The notes under the pieces: model-generated
Database searches by the model: none
What the model saw: only the letters and a program-made list of their open reading frames with translations
What the model was told of the DNA's origin: nothing
In this document: positions 1-64,000 of the stretch, in pieces
Numbering within the stretch: the stretch's first letter is position 1
Layout: each line of letters begins with the position of its first letter
From: Chloroflexota bacterium
GTDB taxonomy: Bacteria > Chloroflexota > Dehalococcoidia > Lucifugimonadales > Lucifugimonadaceae
Length of the DNA: 64,000 nt
Assembly: GCA_027624075.1 (NCBI GenBank)
Contig: JAQBUH010000013.1
Coordinates: 1-64,000, forward strand
Reading direction: 5' to 3'
Translations under genes and position numbers: made by a program

Positions 1-693
1 CTCCACCTTCCGCCATCAGGTCATCATGGAATAAGGTCACAAGTCTCGATACTTCATCGAGCGTCAGCCAGGGTGTGAGCCCGATGCAGTTCACAATATT
101 GAATCGTTTGAACTCGCCACTTTCCGATTCGCCAGTGTTTAGCGTAACAGGTCCTGCTGGTAGACGGTCACGTCCAGTCCGGCATCCGCAGTGCGCTGGC
201 TGAGCAACGGCAACGCCTCGTTAGTTGGGTCGAGGTCAAGAGCGTGAACGTCCAGGCGGTTGAACAGGTCGGGGTTTTCAGTCGAAAGCTCTGCGCCGAA
301 GGTCGCCAGGTCTCGCCCTGCCCCACAGGGAGCACTGAGGATACGGACCACGCTGCCTTCACTCGAGGCGGCAATCTCAGTCGAAGCTAGCTTCAGGCCA
401 TCAGCCACGAACCGCAGACGCTCCCTCAGAGCAGCGTGAGTGGGCAGGCCGAGCACAAACCAGTCGGCAACGTAGCTGACAGGCCCGAGTTGCCACGAGC
501 GGTGGTTCTCATACGCCATGTCTGTTGCGATGGCATCGTACTTGCGTCGAACAACCTCGCGGCCGTAGGTGCTGAGGAGCATAGGCAAGTAAATCCATTT
601 GAACTTCCGAATGAAGTCCCACGCAATCTGGCGGGTTGAGCGGTAAGCCCCCCGTGTGTGCCTGGCCTGCTGGCGGTCTGGTTCCTGCTTCAT
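1..693 (-). CDS. class I SAM-dependent methyltransferase, frameshifted and cut by window edge
   Basis: Reading from 693, the first 184 residues contain a Rossmann-type SAM-binding start (ILSAPCGAGRDLATFG, then the acidic strand VHALDLDP), so this is a class I methyltransferase with an unusual N-terminal helical region. The frame stops at a TAA at 141-139. The next frame continues without a stop to base 1 with protein-like sequence (FNIVNCIGLTPWLTLDEVSR), matching the downstream part of a methyltransferase fold. The two frames join if one base is missing near 139-150. Either the gene is newly broken or the assembly lost a base. The substrate is unknown. The 3' end lies outside the window, so length cannot be judged. 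Confidence 0.6.
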
Positions 694-969
694 CTGTAGC
701 TACCTGCAGTCATTCAACGACGGTGCCTGCCGATCGGTTCTTCGCTATCAGCGGACAGCCGAACGTGTTTTGCACCTCGACAGAATGATCGTTGACGCTA
801 CACGACCATTCATGTGTCAGTCGTGACGAAGAGTATACGGACGTGAAGATGGCGTGAACGAAATTGACATAGATCGTTCACGGCTCGTTGCGTGAACTTC
901 ACAAACTCATCACTGGACCGGTGTTAACAGCAATACAGAGCAGCTATTGACCGTATCATCGACATCGAT
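694..969. other. intergenic region between divergent genes
   Basis: No gene seen. The region separates the minus-strand methyltransferase from the plus-strand hydrolase and must hold both promoters. A TTGACA hexamer occurs at about 864-869, but no convincing -10 follows at normal spacing. Confidence 0.4.
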
Positions 970-2157
970 ATGGAAGAGCGACCGAAGAAAACTTGGTGGA
1001 AGTTTCTAGTACAGAAGCGGATTCTGATTCCGTTCGCGTCTATCGTTGTCCTGGCAGCGGTCTTCTTCTTCGGCGGTGGCTGGTACTTCTCAAACGAGAT
1101 CGAAAGCGGTGGTCTCTCTTACGACTACAGTCCATCAGAGTTCAACCTGGAAATCGTCTCGATAGACGGTGATCAGGTTGTGATCAGCGGACTCTCCGAG
1201 AACGAAAGGCTCGGCAAGCCGGGCGTATGGGGACTGGAATCTGAGAACGTTTATGGCCGTGTGTTTGAAATCACCGCTGAGGAAGGCGATCAAGTAACCC
1301 GTCGATTGGTGACCTATGAAGGCGCGTTCAACTCAGGCGACGACGTTCGGATCGACACGTATTCGTACGATGTGGACCCTGCTGTGGCCCACGATCTCGA
1401 TTTTGAGACGGTGCTGGTGGGTGGCTCGCTGGGTGAACTCCCAGCCTGGCTTGTTCCAGGCAACCGGGACACATGGGTGATCTTCGTCCACGGACGCCGA
1501 GCCAGCAGGCAGGAGGCATTGAGACTGCTTCCCGTCGCAGTCGAGCAGGACTTCACCAGCCTGGTCATCTCATTCCGGGGTGACCGCGACGTAGATCCCG
1601 ACCCGAGGGGTTACTACGGCTACGGTGTCACCGAGTGGCCCGATCTTGAAGCAGCTGCGCAATACGCAATCGACAATGGAGCAAGTGGTCTCATACTTGT
1701 CGGCTACAGCATGGGCGGCGGAATCGTCATGTCGTTCATGGCTCATTCAGAACTGGCCGACCAGGTGGTTGGGCTTGTACTTGATGCGCCCATGCTGGAC
1801 TTTGGCCTGACTATCGACCACAACGCTGCAAGCAAAGACCTTCCACTCGTAGGGCTTCCGGTGCCGGGCCCGATGACGGACATAGCCAAGTGGATTGCCG
1901 CGACAAGGTTTGACATCGACTGGGAGGCGACTGACTACACCGACGAGCTGGAAGACCTGTCAGTACCGGTGCTCCTGTTCCACGGGGAACAAGACCCGAC
2001 CGTGCCGGTCAAATCGAGCCGAGATTTCGCTGAACAGCGCCCCGACATCGTCTCCTACACGGAATGCGAAGGAGCCGTACACGTAGGCTGCTGGAACTCA
2101 AATCCAACAAGATACGAGTCAGCCGCCAGCGAATTCCTAGCCCAGTTCAAGGACTAG
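970..2157 (+). CDS. membrane-anchored alpha/beta hydrolase
   Basis: A 395-residue serine hydrolase of unknown substrate. Residues about 17-38 form one hydrophobic segment behind a basic start (signal-anchor type), so the enzyme is probably exported and tethered. The catalytic triad is visible: Ser247 in GYSMGGG, Asp342 in HGEQDPTVPV and His371 in GAVHVG. An oxyanion-type VHGRR motif lies near residue 177. The 130 or so residues between the anchor and the hydrolase core are not recognisable and may be a family-specific N-terminal domain. No good Shine-Dalgarno precedes the ATG. The gene stands alone, with no operon partner. Confidence 0.85.
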   Translation: MEERPKKTWWKFLVQKRILIPFASIVVLAAVFFFGGGWYFSNEIESGGLSYDYSPSEFNLEIVSIDGDQVVISGLSENERLGKPGVWGLESENVYGRVFEITAEEGDQVTRRLVTYEGAFNSGDDVRIDTYSYDVDPAVAHDLDFETVLVGGSLGELPAWLVPGNRDTWVIFVHGRRASRQEALRLLPVAVEQDFTSLVISFRGDRDVDPDPRGYYGYGVTEWPDLEAAAQYAIDNGASGLILVGYSMGGGIVMSFMAHSELADQVVGLVLDAPMLDFGLTIDHNAASKDLPLVGLPVPGPMTDIAKWIAATRFDIDWEATDYTDELEDLSVPVLLFHGEQDPTVPVKSSRDFAEQRPDIVSYTECEGAVHVGCWNSNPTRYESAASEFLAQFKD

Positions 2158-2647
2158 TCACAGCTGCCCAACAACCAGGTGGAATTTGCGCGGATGAACT
2201 TGTTCATAGCGACGTCAGCCTTACCGGATTCGAGACTTCGTCGTCGTTCTCACAGCGACCGGTAATTAGAGCGAAACCCTGACATGCAAACAGAGCGGCC
2301 CAGACGGATCTGGTGGATTCGAGGGGATACGAACTATGTAGGATCACCAGAGTAAGAACTCGTCAGTAAAAGTACCCCGGATTGACCTGTCGGGTCCACC
2401 AATTCCCTCTATCCTCCGGTTAAGGTGTGCGGCGTTCGCCGGCCGCATCCTGCCACCGCGCCTTGGTGGCGGCCTGGTCCGGAAACCAGGAACCGGGCGG
2501 CTCTGTGCCGGACGGCGCATCCGGATCTTCCCGAGTAGAATGCGGGCCTCGTGCAGGGACGTTCCCGGACTAGCAAGCGCCGAGTGAGTCCGGGTTGACG
2601 CCCAGGACGTTAAAAGAACAGGTCCGGGTGCAGCCTTTGGAGATCAT
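2158..2647. other. intergenic region with several stable hairpins
   Basis: No ORF with coding character. Perfect inverted repeats occur in close succession: TGCGGC/GCCGCA (2428-2433, 2442-2447), GCCACC/GGTGGC (2452-2457, 2465-2470), CCTGGT/ACCAGG (2473-2478, 2485-2490) and CCCGGACT/AGTCCGGG (2564-2571, 2587-2594). The last lies in the presumed leader of the transporter gene. No known RNA family was recognised. Confidence 0.4.
2536..2541 (+). promoter_or_regulatory. TAGAAT -10-like element for the EamA transporter
   Basis: TAGAAT lies 106 nt before the GTG start of the transporter. The same hexamer sits before several other genes here. No canonical -35 is visible at 16-18 nt upstream. Confidence 0.4.
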
Positions 2648-3538
2648 GTGGGGGAGTTAGCGGCCCTCGCCAATGCCGTTGTCTGGGCACTCACCGGCGT
2701 CGTCACCAAGGGCGTTGGAAAGAACGTCCGCCCCACTCACATCGTTGCCGCACAGGCGTGGATCGGCCTTGCGCTGCTCGGGGTTCTCGGATTGTTGGTC
2801 GGGCAGATCGACGACCTCTGGCGAGTGCCCTTCAGATCAGCGCTACTTCTCGCCGGTGGAGCGGTGATAAACACGGTCGGCTCTCTCGTTTTCTGGGTAG
2901 CCATCTCCAGAGGCAGAGTCAGCACCGTCTACCCGACGACTCAGAGCATATTCATCCTGGCATCGGTAGCCGCCGGGTGGCTGTTCCTGAGCGACACCCC
3001 GCAGGGTGGAGTGATAGGTGGAGCGGTCCTCATCATTGCCGGCGTGGTGCTGCTGAACTGGAGATCGGCGAACACAACCCCTGGCGGCGCAGCCGGCGGC
3101 GATCGGGCACGCGGCGACTACATTGCGCTAATGCTGGCCGTCATCACATCCATGTTGTGGGCGGGCGGCTTTGTAACCACGGCAATCGGGCTGGAGGATA
3201 CCGCTCCGTTGCCGGCGGCGACCATTCGCAACCTCGTTCCGGCCGCACTGTTCGTGGTGGTGAGCCTGGTTTTTCCGTCCACAAGGATCTCCCGCGTCTA
3301 CCGGGGCAACACGGTGCGGCTGACGGTTGGAGCGACGCTGTTCGCAGTCAGCTCTCTGTCCTTCGTGTTCGCACTGGACAACGCTCCGCCGGGCGTCGTC
3401 GTGGTGCTAATAAACACATCGCCGATGTGGGCTGTCGTTCTGGCAGCGCTGGTGCTCCGTGAACGGTTAACCCGCTTTGCGGTTGGCGGCGCGGCGTTAA
3501 GCCTGGCAGGAATATTCGTGGTCCTTGCATTCAGGTAG
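2648..3538 (+). CDS. EamA/DMT-family transporter
   Basis: A 296-residue integral membrane protein with about ten hydrophobic helices in two halves of five, the standard EamA (drug/metabolite transporter) duplication. The second half starts near residue 157 after a soluble linker. Family members export or import small metabolites, and the substrate cannot be read from sequence. The start is a GTG with GGAG at 2639-2642 just upstream. An overlapping ATG at 2646 is out of frame. It is monocistronic and convergent with the secreted-protein gene that follows. Confidence 0.85.
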   Translation: MGELAALANAVVWALTGVVTKGVGKNVRPTHIVAAQAWIGLALLGVLGLLVGQIDDLWRVPFRSALLLAGGAVINTVGSLVFWVAISRGRVSTVYPTTQSIFILASVAAGWLFLSDTPQGGVIGGAVLIIAGVVLLNWRSANTTPGGAAGGDRARGDYIALMLAVITSMLWAGGFVTTAIGLEDTAPLPAATIRNLVPAALFVVVSLVFPSTRISRVYRGNTVRLTVGATLFAVSSLSFVFALDNAPPGVVVVLINTSPMWAVVLAALVLRERLTRFAVGGAALSLAGIFVVLAFR

Positions 3539-3600
3539 CGGCCCTGTATCCGGGGCGTCTGGGCGACCTCGAATCACCCTGTGCCCGGCAAGACGCGAAA

Positions 3601-3642
3601 CGGGGCCCGGCGCGGCCATGACTGGCCGTAACACCGGACCCC
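3601..3642. terminator. hairpin between convergent genes
   Basis: Nested stem: CGGGG/CCCCG outside, CCGG/CCGG in the middle, and CGGCCA/TGGCCG around a TGAC loop. T-rich sequence follows within 10-25 nt on the plus side. It probably ends transcripts of the EamA transporter and perhaps the opposing gene. Confidence 0.5.
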
Positions 3643-3669
3643 GAATCAGACTTTTCTCGTCTTTTCGGA

Positions 3670-4293
3670 CTAGTAGTAGCTGATCGACGTGCCAGTCGCG
3701 ACGCCGTTCTCCGGCAACGGAGCTGGTTCGCCGAACCGTGGGAAACCGCCGCCAAAGCCCCTGAACCCACCGTGCCCGCGTCCGTGCCCGAACTGGCCGC
3801 CGTGACCGCCTTGCCCGAATTGGGGACGGAACTTCTCAAGCGCCTCAGTTGGGCGAACGTTAAACCAGCCTGCAATCTCGTCTGACTCGGGTTGCGAGAT
3901 GATCTCTTCGGTCACGAGCCCGGCCAGGAACTCGGCCAGACCGTCGTTCTGCACAGCGCCGCGCAGTCCGTGCCGCTCGCTGTGACTGAGATTGCTCAGC
4001 GCCTCCGGTTTTCCGCCGAACCAGTCTCGGATCGCGTCCGCCTCATCCTGCGTCAGGACCTCATCCGTAACCGCTGTCGCCAGCCTCTCCTCCATGCGCT
4101 CGACCATAGCTTCAGATCGAGCCTGCGACATGGCGCTCGACAACTCGTCCGGGCTGATCCCCAGGATCTCGGCCACACGGTCAAGCCGCTCTGACGAGCC
4201 TCCGAACCCATGAGCACTCGCGGCAGCCACGCTGACCAGTGAGAACACTGCCAGTCCGGCAACCACCGCAATCAGTGTCAACCTTCTTTTCAT
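3670..4293 (-). CDS. secreted protein with Gly/His-rich tail, function unknown
   Basis: A 207-residue exported protein. The start at 4293 is preferred over the longer frame (4326) because AGGAAAGG lies directly upstream and the product then begins with a classical signal peptide (basic MKRR, hydrophobic core, cut after ASA near residue 27). The mature part has two short helical repeats that each end in an acidic stretch and an (I/R)xxWF motif (IRDWFGGKPEAL, then IAGWFNVRPTEAL), so it looks like an internal duplication. The last 50 residues are rich in Gly, His and Phe and may bind metal or be disordered. The family was not recognised. It resembles small periplasmic helical proteins such as the Spy/CpxP type only in general character. 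Confidence 0.7.
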   Translation of the reverse strand: MKRRLTLIAVVAGLAVFSLVSVAAASAHGFGGSSERLDRVAEILGISPDELSSAMSQARSEAMVERMEERLATAVTDEVLTQDEADAIRDWFGGKPEALSNLSHSERHGLRGAVQNDGLAEFLAGLVTEEIISQPESDEIAGWFNVRPTEALEKFRPQFGQGGHGGQFGHGRGHGGFRGFGGGFPRFGEPAPLPENGVATGTSISYY

Positions 4294-4393
4294 AGCCTTT
4301 CCTTGCTCCGTGCGCATTGTGTGCATTACACAGCGTCTCGCAGTCCTGTCTTATCACTCTAGCCAGCAGGTCTCAGCAGGCCATGTGCTGTCT

Positions 4394-4502
4394 CTTAGTG
4401 ACTATCTCAAAACTCAAGTCGGCCAGTCTTTGTCAGTTCGAAACTTCTCCCTCACCCCAGGCCTCTCCCGCTGGGAGAGGGAGTTTTGAGATAGTCTCTA
4501 AG
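4394..4502. mobile_element. 109-bp MITE-like inverted-repeat element
   Basis: Two arms of about 22 bp, 4394-4415 and 4481-4502, are reverse complements with one mismatch; the shared core is GACTATCTCAAAACTC. Inside lies a second perfect hairpin, CCTCTCCC-GCT-GGGAGAGG (4462-4480). No ORF. The layout is typical of a small non-autonomous element or a REP-like palindromic unit. No clear target duplication was found. Confidence 0.6.
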
Positions 4503-4775
4503 TATGACGAGCTGCGTGGCTACGTTACGGATGGTGGCGACTCTTCACTGGCTCCCAACGAGCACGAAACACACGGCGTTGAGCACTGAAGCGATCTGGC
4601 AATCCAACAATCGCCAAGTGTAAATTTCACCGTTGCCAGTGTTCATCCGCGAGTTTGACTCTAGTCCAGCTCCACCATATTGTGCCCAGGCAGTCGGACC
4701 GTCAGCGTGTTTTCCAAATAGTGAAGAGCACTCCCTCCTCCGTCTCCACCATGAATACGCACCACGAGGTTGGCG

Positions 4776-5294
4776 TCAACGGTCAAGCCGGAATGTTGAA
4801 TCACGCAGGAAATTCTCAACCATACCCCGGGCGTGGGACAGATCCGGTTGGCCGACGTGTCCCCCAGATGCCAACGCCGGGAAGATCGGTGACCTGCGAT
4901 TGGGTCGATCAAGATCCCAGAGTAGCGTCGAGACCGCCTGCAGGAGCTCGTCTATCTCCGCATCCCTGTCGGATTGGCGGGAGGTCTCGGCAGACAGCGC
5001 CTGAACCGTTAGCGCAGTCTTCTCTGCCTCGCGGAGTCGGCCTTTGACTTCTCCCATGTCGTGGCTCAGCCTCGTGATGTACTCCACAAACTCGTCGCTT
5101 TGCTCCGCCAACTCCGCGCGAAGGCTCTCCACCGTGATCTCGGGGGAATCCGCCTCTACGTAAGCCTCATCGAAGCTGGACGGATCGGAGTGGGCATCCC
5201 CGGCCAAGCGATCATGTATTCGGTCGAGGTGCCAACTCAGACCGCTTGCAGTCTTGAACTGCTGCTGGCAGAGGTAACACGCAAGTTGATTCAT
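4776..5294 (-). CDS. small protein with N-terminal C2H2 zinc finger and coiled coil
   Basis: A 172-residue protein of unknown function. Residues 6-27 form a textbook C2H2 finger, C-x2-C-x12-H-x4-H (Cys6, Cys9, His22, His27), with the expected Phe13 and Leu19. Such fingers are uncommon in bacteria and would suit DNA, RNA or protein binding. Residues about 50-125 are acidic and charged, with heptad-like spacing suggesting a coiled coil. The C-terminus (GGHVGQPDLSHARGMVENFL) is of unknown role. It lies close to tRNA-Ala on the same strand, and no functional partner is apparent. Confidence 0.65.
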   Translation of the reverse strand: MNQLACYLCQQQFKTASGLSWHLDRIHDRLAGDAHSDPSSFDEAYVEADSPEITVESLRAELAEQSDEFVEYITRLSHDMGEVKGRLREAEKTALTVQALSAETSRQSDRDAEIDELLQAVSTLLWDLDRPNRRSPIFPALASGGHVGQPDLSHARGMVENFLRDSTFRLDR

Positions 5295-5380
5295 ATCGTC
5301 CTCCTAGATACCGCCACTGGAGGACCTACGATGATCTCGAACAGCCTGTCGAATCTGTGGTGTGGAGAAGTTGTGATTGG

Positions 5381-5453
5381 TGGAGCTGGAGGGATTCGAA
5401 CCCTCTGCCTCCTGCTTGCAAAGCAGGCGCTCTCCCGAGTGAGCTACAGCCCC
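5381..5453 (-). tRNA. tRNA-Ala (TGC)
   Basis: 73 nt. The acceptor stem GGGGCTG pairs with CAGCTCC. The anticodon loop TTTGCAA, flanked by CCTGC/GCAGG, gives anticodon TGC. The T arm contains GGTTCGAATCC, and CCA is encoded after the discriminator A (5380-5378). Confidence 0.97.
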
Positions 5454-6362
5454 ATTTGTCTATTTGCCTGCGACCTGGATGCGGTCACGAGGTGTGCGTT
5501 GCTGGCTCGCAGTTTCTCCACAGAAAGGCTGGAAGGCTGGATCGCAGCATCACAGGACAAGCAATTGTAACCCGGCGCCGCCCTGACTTCTCTTATATGC
5601 GAAACGAATTCGGCGCCAGACCATGGCCTGTGACGCGGCTTACCGCTGTGGGGCCAGTCTGCGTGTGATGGAAGCAGATGCAGTGGCTCAGATTGAATTG
5701 TCATGGAAGTTCGAGTTGAGGAGCGGAGTGGCGTGGGAATCTCAACAGCTACCTGCCATCACGCGCGGGGTCACAAACAGTGAGATTGCCACGGACTAGC
5801 AGGCTGCTGATAAAGCGGTGCCCCGACAACCAGACCCGGAACACCGCTCATTTGCACGGCGAATCACATCGCGTCAACCAGATCAATGGTTAGTAATTAT
5901 TGTAGTTTTCGGGTCATATAACGTCATTCGTTACACTGGCACCAGGCCAAACCATGGCTCAGAGTTTTTCAGCAGCCTGCCAGAGGCCATCGCGCAGCTT
6001 CTTCATACAAAGGCTGCACGCAGCATGGCCGGACCGGTGGTCCTCACAGGGACAAGCTGACCCACTACCAGGAAGATAGCTAGGTGCTCTACGTTGACGT
6101 CCTCGCCCCCAGGCGGGAGGAGTCAGAGAGCCGGAGAGTGCCGGTTGCAGGACCGAGCGTAGCACCGGGAGCGCTGACGACGTCCCAGACGACGTCAGCT
6201 CTGTCCCGCCCGCCGCGGTGCTCGCACGCGGCTGCCAGATCACGGGACAACAGGATTCTGGCGTAGTCGTCGATAGCGTCTGTGCGGATCCCGTGCGTGG
6301 TCACCGGGTCGGCGTGGACCGGTCAGGCGGATGGAGCCCTGCCGGCGGCCGGATCGGGAAGC
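5454..6362. other. long stretch without a supported gene
   Basis: About 900 bases downstream of the zinc-finger gene and tRNA, with only short ORFs of poor composition. The MITE-like element at 5799-5980 and an unusually AT-rich patch around 5885-5940 lie inside it. Otherwise nothing is seen. Confidence 0.5.
5799..5980. mobile_element. 182-bp MITE-like element with 12-bp perfect terminal repeats
   Basis: GCAGGCTGCTGA at 5799-5810 is the exact reverse complement of 5969-5980. Allowing one mismatch the match extends inward by four bases (ATAAA versus AAAAA). Ends of the form CAGGCTGCTGAAAAA resemble those of several IS families, so this is likely a non-autonomous derivative or remnant. There is no transposase here. 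Confidence 0.55.
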
Positions 6363-6863
6363 TTACTTGCGACGGCGCACTCTCCTGACCCGGCGACGAG
6401 TCCTGACCTTCGTCGTCGCTCCATCCTCGATCCGGGTGAACAGGTCCAACATGCGCTGCACAGTGTTGATGCGAGTCGCTATCAGGTCCTGGGTGCGCTG
6501 CACAAAAAGCCGTCTCGCCTTGAGGTTGGCCGCTATCGTCTCCAGCCGCTCTTGCTGGAACTCGAGTTCGGGTTCATCGCTCAGATGGACTTCGGCTTTT
6601 GACTTCAATGCCAGGGCGTTTGAGCCGGAGACTGCCAGGCTGGCACTCCGCATCCCTGGTTGCAGAACCTTCTTGAGAGTGGTCTCCCTGGCGGCGAGCG
6701 CCATCACCTGGCGGCTTGCGACCTCGATCTCAGACCGCAGTTTTTCGATCTCGATCAGCATACTCGAGACTTTACCGGCCAGGTCCGAAACCCGCGTCGG
6801 CGCTCCCCTGGCGTTCGTCTCGTCTCGCCTGAGCAGTAATCGGTCAATTCGAGGATCGCGCAA
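6363..6863 (-). CDS. hypothetical coiled-coil protein with Arg-rich tail
   Basis: A 166-residue frame whose composition (Leu, Glu, Lys and Ala rich, few Cys or Trp) looks real, whereas the overlapping plus-strand frame looks random. Two heptad-like segments, residues about 25-65 and 100-140, suggest a helical hairpin or dimeric coiled coil. The last 14 residues are almost all Arg, Lys and Val, so nucleic-acid or membrane contact is possible. No family was recognised and no clear ribosome-binding site was found. The start is uncertain. Confidence 0.5.
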   Translation of the reverse strand: MRDPRIDRLLLRRDETNARGAPTRVSDLAGKVSSMLIEIEKLRSEIEVASRQVMALAARETTLKKVLQPGMRSASLAVSGSNALALKSKAEVHLSDEPELEFQQERLETIAANLKARRLFVQRTQDLIATRINTVQRMLDLFTRIEDGATTKVRTRRRVRRVRRRK

Positions 6864-7115
6864 CTCTCACCCACCACTTTCGGCGTGCCTTTGAGTCGAA
6901 TCTACTACCGTGTCCGGCTGCCTCGAACCGGTGAAACCCGCATCCCGACTCGTGCAATTCGCTATATACGGCACTTGTTTCGCCGGATGAGTCATCGCTC
7001 ATCTAGCCAGCATCTTGCGAACTTCCACAACCGGCACCGTGATCCCACCGCTGCGCAAATCGTCCGCTGAGATGAGGATGGTCATATACGGGTGCTACGG
7101 CCTCCGGACTAGAAG

Positions 7116-7132
7116 GCGTGTGCGTCACACGC
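7116..7132. promoter_or_regulatory. perfect palindrome over the kinase start codon
   Basis: GCGTGTG-CGT-CACACGC, 7-bp arms with a 3-bp centre, overlaps the GTG start at 7118. It could be an operator or an RNA hairpin limiting translation, or a sign that translation starts further downstream. Confidence 0.35.
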
Positions 7133-9757
7133 GCGAGCTTGCATGAGCCAGGACCACGCTATTTGGGAAAAGTCCGTCATATAAACAGCGGCTCTGACCG
7201 CTGGGTGTGGATCGAAAGCGTGCCAATGCCGTTGGTGGTGCTTAGCCTCGCCTCCGGCACTGTGGCCGCTTTGAACAGCGCTGCCAGATCCATACTCAAC
7301 GTCTCCAGGTCCGATCTTGTTGGAAAGTCTGTGGCATACCTGGTGCCGGAGTATTTACTGCCGCGGCAGGAGGTTGTGGCGCAGTGGATTGAGCAGGCGT
7401 TAGCCGGGCAGACCCCCGGTTTTTCGATAGATCTGTTAACCGAGTCACCCGACTCCGGCGCCGTGAGGCTCAGCGCGTACATCGGCCCAGCGGACGGTTC
7501 AGGTGAGTTCGTACTGCTTAGCCTGAACCCTACGACAGGTGAAGGTGAGCTGCCGGCGTTGGGTACGGAGGACGTACTGAGGGGTCTGATGAGTGACATC
7601 GGCCGAATCGTCGGCTCTTCGTTGGACCTGGGCACCGTCTGTCAGCAGTTTGCGATATCGCTCATGCAGGTCGTTCCGGCGGATCACGTTGCCATCTTGC
7701 TGTCAGCCGGCGAGAGCGAGTCACTGAATATTATGTTCTCGTCAGTCCAGGGGCAGAGCCAACGGGGACCGGATAGCCGCATGCTGACGCCGGCGCCAGG
7801 CACTCCGGTTTCACGCGCCATGGAGACTCACACCGCTGTTCTGTTGAATGAGGCGGAAATCAGTGAGTTGGCGGCCTTCGACGCTGGCTCGTCAGCATAT
7901 TTCGGCAAAGGCATGCGAAGTGTCTGCTGCGTCCCGTTCGTCGCAAGCGGAAACTGCATCGGAGTGGTGCTGCTCGGCTCATCGCAACTGGAGGCGTTCG
8001 GCACTGACGATCTGACGCTTCTCGAACAGGCAAGTAGCCAGGTGGCAGGCGCCATCTCCAACGTGATGCTTCACGAGGCACTCACGCAGAGCGTGCTCGA
8101 GAGGGATGTGCTCGCGAATATAGGAAGGCTGGCCGGAGCGGCGATCGAGTTTGCCGGCGCTATGCCCGGCATTGCTGCAGAGATACGGCGAATCATGCCC
8201 GTCTCCGAGCTTTGTGTGTGTGAGCCGGACAGTAGTTCTGGTGAATTGACGCGTTCATACGGGTGGACCGAATCTGGAAAACAGATCACATACGACGCAA
8301 AAAGTAGCGCCGATGCGGCCAGGTCTCGCGAATTGTGCTTGATGGGCAGCGATGGTGTTATTTCGACCATCCTGGAGGCCGGGAGTTCGCAACCATTTGC
8401 CGCGGTCACGACGCCGCTCAGGTTTGGCGGAGAGACGATTGGCACACTCACCGTAATCTCTGCGGGCACGGAAAAATACGCGGCCCGTGAGACCAGTTTC
8501 GCCTCACTTGTGGCAGGTCACATTGCAGGCGCGGTACAGACCGCCCGGGTGTACCACGAGCAGCAGCGGGAGTCGGACCTGCGCCGGACTCTTGCCCAGA
8601 TCAGCGTCGCAGCCAGCCGCGACCTTGCTCCTGACAGCGTGTTCGAGCGCGTCGCCAATGAGGTCGCTGAGCTGGTCGAGTACGATCTCTTCGCCATCGC
8701 GCTTCCAAGTCCGGACCGTTCGGGCCTGACATTCCGCTTTCAGATCGGTCACGATGGCCCGCTAATGGTCTATGACGATGAGAAGCCGGATATCTCAACA
8801 GACTCGTATGAGTGGCGGGCCCGGATAATTCGCCCCGCCGGTGGCTTTCCCCAGTTTGCGGCACTCGCAGATCACGGCATCAACTCACTGATTGAGGTGT
8901 CGCTCGGCGCCGAGGAGACGGGCGCGACCGGCTACATCCTGATTGGCGCCGGGAGTGAGTTGACATTCACGAAGCAAGAGCTGAGAACGATGGTCCACGT
9001 GGCCGGACAGGTTTCACCTGCGATCCAGAACGCAATGGCGCATGAACAGGCAGTCGCACTTGCCAAGGCGCGCATGTCAGAGGCGAAAGCTGAGGCAAGG
9101 AGCCTTGAGCTGGAGCGCATTAACGACGCCAAGAGCAGGTTCTTGAGTGTCGTCTCCCATGAGCTTCGCACGCCGCTGACCAGCATCATCGCCTTTGCAG
9201 AGTTGTTGGAGCGCAACACTGACGGCAACCTGGACGCCAAGCAACTCAAACAGGCGGCCGTGATCAATAAGAGCGCGACGCACCTGAAGTTCTTGATCAG
9301 CGACCTGCTGGATGTCTCCCGCATCGAATCCGGCAACATCTCGCTAGAGTTGTCAACGTTCGACATTGGCGATGCTGTACGGGAGGTTGTGGAGCTGTTC
9401 GAGCCTGTTCTTGATGAGAAGGAGCAGGTGTTTGAGGTCCACTTCCCGCAGGAGAGCATAGAGATTCGAGCGGACCGTTCCCGGATCGTCCAGATCGTGA
9501 GCAACCTGATAGAGAACGCCTCCAAGTACTCTCCGCCACGAACGGTCGTCACGGTTGATGTGCATCGCAGGGGGCGGGAGATCTTGATTACGGTCTCAGA
9601 TGAGGGAATCGGTATCTCAGATGAAGATCAGAGGCAGCTGTTTATCCCGTTCTTCAGGGCCAACAGCGAGTTGACGAGGACAGAGCCTGGCACGGGGCTG
9701 GGACTGTCGCTGTACACAGCGAGCCTGGCAAGGGCTCCACATTCTCCGTTGCGCTGA
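7118..9757 (+). CDS. soluble multi-GAF sensor histidine kinase with damaged C-terminus
   Basis: An 879-residue kinase. Order: PAS-like domain (about 30-125), three GAF-like domains (about 160-310, 320-475 and 490-635), a short coiled linker, a HisKA domain with phospho-acceptor His681 in VVSHELRTPLTS, then HATPase with N box NLIENASKYS, G1 DEGIGI and G2 GTGLGLSL. No membrane helix, so it senses cytoplasmic signals. After the G2 box the frame runs into YTASLARAPHSPLR and stops. The normal ending (SEPGKGSTFSVALK...) is present in another frame from 9718 to a TAG at 9784-9786. About 40 nt that should encode the last helix of the ATPase domain are missing, so kinase activity is doubtful unless this is an assembly error. 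No response regulator is adjacent. Confidence 0.85.
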   Translation: MCVTRASLHEPGPRYLGKVRHINSGSDRWVWIESVPMPLVVLSLASGTVAALNSAARSILNVSRSDLVGKSVAYLVPEYLLPRQEVVAQWIEQALAGQTPGFSIDLLTESPDSGAVRLSAYIGPADGSGEFVLLSLNPTTGEGELPALGTEDVLRGLMSDIGRIVGSSLDLGTVCQQFAISLMQVVPADHVAILLSAGESESLNIMFSSVQGQSQRGPDSRMLTPAPGTPVSRAMETHTAVLLNEAEISELAAFDAGSSAYFGKGMRSVCCVPFVASGNCIGVVLLGSSQLEAFGTDDLTLLEQASSQVAGAISNVMLHEALTQSVLERDVLANIGRLAGAAIEFAGAMPGIAAEIRRIMPVSELCVCEPDSSSGELTRSYGWTESGKQITYDAKSSADAARSRELCLMGSDGVISTILEAGSSQPFAAVTTPLRFGGETIGTLTVISAGTEKYAARETSFASLVAGHIAGAVQTARVYHEQQRESDLRRTLAQISVAASRDLAPDSVFERVANEVAELVEYDLFAIALPSPDRSGLTFRFQIGHDGPLMVYDDEKPDISTDSYEWRARIIRPAGGFPQFAALADHGINSLIEVSLGAEETGATGYILIGAGSELTFTKQELRTMVHVAGQVSPAIQNAMAHEQAVALAKARMSEAKAEARSLELERINDAKSRFLSVVSHELRTPLTSIIAFAELLERNTDGNLDAKQLKQAAVINKSATHLKFLISDLLDVSRIESGNISLELSTFDIGDAVREVVELFEPVLDEKEQVFEVHFPQESIEIRADRSRIVQIVSNLIENASKYSPPRTVVTVDVHRRGREILITVSDEGIGISDEDQRQLFIPFFRANSELTRTEPGTGLGLSLYTASLARAPHSPLR

Positions 9758-9964
9758 AGGCGGCACTAGCGGAAGAGGCGGCTTAGCTGGTCTCCTTTGC
9801 CGGGTGAGCGGCTCCAGGAGCTGGGGATCAGGTCAGTTACGGAGCGGCTGTGCGGGTCAACCGGGTTGCGAACCGGTGGACCATCTGATGTCCTGTCGCT
9901 GGCTGGGGCGCCCTGGGGCATGGTGGGTTAATGACACCGCTTCCGGTATCCTGATAGGCCGCGA

Positions 9965-10035
9965 TCCCGGGTCGTTCAACGGTAGGACTGAGGACTTTGA
10001 ATCCTCCAATCCTGGTTCGAATCCAGGCCCGGGAA
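9965..10035 (+). tRNA. tRNA-Gln (TTG)
   Basis: 71 nt. Acceptor TCCCGGG pairs with CCCGGGA. The anticodon stem GAGGA/TCCTC encloses loop CTTTGAA (anticodon TTG). The T arm contains GGTTCGAATCC. CCA is encoded at 10036-10038. Confidence 0.96.
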
Positions 10036-10200
10036 CCATCACGCCATCCAGATCAACGCTACAGGTTCACCCGGCGCCACATCCAGTCCGGTGTAGCGGT
10101 TTTGACACGCAGTACCAGACTATCCGCCCCTCCCGCTCCTCTGCCGCAAGCCTGTGGCACATGATGAACGACGCTGGTAACCGCAGTTCCGGCACAAGAA

Positions 10201-10232
10201 AAGGCCGTGGCGTATGTCGCCACGGCCTTTTT
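10201..10232. terminator. bidirectional intrinsic terminator
   Basis: AAGGCCGTGGCG-TATG-TCGCCACGGCCTT followed by further T residues, with A residues on the other side. It serves the minus-strand opp ATPase pair that ends at 10284 and could also end plus-strand transcripts from tRNA-Gln. Confidence 0.85.
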
Positions 10233-10283
10233 GTTTCAACTTATGCAGAGCCGTCTCTAGGAGGCGCCCACAAACGAATCGCT

Positions 10284-11405
10284 CTAGACCTCTTCGTCCA
10301 CAGAGAGTGAAAGGTTGACGCCCGCCTCGTTAGCGGCGTCGATCGTGCTCCACGGCGTGATGGTGACCCAGTGGTCAGGCTCGATCTCCACCAGCGGAGG
10401 CCGTGTCCTGGCGTACTCGTGGTCCGGGTCCAGCGGCAGCGGCGTCCGGGACATGAACACGTCACCCGGAGGCGGGTCAACAGGAGAGACGACCTCACCA
10501 GGCAAGATGATCTCTTCACGCTCGATGTCGGGGTGCGAAGGCAATGCTGCCGAAACCAGCGCGTTCGTGTACAGGTGCGTTGGCCTGCGGAAGATGCTCT
10601 CGGTGTCGCCCATCTCCTGCACCACCCCTAGGTACATCACGGCGGTGCGGTGACACATGTACCGGACAGTTGCCAGGTTGTGGGCCACCATCAGGTAAGC
10701 CAGCCCGTGCTCCTCCTGCAGGTCCACAAGCAGGTTCATGATCTGGGCCCGGATCGAAACGTCAAGCGCCGACACCGGCTCGTCAAGCGTGATGATCTTC
10801 GGGTTCAGGGCCAGCGCCCGTGCGATGCCGATGCGCTGCCTCTGGCCACCGGAGAACTCGTGTGGGTACAGGTTGCCCTGGTAGGCGTTGAGACCGGTCT
10901 CAGTCAGCAGTTCACCGACCCTGGTGCGGATCTGACTGCGCGTCATGGTGGTTGCGATCTCGAGTGGCTCAGCAATGATTGAGTTGACCCGCATGCGTGG
11001 GTTCAGAGAGGACCACGGGTCCTGGAATACCGCCTGGATGGAGGTGCGGAACTCTTTGCGGCCAGCCTTCGTCAGCGTCTTAACGTCCTGGCCCTCGAAG
11101 AAAATCTGACCTTCTGTTGGCACCTCAAGGCCGAGCAGCACCTTCAGCGTGGTGGTTTTTCCGCAGCCGGACTCGCCAACGAGACCGATCGTCTTGCCTC
11201 GCTCGATGTCGAAGCTGACATCATCCACAGCCTTAAGCCAGTGCTTCTGGCCGAAGCCCAGGATGGTGTTTCCAACCTGGAACCACTTCCGAAGATGCCT
11301 GACCGAGATAATCGCATCGGCGCTATCAACAGTGCCAGGAGCCGATGGGACTCCATACCTGTTGGTAGACCCTGAGGTGCGTGTAGGCGCTTCCGCTGTA
11401 GTCAT
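10284..11405 (-). CDS. oligopeptide/dipeptide ABC transporter ATP-binding protein, OppF/DppF type
   Basis: A 373-residue ATPase. Walker A GESGCGKTT (about 77-85), signature FSGGQRQR (184-191), Walker B ITLDEPVSALDV (205-216), then the oligopeptide-transporter C-terminal extension with proline-rich PGEVVSPVDPPPGD. Together with the OppD-like gene upstream (74 bp gap, same strand) it would power uptake of peptides or related solutes through a membrane permease. No permease or binding protein is encoded nearby, so the pair must work with components elsewhere. Both proteins end in a similar VE(I/V)EPDHWV motif. Confidence 0.9.
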   Translation of the reverse strand: MTTAEAPTRTSGSTNRYGVPSAPGTVDSADAIISVRHLRKWFQVGNTILGFGQKHWLKAVDDVSFDIERGKTIGLVGESGCGKTTTLKVLLGLEVPTEGQIFFEGQDVKTLTKAGRKEFRTSIQAVFQDPWSSLNPRMRVNSIIAEPLEIATTMTRSQIRTRVGELLTETGLNAYQGNLYPHEFSGGQRQRIGIARALALNPKIITLDEPVSALDVSIRAQIMNLLVDLQEEHGLAYLMVAHNLATVRYMCHRTAVMYLGVVQEMGDTESIFRRPTHLYTNALVSAALPSHPDIEREEIILPGEVVSPVDPPPGDVFMSRTPLPLDPDHEYARTRPPLVEIEPDHWVTITPWSTIDAANEAGVNLSLSVDEEV

Positions 11406-11479
11406 CAGTCACTCCGCTGTGTTGTGTGTCAAGTCCTGTTGCCAGCTGTCTTTGCCAGCGGCACTTGCTGAGGGGCCGC

Positions 11480-12619
11480 CTACGAGCCGGGGCAGCCATC
11501 TCCCTTGTATTCGTTGCTGTACGAAACGAGGTGGGCATACTTGTGGAAGTTCGCCACTGAGCTGTGGGCGAGCTGAACCCAGTGATCGGGCTCAACCTCC
11601 ACAAGCTCCGGCCTTATCTGCAGGTCTTTGTCTGTGTGCGGCAACGGGGACCGAGGCGCAAACGAGTCGCCTGCGGGCAGGTTGTAGAGAAGCGGTGGCT
11701 GACCTTCGATCTGTGGCAGCCGCCCTGTCTTCTCCTCCAGCTTAGGCACAGAGGTGATGAGCGCCTTGGTGTATTCGTGAAGCGGGTTGTTGAAGATTGT
11801 CCGCACGTCAGCCATCTCAACAACCCGGCCGGCGTACATGACCGCAACACGGTCGCACATCTTGGCGACGATGCCGAAGTCGTGAGTGATGAAGATGATC
11901 CCGACGCCCTCTTCCTGCTGGATCTGGCGGAGCAGGCGCAGGTACGCAGCTTGAATCGTAACGTCCAGCGAGGTGGTTGGCTCGTCAGCGATGATGACGG
12001 AGGGCTTTGAGGATATCCCGATGGCGCCGACCACACGCTGGCGCATTCCGCCTGAGAGCTGGTGCGGGTAGTCTTTGGCTCTGAGTTCAGGGGCCGGGAT
12101 CCTGACCTTGCGTAGGGAGTCGACGATCCTGTCCCACAGGTCTCGGCCTTTCAGACCCTGGTGGATGTGGATCGCCTCACCCACCTGGTTGCGGACTGAA
12201 AACACCGGGTTCAGGGCAGACATCGGGTCCTGGAGAATCATGGAGATCTCTCCGCCCCGGATCTTGGTCATCTCCTTCTCTTTAAGGGTCAGCAGGTCAC
12301 GCCCGTTCAGGATGACCTCTCCACCCACGATCTGTCCCGGAGGGGAAGGGACGAGCCGCATCAGCGACAGGGCTGTCACGGACTTGCCTGAGCCGGACTC
12401 CCCGACGACGCCGAGAGTCTCGCCGCGGCGGACGTTGTAGCTGACGCCGTCGACAGCTTTCACGGTCCCCCAGCGAGTGGTGAAGTGGGTCCGCAGGTCA
12501 CGAACATCCAACACCACTTCGTTAGACGATGCGCTTGTGCCAAAGCCATCCCGGTCAAGCTGACGGGCCGCAGGGCTGCTGGATACCGCCGCATCCATCG
12601 TTGAAGTAGATTCGTCCAT
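11480..12619 (-). CDS. oligopeptide/dipeptide ABC transporter ATP-binding protein, OppD/DppD type
   Basis: A 379-residue ATPase. Walker A GESGSGKS (73-80), signature LSGGMRQR (188-195), Walker B VIIADEPTTSLDV (208-220) and a C-terminal oligopeptide-type region with cysteine-free LPAGDSFAPRSPLP. It is the first gene of a two-gene unit with the OppF-type ATPase. The first 35 residues are Ser/Asp-rich and precede the ABC core, so an internal start is possible, but the ATG at 12619 gives a clean frame. The partner permeases are not in this window. Confidence 0.9.
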   Translation of the reverse strand: MDESTSTMDAAVSSSPAARQLDRDGFGTSASSNEVVLDVRDLRTHFTTRWGTVKAVDGVSYNVRRGETLGVVGESGSGKSVTALSLMRLVPSPPGQIVGGEVILNGRDLLTLKEKEMTKIRGGEISMILQDPMSALNPVFSVRNQVGEAIHIHQGLKGRDLWDRIVDSLRKVRIPAPELRAKDYPHQLSGGMRQRVVGAIGISSKPSVIIADEPTTSLDVTIQAAYLRLLRQIQQEEGVGIIFITHDFGIVAKMCDRVAVMYAGRVVEMADVRTIFNNPLHEYTKALITSVPKLEEKTGRLPQIEGQPPLLYNLPAGDSFAPRSPLPHTDKDLQIRPELVEVEPDHWVQLAHSSVANFHKYAHLVSYSNEYKGDGCPGS

Positions 12620-12810
12620 GTCGGCTCCCTATCTGCTCCCGGGCCGTGTTCCGCAGTTGCCCGGGGCCGTCCTGAACCCGCCAGGAATGTATATCAGTAG
12701 AACTCCTCGCGCCGGTCACACACCGGCTCGCGAAGTGGGAGGCACGATATCACAGCAAGGTCAGGTTGTGCCAATCCCCTACCTGTCTGGAAAGCTCATA
12801 AACAAGTCCG

Positions 12811-14190
12811 TCATGAAACCCCGAGGTCGCTCTCAAGCTGGGTCAGAGCATCATCCAGAGCATTCACTATGAAGTCTATCTCATCAGCGGTGATCGAAAG
12901 CGGCGGGCAGAGAGATATTACGTCTCCGGCGCGGAAGCTAACTATCTTTCGGTCATAAAGCATCTTCGGCAACCTCTTCGCAAGGCCCGCACTCGCTGGG
13001 AACGCCGTCTTGTTCTGCCTGTCCTGCACCAGTTCGACCGCCGCCAGCAGCCCCAGGCCGCCGCGGACATCTCCCACAATCTGGTGGTCGTACAGCCTCT
13101 GCAGTTGATCGAACAGGTAGTCACCCATACGACGGGAGTTGCCTACAAGGTCTTCTTTCTCGAATATCTTCAGGTTGGCGAGCGCCGCTGCCGCGGCCAC
13201 CGGATGACCGCCAAACGTGATCAGGTGACGGAAGGTCTGCTCTGCCCCTCCGACGAACGAGTCGGCGATGCGCTTGGTCGCAATCGCGGCGCCAAGCGGC
13301 GCGTATCCGCTGGTGAGCGCCTTGGCGACTGCCGTGATGTCCGGCTGGACACCCCAGTTCGATGGAGCGAAGTACTCGCCTGTGCGGCCAAAACCGGTGA
13401 TCACCTCATCGGCAATGAGCACTACACCGTACTTGTCTGCAATCTCGCGAAGCCGCTGCCAGTACTCGGCGGGCGGGATGTGGATGCCCGCCGCCGCAGA
13501 GACAGGCTCGGCGATCATAGCTGCCACGGTTGAAGGGCCGTTGTGAACGATGACCGTCTCGAACTCGTTGGCGCACTTGACCGCGACGTCTACAGGGTCG
13601 CCATCGAACGGCATGCGGTAAGAGTTCCAGTTCGTGACGTGGATGGCGCCGGGCATCTCAGGACCCGCGGGGTCCGCCGCCGGGCTCCGGCCCAGGCTGA
13701 CGGCCATCGCCGTCCCGCCGTGGTACGAGTAGCGCCGTGATATGACCTTGAACGCGCCCGCCTTGCCGTTCAACTGCTGGTGCTTCTTCGCCATCTTCAC
13801 CGCTGTCTCAACCGCCTCCGACCCGCCGGAGACGAAGAAGACCCGCGCTCCGTGGTCTGGATAGAGCTCTGCCACTTTGGCGGCAAGTTCGATCTGCGAG
13901 ACGGTGGACGAGCCGGCCGGCGGGGACTCAATGCCCATCAACTGCTGGTACATGGCGTCTGCGATCTCACGCCTGCCGTATCCCGCGGCCTTGTACCAGA
14001 GTCCGCCCATGGCGTCGATGAGACGGTTGCCCTCAATGTCCTCGACCCAGACGCCTTCGCCCTTCTCGAATATCTTCAGCGACCCGCGCCAGTCGTTGGT
14101 CTGGGCCGCGTGCATGAAGAGGTGCTCGCCAGCCATCTGCTGGAGCTCCTCTAACCGCTCGCCTGAAACTGTCTGCGTAGTGGAGGTCAT
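12811..14190 (-). CDS. class III (omega) aminotransferase, PLP-dependent
   Basis: A 459-residue fold-type I transaminase. The PLP lysine is Lys290 (AVAKALTSGYAPLGA). Asp261 in IADEVITGFGRTG contacts the pyridine nitrogen. SGGSEAVETAVKMA (121-134) binds phosphate. Sequence style matches the subgroup acting on taurine, beta-alanine, putrescine or other omega-amines with pyruvate or 2-oxoglutarate, but the donor cannot be fixed. It is cytoplasmic and monocistronic, upstream of the opp ATPases on the same strand with 191 bp between them. A link to peptide or amine uptake is only a guess. Confidence 0.88.
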   Translation of the reverse strand: MTSTTQTVSGERLEELQQMAGEHLFMHAAQTNDWRGSLKIFEKGEGVWVEDIEGNRLIDAMGGLWYKAAGYGRREIADAMYQQLMGIESPPAGSSTVSQIELAAKVAELYPDHGARVFFVSGGSEAVETAVKMAKKHQQLNGKAGAFKVISRRYSYHGGTAMAVSLGRSPAADPAGPEMPGAIHVTNWNSYRMPFDGDPVDVAVKCANEFETVIVHNGPSTVAAMIAEPVSAAAGIHIPPAEYWQRLREIADKYGVVLIADEVITGFGRTGEYFAPSNWGVQPDITAVAKALTSGYAPLGAAIATKRIADSFVGGAEQTFRHLITFGGHPVAAAAALANLKIFEKEDLVGNSRRMGDYLFDQLQRLYDHQIVGDVRGGLGLLAAVELVQDRQNKTAFPASAGLAKRLPKMLYDRKIVSFRAGDVISLCPPLSITADEIDFIVNALDDALTQLESDLGVS

Positions 14191-14336
14191 GTTGAGTCTC
14201 CCGATTGGTCATGGCCAGTTGGCACGAGCTGCTGCCGGGTGATGGCAGGTGAGGCGGACACCGAGCCGTATTCATGATGATGATAGGCGAGCCCAACCGG
14301 AGTTGAGACTCACGGCTCTCGATCAGCGTGCAGGTA

Positions 14337-14342
14337 ATTCTA
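14337..14342 (-). promoter_or_regulatory. TAGAAT -10-like element for the aminotransferase
   Basis: On the minus strand TAGAAT lies about 147 nt before the aminotransferase ATG. It is the same hexamer as upstream of other genes in the window. A -35 is not evident. Confidence 0.3.
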
Positions 14343-14481
14343 GCCTTCGTAACGGCAGAGGGTCTAGAGACGAACGTTCAATTGAGGTGGTCCTCACCGA
14401 ATTCCGTAGAGCGAGCCCCGGCAGGCGCCTGACCCGGCGCCCCGCCATCCCGGCGGAACGGCTCAAACCGTTGTGATGCGG

Positions 14482-14490
14482 TGGTATACT
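14482..14490 (+). promoter_or_regulatory. extended -10 promoter of the cys leader
   Basis: TGGTATACT matches an extended -10 (TGn plus TATACT). A start point about 7 nt downstream falls at 14495-14498, on top of the leader-peptide start codons (GTG 14495, ATG 14498). The leader may therefore be translated from a leaderless or nearly leaderless transcript. Confidence 0.6.
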
Positions 14491-14497
14491 CCGCGTG

Positions 14498-14569
14498 ATG
14501 AACGGATCCACTATTTGCCGCAACTGCGCCTGTACTTGCCGCTCCACATTCTCGGAGGGGTTCTCCTAA
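14498..14569 (+). CDS. cysteine-rich attenuation leader peptide of the cys operon
   Basis: A 23-codon ORF, ATG at 14498 to TAA at 14567-14569, with an in-frame GTG directly before the ATG. Four of 23 residues are Cys, at positions 7, 10, 12 and 14 (TGC, TGC, TGT, TGC). It lies just downstream of an extended -10 and upstream of an intrinsic terminator and the sulfate-assimilation genes whose end product is cysteine. This is the layout of ribosome-mediated attenuation. When Cys-tRNA is scarce the ribosome would stall at 14516-14539 and leave 14556-14562 free. When cysteine is plentiful it reaches the stop codon and covers that segment. Cysteine-codon leaders are known in actinobacteria; here the role is inferred from arrangement. 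No Shine-Dalgarno is present. Confidence 0.75.
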   Translation: MNGSTICRNCACTCRSTFSEGFS

Positions 14570-14597
14570 CGGCGCGAAACAGTTGATGTTCATCCGA

Positions 14598-14630
14598 CCC
14601 CTGCGAGCAGCGTCTCTGCAGGGGTTTTTT
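14598..14630 (+). terminator. attenuator terminator upstream of cysH
   Basis: CCCCTGC (14598-14604) pairs with GCAGGGG (14618-14624), followed by six T (14625-14630). An alternative pairing competes: AGGGGTT (14556-14562), inside the end of the leader ORF, pairs with GACCCCT (14596-14602), which removes the 5' arm of the terminator. A third small hairpin, GGAG/CTCC (14554-14557, 14563-14566), would block the antiterminator. The terminator ends 56 nt before the first possible cysH start. Confidence 0.85.
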
Positions 14631-14685
14631 GTGCCTCCGGCAATTGTGCCAATTACTTACCGGCAGGTTGAAGTAAAAGCAGAGG

Positions 14686-15435
14686 GTGATGATGACAGGT
14701 GATCGACAGAGGTTCTCAGAACAGGAACTTGCCGGCCTGAACGGACAGTTCGAGAACACGGGTCCCGAAGATGTCCTCCGCTGGGTGGACAAGACGTTCG
14801 GTCACGGCGCTGTGCAGATGTCCAGCTTCGGGCTGGAGGACGTGGCGCTCTACGACATGTACTGGCGGATCAATGCGAAAGCGCGGGTGATGACCCTCGA
14901 CACGCTGCGACTGCCGACCGAAACCTACACTCTGTTCGACCAGTTTCAACTCCGTTATCGCGTCGAGATCGAAACGCAGTACCCGGACCTTGAGGCGGTG
15001 AAGGCGATGATTAAAGAGAAGGGGTTCAACCTCTTCTTCAAGGGTGTTCAGAACCGCAAGCAGTGCTGCGGCGTCCGCAAGGTTGATCCGCTGAACAGGG
15101 CACTGGCGCGAGTTGACGCATGGGTGACGGGTCTGCGACGGGACCAGGGCATGGAACGCGGCGGCATCGACATCGTGGAGTGGGACGAGCCGCACGGGAA
15201 CTACAAGGTGAACCCTCTTGCGAACTGGAGTTTCGAAGAGGTGCGGGAGTACGTAACGGCGAACAGCGTTCCGTACAACGAGTTGCATGATCGCGGCTAC
15301 CCGAGTCTTGGCTGCGCGCCGTGCACCCGGGCTATCGAGCCTGACGAGGATATCCGGGCAGGACGTTGGTGGTGGGAGAGCGACCCTGACGCCAAAGAGT
15401 GCGGCCTGCACGTGGTTGAGGCGGCGTCCCGATGA
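14686..15435 (+). CDS. cysH: assimilatory adenylyl-sulfate (APS/PAPS) reductase
   Basis: About 249 residues; the start is one of GTG 14686, ATG 14689 or ATG 14692, just after AGAGGG. It reduces activated sulfate to sulfite with thioredoxin or glutathione as donor, in the cytoplasm. The two cysteine pairs that bind a [4Fe-4S] cluster in APS reductases are present: Cys127-Cys128 in KQCCGVRK and Cys210/Cys213 in GCAPC. The catalytic cysteine is Cys239 in ECGLH. With no APS kinase gene in the operon, direct use of APS is the simpler reading. It is first of three genes with cysD and cysN and is apparently controlled by the cysteine attenuator upstream. Confidence 0.93.
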   Translation: MMMTGDRQRFSEQELAGLNGQFENTGPEDVLRWVDKTFGHGAVQMSSFGLEDVALYDMYWRINAKARVMTLDTLRLPTETYTLFDQFQLRYRVEIETQYPDLEAVKAMIKEKGFNLFFKGVQNRKQCCGVRKVDPLNRALARVDAWVTGLRRDQGMERGGIDIVEWDEPHGNYKVNPLANWSFEEVREYVTANSVPYNELHDRGYPSLGCAPCTRAIEPDEDIRAGRWWWESDPDAKECGLHVVEAASR

Positions 15436-15472
15436 GCAATCGCACCGGTTTTCGACGGGATGGCGAGGCCAT

Positions 15473-16414
15473 ATGAGCATCCAGCCAGTTCCGACTTCCA
15501 GCAGGACGACTCGCACAGAGCTTGCGGAACTCAACGCCCTCGAGTCCGAGTCTATCCACATCATCCGGGAGGTGATAGCGGAGTTCGACCGTCCGGCTCT
15601 CCTTTTTTCTGGCGGCAAAGACTCGATCGTCATGCTGCACCTGGCCATTAAGGCTGTGCGCCCGGCGATTCTCCCCTTCCCCATCGTCCACATCGACACA
15701 GGCCACAACTTCCCCGAGGCGATCGAATACAGGGACCGGACCGTTGAGAAACTCGGCATTCAACTCGTGGTCGGCTCTGTGCAGGAGGCGCTCGACACAG
15801 GCCGCATAGCTCAGAGCACCGATCCCGGCGGCTCCCGGAACAGGCTCCAGACGCCCGTGCTGCTTGATGTGATTCGTAAGAACAAGTTCGGCGCTGTGTT
15901 CGGCGGCGCACGCAGAGATGAGGAGCGGGCGCGTGCAAAAGAGCGCGTCTACTCCTTCCGCGATGAGTTCGGGCAGTGGGACCCGAAGAACCAGCGTCCA
16001 GAGGTCTGGAACCTGTACAACGGCTTTATCAACTCCGGACAGCACATACGCGTCTTCCCTCTCTCCAACTGGACCGAACTTGACATCTGGCGCTACATCG
16101 CCGCACAGAAACTGGAGATCCCATCCATCTACTTCGCACACGAGCGTGAGGTGTTCGAGCGGGACGGCATGTACATGGCTGTCTCGCCGTTCCTGCAACC
16201 GGAGCCGCATGAAACGGCGCAGACCATGTCTGTGCGGTTCAGGACAGTTGGGGACATGACGAGCACCGCCGCGGTCCCGTCGAAGGCCGCCACAATCGAA
16301 GAGGTGGTCGCAGAGATCGGCGCGACACGCACCTCCGAGCGCGGGCAGTCGCGGGCAGACGACCGGGCCTCTGAGGCGGCGATGGAAGACCGCAAGCGTG
16401 AGGGCTATTTCTGA
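15473..16414 (+). CDS. cysD: sulfate adenylyltransferase small subunit
   Basis: A 313-residue ATP pyrophosphatase-type enzyme that makes APS from ATP and sulfate together with CysN. The PP-motif SGGKDS is at 46-51, and family stretches GGARRDEERARAKER and FPLSNWTELDIWRYI follow. The ATG at 15473 is chosen because the product aligns with the usual CysD length of about 300. The open frame reaches back to 15287, inside cysH, but that part is not CysD-like. It lies 37 bp after cysH and overlaps cysN by one base (TGATG), so translation is coupled. Confidence 0.95.
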   Translation: MSIQPVPTSSRTTRTELAELNALESESIHIIREVIAEFDRPALLFSGGKDSIVMLHLAIKAVRPAILPFPIVHIDTGHNFPEAIEYRDRTVEKLGIQLVVGSVQEALDTGRIAQSTDPGGSRNRLQTPVLLDVIRKNKFGAVFGGARRDEERARAKERVYSFRDEFGQWDPKNQRPEVWNLYNGFINSGQHIRVFPLSNWTELDIWRYIAAQKLEIPSIYFAHEREVFERDGMYMAVSPFLQPEPHETAQTMSVRFRTVGDMTSTAAVPSKAATIEEVVAEIGATRTSERGQSRADDRASEAAMEDRKREGYF

Positions 16415-17691
16415 TGGAGCTGCTCAGGATCGCCACTGCAGGCTCTGTCGACGACGGCAAGAGCACGCTCATTGGCCGGTTGCTATTCGACTCAAAGGCC
16501 ATCGAGGACGACGTGCTGAGCGCCGCCGAGAGTGTGAGCCGCCGCCAGAGCAACGAGTATCTGAACCTCGCGCTGCTGACAGACGGCCTGCGGGCCGAAC
16601 GTGAGCAGGGAATAACGATCGACGTCGCGTACCGCTATTTCGGCACAGCGCAACGCAAGTTCATCCTGGCTGACACTCCGGGACATGTGCAGTACACGCG
16701 CAACATGGTCACAGGCGCCTCCACGGCGGATGTCGCGTTGATCATCGTGGACGCGCGAAACGGAGTTGTCGAGCAATCTCTAAGGCACGCCGTCATCGCC
16801 GCGCTGCTTGGCATCAGGCATGTTGTCGTGTGTATCAACAAGATGGACCTGGTCGACTTCAGCGAAGAGGTGTTTGCAACCATCAAGAGGCAGTTCGAGA
16901 CCTTCCTCGATGATCTGAAAGTCGACTGCGCACACTTCGTTCCTGTCTCAGCGCTGATTGGCGACAACGTGGTTGAGCCGTCTGAGCGTATGCCCTGGTA
17001 CACAGACGGGCCATTGCTCAGGCACCTGGAGCAGCTGGAGATTGGCCGAACGCCTGCGGATGACGCGCTGAGGCTGCCTGTGCAGTACGTGATCCGGCCC
17101 TTGAAGGGCGAGTACCACGACTACCGGGGCTACGCTGGCTCAATACGCAGCGGAGTGGTCCGCGTTGGCCAGCAGATCGGCATTCTCCCCCAGGGCAAGA
17201 CATCGCGTATCACAGCGATCGAGACGCCGGACGGGGAGGCGGATGAGGCGGCGTGGCCGACGGCCGTTACGGTGCGCATCAAGGATGACATCGATATCTC
17301 ACGCGGCGATCTGATATGCGCGGCAGACGGTGTGCCCAGGGTGTCGAAGTCGTTCGACGCGACGGTCTGCTGGATGAGCGAGAGCAAAGACCTCACGCAG
17401 GGCTCGATGCTACGGATCAAGCACACAACGCGCACCGGCAGGGCGATGATTACCGCGCTCCACAGCCGGATAGATGTGGCGACTCTCTCCGCAGAGACTG
17501 GCTGCAACGCCCTGAAGCTCAATGAGATCGGGCGCGTTTCGATAAAGACAAGCTTACCTATCGTCTATGACGACTACACGGTTAACCGCGTAACGGGCAG
17601 CTTCATCCTGATTGATGAGGCCACGAACGAGACGGTGGCGGCCGGAATGATCGGCAAGCCGGCGTTCGGCAACTTCGACTCAGAAGACTGA
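16414..17691 (+). CDS. cysN: sulfate adenylyltransferase large subunit, GTPase
   Basis: A 425-residue EF-Tu-like GTPase that couples GTP hydrolysis to APS formation by CysD. G1 GSVDDGKS (10-17), G3 DTPGH (87-91) and G4 NKMD (142-145) are all present, as is EREQGITIDVAYRYF of the switch region. Two beta-barrel domains follow. The length fits a stand-alone CysN; the APS kinase domain found in CysNC fusions is absent, and no cysC lies nearby. Last gene of the cys operon. The ATG overlaps the cysD stop. Confidence 0.95.
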   Translation: MELLRIATAGSVDDGKSTLIGRLLFDSKAIEDDVLSAAESVSRRQSNEYLNLALLTDGLRAEREQGITIDVAYRYFGTAQRKFILADTPGHVQYTRNMVTGASTADVALIIVDARNGVVEQSLRHAVIAALLGIRHVVVCINKMDLVDFSEEVFATIKRQFETFLDDLKVDCAHFVPVSALIGDNVVEPSERMPWYTDGPLLRHLEQLEIGRTPADDALRLPVQYVIRPLKGEYHDYRGYAGSIRSGVVRVGQQIGILPQGKTSRITAIETPDGEADEAAWPTAVTVRIKDDIDISRGDLICAADGVPRVSKSFDATVCWMSESKDLTQGSMLRIKHTTRTGRAMITALHSRIDVATLSAETGCNALKLNEIGRVSIKTSLPIVYDDYTVNRVTGSFILIDEATNETVAAGMIGKPAFGNFDSED

Positions 17692-17716
17692 GCCACTCCA
17701 GCCAGCCGGTCCGTCG

Positions 17717-18814
17717 TTATCCCTTGCCGATCAGGTTGACGTGGAATATCAGCGTGGCGCCACCCGGGATGACCGGCGGGGAACCTCTCTCGCCATAGCC
17801 GAGCTCAGGTGAGATCTCTACCACCCATGTTCCGCCCACTTTCATTGCAGAAAGGCCTTGCTGCCAGCCCGCGATGACGTTCGCCAGGGGGAAGGTGATC
17901 GGCCCAGGGGTCGGGTACGAGGTATCGAACATACAGCCGTCTTCAAGCCAGCCTGTGTACTCGACTGACACGCTGTCGGACAGGCTCGGGTTGTCGCCGG
18001 TCCCTGGCTCTATCTCATAGAAGCGCAGTCCGGCCACCAGCGTCTCAAAGCGTGAGACGTCAATGTCAGCAAACGCAGGAGCGCCTTCCGGCTGGGTCTG
18101 GTTAACGCAATTGGGCCCAAGAGCAACCTGTGTTGGGTCTGCGCCCCCGGCTATTGCAGTTTCACTCGCTGAAACCGCCTCTGCCGTCGCAACGGCTATC
18201 TCAGCCTCCAACGTGGCCTCGGCCTCGGCGATTGTGATCCGGCTGATCAGGTTAACGTGGAAGATCAGCGTCGCATTCGGTGGAATCCTCGGCAGGAAAC
18301 CGAACTCGCCGTAGGCGAGCTCAGGTCCGATCTCGATGACCTGGACTGCGCCTTCCCGCATCCTGGAGAAGGCCTGCTGCCAACCTGGGATCACGTTGAT
18401 AAGTGGGAAAGTGAACGGCGCCGGGTTCGGATACGAGGTGTCGAACATGCAGCCGTCTACCAGCCAGCCCGTATATTCGACGGACACTGCGTCGATCAAC
18501 TCCGGCGTGTCACCGGTCCCCGCCTCGACCTCGTAGAACCTGAGACCTTCCACCGCCGCCTCGAAGCGGGAGAAGTCGATGTCCTCGAACCGCGGCGCAC
18601 CTTCTGGCTGAATGTTGTTGACGCACTCGGACGCAGACACCGTGGGTTGGATGATCTGGAGCCCCTGGTCTTCCGGTGACGGGTTTGAGCCGCCGCCGCG
18701 ACAGGCGACTGCGGCGATGGAAACGGCGGCCATGATCAGCAGGAGAGCCCGCCTGTCCCCCCAGTTCAGCCAATCCGGAAAAATGGAGGGGAGCGAGTTA
18801 AAAGCGTGTCGCAT
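17717..18814 (-). CDS. lipoprotein with two tandem FKBP-type peptidyl-prolyl isomerase domains
   Basis: 365 residues from the ATG at 18814. A longer frame to 18949 exists, but its first 45 residues are not signal-like. A hydrophobic segment (22-37) ends in AAVAC, a lipobox, so Cys38 is probably lipidated and the protein sits outside the membrane. Two FKBP units of about 130 residues follow (about 68-200 and 235-365) with nearly identical signatures: VSVEYTGWL-DGCMFDTSY, GWQQ, ELxYGE and PPxATLIFHVNLI. They are joined by an Ala/Glu-rich helical linker. It would assist folding of secreted proteins. Each unit starts with a CVNxxQPEGAP cap that may form a disulfide with the CMFDTSY cysteine. Confidence 0.85.
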   Translation of the reverse strand: MRHAFNSLPSIFPDWLNWGDRRALLLIMAAVSIAAVACRGGGSNPSPEDQGLQIIQPTVSASECVNNIQPEGAPRFEDIDFSRFEAAVEGLRFYEVEAGTGDTPELIDAVSVEYTGWLVDGCMFDTSYPNPAPFTFPLINVIPGWQQAFSRMREGAVQVIEIGPELAYGEFGFLPRIPPNATLIFHVNLISRITIAEAEATLEAEIAVATAEAVSASETAIAGGADPTQVALGPNCVNQTQPEGAPAFADIDVSRFETLVAGLRFYEIEPGTGDNPSLSDSVSVEYTGWLEDGCMFDTSYPTPGPITFPLANVIAGWQQGLSAMKVGGTWVVEISPELGYGERGSPPVIPGGATLIFHVNLIGKG

Positions 18815-18894
18815 GTTGGTCAGGTGTTGTCCCAGGATTGCACACCGTATCGGTATGGCAGGTGTCAGAGTGAGGCGTGTCGATCCGCGTTTGA

Positions 18895-19647
18895 CTAACC
18901 GGTAATCCCCGCGTTCCGCTTGAACTGGGCCGCGCCGGCCGCAATCCACGGAGCGGAGGGCACCATGAACAGCTTTACGCCAAGGTCGACAAAGTGTCCG
19001 ACATTCTCGATTGTCGCCAGTGTTCCAGCCGTTCGCCCGGCATTCACAATCTTCTTAATCGCCCCGTTGATCTTCGCCTGTACGTCCCGGTGACCGATCT
19101 CTCCAATATGCCCCATCGAGGCTGCGAAGTCGGACGGCGCAACGAAGAACGAGTCAATGTGGTCGACGGACAGAATCTGATCAAGGTTTTCGTAAGCGGC
19201 TATATCTTCAATCAATACGATGAGAGCGGTCTCATCGTTTGCCTTCTTCAGATAGTTGTCTACACCGTAGCCCTGCCTGCTGGTGAAGAGACCGCGCTGC
19301 CCGATGGGAGCGAACTTTCCACCTTGGACTACGTTTTCCGCTTCCGCCCTGGTGTTGACGTGCGGCACGACGATGGCCTGCGCTCCCCTGTCAAGCGTGC
19401 GGTAGATCATGGCCTGGTCGTTCTTATTGATCCTTGCGACAGAGGTCATGCCCCAGATGTCGCAGGCGCGGGTCAGGTTGCCGAGCTCAGCGGGGTCCGA
19501 CGCGCCATGCTCACCCTCAAGCCATACGCCGTCGAAACCGACGGGACCTATGGCGTCGATATCGTCCGGGTGGGTTATTCCACTGACAATGATTGCGACC
19601 TCACTGTTGGCGAGTTTTTCCTTGATTCGGTTAGGGCGGAGTTCCAT
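18895..19647 (-). CDS. HpcH/HpaI-family aldolase
   Basis: A 250-residue class II pyruvate aldolase fold, like 2,4-dihydroxyhept-2-enedioate aldolase and 2-dehydro-3-deoxyglucarate aldolase. Visible: GFDGVWLEGEHG near residue 35 (metal/substrate region), the conserved RINKNDQAMIYRTLDRGAQAIVVPHV region (broken here into RGAQAIVVPHV), EDIAAYENLDQIL and FFVAPSDFAASMG. The start at 19647 (MELRPN) is chosen because residues before it look like untranslated leader. Such enzymes cleave 2-oxo-4-hydroxy acids and would accept the 2-keto-3-deoxy acids made by enolase-superfamily dehydratases such as those further along. Confidence 0.85.
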   Translation of the reverse strand: MELRPNRIKEKLANSEVAIIVSGITHPDDIDAIGPVGFDGVWLEGEHGASDPAELGNLTRACDIWGMTSVARINKNDQAMIYRTLDRGAQAIVVPHVNTRAEAENVVQGGKFAPIGQRGLFTSRQGYGVDNYLKKANDETALIVLIEDIAAYENLDQILSVDHIDSFFVAPSDFAASMGHIGEIGHRDVQAKINGAIKKIVNAGRTAGTLATIENVGHFVDLGVKLFMVPSAPWIAAGAAQFKRNAGITG

Positions 19648-19719
19648 GAGATGAGACCTGTCTGAGGATTGTTTGCAGAGCGCTGGACGCGGACTGGCAT
19701 CCGGCGGCACAGGACTGAG

Positions 19720-19725
19720 ATTCTA
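19720..19725 (-). promoter_or_regulatory. TAGAAT -10-like element for the HpcH aldolase
   Basis: The minus-strand TAGAAT lies about 73 nt before the aldolase ATG, in the gap after the amidohydrolase stop. Confidence 0.35.
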
Positions 19726-19790
19726 GCTGCAATCGTGAGTTTCCGCAGCGAATACCGCGGCAGGATGGCGTCCAGGAGCCGGCAGACCGG

Positions 19791-21284
19791 TCAAGCAGAG
19801 GCGGAGCGGCCGTTTGCCCCGGTTTCGCCAGCGCCGTCATGGTGCATGAGTTCGTCTGCTATATCCGCGGCATCGGTAGCCAGCTTTTCGACCGACTCAA
19901 GCATCGAATTTAGCTGATTGGCAACGTCCATGAGGCCAGACATATCGATGCCAACGTCGCCATCCTCATCCGGCTCTGGCCGGCCTATCTCGTCCGTCTT
20001 GATGGGTGTGTAGTTCTGCGCCGCGAGCAACTTCACCACGTCTACCACAACATTGGGGGCTGCAGGCTCGTCCGCTGGCATTTCATCGGACATCGTCTCA
20101 AGTTCGGGCTCGTCCTCCGGCTCTTCAGCTTGAACGGGCCTTGTAGAACGCCGGCCTTTTGCCGGTCCGAGCATCGCGCTCAGCTGGTTGGCCACATCCA
20201 GGATCGCTGTCATATCCGCTCCGCCATCGGCCTCGCCGCCTGCCCTGCGTCGTCCGGTCTTCGCCATCTCGGCCGGTGTGCCGTCCTGGGTTGCGAGCAG
20301 GTCAGCGATGTTCGTCACCTCAGCGGCCCGGACGGCTTCCTCGGAAGTGCCGTCCTCATCTTCGGCATCCTGGTCCGAGCCGGCATCCTGCGCAAGTATC
20401 ACCTCACGCTCGGTGCGCTCCCTCTGAGCGCGCGCCCTTCGCGTGTCCTCGGCCTGCTCCTTGGGGAACCAGAGCGCCATCGCCGTCCCGCCGAGGATGT
20501 CCGCCTTGTCTGGCAGGCTGAGGGCAAGCTCCTTAACGAACAGATGCAGATTCTGGGCGTATGTGGCGCCTTTGGACCAGAGTGTGTTGGGGAAGTTGGA
20601 GCCCCAGACGCACCGGCCGGGGCCGAAAGCCTCTATGACCCGCTTGAGCGGACCGTGCATGTCCACATACGGGTAGACGCGGTAAGAGCCGTGCGTGCCG
20701 CTTGTGAGCTTGGCATAGATGTTCGGCAGCCTCGCAAGCCGTTCGAGCGCGAGAAGCGTCTCCTCGGTGCGCTGCCGAGTGTTGAGCATGAAGCAGTGGT
20801 CGATGACGATCTTGAGGTCGCCGAGGTCCTGCGCGATGCGCTCTATCTCGGGGACAAGCTCCAGCTGATCCATGACCATGCAGTTGACCGGGATACCAAG
20901 CTCCATCGCCCTGGTCCAGAGCCGGTACACGTCTGGCGACGAGATCCGGCCGATAGAGTCTGCCGTGCCGCGCATGCCGCGGATGTTGCTGTTCTTTACG
21001 GCGTCTGCCAGCAGGTCGGGGTGCGAGGCGTCGTCAGGGTCGAGCGTGACGACGCCTGTCGCCCAGCCGGCGTGTTTTTTCGCCGAGTCCATAACGTAGC
21101 GGTTATCGTGGCCGTAGAAGGTGCTGGTCTGGATGAAAACGGCACGGTCGACTCCGACAACGTCCATCATCTGCTTAAGGTCTTCTGCTGACGCGGGCTC
21201 ACCGGGCTCCCATGGCTCAGGAATGGTGGGATAGGCGCCGCGGTCAGGCGAGTAGATGTGGGGATGTGCGTCGACTATTGGCAT
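19791..21284 (-). CDS. amidohydrolase (amidohydro_2 TIM barrel) with duplicated acidic C-terminal module
   Basis: A 497-residue protein. Residues 1-285 are a complete amidohydro_2-type barrel as in 4-sulfomuconolactonase, ACMSD-like and gamma-resorcylate-type enzymes: VDAHPHIYS (HxH at 7 and 9), GMRG, IDHCFML (central His) and GSNFP (catalytic Asp replaced by or near Asn; the usual GSD/GTD is GSN here). Residues 286-497 are an extension not expected for the family. It is acidic, and a segment of about 50 residues occurs twice (about 322-370 and 413-463), each with LLAxQxxTP, GR, DM and then DVANQL-x2-ML. The extension may mediate assembly or partner binding. The HpcH aldolase gene follows on the same strand, 144 bp away. 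Confidence 0.8.
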   Translation of the reverse strand: MPIVDAHPHIYSPDRGAYPTIPEPWEPGEPASAEDLKQMMDVVGVDRAVFIQTSTFYGHDNRYVMDSAKKHAGWATGVVTLDPDDASHPDLLADAVKNSNIRGMRGTADSIGRISSPDVYRLWTRAMELGIPVNCMVMDQLELVPEIERIAQDLGDLKIVIDHCFMLNTRQRTEETLLALERLARLPNIYAKLTSGTHGSYRVYPYVDMHGPLKRVIEAFGPGRCVWGSNFPNTLWSKGATYAQNLHLFVKELALSLPDKADILGGTAMALWFPKEQAEDTRRARAQRERTEREVILAQDAGSDQDAEDEDGTSEEAVRAAEVTNIADLLATQDGTPAEMAKTGRRRAGGEADGGADMTAILDVANQLSAMLGPAKGRRSTRPVQAEEPEDEPELETMSDEMPADEPAAPNVVVDVVKLLAAQNYTPIKTDEIGRPEPDEDGDVGIDMSGLMDVANQLNSMLESVEKLATDAADIADELMHHDGAGETGANGRSASA

Positions 21285-21589
21285 TCTGGCTGGCGCCTTC
21301 TTGTTCCGTCATCCCGGCCGCGGGATACCCGCTGGAAGGTCGAGGGTCTTGAACGCGTGAGGTTGACGGCTACTTCTCGGGCTTGCGACCGCTCGGGCAG
21401 ATTCCTGTGGACGGACCAGCCTGTGCCGCACACGACCGCCGCCTGTTGCGTCTCTGCTAGATGATGCGGGAGCGCGGCTGCAGTGACGAACGGGTTTCCA
21501 CTGCCCTCTGATTACGTGTGTTCCCGCCAATTCGTCACCCCAACGCTGGCACGGCGAAGCGGCGAACATGCCTGCAAGCGCCGTCCAGC

Positions 21590-23074
21590 CTACCTCACAG
21601 GGCCTACGTAGCTCGGCGGCGCCACCTGCGGGCTGTTTGGCCACGGCCTGCGCCAGCCCTGCCGCCCGAACGCGGGGTCCTGCGACAGGTCGCCGTTGTG
21701 CGCCAGCCTGTCGTCCCAGGACGCCTGCACAGACTCCATGATGTGCGCGGTCAACTCAGCGTCCAGCCTGCGCAAAACGTTCTGATAGTCCGGGTTCATG
21801 GCAAGGTTGCGCTGTTCCTGCGGGTCGTGCTCCATATCGAACAGGAGCACCTCGCCCGTTGAGTACTTGTGCAGCTTGTAATGACCGTCGTAGTTCATCC
21901 AGCCGTCGCTCAGCAGACCGAATATGCGCTCGCGTCCAGACGAGCCAGGCATGCCCTCGCCCGGAAGCGGCTGTGCGTCGTACCACGAAGGTATCTCAAC
22001 TCCCGCCATCGCCAGCATGGTGGGCGTTACGTCGCGCAGTTCGACCATCTCGTCACGCACCTGCCCTTCCGCAATGCCGGGGCCCATCGCCATCATCGGC
22101 ACCCGAATCGCAGACTCGAAGAACGACGCCTTGCCGATCAGGTTGTGGTCGCCCAGGTAGTCACCGTGGTCAGATGAGAGGATGACGATCGTGTTCTCAA
22201 GCAGCCCCTGTTCTTGCAGCGCGTCCAGGATCTCGCCGACCTCATGGTCGATCTGCCTCACAAGGCCAGAGTAGTGCTTGCGGACCCTGACCTTTTCCTC
22301 GTCTGTGAACTCCGTGTAATCGACCCCGTTCCAGGGCCGCTTGTTCCCTTCCACGTTCTGCCGCCGCAGCTTCGTGATCTGGCCGGGCGCCTCCGGAGTC
22401 GCGGCAGGAATCTTCGACTCGTCGATACCCTCGAGGAACTCCTCGGCCGGGTCATAGGGACAGTGCGGGCCAGGGAAGCCGACCATCATGGCGAACGGCC
22501 CCTCGCCGCCATACTCGCGGATGAACTTGCGGGCCTCCCTGCCGACAAAGCGGTCCCACGAGTGCTCCCACGGCATGGTGCTCACGACAGCCCCTTTCCC
22601 ATCGTGATAACCGTCAAACTCATTGCCGTGCATCTTGTGCAGGCCGAGTTCGTGGAGGTACTGGTAATAGTCGTCACGGACATGCAGCCAGCGCTTGTCC
22701 TCACAAACGACGCGGTACTGAAAGCCCCGCCTTTCGTCCCACGGGTAGAAGTGCATCTTCCCGATTCCCGCCGTGTAGTAGCCGTTGGCGGCGAGGAGCT
22801 CTGGCCAGGTCTCGATCCCTGCGTCCCGGTAGTCAGCACGCAGGTTGTGGAGGTTGCCTGTGACACCGTTGCGCACGGCGTTCATACCGGTCAGCAGAGC
22901 GGTTCTCGCAGGGACACAGACAGGCGACGCGGAGAACGAGTTCTGGAAGCGGACGCCGCTGTTCGCAATACGGTCGATGTTCGGCGTCTCGAACCATCCG
23001 GCGCCGTAACAGCCGAGAAAGTCGGCACGTAACTGGTCGGGGAACAGAAAGACGATGTTTGGCCTGGGTGGCAA
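21590..23074 (-). CDS. sulfatase (formylglycine-dependent, alkaline-phosphatase superfamily)
   Basis: A hydrolase of sulfate esters, about 494 residues from a TTG at 23074, which has AGGAG eight bases upstream and gives MPPRPNIVFLFPDQLR, the usual sulfatase N-terminus. A longer frame reaches 23125. The formylglycine motif is CVPAR (Cys at residue 53), a C-x-P-x-R form activated by a formylglycine-generating enzyme. Other metal and phosphate-like ligands: DQLRAD near the start, GKMHFYP, and SSDHGDYLGDHNL. No signal peptide is seen, so it may act inside the cell. It fits use of sulfated polysaccharide or other organosulfate, and is also a possible source of sulfate besides the cys operon. Confidence 0.9.
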   Translation of the reverse strand: MPPRPNIVFLFPDQLRADFLGCYGAGWFETPNIDRIANSGVRFQNSFSASPVCVPARTALLTGMNAVRNGVTGNLHNLRADYRDAGIETWPELLAANGYYTAGIGKMHFYPWDERRGFQYRVVCEDKRWLHVRDDYYQYLHELGLHKMHGNEFDGYHDGKGAVVSTMPWEHSWDRFVGREARKFIREYGGEGPFAMMVGFPGPHCPYDPAEEFLEGIDESKIPAATPEAPGQITKLRRQNVEGNKRPWNGVDYTEFTDEEKVRVRKHYSGLVRQIDHEVGEILDALQEQGLLENTIVILSSDHGDYLGDHNLIGKASFFESAIRVPMMAMGPGIAEGQVRDEMVELRDVTPTMLAMAGVEIPSWYDAQPLPGEGMPGSSGRERIFGLLSDGWMNYDGHYKLHKYSTGEVLLFDMEHDPQEQRNLAMNPDYQNVLRRLDAELTAHIMESVQASWDDRLAHNGDLSQDPAFGRQGWRRPWPNSPQVAPPSYVGPVR

Positions 23075-23175
23075 CTGGCGGCTCCTGAGATGTTGACGGG
23101 TGTCAGGGAGCGCTGAGCTTATCACCGTGAGGGCGCGAAACGATGACTACGGCCTGTCACCCTCGGGCCAAGTGG

Positions 23176-25077
23176 TCAGGCAGACTGACGCAGTCGCGCG
23201 TTCTCCATCAGGACAGAACCGTCCACAGGGAGCCAGACCCGCACTTCGGTGCCGGCAGAGTCTCCGGTCTCCTGCGAAGAGTGAACAGAGATCCCGCCAC
23301 CGTGCGCCTCAAGCAGGCTCTTGGCAATTACAAGGCCGAGGCCGGTGCCGGGAATCTTGTCGACCCGGTGCTGTGCCGACCTGAAGAAGGGCAGGAACAG
23401 GTGTGACTGATCACTCTCCGATATGCCGGAGCCGTTGTCACGAACAGACATCTCGAACGTGCCATCGTCTATCGACCAGTCGAGCGTGATCTCGCTATCT
23501 GACGGCGAGTACTTTGAGGCGTTCGAGAGGAGGTTTGCCGCCACCTGGGCGAAACGCTCTCTGTCGGCCACAATCGTCTCATCAGTCGACTGCGGCCTCC
23601 ATATAAGCCTCTGGCCCTTGAGCTTTAGCATCGGATTTATCGAGGCGGCGATGAACCTGATCGCATCGGTGGGATTAAACGTTTCGGGAGTTAGCCGAAC
23701 CTTGCCCGAACCGATGTAAGAGAGGTCAAGCAGGTCATTCACCAGTGTCGCCAGTTGCTTGCTGTTGCGACGGATCAACTCAAGCTGTTGAAGCTCTCGC
23801 TCGCCCAGGTTTTTGTTCTTGTTGCGCAACAGCAGGTCATTGAAGGCGATGATGCTGGTGAGCGGAGTCCGCAGTTCGTGGGAGATTGCGGAAAGGAAGA
23901 AGGTGCGCGCCTGGTTGTCCTCTTGCAGGACGCGGTTGGTGGCGTCCAGGGTGACCCTCGCCTCCCGTTCGTTCGCAAGTTGGATGGCCTGGCCATAGAC
24001 CTGCAGGTTGGTCATGGATGCTCCGATCAGTTCGGCCACGCGCGCAAGAATCCGCGTGTGCTCGACGTCAAAAGCGTCGGGCTGGGAGGAGCAGGCAAAC
24101 AGGGTCCAGGCGGCGCCGTCGCCTGAGATGACCGCCGAGACGGTCATCGAACGTATGTCTGGAATCGACCTCTTAAAAACATCTCCTGCCACCGCTGAGA
24201 TAATGGAGCAGGCATCTTCGTCAAGAAGCTGCGGCCCGCGGCGGGTGAGCCGCTTCAAGAACTCTCCATCCTCGGGAAGCTCAATCACCTCGCCTCTGAA
24301 ATCCGCCTCATCATCCGCTGTGCCAACATTCAGGATCTTTATCGTGCTTTTAGTAAGATCCGCCTCTCCCAGCATCAGGAGCTCGAAGGGAATCAGCGTC
24401 CGCAGCTTGTTAGAGATCTGTGGGAACACTTCTACAGGACTGAGGGATGTGCCGACGATCTGGCTGATCTCAGAGAGGACCTCAGCCTCTAATTGAAGGT
24501 CTTCGGCCGCCTCTCGCTCCATGTTGAGCTGGGTGACCAGCCATGTCGTGATCGCTCCCACGATGCCAAAAAAGGCGGTCCGCACCGGCAACTGGGAGAC
24601 TGCATAAGAGTCCGGCGGCTCGAAACCCAGGGTCATCCAGGCAAGCAGACCGGCCATTAGCGCGACGTAGATAAGCCCTAATTTGAGGCCTGTCCTCGCG
24701 ACTCCAACGACTGTGACGGGTATCACGATAAGCCAGAGGTCGTTCTCGGTTCCCACCATTCTGATGTTTTTGACCGTAAATAACCACGCCAGCTCGATAA
24801 CGACGTTATCGAGCACGAAGCCGATCAGGAAGGTAGGTCTCGTGTGGCCCCTGTGTAGCAGGAAGGCCAGTAGCCCGCTGTAAACCAGTACGCCGGCTGC
24901 GGCCAGAGGGATAACACCGGCGCCAGCGAACCCATCGAATGTGAAATAGGCGGCCGGAACAGTGACGCCGACTACAGCCAGGCGGCCTATCAGCCACGCC
25001 CACTCAACCGAACTCGACGTGCCGTTCGTCAGGTACAGGTAAAGTTTCCGGAGCCACGGATTCCAGGAGGACGCCAT
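23176..25077 (-). CDS. membrane sensor histidine kinase with GAF domain
   Basis: 633 residues from the ATG at 25077 (MASSWNPW). The frame continues to 25149 but that part looks untranslated. About six hydrophobic helices fill the first 190 residues, followed by a GAF-like domain (about 200-350) and a HisKA domain with phospho-acceptor His400 in AISHELRTPLTS. The HATPase domain has N box NLLSNASKYS, G1 DNGSGI and G2 GTGLGLVIAKSLLEAHGG. The kinase core is close in sequence to the kinase at 7118, and its intact C-terminus shows what that gene has lost. No response regulator is adjacent. The signal is unknown; a membrane-embedded sensory region suggests lipid, light, redox or small-molecule sensing. 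Confidence 0.88.
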   Translation of the reverse strand: MASSWNPWLRKLYLYLTNGTSSSVEWAWLIGRLAVVGVTVPAAYFTFDGFAGAGVIPLAAAGVLVYSGLLAFLLHRGHTRPTFLIGFVLDNVVIELAWLFTVKNIRMVGTENDLWLIVIPVTVVGVARTGLKLGLIYVALMAGLLAWMTLGFEPPDSYAVSQLPVRTAFFGIVGAITTWLVTQLNMEREAAEDLQLEAEVLSEISQIVGTSLSPVEVFPQISNKLRTLIPFELLMLGEADLTKSTIKILNVGTADDEADFRGEVIELPEDGEFLKRLTRRGPQLLDEDACSIISAVAGDVFKRSIPDIRSMTVSAVISGDGAAWTLFACSSQPDAFDVEHTRILARVAELIGASMTNLQVYGQAIQLANEREARVTLDATNRVLQEDNQARTFFLSAISHELRTPLTSIIAFNDLLLRNKNKNLGERELQQLELIRRNSKQLATLVNDLLDLSYIGSGKVRLTPETFNPTDAIRFIAASINPMLKLKGQRLIWRPQSTDETIVADRERFAQVAANLLSNASKYSPSDSEITLDWSIDDGTFEMSVRDNGSGISESDQSHLFLPFFRSAQHRVDKIPGTGLGLVIAKSLLEAHGGGISVHSSQETGDSAGTEVRVWLPVDGSVLMENARLRQSA

Positions 25078-25315
25078 TGATGAGTTCGTTTGAGCGAGCG
25101 CCGCGGCACGATTGCCCGGCTCTGTAGTTATCCAGGGTCGATCGTCCAAGATTCAGCGCGTTCGCACGAAATGGCATGAGGGTCATTACGTGTTCGGCAT
25201 TCGCGGCTTGTCACTGGCGCGAGGCTCTGTGGCAGGCAAGGCGCAAAACGGCCGCGCCTCAAGCGCTGGCCGGAATCGGCCGGTACTGGCCGGTATCAAG
25301 AGCCGCGGCCCCAGG

Positions 25316-26902
25316 TCAGGGCACCGCTTCCCCTGCAAGGACGCCTGTCACGCGCTCGTGGTCTACTGCGACCTGGCCGTTCACCACGACGTGCGGGACT
25401 CCCTCCGGATGCACCGCAGGGTCCTCGAAGCTTGAGCGGTCAGTTATGTGGTCTGCGTCGAACACGACGATGTCTGCGTAGTTGCCTGGCTTGAGCACCC
25501 CGCGGCCAGTGAGCCCAAACCGCTCAGCGGGGTTCTGGGTGACTCGCTGGACGACCTGCTCAAGCGGATAGCCGTACCTGCGTCGCAGGCGGCCGACGAC
25601 CCGCGGGAAACAGCCGTAGGCGCGTGGGTGCGGCAGTTGGCCGACCGGTATTGCGTCAGACCCGACCATATAGTCAGGGCGGTCAAGAAGCTTCATCACG
25701 TCCTCCTCGACCTGCCGCCACAGCCTCGTGCTGTGCGGGGGAGCGCCCCGGAACCCGCATGCCAGTTTGGAGGCGACCATCACGTCGCAAACGGCGTCCT
25801 CCATCGAAACACCACTCCCCTCCGCAACATCATCAAGCAGCATCCCAACAAGACGCGCGTCGCCATCCGGGCCAATCCAGGTCCACACGTTCCCGCTCGG
25901 CCGGCCGTACATAACCTGTTTCATCTCCTCGGTGATCCGTCCGCGTAGCGACCGGTCAGACAGCCGTTCGAGAAGGCGTTCCGGCCCTCCCTCGTGCATC
26001 CAACCGGGGAAGAAGGCCTGCGGGAAGCTTGAGCCGACAGGGTATGGATAGGTTTCGAGCGTTATATCAACACCGTCCGCCTTTGCCGCGTCTACCGGCG
26101 CAAGGATGCTTTCGAGGTCGCCCGCAGAGCTCGGATGCGTGCGGTAGTGCTCGAGGTGGACCTTGACGCCTGACCGCTTGCCGATCTCGATGGCCTCTGC
26201 GACGCCTCCGCCTGTTGGAGCGCGATCGGTGTTGTGGTTCCTCAGGTGAATGGAGAGCGGCAGGCCGAACTCGGCCACGACTCCGCACAACTCAACAAGC
26301 TCGTCCGTCGTTGAGTAAGACTGTGGATAGTAGGAAAGACCGGTTGCAAAGCCACACGCGCCTTGCTCCAGGGCGTCTCTGAGCACGCCCTTTGCCCGGT
26401 CGAGAGCGGCGCCCGTGAGCGGCACGTCTTCGAACCCGACCGCCTCGAGCCGCACCGGCCCGTGGCCGGCGAAGGTGGCGACGTTGCATGAGGTCTTGTT
26501 GTGGTAGTTGGCGCGGGCGGCCTCGATGCTGGACATGTCGAGGTCCTCTGGCGGAAGGCCCAGGATCCCGGACAGATACCGGCGGTACATGCGGTAGTTT
26601 TCAGCCGACAGTGGCGCAAGCGTGAGGCCGTCAGGGGCGATGATCTCCGTGGTGATGCCCTGCCGGATTCCGTTGGCGTGCTGTCCATCTACAAGCAGCG
26701 CGCCGTCTGAGTGAGCATGCACATCGATAAATCCGGGCGAGACGGTCAGGCCGGTTGCATCGATGACGCGTGCCGCCGTCGCCTCGCTCAAATCACCGAT
26801 CTGGCCGACCTTCTTGCCGAGCACGCCGATGTCTGCGCGTACGCCTGGCGAGCCTGTGCCGTCTATCACTGTGCCGCCGGCGATGAGTAGATCGAAGTGC
26901 AT
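25316..26902 (-). CDS. N-acyl-D-amino-acid deacylase / D-aminoacylase family amidohydrolase
   Basis: A 528-residue metal-dependent amidohydrolase of the amidohydrolase-3 group. The metal-binding HxH is His62/His64 in SPGFIDVHAHSDGALL. The family features FATGLSYYPQ, HLRNH and HLEHYRTH follow, with VGSDAIPVG carrying the catalytic Asp, and the C-terminal small domain contains GVLKPGNYADIVVFD. Family members release fatty or acetyl groups from D-amino acids or hydrolyse dihydropyrimidine-like rings. It would help recycle D-amino acids from peptidoglycan or aged dissolved organic matter. Single gene, downstream of a divergent or unrelated region on both sides. Confidence 0.87.
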   Translation of the reverse strand: MHFDLLIAGGTVIDGTGSPGVRADIGVLGKKVGQIGDLSEATAARVIDATGLTVSPGFIDVHAHSDGALLVDGQHANGIRQGITTEIIAPDGLTLAPLSAENYRMYRRYLSGILGLPPEDLDMSSIEAARANYHNKTSCNVATFAGHGPVRLEAVGFEDVPLTGAALDRAKGVLRDALEQGACGFATGLSYYPQSYSTTDELVELCGVVAEFGLPLSIHLRNHNTDRAPTGGGVAEAIEIGKRSGVKVHLEHYRTHPSSAGDLESILAPVDAAKADGVDITLETYPYPVGSSFPQAFFPGWMHEGGPERLLERLSDRSLRGRITEEMKQVMYGRPSGNVWTWIGPDGDARLVGMLLDDVAEGSGVSMEDAVCDVMVASKLACGFRGAPPHSTRLWRQVEEDVMKLLDRPDYMVGSDAIPVGQLPHPRAYGCFPRVVGRLRRRYGYPLEQVVQRVTQNPAERFGLTGRGVLKPGNYADIVVFDADHITDRSSFEDPAVHPEGVPHVVVNGQVAVDHERVTGVLAGEAVP

Positions 26903-27041
26903 GGTTCCCGCCGTTCGGAGTCTGTGGCCGCTGAAATTGTGCTGAGACTACCGCCTGTGCGGAAGTTAATCAATCTTCCGCGGGTCATCCGGTCCGGCCA
27001 ACCGGTGACCGCCGGCGCGCACAGGCGGCCGAACTCCCGGC

Positions 27042-27893
27042 TTAGTGGTGAGCATGCCCTGACGCGGCGCCGGTCGTTTTGACGATCCGGTAGTAGACGT
27101 CAAGGCCGTCGCCGGGGAAGAACCTGTCCAGGGCAAACAGCGGGAAGCTCAGAGGCGTGAGCAGACCTCGCAGCCCAGGATGAGCGACGGACGCCTGGAA
27201 CCAGATGCTGCCGAACGTCTTGAACAGGTGGCGTAACTGGATTGGGACCAACTCGTCCGGCAGGTCGGCAAACACCTCCGCCGGGTAGAAACCGAGCCTG
27301 AAATGGCCGTGGATCTTCGGACTGTAAGCGTTTAGCTCACGAAAGTGCTTGACTTCATCGCGGTCCTTGACACGTGGCAAACGGCTGAGGAGTCTGAGCA
27401 GCCTGAAACCGTGCGAGTAGAACTTTGGCCCCGGAGTCGACAGGACCAGTTGCCCATCCTCCCGGAGGACTCGTGACATCTCCCTGAGAACGTCCCGGCG
27501 GCCCTCCGAGTTGAAGTGCTCGAAGACCTGCGTCGAGATCACAGCGTCGATCGAACCGTCTGACCAGGGCAACGCCTGTGCGTGACCGGAGACGAATGTG
27601 ACATTCGGCACTCCAGTCGCGGCGAGACGTGCGCTTTCAAGACGCTCCTGATCGACATCGAGCCCTACGAACGAGACGTCCGGGCGCGACTGAGCGAGCC
27701 AGACGATGTTTCGTCCGTGACCACAGCCAACATCTGCCACCATCGAGCCGGGAGGGAGTTTCGCCAGGTTCAGGAAGCGCGCCAGCGTCCGGTACTTTGC
27801 CCACTGCTCACCGTTCGGATACCTGCGCAGCGGTGTCCACGAGACTGACAGCCGGAATGCCGTAGTCGGGAAGGAGACGATTTGGTGGAACAA
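27042..27893 (-). CDS. class I SAM-dependent methyltransferase
   Basis: Motif I VADVGCGHGRN, an acidic VGLDVDQ and the post-I region VISTQVFEHF and LREDGQLVLSTPG identify a methyltransferase of the UbiE/Methyltransf_11 type. The open frame runs to 28196 but would then overlap the start and promoter of the divergent SDR, and its first 100 residues are not protein-like. A TTG at 27893, with AGGA 9 nt upstream, gives about 283 residues and is preferred, though uncertain. The C-terminal third (HFRLGFYPAEVF, PLFALDRFFPGDGLDVYYRIVK) resembles methyltransferases found with cell-surface glycan or lipid genes. The substrate is unknown. Confidence 0.75.
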   Translation of the reverse strand: MFHQIVSFPTTAFRLSVSWTPLRRYPNGEQWAKYRTLARFLNLAKLPPGSMVADVGCGHGRNIVWLAQSRPDVSFVGLDVDQERLESARLAATGVPNVTFVSGHAQALPWSDGSIDAVISTQVFEHFNSEGRRDVLREMSRVLREDGQLVLSTPGPKFYSHGFRLLRLLSRLPRVKDRDEVKHFRELNAYSPKIHGHFRLGFYPAEVFADLPDELVPIQLRHLFKTFGSIWFQASVAHPGLRGLLTPLSFPLFALDRFFPGDGLDVYYRIVKTTGAASGHAHH

Positions 27894-28162
27894 TGAGGAG
27901 GTCCTGAGCCCGGAGCCGCTAACGACACGCGCACAGCCCGAGTATCTGATGTCCTGGTTGCTGCCTCCAGCCGGTTTGCACCTATTACGCGATATCTGGT
28001 TTTGACCGGGACCCCGGATTGGCATTGGAACGGCAATAATCGCCCGGCAGCGCCCTGCGGCAATTATGCTGTTGCTCCACATGAGGTAAACGCGGGGCGG
28101 CCGGAGCGTCAGGCCGTTACGACAGGTCTGATTGGGCTGATAAGCGAGAAGGTAGAACAACG

Positions 28163-29107
28163 ATGACAGAGAAAAGATTTGCAGGCCGCGGCGCAATCGT
28201 CACAGGCGGAGCGCTGGGTATCGGCGGCGCAACGGCACGCAGGCTGGCCGCAGACGGCGCGAGCGTGCTGATCGTCGATGTGGTTGCTGACGCGGCAGAG
28301 GTGAATGCCGAGCGGATTCGAGCGGCAGGAGGAACGGCGGTTGCGATGACCGGAGATGTGTCGCAGGAGCCGGTCGTGAAGAGCATGGTCGAGCGCGCTG
28401 TCACCGAGTTCGGCAGGCTCGACATCATGGTCCAGAACGCCTACGGCGGCGGGAGCGACCGCGCGGGAAGCGCTGTTGAAGTGAAGCCGGAGTCGTGGCA
28501 CGCAGGCATGGACTTGCTGGTGACCGCTCTTTACCTGGGAGCGAAGTACGGCGTCCCGGCGATGGAGGAGTCAGGCTCTGCGCCGGGATCTGACCCTGGG
28601 CCGTGGACCGGCGCCGGACTTCGACATGGCAGCCCGCCAAAGATGAACGTTGGCCGGATAGTGAACATCTCATCGGTCCACGGCATCCTGCAGGCGCCGC
28701 GCTCACTTATCTACGAGGCAGGCAAGGCGGCGGTGATCGGCCTGACACGCCAGATGGCGGTCGACTTCGGACCGCTCGGCATTACGGTGAACGCGATCGC
28801 GCCGGGACACATCGTGACAGAGCGCGGCGAGGCGATGTGGGGCGAGGTCGGCAATGAGGCGGGTTTCAGGCTGTTCGAGCTGCACTATCCGGTGCGGCGC
28901 ACGGGCGTGCCGGACGATATCGCGGCGGGGATAGCTTTCCTGTGCTCGGACGAGGCGTCGTTCATCACCGGCGTGACGCTGCCGATAGACGGCGGCATGT
29001 CTGTGCAGCTTCAGGAGAACATCGTGATGGACACGAAGGACTACATCCTGGAGAACCCCGGCCTGCGCACGCACTTCGACCAGGACCGCGGCACAGCCCG
29101 CAGGTAG
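28163..29107 (+). CDS. short-chain dehydrogenase/reductase
   Basis: A 314-residue SDR, larger than the usual 250. TGGALGIGG (14-22) binds NAD(P), DV at 64-65 and NAYGGG replace the usual NNAG, Ser is in VNISSVHG, and the YxxxK pair is Tyr184/Lys188. IDGGMSVQ near the end is typical. Asp37 after strand 2 (VLIVDV) suggests NAD+ preference. A glycine/proline-rich insert (about residues 135-158) precedes the active site, and the C-terminal tail after the Rossmann fold is about 25 residues longer than usual. A TATGCT (28065-28070) about 95 nt upstream may be the -10. The substrate is unknown. A cupin gene follows on the same strand. Confidence 0.9.
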   Translation: MTEKRFAGRGAIVTGGALGIGGATARRLAADGASVLIVDVVADAAEVNAERIRAAGGTAVAMTGDVSQEPVVKSMVERAVTEFGRLDIMVQNAYGGGSDRAGSAVEVKPESWHAGMDLLVTALYLGAKYGVPAMEESGSAPGSDPGPWTGAGLRHGSPPKMNVGRIVNISSVHGILQAPRSLIYEAGKAAVIGLTRQMAVDFGPLGITVNAIAPGHIVTERGEAMWGEVGNEAGFRLFELHYPVRRTGVPDDIAAGIAFLCSDEASFITGVTLPIDGGMSVQLQENIVMDTKDYILENPGLRTHFDQDRGTARR

Positions 29108-29263
29108 CACGACTCTCCGCCGTTGGGCCGGGTTCGACACGGTTTTCACACGCGAGACAACTCGCTGACTGCCGCCCCGCGGCTAGCCTGAGGGCACGTC
29201 CTCGTTAAATTTAAGGACACAGATTCTCAAGGTGGAGGCCCCAGCAGTCAGGGAGCAGAGAAG

Positions 29264-29638
29264 ATGAATGGTTACGCAGTGAATATCGAGGCCGAGACGC
29301 TCGGGAACGATAACTTCAGGAAGGTGCTCTACACGGCCGGACACAGCCAACTTGTGGTTATGAGCATCGAGCCCGGTGATGAGATTGGCGAGGAGGTTCA
29401 CCACCTTGACCAGTTCATCCGCATCGAGTCTGGCGAGCCGTTGGCCCGGCTGGACGGCGAGGAAAGCACGCTGGAGGATGATTGGGCTATCGTCATACCG
29501 GCCGGCACGCGCCACAACATCATCAACACGTCCCGCACGAAGAAGCTCAAGCTTTACTCGATCTACTCGCCGCCTGAGCACGCGGACGGGACTGTCCACA
29601 AGACAAAGGCCGAGGCAGACGCCGCAGAGCACCACTAG
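29264..29638 (+). CDS. single-domain cupin protein
   Basis: A 124-residue cupin. Motif 1 is partly visible (EEVHHLDQFIRIESGEP, with two His and a later Glu) and motif 2 as VIPAGTRHNIIN. It should form a metal-binding beta-barrel, either a small enzyme or a sensor. Similar proteins are often annotated as mannose-6-phosphate isomerase-like cupins. It lies 156 bp after the SDR and may share its transcript. The ATG has a purine-rich upstream region (AGAGAAG). Confidence 0.85.
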   Translation: MNGYAVNIEAETLGNDNFRKVLYTAGHSQLVVMSIEPGDEIGEEVHHLDQFIRIESGEPLARLDGEESTLEDDWAIVIPAGTRHNIINTSRTKKLKLYSIYSPPEHADGTVHKTKAEADAAEHH

Positions 29639-29673
29639 CGCGATTAGGTGGCGCGGCCCTGCGCTGCGGCTTC

Positions 29674-29946
29674 TTAGCCAGCGTCTCTCCGAGTGATCAT
29701 GAAGATGTAGAGAAATGTTGGGAAGAGAGCGCCAACTGCGACTCGCACAGACGCCGGAGCGAAGGCGACCCAGATGATCACAGCGGCTATCGTGCAGATC
29801 CCGGCAAGGCTCAGTTCGCGCCGGAAAAGCGTCAATGGCGCGACATAGAACTCCTGCAGCGCCAGTCTCCGCCGCGTCTCGCGCCAGACCAGCGTGATGC
29901 TCACCGCGGCAAGCACGGCTGCGGCTATGAGCACAGTGGGGACCAC
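29674..29946 (-). CDS. small integral membrane protein, unknown function
   Basis: 90 residues with three hydrophobic segments (about 3-19, 46-64 and 66-82) separated by a basic loop (WRETRRRL) and a second one before the end (ITRRD). No family was recognised. It lies 65 bp after the UGSC selenoprotein gene on the same strand and may be the last gene of that operon. The overlapping longer minus-strand frame (to 29959) is a shadow with poor composition. Confidence 0.6.
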   Translation of the reverse strand: MVPTVLIAAAVLAAVSITLVWRETRRRLALQEFYVAPLTLFRRELSLAGICTIAAVIIWVAFAPASVRVAVGALFPTFLYIFMITRRDAG

Positions 29947-30011
29947 GCAAACCTCTCACAGCGAACCCGCTGCGGCACGCCTCAGACGGCTGAGCGGGAC
30001 CTGATAGTCCG

Positions 30012-30557
30012 CTAGACCTTGCGTGCCAGCAGTGACTGGATCACCTGCGGAGCGGCTTCGACAGCGCGCTCCCTGATCTGCTCTGGCGTCAGGCTGCCGA
30101 TCGGGTGCTGCACGATTGCGAACGGGTAGTCAGGCATTCCGCCGAGCGCGGCCATCGCCTTTGCGCCGGACTCGAACGGAACCGTGCAGATCGCAATTGC
30201 CGGGACGCCAAGCGCCTCTAGCTGCATCGAGTCGTGCAGACTGCACGACGAGCAGCTCCCTCAGTCGCCGTTCGCTAAGAGCGCCACATCGACCTCCGAC
30301 GCGAAGGTCTTGAGCAGGCCGGGCTCGGCCGGACGGGAGGCGTTTCCCTTGTTGACGCGGTGGAACGCTGCGACCTCAAAGCGGTCGGCGAGCACATCGT
30401 AGATTGCGTCGAGCAGCCGCTCAGCGTTCAGCTTGTCGTTTGCGAGCAGGCCGATGCGTTTGCCGGCGAGCGACTCCGGCCGCGCAGCCATGCCAGCGGT
30501 GGCGATGGACAGCGTGGATGTCGGGTCGAGCACCGTCAGTCCGGATTCAATTGTCAT
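30012..30557 (-). CDS. UGSC-family selenoprotein (in-frame UGA = Sec99)
   Basis: 181 residues if the TGA at 30263-30261 is read as selenocysteine. Read as a stop, the gene falls into an N-terminal 98-residue piece and a C-terminal piece from 30227 in the same frame. The junction reads ...GD-U-GSCSSCSLHD, exactly the U-G-S-C motif for which the UGSC (seleno)protein family is named; most relatives have Cys or Sec at this place. The flanks fit too: AGKRIGLLANDKLNAE near residue 30 and DYPFAIVQHPIG near the end. A SECIS-like hairpin begins 3 nt after the UGA. The start has GGAG six bases upstream. The role is unknown; a redox-active U/C-x2-C site is likely. Its partner gene is upstream with a 43-bp gap. 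Confidence 0.88.
30220..30257 (-). promoter_or_regulatory. bacterial SECIS-like hairpin for Sec insertion
   Basis: On the minus strand, immediately after UGA-GGG, AGCTGC (30257-30252) pairs with GCAGCT (30225-30220), and TCGTGCA (30248-30242) pairs with TGCACGA (30238-30232), leaving a GTC apical loop. That is 13 base pairs in two perfect helices with one internal loop, at the spacing SelB needs. It lies inside the coding sequence, as bacterial SECIS elements do. Confidence 0.8.
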
Positions 30558-30600
30558 ATCGCGCTCCGTTTGGCTGTCAGCCCGTTTCTTCAGCTATCTG

Positions 30601-31647
30601 TCAGCTTGATGGCATTATCTGCTTTGTGACCGATCTTGTCTTGGCGCCTGTTGACCACATCGGTATCACCATGCTCCAGCCGCCGCCGTCGCCACCTGCG
30701 ACTATCGGGACCACCGCGTCTGGCGAGGCCAGCGCGTCATGCCTGGCAAGCGGCGCGTCTTTGACTCCTTCGAGCGAGATCTGCTCCGGCGCGGGCGCTC
30801 TTGAACGCTCGTAAAGATACTCGCAGACCTGCCTGCGGCTCCAGCCAACGGCTTTCAGGTGAGCGGCGTGCTCCGGGCAGATCACAACCAGCACCTCCTG
30901 CATCGCCTGGCCGAGCGCGCTTAGCCGGACGGCGAAGGCGTCCAGCACCCCTTCGGGCGTGTTGGCCTCATGCTCGCCAACCTGGATTCCGCTGAGACCG
31001 GCAAAAGTGGTCACTGTGCTTTCGTCAGCCGCGAAGCCTCGGGCGACGTGCAATGGCTCCCACGGCAACCGGCTCACCTTCTCTGCGATGCACCATGTGT
31101 ACTTGCCGGGATGGCCGAGGGTCGCTTTGTCGAGGTCGCCCGCACGAGTGCCGAGCACGTTCGAGACGATGAGCCTGACGGCGCGGCCGATGGTGGCGTT
31201 GGCTCTGTTGCCGGGGCCAAAAACCGATTCGGCCGAGTTGATGCCGAGTTGCTCCACGACGGGACCGTTGACGACCAGCAGGATGCCCGCGCCCATGGTG
31301 CTGACGGTGATGCCGTGCAGGTTGAACTGGTCTTCGGTGATCGCCTGGACGGCGGCTGCGACGACCGGCATGTACTCGGGCCTGCAACCGGCCATGACGG
31401 CGTTGATCGCCGCCTTTTCAGCGGTGACCACTGCGCCTTTGGTGGTCTCGACGCCGAGGATCACGTCTGGTTGGAGGTTCGCCGCGTCAAGGAATGCGAG
31501 GACCGCTCCGGGCGTTGGCGGAACGACCGGCAGGCCGTCTGTCCAGCCGCGCTCGAAGTAGGTCTCGACTGCTGCGAGCGCGTCAGGGACCTGCTCGGCC
31601 TTTGATGTGAGGCGTTTCGTCGCCGTCCCTGTTCCGTTGGTTTTCAT
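30601..31647 (-). CDS. UGSC-associated protein with GWTDGLPVVPPT motif
   Basis: A 348-residue soluble protein. The motif ERGWTDGLPVVPPT (residues 32-45) is, to my recollection, shared with the N-terminal part of longer UGSC-family proteins, so here the two halves appear as adjacent genes. Other visible features: MAGCRPEYMPVVAAA, NANATIGRAVRL-type segment (GNRANATIGRAVRLI), KYTWCIAEK, and a Gly-rich VAGGDGGGWSMVIPMWSTG close to the end. No cofactor motif was recognised and the function is unknown. It lies between the ManD-like dehydratase (27 bp upstream) and the UGSC selenoprotein (43 bp downstream), which suggests one operon and possibly one complex. Confidence 0.75.
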   Translation of the reverse strand: MKTNGTGTATKRLTSKAEQVPDALAAVETYFERGWTDGLPVVPPTPGAVLAFLDAANLQPDVILGVETTKGAVVTAEKAAINAVMAGCRPEYMPVVAAAVQAITEDQFNLHGITVSTMGAGILLVVNGPVVEQLGINSAESVFGPGNRANATIGRAVRLIVSNVLGTRAGDLDKATLGHPGKYTWCIAEKVSRLPWEPLHVARGFAADESTVTTFAGLSGIQVGEHEANTPEGVLDAFAVRLSALGQAMQEVLVVICPEHAAHLKAVGWSRRQVCEYLYERSRAPAPEQISLEGVKDAPLARHDALASPDAVVPIVAGGDGGGWSMVIPMWSTGAKTRSVTKQIMPSS

Positions 31648-31674
31648 CTGCCTGTGCCCCTGCTACTTAACGAC

Positions 31675-32973
31675 CTAAGGCTTCACCATGCCGCCGTCTG
31701 CGCGGCGGACTGTGTCCCATGCGCCGCCGAACTCTCGCTCCTTGAACGGGAACTTCGCCGCCAGCTCCTCGTTGATGTCGATGCCAAGTCCGGGCTTCCC
31801 GTTCGACCACATCATGCCGTCTCGAATCTCCGGGCATCCGGGAAACACCTCTTTGGTCCGATCGCCGAAGATCGCCGCCTCCTGGATGCCGAAGTTGTAG
31901 TTGTTGAGGTCAAGCATCAGGTTGGCGGCGTGTCCCACGGGTGAGGTGTCACCGGGGCCGTGCCACGCTGTGCGGACGCTGAACAGCTCGCCCATCGCGG
32001 CGAACTTCTTTGCGGGCGTGATACCGCCGATCTGCGACATGTGCATGCGCAGGAAGTCGATCAGCCTGTCCTTGATCATCGGGATGATCTCGTGCGGCGA
32101 GTTGTAAAGCTCGCCCATTGCTATCGGCGTCGCGCACTGCTCTCTGACCATGCGGAAGTAGTCGTTGTCCTCCGGCGAGAACAGGTCCTCCAGGAAAAAG
32201 AGCTGGAACTTCTCGACCTCTTTGGCGAACCAGACGCCAAGGATTGGTGGGATGCGCTCGTGTACGTCGTGCAGAATCTCGACGCCGTAGCCGAAGCGGT
32301 CGCGGACGTACTCGAAGAGGCCGATAGCCGAGCGCATGTACGGCTTCGGCTCGAACACTCCGCCAGGGTGAGCGTAGAGCCTGTCGCTCTTGTAGTCTCG
32401 CAGCCAGGATGTGACCGCGATCGGTCCCTGCGAGACGTCGCGGTTGGACGCGGTCGCGGAGCCGGCGGCCGCGCCACGGTTGCCGTATGTTGCATAACCG
32501 GGAGTGGTTATCTGCACCCTGACGTGGTGGTGGCCCTTCTCCATGAAGGCCTGCATCTTGTCGCCGACCTCCTCGTGGCTGTCACCAGAGGTGTGGACAT
32601 AGACGGGAGCGGCCTCCCGAGCGCGCCCGCCAAGCAGGTCATAGACCGGCATTTTGGCCATCTTGCCCTTGATGTCCCAGAGAGCCTGGTCGACCCCTGA
32701 AAGGGCATTGTTGAGCACCGGCCCGTTGCGCCAGTAGGACGAGACGTAGCTGGACTGCCAGATGTCCTCGATGTCAGCGACGTCACGGCCGATCAGGAAC
32801 GGCCGGAGGTAGTCGTCGACCGCCGCCAGCACTGTGCTTGGGCGCTGAGTGAATGTGGCACAGCCGATTCCATAGAGGCCGGGCTCGGAAGTCTCGATCT
32901 TGACGATGACTAGCCTGATGTTGTCCGGCTCGGTGAGGATGACGCGGACGTCTCGAATGGTTGGATTGGCCAT
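31675..32973 (-). CDS. enolase-superfamily dehydratase, mannonate dehydratase/RspA-like
   Basis: 432 residues with an N-terminal capping domain and a C-terminal beta-barrel. Metal and catalytic positions follow the ManD pattern: Asp236 and His238 in LHDVHER, Glu262 in FLEDLF, Glu288 in MGELYN and His338 in AWHGPGDTS. GVDQALWDIKGK (93-104) is the superfamily signature. ManD-type members dehydrate D-mannonate or D-gluconate to 2-keto-3-deoxygluconate, though many have low or no such activity, so the substrate is open. First gene of a minus-strand operon with the two UGSC genes. A TAGAAT element lies about 85 nt upstream. Confidence 0.88.
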   Translation of the reverse strand: MANPTIRDVRVILTEPDNIRLVIVKIETSEPGLYGIGCATFTQRPSTVLAAVDDYLRPFLIGRDVADIEDIWQSSYVSSYWRNGPVLNNALSGVDQALWDIKGKMAKMPVYDLLGGRAREAAPVYVHTSGDSHEEVGDKMQAFMEKGHHHVRVQITTPGYATYGNRGAAAGSATASNRDVSQGPIAVTSWLRDYKSDRLYAHPGGVFEPKPYMRSAIGLFEYVRDRFGYGVEILHDVHERIPPILGVWFAKEVEKFQLFFLEDLFSPEDNDYFRMVREQCATPIAMGELYNSPHEIIPMIKDRLIDFLRMHMSQIGGITPAKKFAAMGELFSVRTAWHGPGDTSPVGHAANLMLDLNNYNFGIQEAAIFGDRTKEVFPGCPEIRDGMMWSNGKPGLGIDINEELAAKFPFKEREFGGAWDTVRRADGGMVKP

Positions 32974-33054
32974 GTGCGGCAGTGTCTCCGGTAAAAGCGA
33001 TGAGTCTCGATGTGCTCGCTGACGCAGCTGTGCGGGCGAGGCGTTACTGCGGCG

Positions 33055-33060
33055 ATTCTA
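33055..33060 (-). promoter_or_regulatory. TAGAAT -10-like element for the dehydratase-UGSC operon
   Basis: The minus-strand TAGAAT is about 82-87 nt before the dehydratase ATG in the divergent gap with the alcohol dehydrogenase gene. Confidence 0.4.
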
Positions 33061-33198
33061 CCGGCATACTCGCGTGCAGGCCATTCGCCACGCCGCCGGG
33101 ACCGGCCCGGCCCGGTGTCAGGCGCCAGGAGATCGTCATCCTCGCTTGAACCGCCTGAAACGGTGCAGAATAGCCAGCGAAAAAAGTAGGAGCATGCA

Positions 33199-34200
33199 AT
33201 GAGAGCGAACACCTGGCTTGGTGGAGACCGGTTCGAGATGGGCGAAGTGCCAGACCCTGTTCCGGGGCCTGACCAGGTCGTCGTCCGCGTCGACACTGTG
33301 GGCGTGTGCGGGACCGATGTGCATATCACGCAGGGGTTGTTCCCATCGACACCTCCGCTGGTGCTGGGTCACGAGGCGAGCGGTGAGATCGTCGAGGTCG
33401 GCAAGAACGTCTCGCTGGCTCGAATTGGCGAGCGTGTCGCGATGGACACGACGAGTCACTGCGGCGAGTGCGAGAACTGCCGCACCTGGACCTGGTCCCG
33501 TTGCGAGAACGCGGTTAAGAGCAGCGGGTTCTTTGCTGAGCTGGCGGTTCTGCCGTCACAGTCGGCGCACCGGATACCGGAAGGCATGTCGCTCGAAACC
33601 GCAGCGTTGACCGAGCCCGCCTCGTGCTGCCTCTCCGGGGTCAGCCGCCTGTCGATACCAGCCGGCGCCGTCGCTGTAGTGATCGGTGGCGGCATCATGG
33701 GCCAGTTCACCCTGGCATTCCTGAAGTCGCACGGTGTCAAAACGGCGGTGATGTCTGAGCCTGTGCGGACGCGACGGGAGATTGCGCGGGAGCTCGGCGC
33801 TGACGTGCTGCACGATCCGGCTGAGGGCGATCTGAACGACCTGGTGAACGATCTGACGGGTGGCCGTGGAGCCCACATTGCGGCTGAGGCTGTCGGCAGG
33901 CCGGCGCTGGTGGCGAAGTGCGCTGAGGTCGTGAGGCCGCGGGGAGATGTCCTCATGATTGGCGTATGCCCGCAGGGTGCGCCGCTGCCGGTGGACCTCT
34001 ACGACTTTCACTACAAGGAGATCCGGCTGCAGGGAGCGTTTGGCCGCGGGAACGTATTCGGTGACACGCCGGCGGCGATCTCGTCTCTCAAGCTGGACGG
34101 CGTCATCTCGGGCCGCTACTCGCTGGATGAGGTGCCACAGGCGATCACCGATTCCGCATCCGGTAAGGGAATAAAATTCGTGATCAAGCCGAACGGGTGA
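33199..34200 (+). CDS. zinc-dependent medium-chain alcohol/polyol dehydrogenase
   Basis: A 333-residue MDR enzyme. Catalytic zinc ligands Cys37 and His58-Glu59 (GHEASG), structural-zinc cluster C-x2-C-x2-C-x7-C in HCGECENCRTWTWSRC, and a Rossmann motif IGGGIMGQ are all present. Sequence style is closest to sorbitol/L-threonine dehydrogenase-type enzymes oxidising a secondary alcohol with NAD+. AGGAG eight bases upstream supports the ATG. It is divergent from the dehydratase-UGSC operon, and so possibly co-regulated with sugar-acid catabolism. Confidence 0.9.
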   Translation: MRANTWLGGDRFEMGEVPDPVPGPDQVVVRVDTVGVCGTDVHITQGLFPSTPPLVLGHEASGEIVEVGKNVSLARIGERVAMDTTSHCGECENCRTWTWSRCENAVKSSGFFAELAVLPSQSAHRIPEGMSLETAALTEPASCCLSGVSRLSIPAGAVAVVIGGGIMGQFTLAFLKSHGVKTAVMSEPVRTRREIARELGADVLHDPAEGDLNDLVNDLTGGRGAHIAAEAVGRPALVAKCAEVVRPRGDVLMIGVCPQGAPLPVDLYDFHYKEIRLQGAFGRGNVFGDTPAAISSLKLDGVISGRYSLDEVPQAITDSASGKGIKFVIKPNG

Positions 34201-34214
34201 TTCGGCAGGTATTG

Positions 34215-35165
34215 CTACAGGAGCAGCCTGATCGCCTGGCTGCAGTTCCGGCGCACGTCTTCGACTTGCAGGTTGGCTCGTCCTAATGCGACCCATCCGG
34301 GCAACCATCTCCCGGGATCGGGAAGGGCTCGGCTAAGGGCCAGCATACGCGCCACGCGCAGGTTGCGGACCGGACCTCCATTCAGCCGCTCGTATCGCTC
34401 AGTGAACTCCTCTGCAGCGTCGCGTTCATCCGTCAGCACCAGGTCCATCCACATGTACCCGACGTCCACAGCAGGGTCCCGCAGCGCAGTGTCTGTCCAG
34501 TCAACGACAGCCAGCAGCCGTCCGTCGCGCCAGAGGATGTTTCCGGGCCAGTAATCGCCGTGGACCAGCGTCGAACGTGCCGGCGATATGTCTGCGACCG
34601 CCTCCAGCATCGCTCCCCGAAGCCGTTCACCGAGTGGATGGCCGCGTAACCGCTCGACATCGGCGCACCTGTCTGCCACCGTCTCCGTGATGAGCTTAGA
34701 CGGGCCGAGAAAGCTGACATCTGCCCGGCTGCTCTGCGCCGAGTGCAGTTCCCATATCGCAGCGGCCACCTGACCCGCCCAGCCAGGAGCCTGAGAGGGC
34801 CGCAGGACGGGCTTGCCGTCGATGAAGGAGATGACGATCGCTGGAGACCCGGCGATGCTCCCGTCTGCATCGAGAAAAAGTGGCTCAGGCGCCTTGATTC
34901 CCAGTTCCCGCATCAATTTCAGGACACGCCACTCTCGAACAGCCATGTCCGATGGCGTAAGCTCATCTTCGCTCAACCTTCTCAAAACAACCCGCCGACG
35001 CTGACCAATCGAGTCGCGCAGTTCGACAACATGCATGCCGTTGCCGAGCCCTCCTTCGAGACGCCGCACTGACTCGACGGAGGAGCCGTGCGCCACCGCT
35101 TCGGCAACCGCGGCCAGTTGCTCATCGCTCGGCGCGGACTGCAATTCGGCGAACGAAGATGACAC
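34215..35165 (-). CDS. aminoglycoside-phosphotransferase/choline-kinase family protein
   Basis: About 316 residues from a GTG at 35165; the frame extends to 35231, inside the end of the upstream kinase gene. The kinase-like fold is shown by LVHGDYWPGNILW (catalytic Asp and Asn) and AVVDWTDTALRDPAVDVGY (metal-binding Asp). An early RLEGGLGNGMHVVEL corresponds to the nucleotide loop and VVLRRL carries the Lys/Arg region. Relatives phosphorylate small molecules such as choline, homoserine, fructosamines or hydroxyacyl-CoA precursors (ACAD10-like). The GTG lies six bases after the FGGY kinase stop, so the two are probably translated together. Confidence 0.83.
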   Translation of the reverse strand: MSSSFAELQSAPSDEQLAAVAEAVAHGSSVESVRRLEGGLGNGMHVVELRDSIGQRRRVVLRRLSEDELTPSDMAVREWRVLKLMRELGIKAPEPLFLDADGSIAGSPAIVISFIDGKPVLRPSQAPGWAGQVAAAIWELHSAQSSRADVSFLGPSKLITETVADRCADVERLRGHPLGERLRGAMLEAVADISPARSTLVHGDYWPGNILWRDGRLLAVVDWTDTALRDPAVDVGYMWMDLVLTDERDAAEEFTERYERLNGGPVRNLRVARMLALSRALPDPGRWLPGWVALGRANLQVEDVRRNCSQAIRLLL

Positions 35166-35170
35166 GGCTT

Positions 35171-36667
35171 CTATGACTCGTACTTGACGAACTTGCGGCT
35201 GGCGTCTGAGATCGACTCGTATGTGCCGCATGCGACGGCTGCGCAGAGTGCCGCTCCGGTAGCGGCCTCATCACGGCTTGCAGCCCGTTTCATGGCCATG
35301 CCGAACTCAGCTTCAAGCGCGCTCACCAGCACAGGGTTCTTGCTAAGTCCATTGCCCGAGCCTGTCAGAACGGACCGCTGTGCGGCGCCGGTGCTGAGCG
35401 CCTCCGAGTATGAGTCGTGAAGCTGCCTCGCCATTCCCTCGAATAGCGCGCGGGCGAGGTTGCCCGGCGTGAAGTTCGCGGGATCGAGGCCGTCTATCTG
35501 CCCTCGCCTTGCGCGGTCCTTCCTTGTCCCTGTAAAGAACGGGGCAAACCTAACGCCGGACGCTCCCGGCTCTGCGCCGGCGGCAAGTTGGACCAGACGG
35601 CCGTACATCGCTTCGGCATCGGCTGCAAAGCCGGAGTCTCCGGACAGGTCTGCGACGGCACGAGAGAAGAAGTCCCGCAGGACGCGGAACGACCTGCCGC
35701 CTACGATGCCTACGCCCGCCAGCAGAAACCCGTCTTGAATGTACGGCCGGAGCTCAAGGTCGCCATGGTCGATGGCGCCGTCACGTCTTCGCAAACCCTG
35801 TAGTGATGGGACGAACACGGAGGCCTGACCGCCTGTGCCAACGTTAACCGCAACCGTCTCGCCGTAGTCGGATACGGTGCCGGCAAATGCGCACTGGTGG
35901 TCGCCGGATGCGACGGAGACCGGGACGCCGCGACCGATTCCAATTCGATCTGCGATCCCTCCCTGCACGGTACCCGCAACGGCGCATGATCCGGCGATAT
36001 CGGGAAAGACCGCACGCGGGATGCCGAGGTCTTCGATCAGGGGCCAGTTCCAGCCACCACCTGCGACGTCAAACACTCCCCACCCGGCGGCGTCTGTGAC
36101 GTCTGTGACAGGGACCGTCCCCGTAAGCCTGGAGACGAAGAACTCCGGCGCTGTGCTGGCCCGTGCTTGAGCCGGAAGCTCCCGGTTTAACTTGAGCCAC
36201 GTGAGGGTCGACGCTGTGTAGCCTGTCACCAGGGGGCAACCGCTTGCGGCAAATCCCTGCGGACCGTGCGATGCAATGTGACCGGCGCCAAGCTCAGCCA
36301 TGTGGTCCAGGTACGAGCCTTCGCGATACGGCTCCTTCGCCCTCTGGTCCTGCCAGCTTATGAACGTGCCAACCGGCTCAAGATCATCCGGGTCGTAAAG
36401 CTGGCAGCCCTGCTGCTGGCCGGTGACGCCTATGCCCTCGACGAGATCGCCGCCCACTCGCTCCACAAGCGTCCGCACCACTCCAAGCGCAGTTGACGTG
36501 ATGCGGGAGAAATCCCACTCGGAGCGGCCCAGGGCGCGGTCTGAGGCCGATGTGATCTCGGCGCTGTTCGAGGCCGACTCATGGTCGAGTGATCTTCCTG
36601 AAGCCGTGTCGATCGCCGCGGCAGAAACGGTTGTCGAGCCGATATCGATGCCGATATAGACAGCCAT
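35171..36667 (-). CDS. FGGY-family carbohydrate kinase
   Basis: A 498-residue sugar kinase of the ASKHA fold. Phosphate-1 loop YIGIDIGSTTVSAAAID at residues 4-20; GIGVTGQQQGCQLYD in the first domain; VNVGTGGQASVF, the second phosphate loop; and GSGNGLSKNPVL, the adenosine region. Sugar binding is suggested by FISWQDQRA (the conserved Trp-Gln-Asp-x-Arg). It most resembles sedoheptulokinase and other xylulose/ribulose-type kinases; the exact sugar is uncertain. It is followed closely by a second, unrelated phosphotransferase gene. Confidence 0.88.
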   Translation of the reverse strand: MAVYIGIDIGSTTVSAAAIDTASGRSLDHESASNSAEITSASDRALGRSEWDFSRITSTALGVVRTLVERVGGDLVEGIGVTGQQQGCQLYDPDDLEPVGTFISWQDQRAKEPYREGSYLDHMAELGAGHIASHGPQGFAASGCPLVTGYTASTLTWLKLNRELPAQARASTAPEFFVSRLTGTVPVTDVTDAAGWGVFDVAGGGWNWPLIEDLGIPRAVFPDIAGSCAVAGTVQGGIADRIGIGRGVPVSVASGDHQCAFAGTVSDYGETVAVNVGTGGQASVFVPSLQGLRRRDGAIDHGDLELRPYIQDGFLLAGVGIVGGRSFRVLRDFFSRAVADLSGDSGFAADAEAMYGRLVQLAAGAEPGASGVRFAPFFTGTRKDRARRGQIDGLDPANFTPGNLARALFEGMARQLHDSYSEALSTGAAQRSVLTGSGNGLSKNPVLVSALEAEFGMAMKRAASRDEAATGAALCAAVACGTYESISDASRKFVKYES

Positions 36668-36705
36668 TATGTGTCCCGTATGTGTCCCGTGCTGACGGCC
36701 CGCGC

Positions 36706-37164
36706 TCAGGCATGCGACTCAGGGCCGTTCGCGCCCCTGTACGCCTGCCCGTCCGTGGTTATCACGATCTCTTCAACGCGCTTGTCCTCGTGGATCGTAA
36801 ACGCCCTGACAATGGGCCGCGTCTTCTCAACGAGGCTGACGAGAACGTAGTACGGGTCCGTCCAGCCGGAGTCCACGGCGTTGTTGATATCGGTCTCGGA
36901 GGGATGCGCCTGGGTGTATGTGTGTGAGTGATAGATCGCAACGAAACGCACACCGTTTGTGTCTGCGTCCTGCTGGATATCCATAACCTCGATGGGGTCC
37001 ATCGAGTATCGTCTGATCTTCTGCTTGTCCACGTTCTTTGCGCGGCGGAGCCTCGTCACCTCATCGCCTGTGCCCAGCAGGAACCCGCAGCACTCCTCCG
37101 GGTCGTCTTCGAGAGAGTGGGAGATCATCTCTGCGATGACGGTGCGAGGGATTTTTATCGCCAA
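36706..37164 (-). CDS. JAMM/MPN+ domain metalloprotease, Mec/JAB family
   Basis: A 152-residue single-domain JAMM isopeptidase. All zinc-site residues are present: Glu24 (EECCGF), His79 and His81 in YHSHTYTQAHPSETD, Ser89 and Asp92. Bacterial stand-alone members such as mycobacterial Mec remove cysteine or other groups from the C-terminus of ubiquitin-like sulfur carriers (CysO, ThiS, MoaD). No ThiS/MoaD-like gene is near, but mobA and the cys operon elsewhere in the window show active sulfur and Moco metabolism. The start is TTG at 37164 with AGGAG nine bases upstream. Confidence 0.87.
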   Translation of the reverse strand: MAIKIPRTVIAEMISHSLEDDPEECCGFLLGTGDEVTRLRRAKNVDKQKIRRYSMDPIEVMDIQQDADTNGVRFVAIYHSHTYTQAHPSETDINNAVDSGWTDPYYVLVSLVEKTRPIVRAFTIHEDKRVEEIVITTDGQAYRGANGPESHA

Positions 37165-37349
37165 ACTTGGGGCTCCTTCTGGGGAATTGCCGGTGACTCA
37201 GGCAGAGAGATGGGCGGAGTTTTCGGACGCAGGGCGGGCGGTTTGCGACAGGACTGGCAGGACCAGATTGCGCGGGATGACGAATTATATGACTCGCCCA
37301 ACAGGTCCCGTAGTTTCCGGCCTCATCCGCCTCCGCTCCGGAGCGCGAG

Positions 37350-37355
37350 TAGAAT
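37350..37355 (+). promoter_or_regulatory. TAGAAT -10-like element for the hydratase gene
   Basis: GAGTAGAAT, with TAGAAT 82 nt before the GTG start at 37438. The context GAGTAGAAT is also found at 2533-2541 and 38807-38815. Confidence 0.4.
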
Positions 37356-37437
37356 TCGCCGTTCCACCACAGGCCGAAGCCGGCCAATCTCTTACCAGCT
37401 ATTTACCAGCTATTCAATAGAACAGGAGCACGCGAAG

Positions 37438-38241
37438 GTGCAGCACGAAGATGTCCGGCGCGCCGCAGAGCATATCAGCGTGGCACGAATCGAGGGCACA
37501 AGAATGTCGGCCCTTCCGGAGAGCGTCAGGCCGCAGAGCGAAGCGGACGCCTACCGCGTGCAGGCTGAACTGCACAACATCATGGCCGCCAATCAACGCG
37601 GGCAGGTGGTCGGTTACAAGATCGGCTGCACGACGCCGGTGATGCAGGAGTTCCTGGGCATCAGAAATCCCTGTGCCGGCGCGCTCTACCGGCCAGCGCT
37701 TCACTTCCGGGAGGCGATGCTCAAGCACGGAGAGTACCTGCATCCGGGAGTTGAAGCTGAGGTTGCCGTGTACCTTGGCAGCGACATTTCGGCACGTGAG
37801 GCCAGTAACGGGAGACACGACAGGGACTCGGTCGGCGGCGCTGTGCAGGCTGTGTTCGCCGCCATCGAGATCGTGGACGACCGCTGGGAGGACTACACAG
37901 CAATCGGTACGCCGTCGCTGATTGCTGACGACTTCTTCGGCGCAGGTTGCGTGCTTGGCGAGCCTGTGGCGTCGTGGCGAGAGCTTGACCTCGGACATCT
38001 TGAGGGCGAGATGCGTGTCAACGGAAAGGTGGCAGGAACCGGCTCCACAGGTGACATCCTGGGCCACCCGCTCGAGGCGCTGGCCTGGCTTGCCAACCTG
38101 GTGACGAGCCGCGGTGAGTCGCTTCGACGGGGACAGATCGTGATGCTCGGCAGCGTCGTCCAGACCAACTGGGTGGAGCGCATGGACGAGGTCGAGGTGG
38201 AGATCGAAGGCCTTGGCAAGGTGACCGCATGGTTCGGTTAG
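37438..38241 (+). CDS. 2-keto-4-pentenoate hydratase / fumarylacetoacetate-hydrolase family protein
   Basis: 267 residues from a GTG at 37438 with AGGAG about 10 nt upstream. The open frame reaches 36928 but the upstream part is antisense to the JAMM gene. MhpD-type features: QVVGYKIGCTTPVMQEF near residue 57, then PGVEAEVAVYLGSD with the metal-binding Glu pair, AIEIVDDRW, and NGKVAGTGSTGDILGHPLEAL near the C-terminus. Such enzymes hydrate 2-oxopent-4-enoate in meta-cleavage routes, and some family members act as decarboxylases. A PPOX-type protein follows after 25 bp, and an enolase-superfamily gene after that. Confidence 0.85.
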   Translation: MQHEDVRRAAEHISVARIEGTRMSALPESVRPQSEADAYRVQAELHNIMAANQRGQVVGYKIGCTTPVMQEFLGIRNPCAGALYRPALHFREAMLKHGEYLHPGVEAEVAVYLGSDISAREASNGRHDRDSVGGAVQAVFAAIEIVDDRWEDYTAIGTPSLIADDFFGAGCVLGEPVASWRELDLGHLEGEMRVNGKVAGTGSTGDILGHPLEALAWLANLVTSRGESLRRGQIVMLGSVVQTNWVERMDEVEVEIEGLGKVTAWFG

Positions 38242-38266
38242 GAGATCAGGAGCATGGAGGCCGGCT

Positions 38267-38764
38267 TTGACAACAGATAAGACGCCAGCGCCGGGACGGC
38301 CCGTGATGCCGCAGAGCTACGGCCTCGCGGCTGCGGCGAAGTTCGAGCCGATCGCATGGGAGTGGGTGACGGAGCGCCTGAGCACGGCGCGCAACTACTG
38401 GGTTGCGACCACACGCAAAGACGGCCGGCCGCATGTGTCACCGGTCTGGGGCCTGTGGCTGGACGGCCGGGTGATGTTCGCGACGGATGGCGGGTCTGCG
38501 AAGGCGCGTAACGCCAGTCACAACCCGGCATGCTCTGTGCATCTTGAGAGTGGTGACGAGGTCGTGATTTTGGACGGGACACTTAAACGCGTGATTGACG
38601 AGGCGACGCTTAAACGGTTCAACGACGAATATGACGCCAAGTACGATATTCGCCCCGACGCGGGGACCAGTTCAGCGCCGGTGTTTGCACTGGCGCACAG
38701 GACGGTGCTGGCATGGCTGGAGACAGACTTCCCGTCGACGGCGACCCGCTGGCAGTTCGACTGA
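38267..38764 (+). CDS. pyridoxamine 5'-phosphate oxidase-like flavin/F420 split-barrel protein
   Basis: A 165-residue split beta-barrel. Pattern: ERLSTARNYWVATTRKDGRPHVSPVWGLW (seen as NYWVATTRKDGRPHVSPVWG), then VMFATDGGSAKARNASHNP, which is the phosphate-binding area for FMN or F420. Proteins of this group are FMN- or F420-dependent oxidoreductases of small substrates, or heme-binding. The start is TTG at 38267 with GGAGG seven bases before it. Probably co-transcribed with the hydratase 25 bp upstream. The reaction cannot be specified. Confidence 0.82.
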   Translation: MTTDKTPAPGRPVMPQSYGLAAAAKFEPIAWEWVTERLSTARNYWVATTRKDGRPHVSPVWGLWLDGRVMFATDGGSAKARNASHNPACSVHLESGDEVVILDGTLKRVIDEATLKRFNDEYDAKYDIRPDAGTSSAPVFALAHRTVLAWLETDFPSTATRWQFD

Positions 38765-38809
38765 GCCCGCGGAGCGCGGACTTGCCCCGTGCCTGACGGC
38801 TGGCCGGAG

Positions 38810-38815
38810 TAGAAT
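38810..38815 (+). promoter_or_regulatory. TAGAAT -10-like element for the second dehydratase
   Basis: GGAGTAGAAT, with TAGAAT 107 nt before the ATG at 38917. No canonical -35; TTGCCC at 38782 is 22 nt away, too far. Confidence 0.4.
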
Positions 38816-38916
38816 CCCGGCAAGTCACCGGCTCGCAAGCGAAGTTGGGGCCGTCGGCAGCCGCGGTTCAGCGCTAATCGGCAACATACCTGGCACGATC
38901 CACGAGGGCAGCAGCC

Positions 38917-40077
38917 ATGAAGATCACAAACGTTACGACTCACAAGGTCCACCCCGGGCCGGGGATGAAGAACTTCATCTTTGTGAAGCTTGAGACTGAC
39001 GCCGGCATCACAGGCTGGGGAGAGGCGTACTCACAGGCGGACCGCGACACCCAGGTGGAGACGCATATCGAGCAGGTCGCACGTTATCTCGAGGGCCGGG
39101 ACCCCTTCCACATCCGTCACTTTATGCACGTGATCCACGAGGACTTCGCCACGAAGCGGTCTGCGATGGACCTCCACTGCGCCATGTCCGGCATCGAGAT
39201 CGCAATGTGGGACATAGTCGGCAAGGCACTCGATCAGCCGGTCTACAACCTGCTCGGCGGGCCGGTCCGGCCTCGCATCAGGCTCTACGCGAACGGCTGG
39301 AGCGGCGGCGCGAAGAACGCCGATGACATTGCCCGGAAGGCTGTTGAGACTGTCGAAAAGGGGTTCTCCGCCCTCAAGTTTGACCCGTTCTCCGGCCCGT
39401 GGCGGGAGTACCCGGATTTCGACGTGCTGGAGGAGGCGGCGAAGACTGTTGGCACGGTCAGGGAGGCCGTTGGCCCAAAGGTGGAACTACTGATCGAGGT
39501 GCATCGCAGGCTGGCCCCGATGAACGCCATCAGGGTCGCAAAGATGATTGAGCCGTTCAGGCCCTACTGGTTTGAGGAGCCGTGCCCGCCGGACAACATC
39601 CCGGCGATCAAGGAGGTGAAGGACAACACGACGATTCCTGTCGTGACCGGAGAGGCGCTTTACACGCGCAACGGCTTCCGGGAGGTGTTCGACCTGCGAG
39701 CGGCTGACATCATCAACCCTGATATCTGCAACACGGGCGGCATCCTGGAGCTGACCCAGATTGCGGCGATGGCTCAGCCGTACTACATCGGCGTCTCACC
39801 CCACGGGTGGAACAGCACCGGCATCGGGGCGGCGGCGGCTGTCCACGCGTCTGCGGTAATGCCGAACTTCCTGATCTACGAATACATGGTGCAGGCGGAA
39901 GAGGTGTCAAGGGACCTGACGATTGGCTATAACGAGCCGGCTGACGGCTACCTGGAGCTACCAAAGACACCGGGACTTGGCATCGAGATCGACGAGTCGA
40001 AGCTGGCCAAGTACGCGTATAAGCAGTACCCGCCCCGGAACATACGGACGGTTGAGGACGAGCGGCGCTGGCACTGA
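38917..40077 (+). CDS. enolase-superfamily dehydratase (mandelate racemase/galactonate dehydratase-like)
   Basis: 386 residues. Superfamily residues: Lys154 (LKFDPF), Glu194 (IEVHRR), Glu220/Glu221 (YWFEEP), Glu246 (TGEALYT), Asp269 (INPDI) and His296 (SPHGW). With the 20s capping loop (residues 14-20, PGPGMKN) and MSGIEIAMWDIVGK, this fits the MR subgroup that dehydrates aldonic acids to 2-keto-3-deoxy acids, or racemises alpha-hydroxy acids. The specific acid is unknown. A strong terminator directly follows. The similar gene at 43875 shares the N-terminal MKITN and overall length. Confidence 0.88.
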   Translation: MKITNVTTHKVHPGPGMKNFIFVKLETDAGITGWGEAYSQADRDTQVETHIEQVARYLEGRDPFHIRHFMHVIHEDFATKRSAMDLHCAMSGIEIAMWDIVGKALDQPVYNLLGGPVRPRIRLYANGWSGGAKNADDIARKAVETVEKGFSALKFDPFSGPWREYPDFDVLEEAAKTVGTVREAVGPKVELLIEVHRRLAPMNAIRVAKMIEPFRPYWFEEPCPPDNIPAIKEVKDNTTIPVVTGEALYTRNGFREVFDLRAADIINPDICNTGGILELTQIAAMAQPYYIGVSPHGWNSTGIGAAAAVHASAVMPNFLIYEYMVQAEEVSRDLTIGYNEPADGYLELPKTPGLGIEIDESKLAKYAYKQYPPRNIRTVEDERRWH

Positions 40078-40104
40078 GCCTGCCTGTCCGCATTGCTCAA
40101 AGAC

Positions 40105-40140
40105 AAAGCGCCCGCCGGAGTTTCATCCGGCGGGCGCTTT
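40105..40140 (+). terminator. strong intrinsic terminator
   Basis: A perfect 15-bp stem, AAAGCGCCCGCCGGA with TCCGGCGGGCGCTTT, and a GTTTCA loop, followed by T. It ends the dehydratase transcript and can also serve the opposing small gene, because A-rich sequence flanks the other side. Confidence 0.9.
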
Positions 40141-40161
40141 TCATCAGCTTCGGTCTACCTG

Positions 40162-40374
40162 TTACGCAACCTTCCTCAGGCTGCTCACAGAACGCTCTTC
40201 GCCAACAAGGTGCGGGGCCCGAATCCTGCCACGAATGCCGTAGTCGCCATCGTGGGAATGCCGGGCCAGTGAGTCACCCAGGAGAACAGCTTGATACTGC
40301 TCCTTCGGGTCAACCAGGTTGGTCTCCAGAACGTGACCAATCCGCGAGAACACGTTGCGGATTACATTTGTCAC
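40162..40374 (-). CDS. small conserved-looking protein, function unknown
   Basis: 70 residues from a GTG at 40374, chosen because GGAGGAG lies eight bases upstream; the open frame runs to 40473. The product starts MTNVIRNVFSRIGHVLETN, an amphipathic helix. A middle region LLGDSLARHSHDGDYGIRGR and the end EERSVSSLRKV are polar. There are no cysteines and no membrane segment. Family not recognised. It is convergent with the dehydratase, and a possible structured RNA on the same strand lies 430 nt upstream. Confidence 0.6.
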   Translation of the reverse strand: MTNVIRNVFSRIGHVLETNLVDPKEQYQAVLLGDSLARHSHDGDYGIRGRIRAPHLVGEERSVSSLRKVA

Positions 40375-40800
40375 TTTTCTTGCTCCTCCGGCATGCAGAT
40401 TGCCGGTCGGCGTAGTTCTAATACGCATTTCGTCGCGTAGCTGGCGTGCGGTGCACATCACCGCTCCGTTCAACTCGCTATATCTAAGTCTACGCTTTTC
40501 GACACGCTATTCAATAGTCAAAGTTGATAACAATCGATTACATGACGATTCCCGTAACGGCTTGGGCCGTTAACACCAGCTTACTTCCATTGTGAATGAA
40601 TGCACAATAGTGCTTTAGTCACAGTGAGCCACGCGAATTCCGAACTGTGATGGTGGTTTACCCGCAGTCGCGGTTAACGTTTGGTAAAGAAACGCGGCCA
40701 CAGGCGGTGAGACCCGGCTTTTCGCGGTTGCACGGGGAGGCTTGCCGCTCCACCGGCAACAGAACTGCGGCAGGGGCGGCTTTCAAGGACCAGGAAGTAA
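40375..40800. other. intergenic region, AT-rich in part
   Basis: No supported gene. 40480-40620 is distinctly AT-richer than its surroundings and probably holds promoters for the small minus-strand gene. CTATTCAATAG at 40507-40517 also occurs before the hydratase gene at about 37410. Nothing else is seen. Confidence 0.35.
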
Positions 40801-40803
40801 AGG

Positions 40804-41150
40804 TGACAAAACAGAAGGCGACCGAACTACGAACGGTTCGCTCGCCTTCATTACCTGGCTCCGGTCAGGTTTCCCTGTGAGCCGGAACCGCTCCGCTGGG
40901 GCGTACTGGTAAAGGCCTTAGGGCCTCAGCTGCCTATGCCCAACCGTCTTGCTGACGGAGTTAGGGGGCGAAACGGCGATGCTGTCTACACGGCGCACGC
41001 CCGACGGAGCTACACGTCCCGAGGATCATTCCGTGACACCCCCGAGACCGGGACAAGCCACGTGGATGATCCAACCCTGGAACCTCTTTCGAAGCTTTAG
41101 CAAGGCGACCCTCCTTTCATGACTCCTGGCCCCCCGCAGGGGCCTTCCCT
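40804..41150 (-). ncRNA. possible structured RNA with intrinsic terminator, family unknown
   Basis: No coding frame on either strand has protein character. On the minus strand the region ends in GAAGGCGA/TCGCCTTC (40849-40842 with 40821-40814), with an inner GAAC/GTTC, followed by CTGTTTTG, an intrinsic terminator. Upstream lie stacked helices CCTAA/TTGGG and CCGTC/GACGG around AGCAA, a 7-bp GGATCAT/ATGATCC pair (41072-41066 with 41029-41023) and a GGGAC/GTCCC pair that crosses it, suggesting a pseudoknot or switching. Hallmark sequences of tmRNA, RNase P RNA, SRP RNA, cobalamin, FMN, TPP and SAM riboswitches were not found. It could be a riboswitch, a small RNA or fortuitous. Confidence 0.35.
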
Positions 41151-41279
41151 TCCGCTCAACTTAACGATAGCACCACCGCTGGTTAGCGGGACCGGAGCCG
41201 CGTGAGTTTGGCGTGAGGAAGCCGTCCTGCTCAATCTCGGCCGGAGTTCGACGCCCATTGACGCCCAATAGATGGGGAG

Positions 41280-43631
41280 TCAGGGTGTCAACCGCTGCTC
41301 AGACTCAGCCTCCCTGCCAATCTGCTCCCAGTCCCAGAGCTGCGGGACCGTCTCGACCTTTGCCCACATCTGTTGCTGATCGGCGTAGTGCGGGCTGCCG
41401 GGATGGCCAGACGCCCCAAGCGGCACGATCCATCTCCCGTTCGACCAGTCCGACGGGTCGTGGATGTAGCGGTTAATCGGCCCTGAGCCGGTCAAAAAGT
41501 CAGTTCCGGTGCGAGAGGCGGATGCGAACGGCGTGTCGCCATCGCCTGCGGTTTCGACGCGCGGCGGGTTCAGTGTGTCTGCCACTTCAGGGAAGAGAGC
41601 CGACAGCGGGTGGTTCTGGGCTGAACCGTGCAGGTCACCCCAGCGCCACGCACTCCAGTCCGCTCCAAGCCGGCTCTCTAGCTCGGGGATGGCGCGTTCG
41701 ATCGAGCCTGCCAGAACCCCTTCCCATGACGTGCCAGCCTGCAACAGCGATTCGTCGCCAGACTCGAACGCGACGACGATCGCCGATTTCAGGTGCCGCC
41801 TGAAGTGCTCCTCTGCGCCAGGGTCGAGCGATGTGAGCATGTTGTGCGCAAGGCTGCCGTAGTTCCCTTTTACGATCGTCTCGGTCAGCTTTGCAGCCAC
41901 CATCTCGTAGAGCGCCGCGGCCGCTGAGTCGACGCCAAGCACGCAGTCCCACTCTGCCAGCAGCCTCGCCGCTTCTCCGGTCTTGCCGTCGAAACCGTTC
42001 GCTCTTCCGAGCGCCTTCTGCAACGCCAGCGCGGGAACCGAGACGACGTCTGCATGGATCGAAGACATCTCCTCGACGCCCCACTTCTGGCCGGCCAGCT
42101 CTGCTATCCGGGACGCAATGCGCTCGGCCCTGAAGCCGGAGCCATAGAAGTTGGTCAGGTAGTGTGGATAGCTCTCGTCAACCACCCGCTGATTGCAGGT
42201 CACAACCCAGCCTGTCTCCGGATTACGGGAGCGCGGGAGCTCGTCCGTCGGGATGTAGCCACGCCACTCGTGCTCGCCGGTCCAGCCCGCAACCGGACCC
42301 CAGCCGTTCTCGCCGCCCCTGATCGGGATGCGTCCTCTCAGGGTGTATCCAAAGTTGCCGTGGACATCTGCGTAGGGATAGTTGTTGACGCGGTCGGTCC
42401 ACCCAGAGAACGCCGCCTCCAGTTCGTCAGCAGAGCGCGACTTCATAACGCGGTACGCGGCGTCCAGCCACGGCGTGCCTTCTCTTGATCCAGGATCAGC
42501 CAGCGTGATCGCCGCTCCGCTCGACGGACCTCCCGCGATGACAGGGCCGTGGTGCGTCTCGACGATCCGGACATGCACGTCCTCTGCGTCGCGAACCCGC
42601 AACACCTCCGAGGTCACATCGGCCTGCAGCCACGCGTCCCTGTACATGTATTCGGTCTTGCCGTCACGCTCGCGGAACTGCTCGACGAAGAGGTCCTGCG
42701 TGTCGACTCCGCCGTGCGTCATTCCCCAGCCGATGTGCTCGTTGTGGCAGAAGTGGAGCGCCATCGGGACGCCTGGGACCGAGTGGCCGAGGACGGCGAA
42801 GTCCGGGCCGATCAGATGCACCTGGTAGTAGACGTTTGGCGCCTCGAGAATGCGGTGAGAGTCACCTGCGACGAGTGGCAGACCGGACTTTGTGCGGTCG
42901 CCTGATATCGCCCAGCCGTTGCTTCCGCCATCGATGTCGCTGAGCATGCTGGACGCTTCAACGACCGCCCGGAGCTCGTCGACTGCGTTGAGGACCGGGC
43001 CTGAGTAGCGCTCTCCGGGCGGAACTGTGAGCAGGCTGCCAGGCTGATATCCGGGTGATATCTGCGCAGCGCGTTCCGGGCCGATCTCTGCCGCAAGCCG
43101 GGCCAGCCAGAGTTTGCCCTGGAATGAGCCTTCGGCGGTGTTGCGCACCTTGTAGACGACCACGCAGTGCCAGGGCTCCCAGCGCTCCGGTTTGGCGTCC
43201 AGGAGCTTGTACTCAACCGGCAGCGACCCGATGTTTTCCTTAATGCTCTCAATAAACGCGTTCACGCCATCGGCGTAAGCGTCGAGTGCGGTCTTCGCCT
43301 CCGGGCCCGCCATTGCGTAGTCGAGTTTCGAGACTCGCTCCATGCGCCGGCGTCGCATTAGCGTGTCCTGCGGGACGGCACTCGCCCCCGTGTACTCAGC
43401 AAGCCTTCCCAGGCAGCGCATGCGGTCATAGTCCATCTGGAAGAGCCTGTCCTGCGCCGTCGCGAGCCCCTGTGCGAAGAACAGGTCGTACTCGTTGTCT
43501 GCCTTGATGTGCGGGATGCCCCATTTGTCCCTGCGAATGGTGGCGCCTGAGGTCAGCGTCGAGAACGACAGTGGCGACGTGACATCAGGCAGAGCGGCTT
43601 TGAGGTCTGCGGCCGTGAGGTGCATAGGCAT
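41280..43631 (-). CDS. penicillin acylase-family N-terminal nucleophile amidase
   Basis: A 783-residue precursor of an Ntn hydrolase. The presumed self-cleavage site precedes Ser237 in DGGSNGWAISG, which becomes the N-terminal nucleophile of the large subunit. GIPHIKADNEYDLFFAQG and AQDRLFQMDYDRMRCLGRLAE mark the small subunit, and later VVTCNQRVVDESYPHYL and LHGSAQNHPLS fit the family. No signal peptide is visible at the start, unlike exported relatives, so it may act in the cytoplasm or the start may be wrong. Substrates in the family are amides of aliphatic or aromatic acids, including acyl-homoserine lactones and beta-lactams. Divergent from the third enolase-superfamily gene. Confidence 0.9.
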   Translation of the reverse strand: MPMHLTAADLKAALPDVTSPLSFSTLTSGATIRRDKWGIPHIKADNEYDLFFAQGLATAQDRLFQMDYDRMRCLGRLAEYTGASAVPQDTLMRRRRMERVSKLDYAMAGPEAKTALDAYADGVNAFIESIKENIGSLPVEYKLLDAKPERWEPWHCVVVYKVRNTAEGSFQGKLWLARLAAEIGPERAAQISPGYQPGSLLTVPPGERYSGPVLNAVDELRAVVEASSMLSDIDGGSNGWAISGDRTKSGLPLVAGDSHRILEAPNVYYQVHLIGPDFAVLGHSVPGVPMALHFCHNEHIGWGMTHGGVDTQDLFVEQFRERDGKTEYMYRDAWLQADVTSEVLRVRDAEDVHVRIVETHHGPVIAGGPSSGAAITLADPGSREGTPWLDAAYRVMKSRSADELEAAFSGWTDRVNNYPYADVHGNFGYTLRGRIPIRGGENGWGPVAGWTGEHEWRGYIPTDELPRSRNPETGWVVTCNQRVVDESYPHYLTNFYGSGFRAERIASRIAELAGQKWGVEEMSSIHADVVSVPALALQKALGRANGFDGKTGEAARLLAEWDCVLGVDSAAAALYEMVAAKLTETIVKGNYGSLAHNMLTSLDPGAEEHFRRHLKSAIVVAFESGDESLLQAGTSWEGVLAGSIERAIPELESRLGADWSAWRWGDLHGSAQNHPLSALFPEVADTLNPPRVETAGDGDTPFASASRTGTDFLTGSGPINRYIHDPSDWSNGRWIVPLGASGHPGSPHYADQQQMWAKVETVPQLWDWEQIGREAESEQRLTP

Positions 43632-43874
43632 GCAGTTGAGGTCCGATCAAGATTTCAAGGATGGATTCGAAGGGCGTCAGGCGTCCGCAACTCTACGGCG
43701 AACGGATGATGTGTCAAGTCAATGCCAGACCCTGGCCGCCACGAGGCAGGTGAAGAGATTTGACGCCGCCTGCCAGAGGGAGATAATCCACGGCAACGCC
43801 AGTGCAGCGTCAGTCACCCCCCTTTTTAGCAAAGCACGAACAAAAGAGCGCGGACAAAACTCAGAAAGAAACCT

Positions 43875-45062
43875 ATGAAGATCACCAACATCCGGTCGTG
43901 GGTCGTCAGGATGGACTGGGACCAGAACCCTGGCGCAGACCGGGTGCGGCAGACGTCGAAACGCTCCTTCGTCTTCGTTGAGGTCAACACGGACGAGGGG
44001 ATCACTGGCTGGGGCGAGATCACAACCTACCCAGGGCCCGTCGCCAACCGCGCCATCGCAGCGTTCGTCAACGAGATCGGCGACTGGCTGAAGGGCGAGG
44101 ACCCGGAGAAGATCGAGCACATATGGGCCAAGATCTTCCGCGGGATGACATACGTCGGCACTCGGGGCGCAACCACAGCCGCAATCTCCGGCATCGACAT
44201 TGCGCTCTGGGACATCAGGGGCAAGGTGCTCGGGCTGCCGATCTACCGCTTGCTCGGCGGCGAAGTGCGTGACCGCATCGGCCTGTACACGCACCCGCCT
44301 GAGCCGAAGACGCCGGCGGACATCACGGCGTCTGCAAAAGAGATCCAGGCGTCTGGCCACCGCGCCTTCAAAATGGACCCGATGATGGCTCACCTCCACG
44401 TTGGCAACGACACCTTCCTTGACGGCGAGATAGCGGCTGATGTCGTTGCGAAGGCTGCCGAGACGACCGCTGCCGCACGGGAGGCGGTTGGACCGGAGAT
44501 GGAGATCCTGATCGACGCTCACGGGATGTACAACGTGCCGTCCGCTGTGAAGCTGGCAAAGGCGTTGGAGCCGTACAACATCTTCTGGTTCGAGGAGCCT
44601 GTGCCTGCAGAGAGTTGGAAGGCGCTTAAGCAGGTGAAGGACGAGGTGAACGTGCCGATCACGGTGGGCGAGCGGCTGCACACCCGCTGGGAGTTCGTGC
44701 CCATCTTCGAGAACAACCTGGCCGACTACGTGATGCCGGACGTCACATGGACCGGCGGCATTACGGAGCTGAAGAAGATCACGACGATGGCAGAGGCGTA
44801 CTACATTCCGATGTCGCCGCACGATGCGTCCGGTCCGATCAACATCATGGCGGGCGCGCATGTGATGATGACCTGTCCGAACTTCTACAAGCTGGAGACG
44901 AGCCGCTACGACCTCTCGGGCTACAACGCGTTTATCGACAAGCCGCTTGATATCCGCAATGGCGACCTTTACCTGGACCCGGAGGCGCCGGGGCTCGGCA
45001 TCGAGCTCGACCGTGATTTCCTTGTTGCGCACGAGGTGAAAGGCGCGGACACGGCAAAGTAA
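43875..45062 (+). CDS. enolase-superfamily dehydratase (galactonate/rhamnonate dehydratase-like)
   Basis: 395 residues. Lys166 (FKMDP), Asp214 (IDAHGMYN), Glu240 (FWFEEP), Glu266 (VGERLHT), Asp289 (MPDVTWTGG) and His316 (SPHDASG) are all in place for metal binding and acid/base chemistry of a mandelate-racemase-group dehydratase. The second metal-ligand position carries Asp, unlike the Glu of the paralogue at 38917, so the two likely differ in substrate. Product would be a 2-keto-3-deoxy acid. Start ATG at 43875 after AGAAAG. It stands alone between the penicillin acylase and the DtxR-type regulator. Confidence 0.9.
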   Translation: MKITNIRSWVVRMDWDQNPGADRVRQTSKRSFVFVEVNTDEGITGWGEITTYPGPVANRAIAAFVNEIGDWLKGEDPEKIEHIWAKIFRGMTYVGTRGATTAAISGIDIALWDIRGKVLGLPIYRLLGGEVRDRIGLYTHPPEPKTPADITASAKEIQASGHRAFKMDPMMAHLHVGNDTFLDGEIAADVVAKAAETTAAAREAVGPEMEILIDAHGMYNVPSAVKLAKALEPYNIFWFEEPVPAESWKALKQVKDEVNVPITVGERLHTRWEFVPIFENNLADYVMPDVTWTGGITELKKITTMAEAYYIPMSPHDASGPINIMAGAHVMMTCPNFYKLETSRYDLSGYNAFIDKPLDIRNGDLYLDPEAPGLGIELDRDFLVAHEVKGADTAK

Positions 45063-45114
45063 GCTGGCATGCGGGCGAAAAAGAGTTCCGGGTCGCGCTC
45101 GCGTCGTCCAAAAC

Positions 45115-45870
45115 TCAGGCAGGCCGCAGCTTGATGCGGTTTGCGACTGCGTAACCGAGCACGGCCGCCTTGCCGCCGACTGTCAGCGAGACGACGCCGC
45201 GGAATGGCGCAACGTCGTCGACCGAAACGTGCACGCCAGGCAGCACTCCTGCCTCGACGAGGTACTTAACAAGCTCCTCGTCATCCTCAGGGATGCGGTC
45301 GATGACCATCTGGCTACCGTTTGGAGCGTGGTCAAGCGTCACGACGCTCTTTGACTGCAGGTATCCGGAGCCGGGGATCGGCTGGCCGAACGGGTCGGTC
45401 TGCGGGTTGCCGAGCCGCTCACGAATCCGCTGCTCTATCTCATCTGAGATGGCGTGCTCCAGCATGTGCGCCTGTGCGTTGACGTTCCACAGATCGACGC
45501 CCAGGAGGTCGACGATCATGCACGCCGCCAGCCGGTGCCGCCGGATCATGCGCTCGGCCAGCGCGTTGCCAGTGGTCGTGAGGCCGATGTCGCGGGACTC
45601 GGTAATGCGAATGAGCTGTTCTCGCTCCATCCGGCGCAGCATCCCGGAGACCGAAGGAAGCGACGTGCCCAGGTTCTCAGTCTCAGGCACACGCCGCAGT
45701 TGCGCCACCAGGTTTGAGTTGGTGACCCGCAAACCCTGCTCCTCAACGAGGTAGATGGAGAGCAGGTAGTTCTCCATGGCCTGCGTGAGCCGGACCTCTC
45801 CGTGCTGGTGCCGGGCTGCACCGCTCTTTGTTGATCGCCCTTTGGCTCGCTCTGCCATGTCCTGGTCCAT
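45115..45870 (-). CDS. DtxR/MntR-family metal-dependent transcriptional regulator
   Basis: About 251 residues from ATG 45870; an alternative ATG is at 45858 and the frame extends to 45942. Winged helix: ENYLLSIYLVEEQGLRVTNSNLVAQL... then SVSGMLRRMEREQLI (recognition helix). Dimerisation and metal domain: RRHRLAACMIVDLLGVD and AHMLEHAISDEIEQRI, with the conserved His, Cys/Glu and Glu ligands. C-terminal SH3-like FeoA-type domain from about 165. It would repress iron- or manganese-uptake genes when metal is bound. No transporter target is adjacent. An insertion around VPETENLGTSL between helices is longer than usual. Confidence 0.88.
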   Translation of the reverse strand: MDQDMAERAKGRSTKSGAARHQHGEVRLTQAMENYLLSIYLVEEQGLRVTNSNLVAQLRRVPETENLGTSLPSVSGMLRRMEREQLIRITESRDIGLTTTGNALAERMIRRHRLAACMIVDLLGVDLWNVNAQAHMLEHAISDEIEQRIRERLGNPQTDPFGQPIPGSGYLQSKSVVTLDHAPNGSQMVIDRIPEDDEELVKYLVEAGVLPGVHVSVDDVAPFRGVVSLTVGGKAAVLGYAVANRIKLRPA

Positions 45871-46121
45871 ACTCCTGACGCGATCTGGTGACGCGGTCTG
45901 GTTGCAATGCTGGACAATCATACGAAATCCGGCGAGTCGCATGTGGTGACACAGCGTGCAGATCGGTAAGCGCGTTCAATTCGCATATACGAAATATTGT
46001 GGCCGCCGCTGGCCCAATCCCGCTCGAAGGTCTCGAACTACCTGCGACACGCCCTCGCACGATGCGATTGACGGTGAAGTAACATCGTCCTCTCACGAAG
46101 CAGGAGGTAGAGCTATTAGTG

Positions 46122-46703
46122 ATGGATGACGGCAAGCGGCGCTGCGATTGGGCGGGCAAGCCGGGCGCCTTGATGTGCGGCTACCACGACACCGAATGGG
46201 GCGTGCCGACTCATGGCGACCGCGCCCTGTTCGAGTTGCTGTGCCTCGAGGGCGCACAGGCTGGCCTTAGCTGGAACACGGTCCTGAACCGTCGAGAGGG
46301 CTACCGCGCCGCGTTCGACGGCTTCGATATCGAGGCGGTTGCGGCGTTCGACGATGCCCGCGCCGAGGCGCTGCGCGGCGATGAGCGGATCATCCGCAAC
46401 AGGGCGAAGATCCGCGCCTTTATCGATAACGCGGCGGCTGCGCTGTCGATCGCGGAGGAAGGGACTGGTCTGGATGACTTTTTGTGGTCGCTCGCCGGCG
46501 GGAGGACGCTTGTGAATCGGTGGCAGAGCATATCTGAACTGCCATCTGAAACCGAAGTTTCACGCGAGATGAGCAAGGCGCTAAAGGCGAGAGGCTTTCG
46601 CTTCACCGGCCCCACGATCTGCTACGCGTTTATGCAATCGGCGGGGATGGTGAACGACCACCTGGTGGACTGCTTCAGGTACGGCGAGATCACGCCTGGG
46701 TAG
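46122..46703 (+). CDS. tag: DNA-3-methyladenine glycosylase I
   Basis: About 193 residues (ATG 46122; GTG 46119 is directly before it). It excises 3-methyladenine from alkylated DNA in base excision repair. RCDWAGKPGALMCGYHDTEWG at the start carries the zinc-snap Cys8 and His and the substrate-pocket residues (read as MCGYHDTEWG). The glycosylase core contains LFELLCLEGAQAGLSW with the catalytic Glu, and VNDHLVDCF near the end supplies the last His and Cys zinc ligands. GGAGGT lies 11-12 nt upstream. Not part of an operon. Confidence 0.95.
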   Translation: MDDGKRRCDWAGKPGALMCGYHDTEWGVPTHGDRALFELLCLEGAQAGLSWNTVLNRREGYRAAFDGFDIEAVAAFDDARAEALRGDERIIRNRAKIRAFIDNAAAALSIAEEGTGLDDFLWSLAGGRTLVNRWQSISELPSETEVSREMSKALKARGFRFTGPTICYAFMQSAGMVNDHLVDCFRYGEITPG

Positions 46704-47175
46704 CGACGGAGTTGTGACGGATGCGGTTACGGCTGAGCGGCCGCGGCCGAGCGGCATGACGGTGACTCGGCAGAGGTGAAGTTAGGCCTGTTGCAAACGG
46801 CTCGGTTCGACTGTCGCTGCCGATATCCGCGGCCCCGGATACCTGGATGCAACGCCTGGTTTTAGGTGGCGCAGCTGCCGTCCCTATCTGCAAGTCACAA
46901 CTTGGAGCCATGATTCGTCTCACCGGACGCCTGCGACGTGCGGCGAATGGGCAGCGATATGAGGCAGGCGTCTTTGCCGAAATCGGTGCTGGCGGGCTTG
47001 ATTAACTCCAGCCTGATCTTTAGATTCAATAGAGGGCCAGTGTCCGGAGCGGCGCGTCAGGCTGACGACTCACTGGCGGTGCGTGTCCGCATCGGACATT
47101 CGCCACGTTCCTGATGGCCCACGCGTCCCGGACGCACGTGGTAGCTTTTGTAGAGGACACTGTCCTCACCTCCGT
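46704..47175. other. intergenic region without a gene
   Basis: About 470 bases between tag and tRNA-Asn. Short frames here have poor composition. The one structure noted is GAGGACA-C-TGTCCTC (47153-47167), a perfect palindrome ending eight bases before the tRNA, possibly part of its promoter. Confidence 0.45.
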
Positions 47176-47247
47176 TCCCGAGTAGCTCAGCGGTAGAGCA
47201 GCTGACTGTTAATCAGCGGGCCACAGGTTCGAATCCTGTCTCGGGAG
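47176..47247 (+). tRNA. tRNA-Asn (GTT)
   Basis: 72 nt. TCCCGAG pairs with CTCGGGA. Anticodon stem GCTGA/TCAGC with loop CTGTTAA gives anticodon GTT. The T arm contains GGTTCGAATCC. CCA is encoded at 47248-47250. Confidence 0.97.
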
Positions 47248-47287
47248 CCAATGTTTTCGTTGGAATTTTGAACAGAGCAGCGCCCGT

Positions 47288-47998
47288 TCAATGCCCGGCG
47301 TTCCCTTGTGCCCCGATAGCACCGGCGTGCGCTAGCGCCGAGGGTGTCTGGCAGCCGACGATCGCCGGGGCCTCGTGGATCAGCTCGTCATTCTCAAGGG
47401 CTTCCACCATGAACAGGGCGAAGTCCACGCGGCGGGTGATGTTGCTCCGGAGGATGGGGTCGCCAACGTGCCTGCTCCACACGGGCAGGCCCTGGCTCTC
47501 GCCCTCCTCGAGATCGCTTCCGCGCACGACGGTCCACCGTGTGTCACTGGCAAACACCCGCCGGCACGCCTCAACCTGGTCGTTGATGTCGACAAAGCGA
47601 AGAAGCCGTGCGATCGGTCCGAATAAACCGACGATCAGCTTCAACTTGAACGAGTACCTGTCCTTGCCGTCCTTTGAGATGTGCCAGCCGCAGGAGAACA
47701 CGAGACGTGCGTCTTTCGGCGCGTAGTCGAGCACAGCCTGCGCCGTTCCGGTTGAGTAGCCGTGAACCCCCCACGGGGCCAGCACTGTGAGCACGCCGTC
47801 GCAACCTGCGACCGCTTTTTCGATGACCTCACGGTCGTCTGTCGCACCAGGGACCACGGTGATGCGCCCTTTGAACGCATCGAGCTTCCCGACGCTTTTC
47901 TCCCGGCACACTCCAACAACTTCGTAGCCGCGGTCCAGCGCGTGCCGCACCATGTATTGCCCGAGTTTCCCGGAGGCCCCGACGACGCAGACCTTCAT
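47288..47998 (-). CDS. NAD(P)-binding NmrA/atypical SDR-like protein
   Basis: A 236-residue Rossmann protein. The start MKVCVVGASGKLGQYMVRHAL carries the atypical GxxGxxG motif of NmrA/NAD(P)H-binding proteins (seen as VGASGKLGQ). GATDDREVIEKAVAGCDGVL is the usual second segment. There is no YxxxK, so it is either a redox sensor or an enzyme of the extended/atypical class. The end (VEALENDELIHEAPAIVG) is typical. Upstream lies crcB on the same strand. Function open. Confidence 0.82.
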   Translation of the reverse strand: MKVCVVGASGKLGQYMVRHALDRGYEVVGVCREKSVGKLDAFKGRITVVPGATDDREVIEKAVAGCDGVLTVLAPWGVHGYSTGTAQAVLDYAPKDARLVFSCGWHISKDGKDRYSFKLKLIVGLFGPIARLLRFVDINDQVEACRRVFASDTRWTVVRGSDLEEGESQGLPVWSRHVGDPILRSNITRRVDFALFMVEALENDELIHEAPAIVGCQTPSALAHAGAIGAQGNAGH

Positions 47999-48112
47999 CG
48001 TGCTAGTTCCTTTCTTTTAAAACTGGCGATGCTGCCAATGCTGGATGACGCAATTGCAAAAACAGAGTCCTACGAATATTGCGATGTGGTCCCGCATTCC
48101 GAGAAACCTTCC

Positions 48113-48487
48113 TCAGATCGCCTTGCCGGCGCGGAGCCCTGCGAACGCCAGCGCAATGCCGGCCGCGTTTGCCAGCACGATGTTCATCACGAAGAACTGC
48201 CAGTTCGACGATCGAGCAAGCTGGGCGTTGTCGAATGCAAAGGTCGAGAACGTGGTGAATGCGCCCAGGAATCCGGCCAGAGCGAAGGTCCGCATGTCTT
48301 CGCTCACCCAGCCGTGGTCTTCACTGTAGGCCCAGATGAAGCCAAAGGCGAACGAGCCGAGCATGTTGACGGCGAAGACTCCCCACGGGAACGAGGTGTC
48401 CGCGTTGCGCTGGACGTAGGTGGCGACGCCGTAGCGTGCCAGCGATCCCAGCGCGCCTGCGAAGGCTATCCAGATGAATTTGTCCAT
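48113..48487 (-). CDS. crcB: fluoride-specific ion channel Fluc/CrcB
   Basis: A 124-residue membrane protein with four helices. GALGSLARYGV in helix 1, the NMLGSFAFG motif in helix 2 with the pore Asn, and GFLGAFTTFSTFAFD with the Phe box and polar track in helix 3 are all present. It forms a dual-topology dimer that lets toxic fluoride out of the cytoplasm. The 5' region was checked for a fluoride riboswitch and none was recognised. The next gene on the same strand, the NmrA-like one, starts 114 bp downstream. Confidence 0.95.
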   Translation of the reverse strand: MDKFIWIAFAGALGSLARYGVATYVQRNADTSFPWGVFAVNMLGSFAFGFIWAYSEDHGWVSEDMRTFALAGFLGAFTTFSTFAFDNAQLARSSNWQFFVMNIVLANAAGIALAFAGLRAGKAI

Positions 48488-48726
48488 GTTTGGCGACCGT
48501 CGAACAGGTGAGTGGCGTGTAATTGAACCGAGTTTGGTCTTTCCCTGCGCGCGACACTAACGCCGCGTGTACTCTCGTGAGAGCAGCGGTCACGAATGTC
48601 GCGGTTGCCGCGGTTTAGTCGGCGCCCAACGAAGACACATATTCTCTGTCAATTGGCCCGTTTTCGCGTCCCGATGGCGCAAGAATTAGCCGGCCGTTCA
48701 GCGATGCCACGAGTTCAGGAGACAAG

Positions 48727-50385
48727 TTGACCGAGGTCGCGCCGGGGGATGGGCCGGACACACCCGTGGCGGAAAAACCTGCGCCGGCGCTGGCCTCGCC
48801 GGGGCTGGCGGCGGCGCGTCCGCGCTCGCTTGTGGAGATCCCGTACCGCCAGAAGCTGTTCCTGGTCTCGGCGCTTGCGGTCACACTGATCGTCAGCTCC
48901 TCCAGCCAGACCGTCGTCGCCACCGCGGCACAGAACATCGTCGCAGACATCGGCGGGTTCGAGTTGTTCACCTGGATGTTCGCCGGGTTCTCGCTGGCGT
49001 CCGCAGTCGCCGTGCCGATCATCGGCAAGCTGGCTGACATGTTCGGGACCCGGCCTATCATCACGGCTTCACTCGTTGTGTTCGTGGTCGCCTCAACCGC
49101 AGGCGGTTTCGTCACATCGATGGAGCAGATGATCGTTGCGCGGGCGTTCCAGGGGCTTGCGTTCGCCGGCATTCTCGGCAGCGTGTGGATCACGACTGCG
49201 ACGATGTGGTCTCCGAGAGACCGGGCAAAGTGGCTGGGAGTCCTCTCCGGCTCGTTCACGCTGGCCGGCGTTTCCGGTCCCATCCTCGGCGGCGTGGTTT
49301 CGGACGAGATCAGCTGGCGCTGGTTGTTCTGGTTCAATCTGCCCGCCGGCGGGTTCTCGCTGTGGTTCCTGCTTCGCCTGTTCCCAAAGCTGGACCGCGA
49401 GCGGCCGGAGCGTCATTTCGATGTGGCTGGCGCGGTGACGTTCGGACTGTTCGCCACCTCCGCGCTTTTCGCCGTGTCCGTGGGAGGCGACACCTTCGAC
49501 TGGGACTCCCCGGTGATCATCGGCCTGTTCCTGGTGGCGGCGATAAGTCTCGCTCTTTTCGTCAGGGCCGAGTTCAGGGCTGTCGACCCGGTGACGCCGC
49601 CAGCCCTTTTCCGGCACCGCGTCTTTGCCGGAGCGATGATGGCGTCGCTGACGGTGACGATCAGCTTTGTGGTCGCGACGGTGTTCATTCCGCTGCTGGT
49701 GATTGGCGCGTTGGGCGAGTCCGCAACGACGGCAGCTTTCCCGCTAATGACTCAGGCGGTCGGCATTGCGATCGGCGCAAACTTTGCCGGACAGGTGATG
49801 TCACGCTGGGGCCATGCGCGGGAGTTGTCCACATTCGGCCTTGCGGTGACGACGGCGATACTGTGGGTACTGGGCGTACAGGCCGCGGATATATCGATTG
49901 CCCAGCTCGCACTGATGACATTCGGCATGGGAGTTGGCATATCACTCGCCTTCACATCGTTCACCGTGCCGGTGCAGAACGCTATGCCTGAGAACGTGAT
50001 CGGTGTGGTCACAACAAGCCTGCAGTTCGCACGCGTGTTCGGCATGGCGGCAGGGAGCGCCGTACTTGGCGCTATCCTGCTGGCACAGCTGGGGATCGCG
50101 GATGTGGCAGACCCTGGGCCGGCCGACCTGATCCGCAACCCTGAGGTGCTGGTGGCCAGTGAAAGGTTGGCTGAGGTGCGTGACGATTTCCTGGCGGACC
50201 CTGCGCTGGGCGAGGACGCATATGACGCCGCCGTTGAAGACTCTCGTGACGGCATCGCAGACGCGCTTTCGGTGGTGTTCAAAGTGGCCGCAGCCGGCAG
50301 CGCCATCGGCGTGGCTCTGGCGATCTTCACATTCACCGGACTGCGCAAGCCGGAAGACGAGCCTGAACCTTCAGGGCACGGCTAG
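48727..50385 (+). CDS. MFS drug-efflux transporter, EmrB/QacA (DHA2) family
   Basis: 552 residues with about 14 membrane helices after a Pro/Ala-rich cytoplasmic N-terminus. SSSQTVVATAAQNIVADIGG in helix 1, GKLADMFGTRPIITAS (motif A, loop 2-3), RAFQGLAFAGI and a motif C-like GSFTLAGVSGPILGG are visible. It would export drugs, biocides or metabolites by proton antiport. A polar loop of about 70 residues before the last helix (EVLVASERLAEV...) is outward facing. The start is TTG at 48727 with AGGAG eight bases before it. Its stop overlaps the stop region of the convergent bicupin gene. Confidence 0.92.
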   Translation: MTEVAPGDGPDTPVAEKPAPALASPGLAAARPRSLVEIPYRQKLFLVSALAVTLIVSSSSQTVVATAAQNIVADIGGFELFTWMFAGFSLASAVAVPIIGKLADMFGTRPIITASLVVFVVASTAGGFVTSMEQMIVARAFQGLAFAGILGSVWITTATMWSPRDRAKWLGVLSGSFTLAGVSGPILGGVVSDEISWRWLFWFNLPAGGFSLWFLLRLFPKLDRERPERHFDVAGAVTFGLFATSALFAVSVGGDTFDWDSPVIIGLFLVAAISLALFVRAEFRAVDPVTPPALFRHRVFAGAMMASLTVTISFVVATVFIPLLVIGALGESATTAAFPLMTQAVGIAIGANFAGQVMSRWGHARELSTFGLAVTTAILWVLGVQAADISIAQLALMTFGMGVGISLAFTSFTVPVQNAMPENVIGVVTTSLQFARVFGMAAGSAVLGAILLAQLGIADVADPGPADLIRNPEVLVASERLAEVRDDFLADPALGEDAYDAAVEDSRDGIADALSVVFKVAAAGSAIGVALAIFTFTGLRKPEDEPEPSGHG

Positions 50386-51122
50386 TCTACGACCACGCGC
50401 GGCGGCGGGTTCAACACAGGGTGCATGGCGAGAAGCCTCGCCGTCTTACCTGACGCGTTGTAGATGCCGTGGCGGACCGTTGGCTCGCAGGCAAATATAT
50501 CTCCGGCAGACAGCGGTATGTTGTCGTCTCCTGCGTACACAGCCGTGAGGTTGCCTTCGAGGCAGAACATCGCCTCTTCGTGCGCCGGGTGAAAGTGGTT
50601 CGGCGCAACCGACCCGGGCGCGAATATCAACTCGCTAAAGTAGGTGGACTCCGATCCCAGGAAGTCGCCGACCATGTCGAACCGGCTGATCCCGGGAGCG
50701 AACTCGAACGCCTCCACTTTGCCGCGGATGAACACGCCGTTTTCCGGGAGCGCGTCTGTGAACTTGACCTCGGGAATCTCAGCCCGCTCTGGCGCAGGAG
50801 TCGGGTACATGGTGATCATCCGCGCGGTTGCCGGCCCGACGTTCTCCAGCCCGTGGCCGACGCCGCGGTTGGCAAGCACGCAGTCCCCGGCGGTCGCCCG
50901 GAACCTGTTGCCGCCGAGCCTGAACTCGACCTCGCCCTCAACGACGAAGATCGACTCCTCGGTGTTCGGGTGGATATGGTAGGCGGAGCGCTTCCCCGGC
51001 GCCACCGAGAGGTCTCCGACCGTGACGTAGTTCGACCCTGTTGCGGCGCCGACCATTGCAAATGCCGTTGCGCCCGGAAACGGAGAGATGGGATTCTGGT
51101 CACGCCTTCTGATAACCGGCAT
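50382..51122 (-). CDS. bicupin protein
   Basis: 246 residues from ATG 51122 (the frame extends to 51170). Two cupin barrels: the first with YHIHPNTEESIFVVEGEVEF (metal motif HxH...E) and GVGHGLEN, the second with NHFHPAHEEAMFCLEGNL and VRHGIYN. The layout resembles (S)-ureidoglycine aminohydrolase, oxalate decarboxylase-like and pectin-degradation cupins. The metal ligands are intact in both halves, so both may be catalytic. The reaction is not identifiable. The alcohol dehydrogenase gene (51179-52234) is just upstream on the same strand with a 56-bp gap, so the two probably form an operon. Confidence 0.87.
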   Translation of the reverse strand: MPVIRRRDQNPISPFPGATAFAMVGAATGSNYVTVGDLSVAPGKRSAYHIHPNTEESIFVVEGEVEFRLGGNRFRATAGDCVLANRGVGHGLENVGPATARMITMYPTPAPERAEIPEVKFTDALPENGVFIRGKVEAFEFAPGISRFDMVGDFLGSESTYFSELIFAPGSVAPNHFHPAHEEAMFCLEGNLTAVYAGDDNIPLSAGDIFACEPTVRHGIYNASGKTARLLAMHPVLNPPPRVVVD

Positions 51123-51178
51123 TATTCGTCTGCTTTCTGTTGGTCGGCCGCGCTGGCCGCACTGGGCCAATTAAAATT

Positions 51179-52234
51179 CTACGGGTTCACCATGACGCGG
51201 ATGGCGCCGGATGTCGCCTTGTCATCAGCCGCGGCAAAGGCTTTGCCAATATCATCAATACCAAAATGATGAGTAATGATCGGACCGGGGTTCAACCGGT
51301 TCTTTTCCATCAGCCTGAGCGCCGTGACGAACTCAGACTGACCGCGCCACGATGAGAAGCTGTTTGACCAGCGGACCGTGAGTTCCTTCTGCATGGCCAG
51401 TCCGGAGTCTATCTCCTGCGGCACGGTGAATAGTCCAAGCACCGAGACTGTGCCTCCGCGCCGCGTCATACCGGCCGCCTGCGAGATGAGCTGGCTGCGG
51501 CCGCCGACGGTCTCGAACGTGACAGCCGCTCCGTCACCGTCTGTCAGCGACAGCACTCCTTCGACAGCGTCTTGCCCGGCAAGGCAGATGGTTCTATCGG
51601 CGGCGCCGGATTTCACCGCTGTCTCAAGCGGCTCCGGTCTTGTGCCAATCATCACAACCTGATCAGCGCCACGCGCCCGGAGTACCTGCCCGAGTGTCAT
51701 TGCGATCGCGCCTGCGCCGATTATCACCGCGGCGCCGCCATCAGGCACAGGCGAGCGGTTGGCTGCGTGTACGCCGCAGGCATAGCAGTCAAGCAACGCA
51801 GCGTGATCAAAGGTGATTGCGTCGGTGATCGGGTGGAGGTTGTTCGCAACGCAGACGTCGTACTGCGAAAAGCCGTGGCTGGATTGCTTAACGCCGTTCC
51901 GCATCCCCCGCTCGGGACAGATGTGGTTCTGGCCGTCCGCGCACCACCGGCACCGGCCGCAGCCAAGCAGGTGCTCGGCTTCGATAGCCACTCGCTGCCC
52001 CACCGAGAGCCCGCTGACACCTGAGCCGAGCGCGGCGACCTCACCTGCCAACTCGTGACCCTGTTGCCACGGCGCCGCTGAGCTCGTGGGCCTGTGTCCC
52101 CGGTAGTTGTGCAGGTCGGAGCCGCAGACGCCTGCCGCGCGGACGCGAACGAGTACCTCGCCGGCGCCTGGCTCCGGAGCGGGACGTTCTTCGACGCGTA
52201 TGTCTCGGCCGCCATAGAAAAGGGCTGTCTTCAC
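51179..52234 (-). CDS. zinc-dependent medium-chain dehydrogenase (sorbitol/threonine dehydrogenase type)
   Basis: A 351-residue MDR. Catalytic zinc: Cys37 (GVCGSDLH), His60 and Glu61 (QQGHELAGEV). Structural zinc C-x2-C-x2-C-x7-C in CGRCRWCADGQNHIC. IGAGAIAMTLGQ is the nucleotide loop. A cysteine-rich LLDCYACGVHA forms part of the substrate site. It probably oxidises a polyol or other secondary alcohol with NAD+. A bicupin gene follows on the same strand. A block of tandem repeats lies upstream, between this gene and tenA. Confidence 0.9.
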   Translation of the reverse strand: MKTALFYGGRDIRVEERPAPEPGAGEVLVRVRAAGVCGSDLHNYRGHRPTSSAAPWQQGHELAGEVAALGSGVSGLSVGQRVAIEAEHLLGCGRCRWCADGQNHICPERGMRNGVKQSSHGFSQYDVCVANNLHPITDAITFDHAALLDCYACGVHAANRSPVPDGGAAVIIGAGAIAMTLGQVLRARGADQVVMIGTRPEPLETAVKSGAADRTICLAGQDAVEGVLSLTDGDGAAVTFETVGGRSQLISQAAGMTRRGGTVSVLGLFTVPQEIDSGLAMQKELTVRWSNSFSSWRGQSEFVTALRLMEKNRLNPGPIITHHFGIDDIGKAFAAADDKATSGAIRVMVNP

Positions 52235-52439
52235 AGTTCAGGGCTCCGTCAATATTCGGCAAGGTTCTGGAGTTGCGCATGTTAACGGAAGCGCGCCATC
52301 GTGGGATTTCCCGGCAAACGCACGGATCTGTCGACATCATTCTCCCTCCCGGCGTGCCGGCTTGAGCCGGGGCGCCCGTTTGCAGGTCAAGGGAGCCGGC
52401 ATGCGGGTCGAGGGACCTTACTGCTCAGACACGGTCAGC

Positions 52440-52784
52440 CGAGAGATTCTGAGTCAAGCTCAGAATGACAAAAACAGCCCATGCGCTGTCACCATCTCTT
52501 GGAAGGGAGGGAGGATATTTCAACAGAGCCAACTCGATTCAGCATCTCTCAGGAAACCAGCCAACGAGAGATTCTGAGTCAAGCTCAGAATGACAAAAAC
52601 AGCCCATGCGCTGTCGCCATCTCTTGGAAGGGAGGGAGGATTATGTCAACAGAGCCAACTCGATTCAGCATCTCTCAGGAAACCAGCCAACGAGAGATTC
52701 TGAGTCAAGCTCAGAATGACAAAAACAGCCCATGCGCTGTCACCATCTCTTGGTATTGAGGGAGAACGATGTCAACAGAGCCAG
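52440..52784. repeat. three tandem copies of a 125-126 bp unit
   Basis: Copy 1 is 52440-52564 (125 bp), copy 2 is 52565-52690 (126 bp), and copy 3 starts at 52691 and diverges after about 52755, apart from a short GTCAACAGAGCCA match ending near 52784. Each unit has an 8-bp hairpin, ATTCTGAG-TCAAG-CTCAGAAT, and a GGGAGGGAGGA run just before ATG(T)TCAACAGAGCC. In copy 2 this makes a plausible ribosome-binding site and a 38-codon ORF beginning MSTEP that reads into copy 3. The copies are almost identical, so the expansion is recent. No spacers, so not a CRISPR array. Confidence 0.9.
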
Positions 52785-52807
52785 TCAAGGTCAGAACGAC
52801 AGATCAC

Positions 52808-53485
52808 TCACGCAGGCGGCCATTGCTGAAGGTTCCATGCTGCGTCCCAGAACAGGTACTCGTAGTGTGTGCTTGTCCTGAAGGCGTTCAGCATCCGGTC
52901 CCACTGACTGGTGGTCGCCGACTCTCCCAGCGTGTCCACGAAGCCTCGCAGCCACGCCGTGATCTCGCTGTACGCCGGGTCGGTATAGCCTGCGACCCAG
53001 CGTGCGTGAAACGATCCGGCAGGCGCCTTCTGCACGGTGGCCAGGCGTCGTGCCACCTCGTCGTAGCCCCACTGGCACGGCAGCAGCGCCGCAGAAAGCT
53101 CGTGGATGTCACCGTCGTACGCCGTACGCATAAGGTGGCCGGTGTAAGCGGCGGTTGCAGGCGTCTCCTCAGTAGACTCCAGCTCTTCGACGGTTATGCC
53201 GAAGTCGGCGCAGAACCCGCGGTGCAGCTCCATCTCCGAGTTGAGCGTCTCGTCCAGCAGCGCGGCCCAGCGGCCCATCGACTCAAGGCCAGGGCTCCTG
53301 GCGGCGGCGAGGGCAAGCACGCGGGCGTAGTCGATGAGGAACAGATAGTCCTGCCGCATGTAGTACTGGAAACGCTCGAGCGAGAGCGTGCCGTCGCCCA
53401 TCGCAATAACGAACGGGTGCTCCTCATGCGCCTTCCGCCAGTCGTCCGCACAGGCGGACCGGAGCGCTTCCGAAGTGCCTGTCAC
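52808..53485 (-). CDS. tenA: TenA-family thiaminase II / aminopyrimidine aminohydrolase
   Basis: A 225-residue helical enzyme that hydrolyses aminomethylpyrimidine derivatives to salvage thiamine's pyrimidine. The active-site Cys is Cys137 in LLPCQWGYDE. The conserved acidic residue and Tyr lie in LERFQYYMRQDYLFLIDYAR, with Asp in QDY near 46-47. EITAWLRGFVDTL and the late Glu region are also typical. The ATG overlaps the upstream cyclophilin-like gene by four bases (ATGA), so it is the third gene of a unit with the RraA-like and cyclophilin-like proteins. No TPP riboswitch was seen upstream. Confidence 0.88.
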   Translation of the reverse strand: MTGTSEALRSACADDWRKAHEEHPFVIAMGDGTLSLERFQYYMRQDYLFLIDYARVLALAAARSPGLESMGRWAALLDETLNSEMELHRGFCADFGITVEELESTEETPATAAYTGHLMRTAYDGDIHELSAALLPCQWGYDEVARRLATVQKAPAGSFHARWVAGYTDPAYSEITAWLRGFVDTLGESATTSQWDRMLNAFRTSTHYEYLFWDAAWNLQQWPPA

Positions 53486-53862
53486 GCGCGTTCCACCGTG
53501 ACAGACGCGCCGCCGGGGACACTCTTGAGCACTGTGGCGTCGCCCTCCATCACCCCGAGCACGTTGACCGCCGATGCCGGGCGGATCTCGCCGGGCGCGC
53601 TCATCGGCGTCGGGCCGAAGAACAGGCAGAGCGCGCTGCCAGGCGGCCAGTAGCCGACCGCGCCCATCTCGACGGTCTCTTCTGCGTAGTCGTCGTTTGC
53701 GGCCTCGACAGGGACGCCAAAGTAGATCTCATCACCCCAGGTCTGCGCGCGGGCGGTGATCGGCAGTGCTTCCCACAGCGCGTCCGCGGTCGGCGAGTCA
53801 TTAAGCGTGGCGACGATCGTCACACCGCCTGCTGTGATCTGTACCTGTCTATCGCTACTCAT
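53482..53862 (-). CDS. cyclophilin-like fold protein (TM1367/DUF369-type)
   Basis: A 126-residue beta-barrel protein. The order VQITAGGVTIVATLNDSPTADALWEALP, then WGDEIYFGVPVEA and GAVGYWPPGSALCLFFGPTPMS is the signature of small cyclophilin-like proteins without proline isomerase active-site residues (seen here as TWGDEIYFGVPV and GYWPPGSALCLFFGPTP). Their biochemical role is unknown. It is sandwiched between an RraA-like gene (13 bp upstream) and tenA (4-bp overlap), so all three are co-translated, and it may take part in the same pathway. Confidence 0.83.
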   Translation of the reverse strand: MSSDRQVQITAGGVTIVATLNDSPTADALWEALPITARAQTWGDEIYFGVPVEAANDDYAEETVEMGAVGYWPPGSALCLFFGPTPMSAPGEIRPASAVNVLGVMEGDATVLKSVPGGASVTVERA

Positions 53863-53875
53863 ATGGCGCCAGCCG

Positions 53876-54616
53876 TTAGCCCTGTCGTCTCTTCCACTCG
53901 GCGTATATCTTCATCGTCTCGTCATTGAACGGGTATAACGATTTGGGAGAGATGCGTTTCTGCTGCGTGTACTCAAGGAGAGCCTGCTCGATCTCATCGT
54001 GCTCGACGCACTCCGGCAGCAGCTCTTCGGCAAGCTGCGACGGTAAAACGACAATGCCGTCGTCATCCCCGAGTATCACATCGCCGGGCCACACCAGCAC
54101 GCCGCCACACTGCACAGGGGCGTTGACCTCATAGGGCAGGATGTTCGGCTCACCGACAGTCGGAGTGCTGCCGCCTGCGAAGACCGGATAGCCGTAGCGA
54201 GCGACCTTGTGGCCATCTCTGACTCCACCGTCTGTCACGAGCCCTGCCGCTCCTTGAGTGACGATCCTGGAGAAAACGACGTCGCCACCCGTCGATACGC
54301 CGGAGAGCCCCATGGCGTCTCCGACGAACACGTCTCCGGGGCCAAGCGCCTCAAGCGCCTGCCAGCGGGGCGTCTCGTTGAATCCTTCGCCGTGCGCTCC
54401 CGTTGCGACGCGCCTGGCAAGGTCGGGCCGTGAGGGCAGGTAACGGAGCGTCACCGCCCTTCCAACAAGCCGTCTGCCTGGCGCCAGGCTGTGCACTCCG
54501 GTCATGTAGGTCTTGTCGTACCCACGGTGGAGGAGTCTGCCTAGGACCGTCGCGTTCGAGACGGTCCTGTATTTTTCGAGCAGTTCGTTCGAGATGGACA
54601 CGGACGGTTCTACCAA
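53876..54616 (-). CDS. RraA-like protein / 4-hydroxy-4-methyl-2-oxoglutarate aldolase family
   Basis: 246 residues. The RraA fold is shown by SNATVLGRLLHRGYDKTYMTGV, GDVFVGDAMGLSGVSTGGDVVFSRI (seen as GDVFVGDAMGLSGVSTGG), GLVTDGGVRDG with the substrate-binding Arg and Asp, and VWPGDVILGDDDGIVVLP. Longer than RNase E inhibitor RraA (about 160), it matches the catabolic aldolase/oxaloacetate decarboxylase branch that binds Mg2+. First gene of an operon with the cyclophilin-like protein and TenA. Substrate unknown. Confidence 0.87.
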   Translation of the reverse strand: MVEPSVSISNELLEKYRTVSNATVLGRLLHRGYDKTYMTGVHSLAPGRRLVGRAVTLRYLPSRPDLARRVATGAHGEGFNETPRWQALEALGPGDVFVGDAMGLSGVSTGGDVVFSRIVTQGAAGLVTDGGVRDGHKVARYGYPVFAGGSTPTVGEPNILPYEVNAPVQCGGVLVWPGDVILGDDDGIVVLPSQLAEELLPECVEHDEIEQALLEYTQQKRISPKSLYPFNDETMKIYAEWKRRQG

Positions 54617-54808
54617 ATCAGCGCTCCTGATTGTTCGTGGGACCTGGCACTGACCAGTCTGTGGCCTTGTCTCCAGCCCGGCTCACAACTCAAGTTGGGG
54701 CCTGTTCGCAGCCCAAACCGGTGCGAAGTATAGCGGGCGTAGTGCGGCGCATTGTCACATTTGTTGTGTGATTGGCGGCCCATCGGCTCGTCCGGCTGCG
54801 GGCGCAGT

Positions 54809-54814
54809 TAGAAT
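54809..54814 (+). promoter_or_regulatory. TAGAAT -10-like element for the DUF3179-like gene
   Basis: TTAGAAT lies 46 nt before the first possible ATG (54860). Confidence 0.35.
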
Positions 54815-54859
54815 CGCCTTGCGTGACAAACCACACTGGCAACAGATGGCGACAGGTAG

Positions 54860-56140
54860 ATGCAGATGAGGATGGACCGACAGATAGCCGCCCGTATACC
54901 ACTGGGTCCGCGTGGCCGCGCGGTCGCGGCATTCGTAGTCATAGCCGGTGGGTTGTTCGGGCTCTTAGCGCTCGTTGGAACGGACCCTGCGTTTGCCGCG
55001 CTGCTTGCAGTGTGGGGCGGACTATTCGGAGTTTTCGTGCTGTACAGGCTGGCCTACTTCGCGGAGACGGTCCCGCTCCTCTTGCCGGGAACATCTGCGC
55101 CCTATCTCGAGCGGATGCGCCGGACGATGGGCAGGCAACGGCTACTCCCACAGGGGGAGCCGAAATACCTGACCGCCAGAGAGGCGAACGCGGCCGAGAG
55201 CGAGGTGCAGGCCGAGGACAGGGTGATCGGGATCGAAGTGGCCGGACACGCCATTGCGTACCCGCTGGCGGCCATGAGCGTCCGAGAGGTGGCGCATGAG
55301 GTGCTGGACGGCATGCACCTGTTCGTCAGCTGGTGGCCGGTGACGTATTCCGCACGCGCATTCCTGGTCGAGCCGGCGGGCGCCGCTGAGCCTGAGCTCC
55401 TGCCTGTGCGAAAGACGCTCCTGAACTCGACGGTGCTGATGGACGGCTCTGGCAGCGAGATCGTCCAGTTCCTGGGCCAGGCGGTGTCCGGGCCGCTCAC
55501 CGGCCAAACACTCCGGCAGGCGCCGGTCGTATCGACCAACTGGCGTGCGTGGTCCGCCGCATTTCCGGACACCGAGGTGATGTCGCTCGAAGGCACGCCG
55601 GGGACCGACATGTTCGAGCGTTACTACATCACAGACCGCTCAGGTCTATACCAGCAGTCTTCCAGAGACCGCCGATGGCACGACAAGGACACGGTGCTGG
55701 GAGTCGAGGTGAACGGCGGTGTGCGGTGCTATCCGCACACGGCACTAATCGAGCGGCCGATCATCAACGACCTGCTGGGCGGGGAGCCTGTCTTGATAGC
55801 GCACGAGCGGCTAAGCGCCACCGCCGTCGCGTTCAGCCGGATTGTCGACGGTCAGACGCTGACCTTTTCGGGGGACTCGAAGAACCCGATGCGTCCCGAG
55901 CCGGACCCTGACGATGCAGAAATCCGCAGACGCATCAACTATGAGCCGTGGTTCCTGGTGGACGGTCAGACCGGCTCACGCTGGCGTGCGGTCAGCGGCG
56001 AATGCGTCTCAGGTGACCTCAAGGGCAAGCGGCTGGCGATGCTGCCGGGGCAGGTCGGCTTCTGGTTCGCATGGTCACGCTTCTATCCGGGCGCGGACGT
56101 GCTTGAGCGGAAGCCGAATAGCGGAGACGGAGCGCGTTGA
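54860..56140 (+). CDS. membrane protein with two DUF3179-like domains
   Basis: 426 residues. The start is uncertain among clustered ATGs from 54860. Two hydrophobic helices (about 20-40 and 43-62) precede two DUF3179-type units. The first has VIGIEVAGHAIAYPLAAM then HEVLDGMHLFVSWWPVTYSA, and TGQTLRQAPVVSTNWRAW. The second repeats LGVEVNGGVRCYPHTAL, DLLGGEPVLIAH, and SGDLKGKRLAMLPGQVGFWFAWSR in shortened form. The usual TYCPLCG cysteine motif of DUF3179 proteins is missing in both units. The function of the family is unknown. Overlaps mobA by four bases (TTGA). Confidence 0.75.
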   Translation: MQMRMDRQIAARIPLGPRGRAVAAFVVIAGGLFGLLALVGTDPAFAALLAVWGGLFGVFVLYRLAYFAETVPLLLPGTSAPYLERMRRTMGRQRLLPQGEPKYLTAREANAAESEVQAEDRVIGIEVAGHAIAYPLAAMSVREVAHEVLDGMHLFVSWWPVTYSARAFLVEPAGAAEPELLPVRKTLLNSTVLMDGSGSEIVQFLGQAVSGPLTGQTLRQAPVVSTNWRAWSAAFPDTEVMSLEGTPGTDMFERYYITDRSGLYQQSSRDRRWHDKDTVLGVEVNGGVRCYPHTALIERPIINDLLGGEPVLIAHERLSATAVAFSRIVDGQTLTFSGDSKNPMRPEPDPDDAEIRRRINYEPWFLVDGQTGSRWRAVSGECVSGDLKGKRLAMLPGQVGFWFAWSRFYPGADVLERKPNSGDGAR

Positions 56141-56847
56141 ACCCGCTGCGTCAGCGCACCGGTCTTACCGGGATCGTGATCGGCGGCGGTCGCAGCACAA
56201 GGCTCGGCACGCCTAAACCGATGATCCAGCTCGGCGGCAAGCTCGTGCTGGCACGCGTCGCAGACACGCTACGCCACCTCTGCGATGAGCTTGTGTTCGT
56301 CGCAAGGGAGGGACAGGACGACTACTCGCCGGATACCGCCATCGCACTGCGCATGCACGTGGTGACGGACACGGAGCCCTTCTCCGGGCCGTTGGCGGCC
56401 GTCCACGCAGGCCTTAAGGCTGCCGTCACTCCACTGGCATTCGTCACAGGCGCCGACTACCCGTTTCTGTCCCGGCCTCTTATCCAGGCGATGGTCTCAG
56501 CCGCGGTTCGTCCAGGCCGGACCGGCGACGCCCCGGAGTCCGTGGTCACCCGCGTCTCCGGGCGCCTGCATCCGTTGCACTCGGTGCTCGTCGTCTCCGA
56601 CTGGGTGGATGCGATCGGGAAGGCGCTTGAGGCAGGCGAACGCTCACCGTCGAGGGTGTTTGAGGAAGCTGTTGCGACCGACAAACCGCGCATCAACGTG
56701 ATGACTGAGGATGAGGCGGAGCTGTCCGACCCGCGGCTGCTGAGCTTCTTCGATATCGACACGCCGGAGCAACTCAACGTGGCGCGGCGGCTACTTGACC
56801 CGCGCAGGGTCACCACGCGACCGGATATCCGCCCTGGCGGCCTTTAA
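56137..56847 (+). CDS. mobA: molybdenum cofactor guanylyltransferase
   Basis: A 236-residue nucleotidyltransferase that attaches GMP to molybdopterin to make the MGD cofactor. GIVIGGGRSTRLGTPKP (12-28) is the GTP loop; the usual LAGGxSxRMGxDK is altered, with Leu for Met and Thr-Pro for x-Asp. GADYPFLSRPLI carries the Mg-binding Asp, and HPLHSVLVV (seen as GRLHPLHSVL) matches the family. DIDTPEQL is the C-terminal signature. TTG start overlapping the stop of the DUF3179-like gene. The deviations leave open a related sugar-nucleotidyltransferase role. Confidence 0.8.
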   Translation: MNPLRQRTGLTGIVIGGGRSTRLGTPKPMIQLGGKLVLARVADTLRHLCDELVFVAREGQDDYSPDTAIALRMHVVTDTEPFSGPLAAVHAGLKAAVTPLAFVTGADYPFLSRPLIQAMVSAAVRPGRTGDAPESVVTRVSGRLHPLHSVLVVSDWVDAIGKALEAGERSPSRVFEEAVATDKPRINVMTEDEAELSDPRLLSFFDIDTPEQLNVARRLLDPRRVTTRPDIRPGGL

Positions 56848-56867
56848 TCCCGGGCAGCGAGCTCGGA

Positions 56868-59800
56868 CTACTCGTACCTGAGCGCCTCGGACGGGTAGAT
56901 CTTGGAGGCCTGCCGCGCCGGGATGAAGGTGGTAAGGAGCGCTGCGACCACGGCTATCACAACGATGACGGTGACCGTGGCCCATGGTACGGAGTAGCTC
57001 AGGCCGTCAATCGAGTCCTGGATGCTGTTTACGATGTTCCACGAGATGAGTGCGCCAAGCCCGAGGCCGAGCGCAGTGCCCAGGACGGTGACGAAGACCG
57101 ACTCCAACAGGAACTGAATCTGGATCATGCGAGACTTGTAGCCGATGGCCCGCATCATGCCGATCGAGAGCCTGCGCTCGACGACCGCCCTGAACGAGAG
57201 GACGCCGAGCGATGCGACGCCAACGACGAGCCCCAGGCCCATGAACGCCTGGAATAGCCGCCCGAATGCGTCGTTCTGAGCAATGCCGTCCTTTATTTCC
57301 TGTAACGTGTCAGTCGCCAGCATGCTGTTGTCCAGGAACGCCGTCTCCATCGCTGCCGCCGTCCTGCCGGGGTCCACACCGTCCGCGAGCTGTATCCGGA
57401 ACACCGTGAACGGCACCGGCTCGTCTGCGATCTGATCGAAGATCGCAGCACTCGTTGTAATAACGCCCGCCGCTCCGCCACCGTCGGTAGATTCGAATGC
57501 GCCAGCAAACGGGTCGACTGCGGCAATTACGGTCCGCCGCACCGTATCGCCCTGGCCGCGCGGCTGCCGGATGTTCACCTCGAACGCCTCGATCAGCTCC
57601 TCGTCATCCTGGGAGATGCCTTCAACAGAGAACCCGCCTGCGCCGAAATCGCCAAACCCGCCACCCGCCGGCGCTTCGAGCAGAGCGTTGGAAAGTACAG
57701 CCAGTGCCGGATCTTCCGCGAGGCGGTTCCATATAGCCCGCGCAACCGCGCGTTTGTCCGTTGTGTCTATCCCTGCAGGCAGGAACGATGGGTCGTAGTG
57801 AGACATCTCGAACTGGACGCTGCGCAGGTATGTGTCGTCCACTCCTCGGACCGGCACATCCAGGAACCGCAACTCTTCTGCGCCTGTCTGCCTGGCCTCG
57901 GCGAACACATCGGTGCTTGCGGCAATGAGCGTGAAGTCGGACGCGCTGAGGTTCGGCGCGTCTGCGATTGCCGCAGCGAAGTCCTCGACCGGCAGTTCAG
58001 AGCTCGTTTCGGCCCTGATATCAAATCCGCCGGTCGCCTTGTCCGGAGTGTCGACGATGTCTGTGCCGAGGTTGTTGAGGATGGAGAAGACCATCAGGGT
58101 AAATATCACTAGGGCGAACATGGCGACGGTCAAGCCGGTGCGGAACCGGGCGGCCGTGGGGTAAGCGATCGCCGGCTTGAGGATAGGCCGCAATGCGTTG
58201 AAGCGGCCAAACGTCGCCTGGACCGCGTTGGTGAGGATGTCGGCGTTGTACATGACGACCCATACGGCAGACGCCACCATCCACACGCCCGAGACGATAA
58301 ACATCTCAATGTTGCCGTTGAGCTCTCCGGTGAGACCTTCCAGCGCGGTGAACGGCAACGCCCACATACCCAGGATGAGACCACCCATAAGCGTGAACCC
58401 GAGCCGGTCCGCCCGCTCACGGCGCATCCCGGACCGAAGGCTGAGCCACCTGACAACCTGGCCGACTCCTACGAGCAGCAGGCTGGCCGACATGAAAAAC
58501 AAGAATGCCGAGCTTGCGTTGATGCCAAGGACAGCTCCGATCAGACCAATTGCGATCTCCGGGATGCCAGTCCGGAAGTACGGGCTGATGAGGCGCCAGG
58601 TGACGATGGCAATCCGGATCATCCAGGGAAAGATGGTTAGATACAGCAGAAACAGCAGGATTTTGCGCAGCACGCTGCCGCCCTCTTGCCGCTTGATGAC
58701 AAGGAGGTACAGCTGCCACACAGGTGAAATGAGCGCTATGCCGAGGTCCTGGAACCTCCGCTTTAGCGGGAGAATCTCAGACGGCACGAACTCGGCCGGA
58801 AGACCGCGAATCGCGACGACGATGTTTAGCTTGCTCACCCTGTAGGCAGAGATTCCGACGGTGATGAGAGTCAACAACAGGCCGAGCGAGAATCCGGCGA
58901 CGACCGACGTGACTGTGAGGGTGAACCGAAACTCGAGGCCGCTGTCCTCATCGCCCTGGCCGATTGCGTTCGCCAGCAGTTCGACAAGCAGCCGCGAGGC
59001 CGCAAGCCCGATGATCGTCCCGACGATAGCGGCGCCGATCGAATAGGCGACTCCCTCGAAGGTGAACATCTGCACAAGGTGGCGGCGTTTTGTGCCGATG
59101 GCGCGGGCGATGCCCATCTCGGCCGAACGCTCCGCCGCAAGCATGACGAACACCAGGAAGATCAGCAGCAGACCGACGATGATGGAGAACGACCCGAAGA
59201 TCGAGAAAAACGTGACGAAGATGCTGCCAATAAACTCTGCGAGGTCGAGGCCGTCCTGCTTCAGCTCATCAACTCCCAGCACTTCGAGCCGGATGAACAG
59301 CAGTGACAGCGGCAGCACCTGCGCCGAAAGCCCTGCCGACTCCACTGACGCGATGATCTGTCCCGCCACCTGGCTCTTCACAGCAAGCGCCCTGAACCTG
59401 TCCGAGGCACGTTGACCTGTCTCAAGCTCGGATATCAGCTCGTTCAGGTCATCTTTCGTGCCAGCGTTGATAGTGTTGCCGGGGTTCTCAGACATGCGCA
59501 GCCTGATCGCCGCGATCACGTCGGCGCTGCCAAGCGCGTCGTACAGTTGACCGGCGATCACTTCATCCGTGAACGCGATGCGAAGCTCTTCAGCCACCTC
59601 TTCAGACAGGTCAGCCGGACCCTCGCGTCCGCCGAGAAGCGAGATATCGATCCGGGTCACCTCGCCGCCGCGGTCCATTACCCGCTGCATCTCGGCCAGA
59701 GACATGATCAGACGGCGGTCGTTTGCGGCAAGGCCGCCGTCGCGCAAAACGGCGGCCAGCGTGAAGGTGTGGCGGCCTGTCGGCGTGACGAGCGTGAGCG

Positions 59801-60410
59801 TGTCTCCGGCCTGCGCCTCTATCTCATCCGCAGCCGACTCATTGATGAACGCCTCGGTGTCTCCAAGCGATGCCAACGTGACCCGTTCGCCGGTTGTCGT
59901 GGTGATATCGCCAAAACCGCCTGTCCTGCTGGGTTCAAACCCGACGACGTTCATCCGGGCTTCGGTCAACTGGGTCCGGTTGTTCAGGACCGGCAGGACC
60001 TCGCGGATCTGCGGTAAAACACCGTCAACGCGTGAGTCAGAATGAACGCGGTCGAGCACCGCCTGCTGTGCCTCGGCGTCGAGGTAGCTGTCGCCCAGGA
60101 TATCGGCCGGGTTGATGGGAGACCGAACGCGGATGTCGGTGTTTCCGAGTGCATTCAGCACGGTGCCGCGGATGGTCCCGGCAACGGTGTCACCGATGGC
60201 GAGCGACGCCGCGATGATCGTGGTCGACAGCATGAGTCCGACGACAATGAGGACTGTCTGCGCCGGTCTTCGTGGGATGTTGCGCAGCGCAAGCTTGACC
60301 AGGATCCTGTTGCGGAGGCCAAGGACGAAGACTATGGCGAGCGCGATTATCAGGAGCGTGGCCAGCACAGTTGCGACCACGGTCATGTCCATATTGAAGA
60401 ACGTTCTCAC
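56868..60410 (-). CDS. ABC transporter permease, FtsX/MacB type, double length
   Basis: 1180 residues. One N-terminal helix, a large extracytoplasmic domain (about 55-380), three FtsX helices (about 385-530), a middle membrane region of several helices (about 590-780), a second extracytoplasmic domain (about 800-1040) and three final FtsX helices with [24 protein letters not shown]. Both halves contain the FtsX coupling motif ([17 protein letters not shown] in the first). Two half-permeases thus seem fused in one chain. The stop-side start overlaps the ATPase gene by four bases, so the two form an exporter or mechanotransmission complex acting on lipoproteins, peptides or lipids. Confidence 0.9.
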
Positions 60411-61120
60411 CGCGCAACCCGTGCGCCGCCGCGGCCAGCGCGCTCGCCCTCGATTAACCCGTCCCGCATCATGACTATGCGGTCTGCCAGTTCCCCGACC
60501 TCAAGGGAGTGCGTGACGATGACAAATGTCTGGCCATGCTCCTTGTTCATCCTTGTCAACAGGCTCATGATCTCGGCGCTGTTCTCGGAGTCGAGGTTAC
60601 CGGTCGGCTCGTCCGCCCACACGATCGCAGGGTCGTTCGCCAGCGCTCTGGCTACTGCAACACGCTGCGCCTGGCCGCCTGAGAGCTCTGCCGGCGTGTG
60701 GCCAGCGCGGTCAGTAAGTCCAACCTGTGCCAGCTTTTCCATCGCCGTGCTGCGCGCCTGTGAACTGCTGACGCCTGCCAGCACCAGCGGGAGTTCGACG
60801 TTTTCGCGGGCGCTCAGAACGGGGAGCAGGTTAAAAGACTGGAACACGAAGCCCATGAAGCGGGCCCGGTACTCACTGAGCGCGTTGTCAGACATTCCGC
60901 TGAGAGGCCGAGAGTTAATCTTGATCTCGCCGGCGTCGATACTGTCCAGGCCGGAGAGGCAGTTGAGCAGAGTGGTCTTACCTGAGCCGCTGGGGCCCAT
61001 CACCGCCACCATCTCCCCGGCTTCCACTTGAAGGTCGACCCCTCTAAGCGCCTCGACAACCACGTCCCGGGAGCGGTATGTCTTGACGACACCTTTCGCC
61101 TGGATGATCGGATCGGCCAT
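60407..61120 (-). CDS. ABC transporter ATP-binding protein, LolD/MacB type
   Basis: A 237-residue ATPase. Walker [10 protein letters not shown] (42-50), Q-loop [21 protein letters not shown] (seen as [19 protein letters not shown]), signature ELSGGQAQR, Walker [14 protein letters not shown] and H-loop VIVTHSLEV. The sequence pattern after the Q-loop is that of the LolD/MacB/FtsE group, which works with FtsX-like permeases. Start ATG 61120; ATGA overlap with the large permease gene. Confidence 0.95.
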
Positions 61121-61340
61121 CGTCCCCCCCGCTATTCCCCGGGCTCGGCGCCCGGTAAATCATGGCATCATTGCTCGACGCGCAACCCGGCAAGTGTACA
61201 TACCGGTAAGCGGTTTTGCAGATCAACTCAAGATGCCGGGGATAAGGAAAACATGAGCGGTTGGAGACGAGTGAAAATAACGCCAGGCCCCAACGTGGCG
61301 CCGGTTTGATATTGCCGGTTGGGAGACATGAGGAGCCGGA
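61121..61340. other. intergenic region before cobO
   Basis: 220 bases holding divergent promoters for the ABC exporter and the cobalamin genes. The conserved cobalamin riboswitch boxes were looked for and not found. GGGCTCGGCGCCC (61141-61153) is a short palindrome. Otherwise nothing. Confidence 0.4.
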
Positions 61341-61886
61341 TTGGCAGAGAACAGACCGCCCGGGAAGCACAAGGGGCTGGTGATCATCAACACCGGCGAA
61401 GGTAAAGGGAAGAGCACGGCGGCGTTCGGGTTGCTGCTGCGCGCCTGGGGACGCGGCATGAAGGTGGCCGCAGTCCAGTTCATCAAGGGCGAGACCAGCA
61501 AGTTTGGCGAGCACATGGCGCTCGAAAAGATGGGCGTCGAAGTGATCCCGGCGGGACGCGGCTTCACATGGACCTCACACGACCTGGATGTCGACGCTGA
61601 AAAGGCTCGCCGCGGCTGGAAGACCGCCTCCGAAATGATCCTCTCAGGCGACTACGATGTGATGATGCTGGATGAGATCACCTACCCGATCAGGTATGGC
61701 TGGATCGAGGTGTCAGAGGTTATCGAGACGCTCAGCCGCAGGCCGCAGATGATGCATGTCGTCCTGACAGGGAGACACGCGCCGGCTGAGCTCATTGAGT
61801 TCGCTGACCTCGTCACGGAGATGAAGATGGTGAAGCATCCCTACCGGGAGCAGGGTGTGACGGCGCAGAAGGGTATCGAGTATTGA
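61341..61886 (+). CDS. cobO: cob(I)yrinic acid a,c-diamide adenosyltransferase
   Basis: 181 residues (BtuR/CobO/CobP family). It transfers the 5'-deoxyadenosyl group of ATP to reduced corrinoid. The P-loop is [10 protein letters not shown] (17-26), followed by [17 protein letters not shown], and later [14 protein letters not shown] with the Walker B Asp and [10 protein letters not shown]. Start TTG 61341 with GGAG about seven bases upstream. Forms an operon with cobQ, 55 bp downstream. Confidence 0.95.
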
Positions 61887-61941
61887 TCAGGCAGCGTCAC
61901 CAGATGGACCCGCCGGAGAGCGGTGCAGCCGAGGCACGCGG

Positions 61942-63456
61942 ATGACTGGCGCCACGCTCATGGTGCAGGGAACCGGCTCATCGGTCGGGAAGAGCACGTT
62001 GACCGCGGCGCTCTGCCGCATCTTCATGCAGGACGGTGTCCGGGTCGCGCCGTTCAAGGCACAGAACATGTCCAACAACGCCTACGTGACACCGGGCGGA
62101 CTGGAGCTCGGGCGCTCTCAGGCCGTGCAGGCTGCGGCGGCCGGTATCGAGCCATCCTCGGACATGAACCCGATTCTGCTAAAGCCTGAAGGCGACGGCC
62201 GCTCTCAGGTCGTGCTAAACGGCAAAGCTGCGGGCAGCTTCAGGGCTCGCGCCTACTACGAGGGACGGGACACACTGTGGCAGTCGGTCACATCGGCCCT
62301 GGACAGGCTGAGGGCGCAATACGACCTTGTGGTTATGGAGGGCGCAGGCTCGCCTGTTGAGGTTAACCTGCGAGACCGGGACATCGTGAACATGGAGGTT
62401 GCGCTCTACTGCAACGCGCCTGTGCTGCTGGCAGCGGATATCGACAGAGGCGGCGTCTTCGCATCGCTGCTGGGCACGTTGGAACTGTTGCGCGCAGATG
62501 AGCGCGCGCTTGTGAAGGGACTGATCATCAACCGCTTCCGTGGCGACCGGTCCCTGTTGGAGCCACTGCCACAGATGATCGCCGAGCGGACCGGGGTGCC
62601 TGTGCTGGGCGTTGTCCCCATGGTCCCTGACTTGCAGGTGCAGGAAGAGGACGGCATGTCGATCGAGCGGGAGAAGGCGCTCGGCATGATTGGGCCGATG
62701 ACTGCTGCGGTGATCCGGCTACCGCGTATTTCAAACTTCGACGATTTTGACCCGCTTGCCCGCGCGGGTGTCGGTGTGCGATTCGTGCGAGACCCTTCAG
62801 AGCTAGCCGGCGCTCATATAGTGATCATCCCGGGGACGAAGCACACTATTGCTGACCTGCGCTGGATGAGGAGCCGCGGACTGGACACAGCCATCGCCGC
62901 CGCCGCAGAAAAAGGCACTTTCGTGGTCGGGATCTGCGGCGGATACCAGATGCTTGGCGAGAGGCTCGACGACCCGGACGGCGCTGACGGTGGCGAACCT
63001 GACAGCGAGCCGGGACTCGGGTTGCTGCCTGTGCGCACCGTTTTCAGCCGGGACAAGGTGACGCGCAGGGTGGAGCTTCGGATCGCTGCGTCAGCAGGGG
63101 AATCGCCAATGGCGCCGGGCGCTTCGGGCAGCGGCTACGAGATCCATTCCGGTGAGACGAAACCGGCGCATGGAGCGGTGCCGCACGCGTTGCTGGAGAT
63201 CGACCGCGGTGACGGCGTGAAGATCGCGGACGGCGCCGTTTCGCCGGGAGGTGACGTGATGGGCTGCTACGTCCACGGTCTGTTCGACTCTCCGGCCGTG
63301 CTCGGACCGTTCCTGGCGTCTGTCGCCCGGCGCTACGGACTGGAGCCGCCTGTCGTCCGGCCATTCTCTATGGACGCAGAGTTCGACCGGTTGGCCGCGG
63401 TTGTGAGGGACTCGCTGGATATGGATGCGATTCGCGGGTTTGTTGGTCTTGGCTGA
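61942..63456 (+). CDS. cobQ: cobyric acid synthase, glutamine-hydrolysing
   Basis: 504 residues (CobQ/CbiP). It amidates four carboxylates of adenosylcobyrinic a,c-diamide. N-terminal dethiobiotin-synthetase-like domain with P-loop GTGSSVGKST (10-19) and FKAQNMSNNAYVTPGG. The C-terminal glutamine amidotransferase has nucleophile Cys332 in VGICGGYQMLG and His445 in CYVHGLFDS. Length is the family norm. Together with cobO it shows corrinoid salvage or synthesis; upstream corrin-ring genes are not in the window. Confidence 0.96.
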   Translation: MTGATLMVQGTGSSVGKSTLTAALCRIFMQDGVRVAPFKAQNMSNNAYVTPGGLELGRSQAVQAAAAGIEPSSDMNPILLKPEGDGRSQVVLNGKAAGSFRARAYYEGRDTLWQSVTSALDRLRAQYDLVVMEGAGSPVEVNLRDRDIVNMEVALYCNAPVLLAADIDRGGVFASLLGTLELLRADERALVKGLIINRFRGDRSLLEPLPQMIAERTGVPVLGVVPMVPDLQVQEEDGMSIEREKALGMIGPMTAAVIRLPRISNFDDFDPLARAGVGVRFVRDPSELAGAHIVIIPGTKHTIADLRWMRSRGLDTAIAAAAEKGTFVVGICGGYQMLGERLDDPDGADGGEPDSEPGLGLLPVRTVFSRDKVTRRVELRIAASAGESPMAPGASGSGYEIHSGETKPAHGAVPHALLEIDRGDGVKIADGAVSPGGDVMGCYVHGLFDSPAVLGPFLASVARRYGLEPPVVRPFSMDAEFDRLAAVVRDSLDMDAIRGFVGLG

Positions 63457-63510
63457 CGCAGCGTTCGCTTTGGTGTCGAGCGCCACGCCAGTGATCGTTG
63501 CGTAATATTA

Positions 63511-63526
63511 GTGACAGACGTGTCAC
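63511..63526. promoter_or_regulatory. 16-bp operator-like palindrome
   Basis: GTGACA-GACG-TGTCAC, perfect 6-bp arms, 49 bp before the small membrane-protein ATG and close after an AT-rich TAATATTA. The position suits a repressor or activator site. Confidence 0.45.
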
Positions 63527-63574
63527 ACTATCGAGGCCGCAACACGACAAACCGTAGCGAGTCAGGCTGACGAA

Positions 63575-63778
63575 ATGCAGAAGTTCCGGAACGATTTCAC
63601 AGACCAGATGGTGATCCTCATGGCGATCATCGTCCCAGCGCTGATAGCTTCGTGGATCGGTGGAGGCGGCGGATTCCTCATCGGCCTCGTCATCGCAGCG
63701 CCGATTGCGCTGGGCGTCATCCGCTACGTAGAGGGCACGTTTCCTGGCATGAAGAGCCGCGGCAAGACGGCCCGGTGA
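63575..63778 (+). CDS. small integral membrane protein, unknown function
   Basis: 67 residues with two hydrophobic segments (about 12-27 and 30-48) around a Gly-rich turn (IGGGGGFLIG). The start is polar (MQKFRNDFTDQ) and the tail basic (KSRGKTAR). Such two-helix glycine-rich small proteins are common and uncharacterised. It lies 118 bp after cobQ, with an operator-like palindrome upstream. Family not recognised. Confidence 0.65.
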   Translation: MQKFRNDFTDQMVILMAIIVPALIASWIGGGGGFLIGLVIAAPIALGVIRYVEGTFPGMKSRGKTAR

Positions 63779-63855
63779 GCTGGCTGAGGCGCGCAGTCAG
63801 ACCCTTCCAGACAGGATCTACCGGCATCCGAGGGGCAATTCGCGCCAATCTGAGG

Positions 63856-63861
63856 TAGAAT
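63856..63861 (+). promoter_or_regulatory. TAGAAT -10-like element
   Basis: GGTAGAAT, with TAGAAT 79 nt before the ATG at 63941. Confidence 0.4.
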
Positions 63862-63940
63862 TGAAGGGTTGGGCCGCGGCAATCACGTTCAAGTCCGCAG
63901 CTTCAACAACGCGACAAAGGCCCAGATAGAGAGCGAGCCC

Positions 63941-64000
63941 ATGACCAAGCCCACTTCCGCTTCAGAAGAAACCGCGGCAACGACGGAAGGAGTGGACGGG
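63941..64000 (+). CDS. start of a gene cut by the window end
   Basis: An ATG at 63941 opens a frame that runs without a stop to the window end (20 codons; MTKPTSASEETAATTEG, Ser/Thr/Glu-rich, probably a disordered N-terminal tail). A TAGAAT element at normal distance upstream supports a real gene. Purine-rich GAGAGCGAG lies just before the ATG. The function cannot be told. Confidence 0.5.
   Translation, partial: MTKPTSASEETAATTEGVDG

Follow-up and report, generated by a model that had tools for sequence, protein, structure and literature searches.

A near-leaderless cysteine-codon leader and intrinsic terminator upstream of cysHDN as a probable transcription attenuator in Dehalococcoidia (Chloroflexota)

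Does the short open reading frame (ORF) rich in cysteine codons that lies, together with an intrinsic terminator, ahead of cysH, cysD and cysN allow translating ribosomes to control sulfate assimilation by sensing cysteine? The locus lies in a 64,000-nt stretch of DNA (the window, meaning this whole stretch) drawn from a 2.3 Mb MAG of a marine, SAR202-type member of the Chloroflexota. A first-pass annotation had described a 23-codon ORF with Cys at positions 7, 10, 12 and 14, a CCCCTGC/GCAGGGG hairpin with six T residues in front of cysH-cysD-cysN, and an AGGGGTT stretch able to pair with GACCCCT. We recovered all of these, reading the ORF at 14498–14569, the hairpin and its T run at 14598–14630, and the complementary segments at 14556–14562 and 14596–14602; cysH, cysD and cysN were assigned by NCBIfam. 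From the evidence below, we consider it very probable that the locus carries a ribosome-mediated, cysteine-responsive transcription attenuator at cysHDN, and we judge this attenuator to be part of a putative clade-wide cysteine regulon. The features are as follows:

12811–14190, divergent from the leader: class-III aminotransferase gene, the 5′ neighbour
14485–14490, + strand: −10 element TATACT of the putative leader promoter, with a weak −35; position conserved in relatives
14498–14569, + strand: leader ORF MNGSTICRNCACTCRSTFSEGFS, apparently leaderless or nearly so; from the sequence and relatives
14541–14557, + strand: possible small competing hairpin CTCC/GGAG, between the Cys codons and the antiterminator; from folding only
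14556–14562, + strand: predicted antiterminator strand AGGGGTT, within the last leader codons; from folding and duplex energies
14596–14604, + strand: shared strand GACCCCTGC, both terminator 5′ arm and predicted antiterminator partner; from scans, duplex energies and folding
14597–14630, + strand: intrinsic terminator hairpin and U run; from the sequence, a scan and folding
14692–15435, + strand: cysH, (phospho)adenylyl-sulfate reductase; NF002537, 263.8 bits against a cut-off of 154
15476–16414, + strand: cysD, sulfate adenylyltransferase small subunit; NF003587, TIGR02039
16414–17691, + strand: cysN, sulfate adenylyltransferase large subunit; TIGR02034

Along the + strand, the TATACT box is followed after 7 nt by the ATG at 14498, the 23 codons of the leader (Cys codons beginning at 14516, 14525, 14531 and 14537), a TAA stop at 14567–14569, 27 nt of spacer, and the terminator, which reads ACCCCTGC-loop-GCAGGGGT and six T. 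The aminotransferase was ruled out as the owner of this terminator because its gene is divergent. Some 60 nt separate the end of the terminator from the cysH start (14689 or 14692), and the hairpin does not contain the cysH ribosome binding site. The hairpin at 14597–14630 was missed by a generic terminator scan, probably because its loop is longer than the 8 that the scan allows, and folding energies calculated from the window by itself were unexceptional (z between −1.6 and +0.8).

We searched for this arrangement in relatives, which belong to the Dehalococcoidia of the phylum Chloroflexota and include one SAR202 cluster MAG; the order sampled within this class likewise includes SAR202 MAGs. 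A strict scan of both strands at 113 cysH loci, which required a −10 box, a start codon 3–11 nt downstream, clustered Cys codons and an intrinsic terminator, returned 39 distinct leaders, every one of them before a cys operon, while the reversed-sequence control returned 0. A relaxed scan added 13 leaders, again with a control of 0. In the host's own order, 37 of 70 sampled cysH loci carried the promoter, the near-leaderless Cys ORF and the terminator under the strict settings (control 0), and the relaxed total came to 47 of 70 once 8 leaders from the relaxed scan and 2 recognized by eye or pattern (L013 and L065, with the weak L051 left out) were counted. Other orders of the class yielded leaders at 0 of 7 cysH loci and 0 of 6 sir loci scanned, and in the rest of the phylum we found three complete examples (L101, L120 and L235), a weak one (L104), and a Cys leader without a terminator (L226). 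The leaders are, in short, concentrated in the host's order. Pattern matches at L143 and six homologues were rejected as an SRP RNA gene, judged by sequence, and that at L144 as coding DNA.

Within the order, 23 of the 70 cysH loci and 33 of the 70 sir (sulfite reductase) loci yielded no leader, perhaps in part because another gene opens the operon or because the scans reach their limits. The cysH leader was absent from L009, L010, L012 and L029, and at L018 and L019 the promoter and terminator were kept upstream of cysH while all Cys codons were gone, an apparent loss of sensing. At these named loci the pattern looks like lineage loss and not like a refutation of the attenuator.

One point absent from the first-pass annotation is the position of the start codon. 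Since the ATG sits only 7 nt past the TATACT box, the leader mRNA is predicted to be leaderless or nearly so. The same spacing recurs in relatives: among 64 leaders whose promoter was strong, 59 had the start 5–11 nt past the −10 hexamer, and a Shine-Dalgarno-like motif was present in only 1 of 87 leaders. Longer 5′ parts, of about 18–36 nt, occur in families L011, L071–L074, L076 and L078. A TA-rich signal about 10 bp ahead of the start is regarded as marking leaderless genes, a few of which have been reported from Chloroflexi (PMC3160421). Starts of this type would seem to suit such a sensor, since a ribosome could set to work on the nascent RNA without delay.

AGGGGTT at 14556–14562 is complementary to GACCCCT at 14596–14602, and their pairing excludes the terminator. 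Whole-leader MAFFT alignments had so many gaps at the terminator arm that we used neither column-by-column counts of pairs nor a covariance model, and assessed covariation through duplex energies: the sequence following each leader's last Cys codon was paired with its own 5′ terminator arm and with arms swapped between leaders. In the cysH set, the mean was −16.5 kcal/mol for own pairs against −14.0 kcal/mol for swapped ones, and 0 of 10,000 permutations reached the own-pair mean (p < 1e-4); keeping a single leader for each genus or family (n = 23) gave p < 5e-5. The sir leaders gave p < 5e-5 (n = 48) and, thinned, p = 3.5e-4 (n = 27). Examples of such own pairs are AGGGGCC/GGCCCCT (L055), GGAGAGGG/CCCTCTCC (L049) and CGCTCGGGGG/CCCCTCGAGCG (L061). 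Relatives upstream of cysH thus keep the clustered Cys codons, the terminator and the antiterminator while the arms change together. In both sets the antiterminator lay 0–18 nt past the last Cys codon, often overlapping the stop codon; in most sir leaders it shares bases with the stop codon or comes immediately after it, commonly as TAG-GGGC, from which we infer that the terminating ribosome itself would mask the antiterminator strand there.

Folding of both alternative pairings was in keeping with this arrangement. With a ribosome placed at Cys14, the antiterminator helix reached a probability of 0.99–1.00 in nascent RNA exposed to 14603–14620, and with the ribosome at Cys7 it appeared once 14612 was exposed; a ribosome at the stop codon covered the antiterminator strand, which left the terminator as the sole possible structure. 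At full length, equilibrium favoured the terminator even when the ribosome sat at Cys7 (−33.4 kcal/mol, against −24.4 kcal/mol for the antiterminator form just before). According to these models the switch must therefore be kinetic, acting before the 3′ arm emerges, which is when attenuators are generally assumed to decide.

The mechanism that we infer begins with RNA polymerase starting no more than a few bases from the leader ATG, so that a ribosome would load directly at the 5′ end. When Cys-tRNA is scarce, the ribosome would stall in the Cys codon cluster (14516–14539), leaving AGGGGTT free to pair with GACCCCT as soon as the latter has emerged; no terminator would form, and cysHDN would be transcribed. 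When cysteine is plentiful, the ribosome would reach the stop codon and cover AGGGGTT, and transcription would end near 14630. The downstream genes cysH, cysD and cysN, plus the unlinked sir, belong to the pathway of the amino acid that would be sensed.

If ribosomes sense the cysteine supply in this way, other cysteine genes should have leaders of their own. We located the unlinked sir of the same genome by Pfam PF01077, using no feature of the leader, and found a second Cys leader, MRNRPVKKIIRLCCGT (L147, G000:C57, start 34727), whose start precedes the gene by 198 bases. A TAGAAT box stands 10 nt ahead of the leader ATG, and a terminator, GGACCCCGC...GCGGGGTC-TTTTG, follows the leader. This independent prediction held, and across the order a Cys leader and terminator stood at 37 of 70 sampled sir loci (control 0). 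An independent copy at sir would allow co-regulation without a protein regulator. The proposal of ribosome-mediated attenuation by Cys codons made in the first-pass annotation thus gains support from conservation in relatives, covariation of the arms, the order of folding and the sir prediction.

Of the other explanations, the one that survives best, though we consider it improbable, is translational attenuation in the mycobacterial style, in which a ribosome stalled at the Cys codons would prevent the cysH ribosome binding site from being sequestered. Polycysteine leaderless short ORFs are reported to act on translation in this manner in mycobacteria (Canestrari 2020, 10.1111/mmi.14498, as cited in passages of PMC9031893 and PMC13236596), and the distant relative L226, which belongs to another class, has a Cys leader before sir with no T-run hairpin and may act on translation. 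At the cysH leader, however, the conserved hairpin and its terminal U run lie well upstream of the start codon, with the binding site outside them, and a hairpin with a U run accompanies nearly all leaders found, although the scans required both. As far as those passages describe them, the mycobacterial attenuators resemble the present leaders in placing a leaderless Cys-codon leader before cysteine-metabolism operons, in serving several operons per genome and in using ribosome stalling as the signal; they differ in acting on the translation of the next gene, whereas the conserved intrinsic terminator and covarying antiterminator here point to transcription. They also belong to a different phylum, and the leaders are too short to show homology, with few examples from other Chloroflexota classes (L101, L120, L226 and L235) to bridge the two.

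We think it very unlikely that the product of the ORF is a small Cys-rich protein that acts independently, for instance in metal or thiol binding, while the terminator merely tunes basal expression. Recurrent CxC and CC motifs would fit such a protein, but the length (11–38 aa), the spacing and every non-Cys residue vary freely between relatives, the C-terminal codons follow base pairing with the terminator arm, and the ORF is placed before sulfur-assimilation operons. Cysteine makes up 16.4% of residues over 87 leaders (4 of 23 codons in MNGSTICRNCACTCRSTFSEGFS), written as 183 TGT and 110 TGC codons. Free variation of the peptides outside their Cys residues, together with the use of both Cys codons, argues for sensing of codons and against an arrest peptide.

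Less credible still is a metabolite riboswitch or T-box governing the terminator, with the Cys codons incidental. Terminators in 5′ leaders are typical of riboswitches, and Cys T-boxes exist in Firmicutes; against this, the leader is only about 130 nt long and mostly ORF, the alignments show no conserved aptamer, and an Rfam search of the leader found no family match at either the gathering or a permissive threshold. Chance association of a random Cys-containing ORF with an ordinary terminator has a negligible claim: the bare promoter, RTG and CysXCys pattern is not significant by itself in a single genome, because it gave 1 match in the whole 2.3 Mb (the cysH leader site) against 3 for the backward control, but dozens of genomes repeat the arrangement ahead of cysH and sir while reversed controls gave 0, which already refutes this reading.

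With ribosome-mediated transcription attenuation as the preferred reading, the principle is a known one. Like the trp, his and leu attenuators, the locus combines regulatory codons, an intrinsic terminator and a competing antiterminator, and would sense the pathway product; unlike them, it would sense cysteine, has no Shine-Dalgarno sequence and a near-leaderless start, and belongs to a kind of leader that is often so compact that the ribosome reaching the stop codon would itself mask the antiterminator strand. Cys leaders have been predicted in Mycobacterium, Propionibacterium and Bifidobacterium as short Cys-run ORFs before cys operons or cbs, where no conserved terminators were found (PMC1262725), whereas the terminator is conserved here. 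The first-pass annotation knew of no such leader in this kind of organism, and we likewise found none for Chloroflexi, Chloroflexota or SAR202 in a literature search that covered few subscription papers; within that scope, Cys codons coupled to an intrinsic terminator appear undescribed in Chloroflexota. What appears to be new is the combination of trp-type attenuation with Cys codons, a near-leaderless start and an intrinsic terminator, at several operons of one clade. It would extend leader-peptide attenuation of sulfur assimilation to a large, mostly uncultured marine lineage. Cysteine-codon sensing, for which Actinobacteria showed no terminator, would then also exist in another phylum as a switch built on one, and SAR202 relatives would gain a cysteine regulon concrete enough to be tested. 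A wider reading, which we regard as possible but on the whole doubtful, is that leaderless Cys leaders run an order-wide cysteine regulon (cysHDN, sir, TauE-type permeases, sometimes with serial attenuators) through stalling alone, and that the mycobacterial translational leaders are another output form of one old design, of which terminator and non-terminator versions stand side by side in Chloroflexota.

Cys leaders also precede TauE-type permeases, at L082 (judged by sequence) and L140. At L078 (approximately 2640–2980), two complete Cys attenuators stand in series before a TauE-like permease, the first with HCACTCC and a terminator and the second with CSCMCCCTC and a terminator. On the reverse strand of L075 (approximately 1600–1750), the first attenuator is followed by another short ORF, which contains about nine Cys codons, lacks a clear terminator and is possibly a translational leader. 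An orphan Cys leader and terminator at L142 (G128:C1 near 779263, minus strand) are followed by just a 40-aa ORF, in the genome whose cysH locus (L009) has no leader. Finally, the regulon may have further members at L139, where a Cys leader precedes an ABC transporter whose binding protein is of the PBP_like_2 type, and at L145, where one precedes a 181-aa protein of unassigned role.
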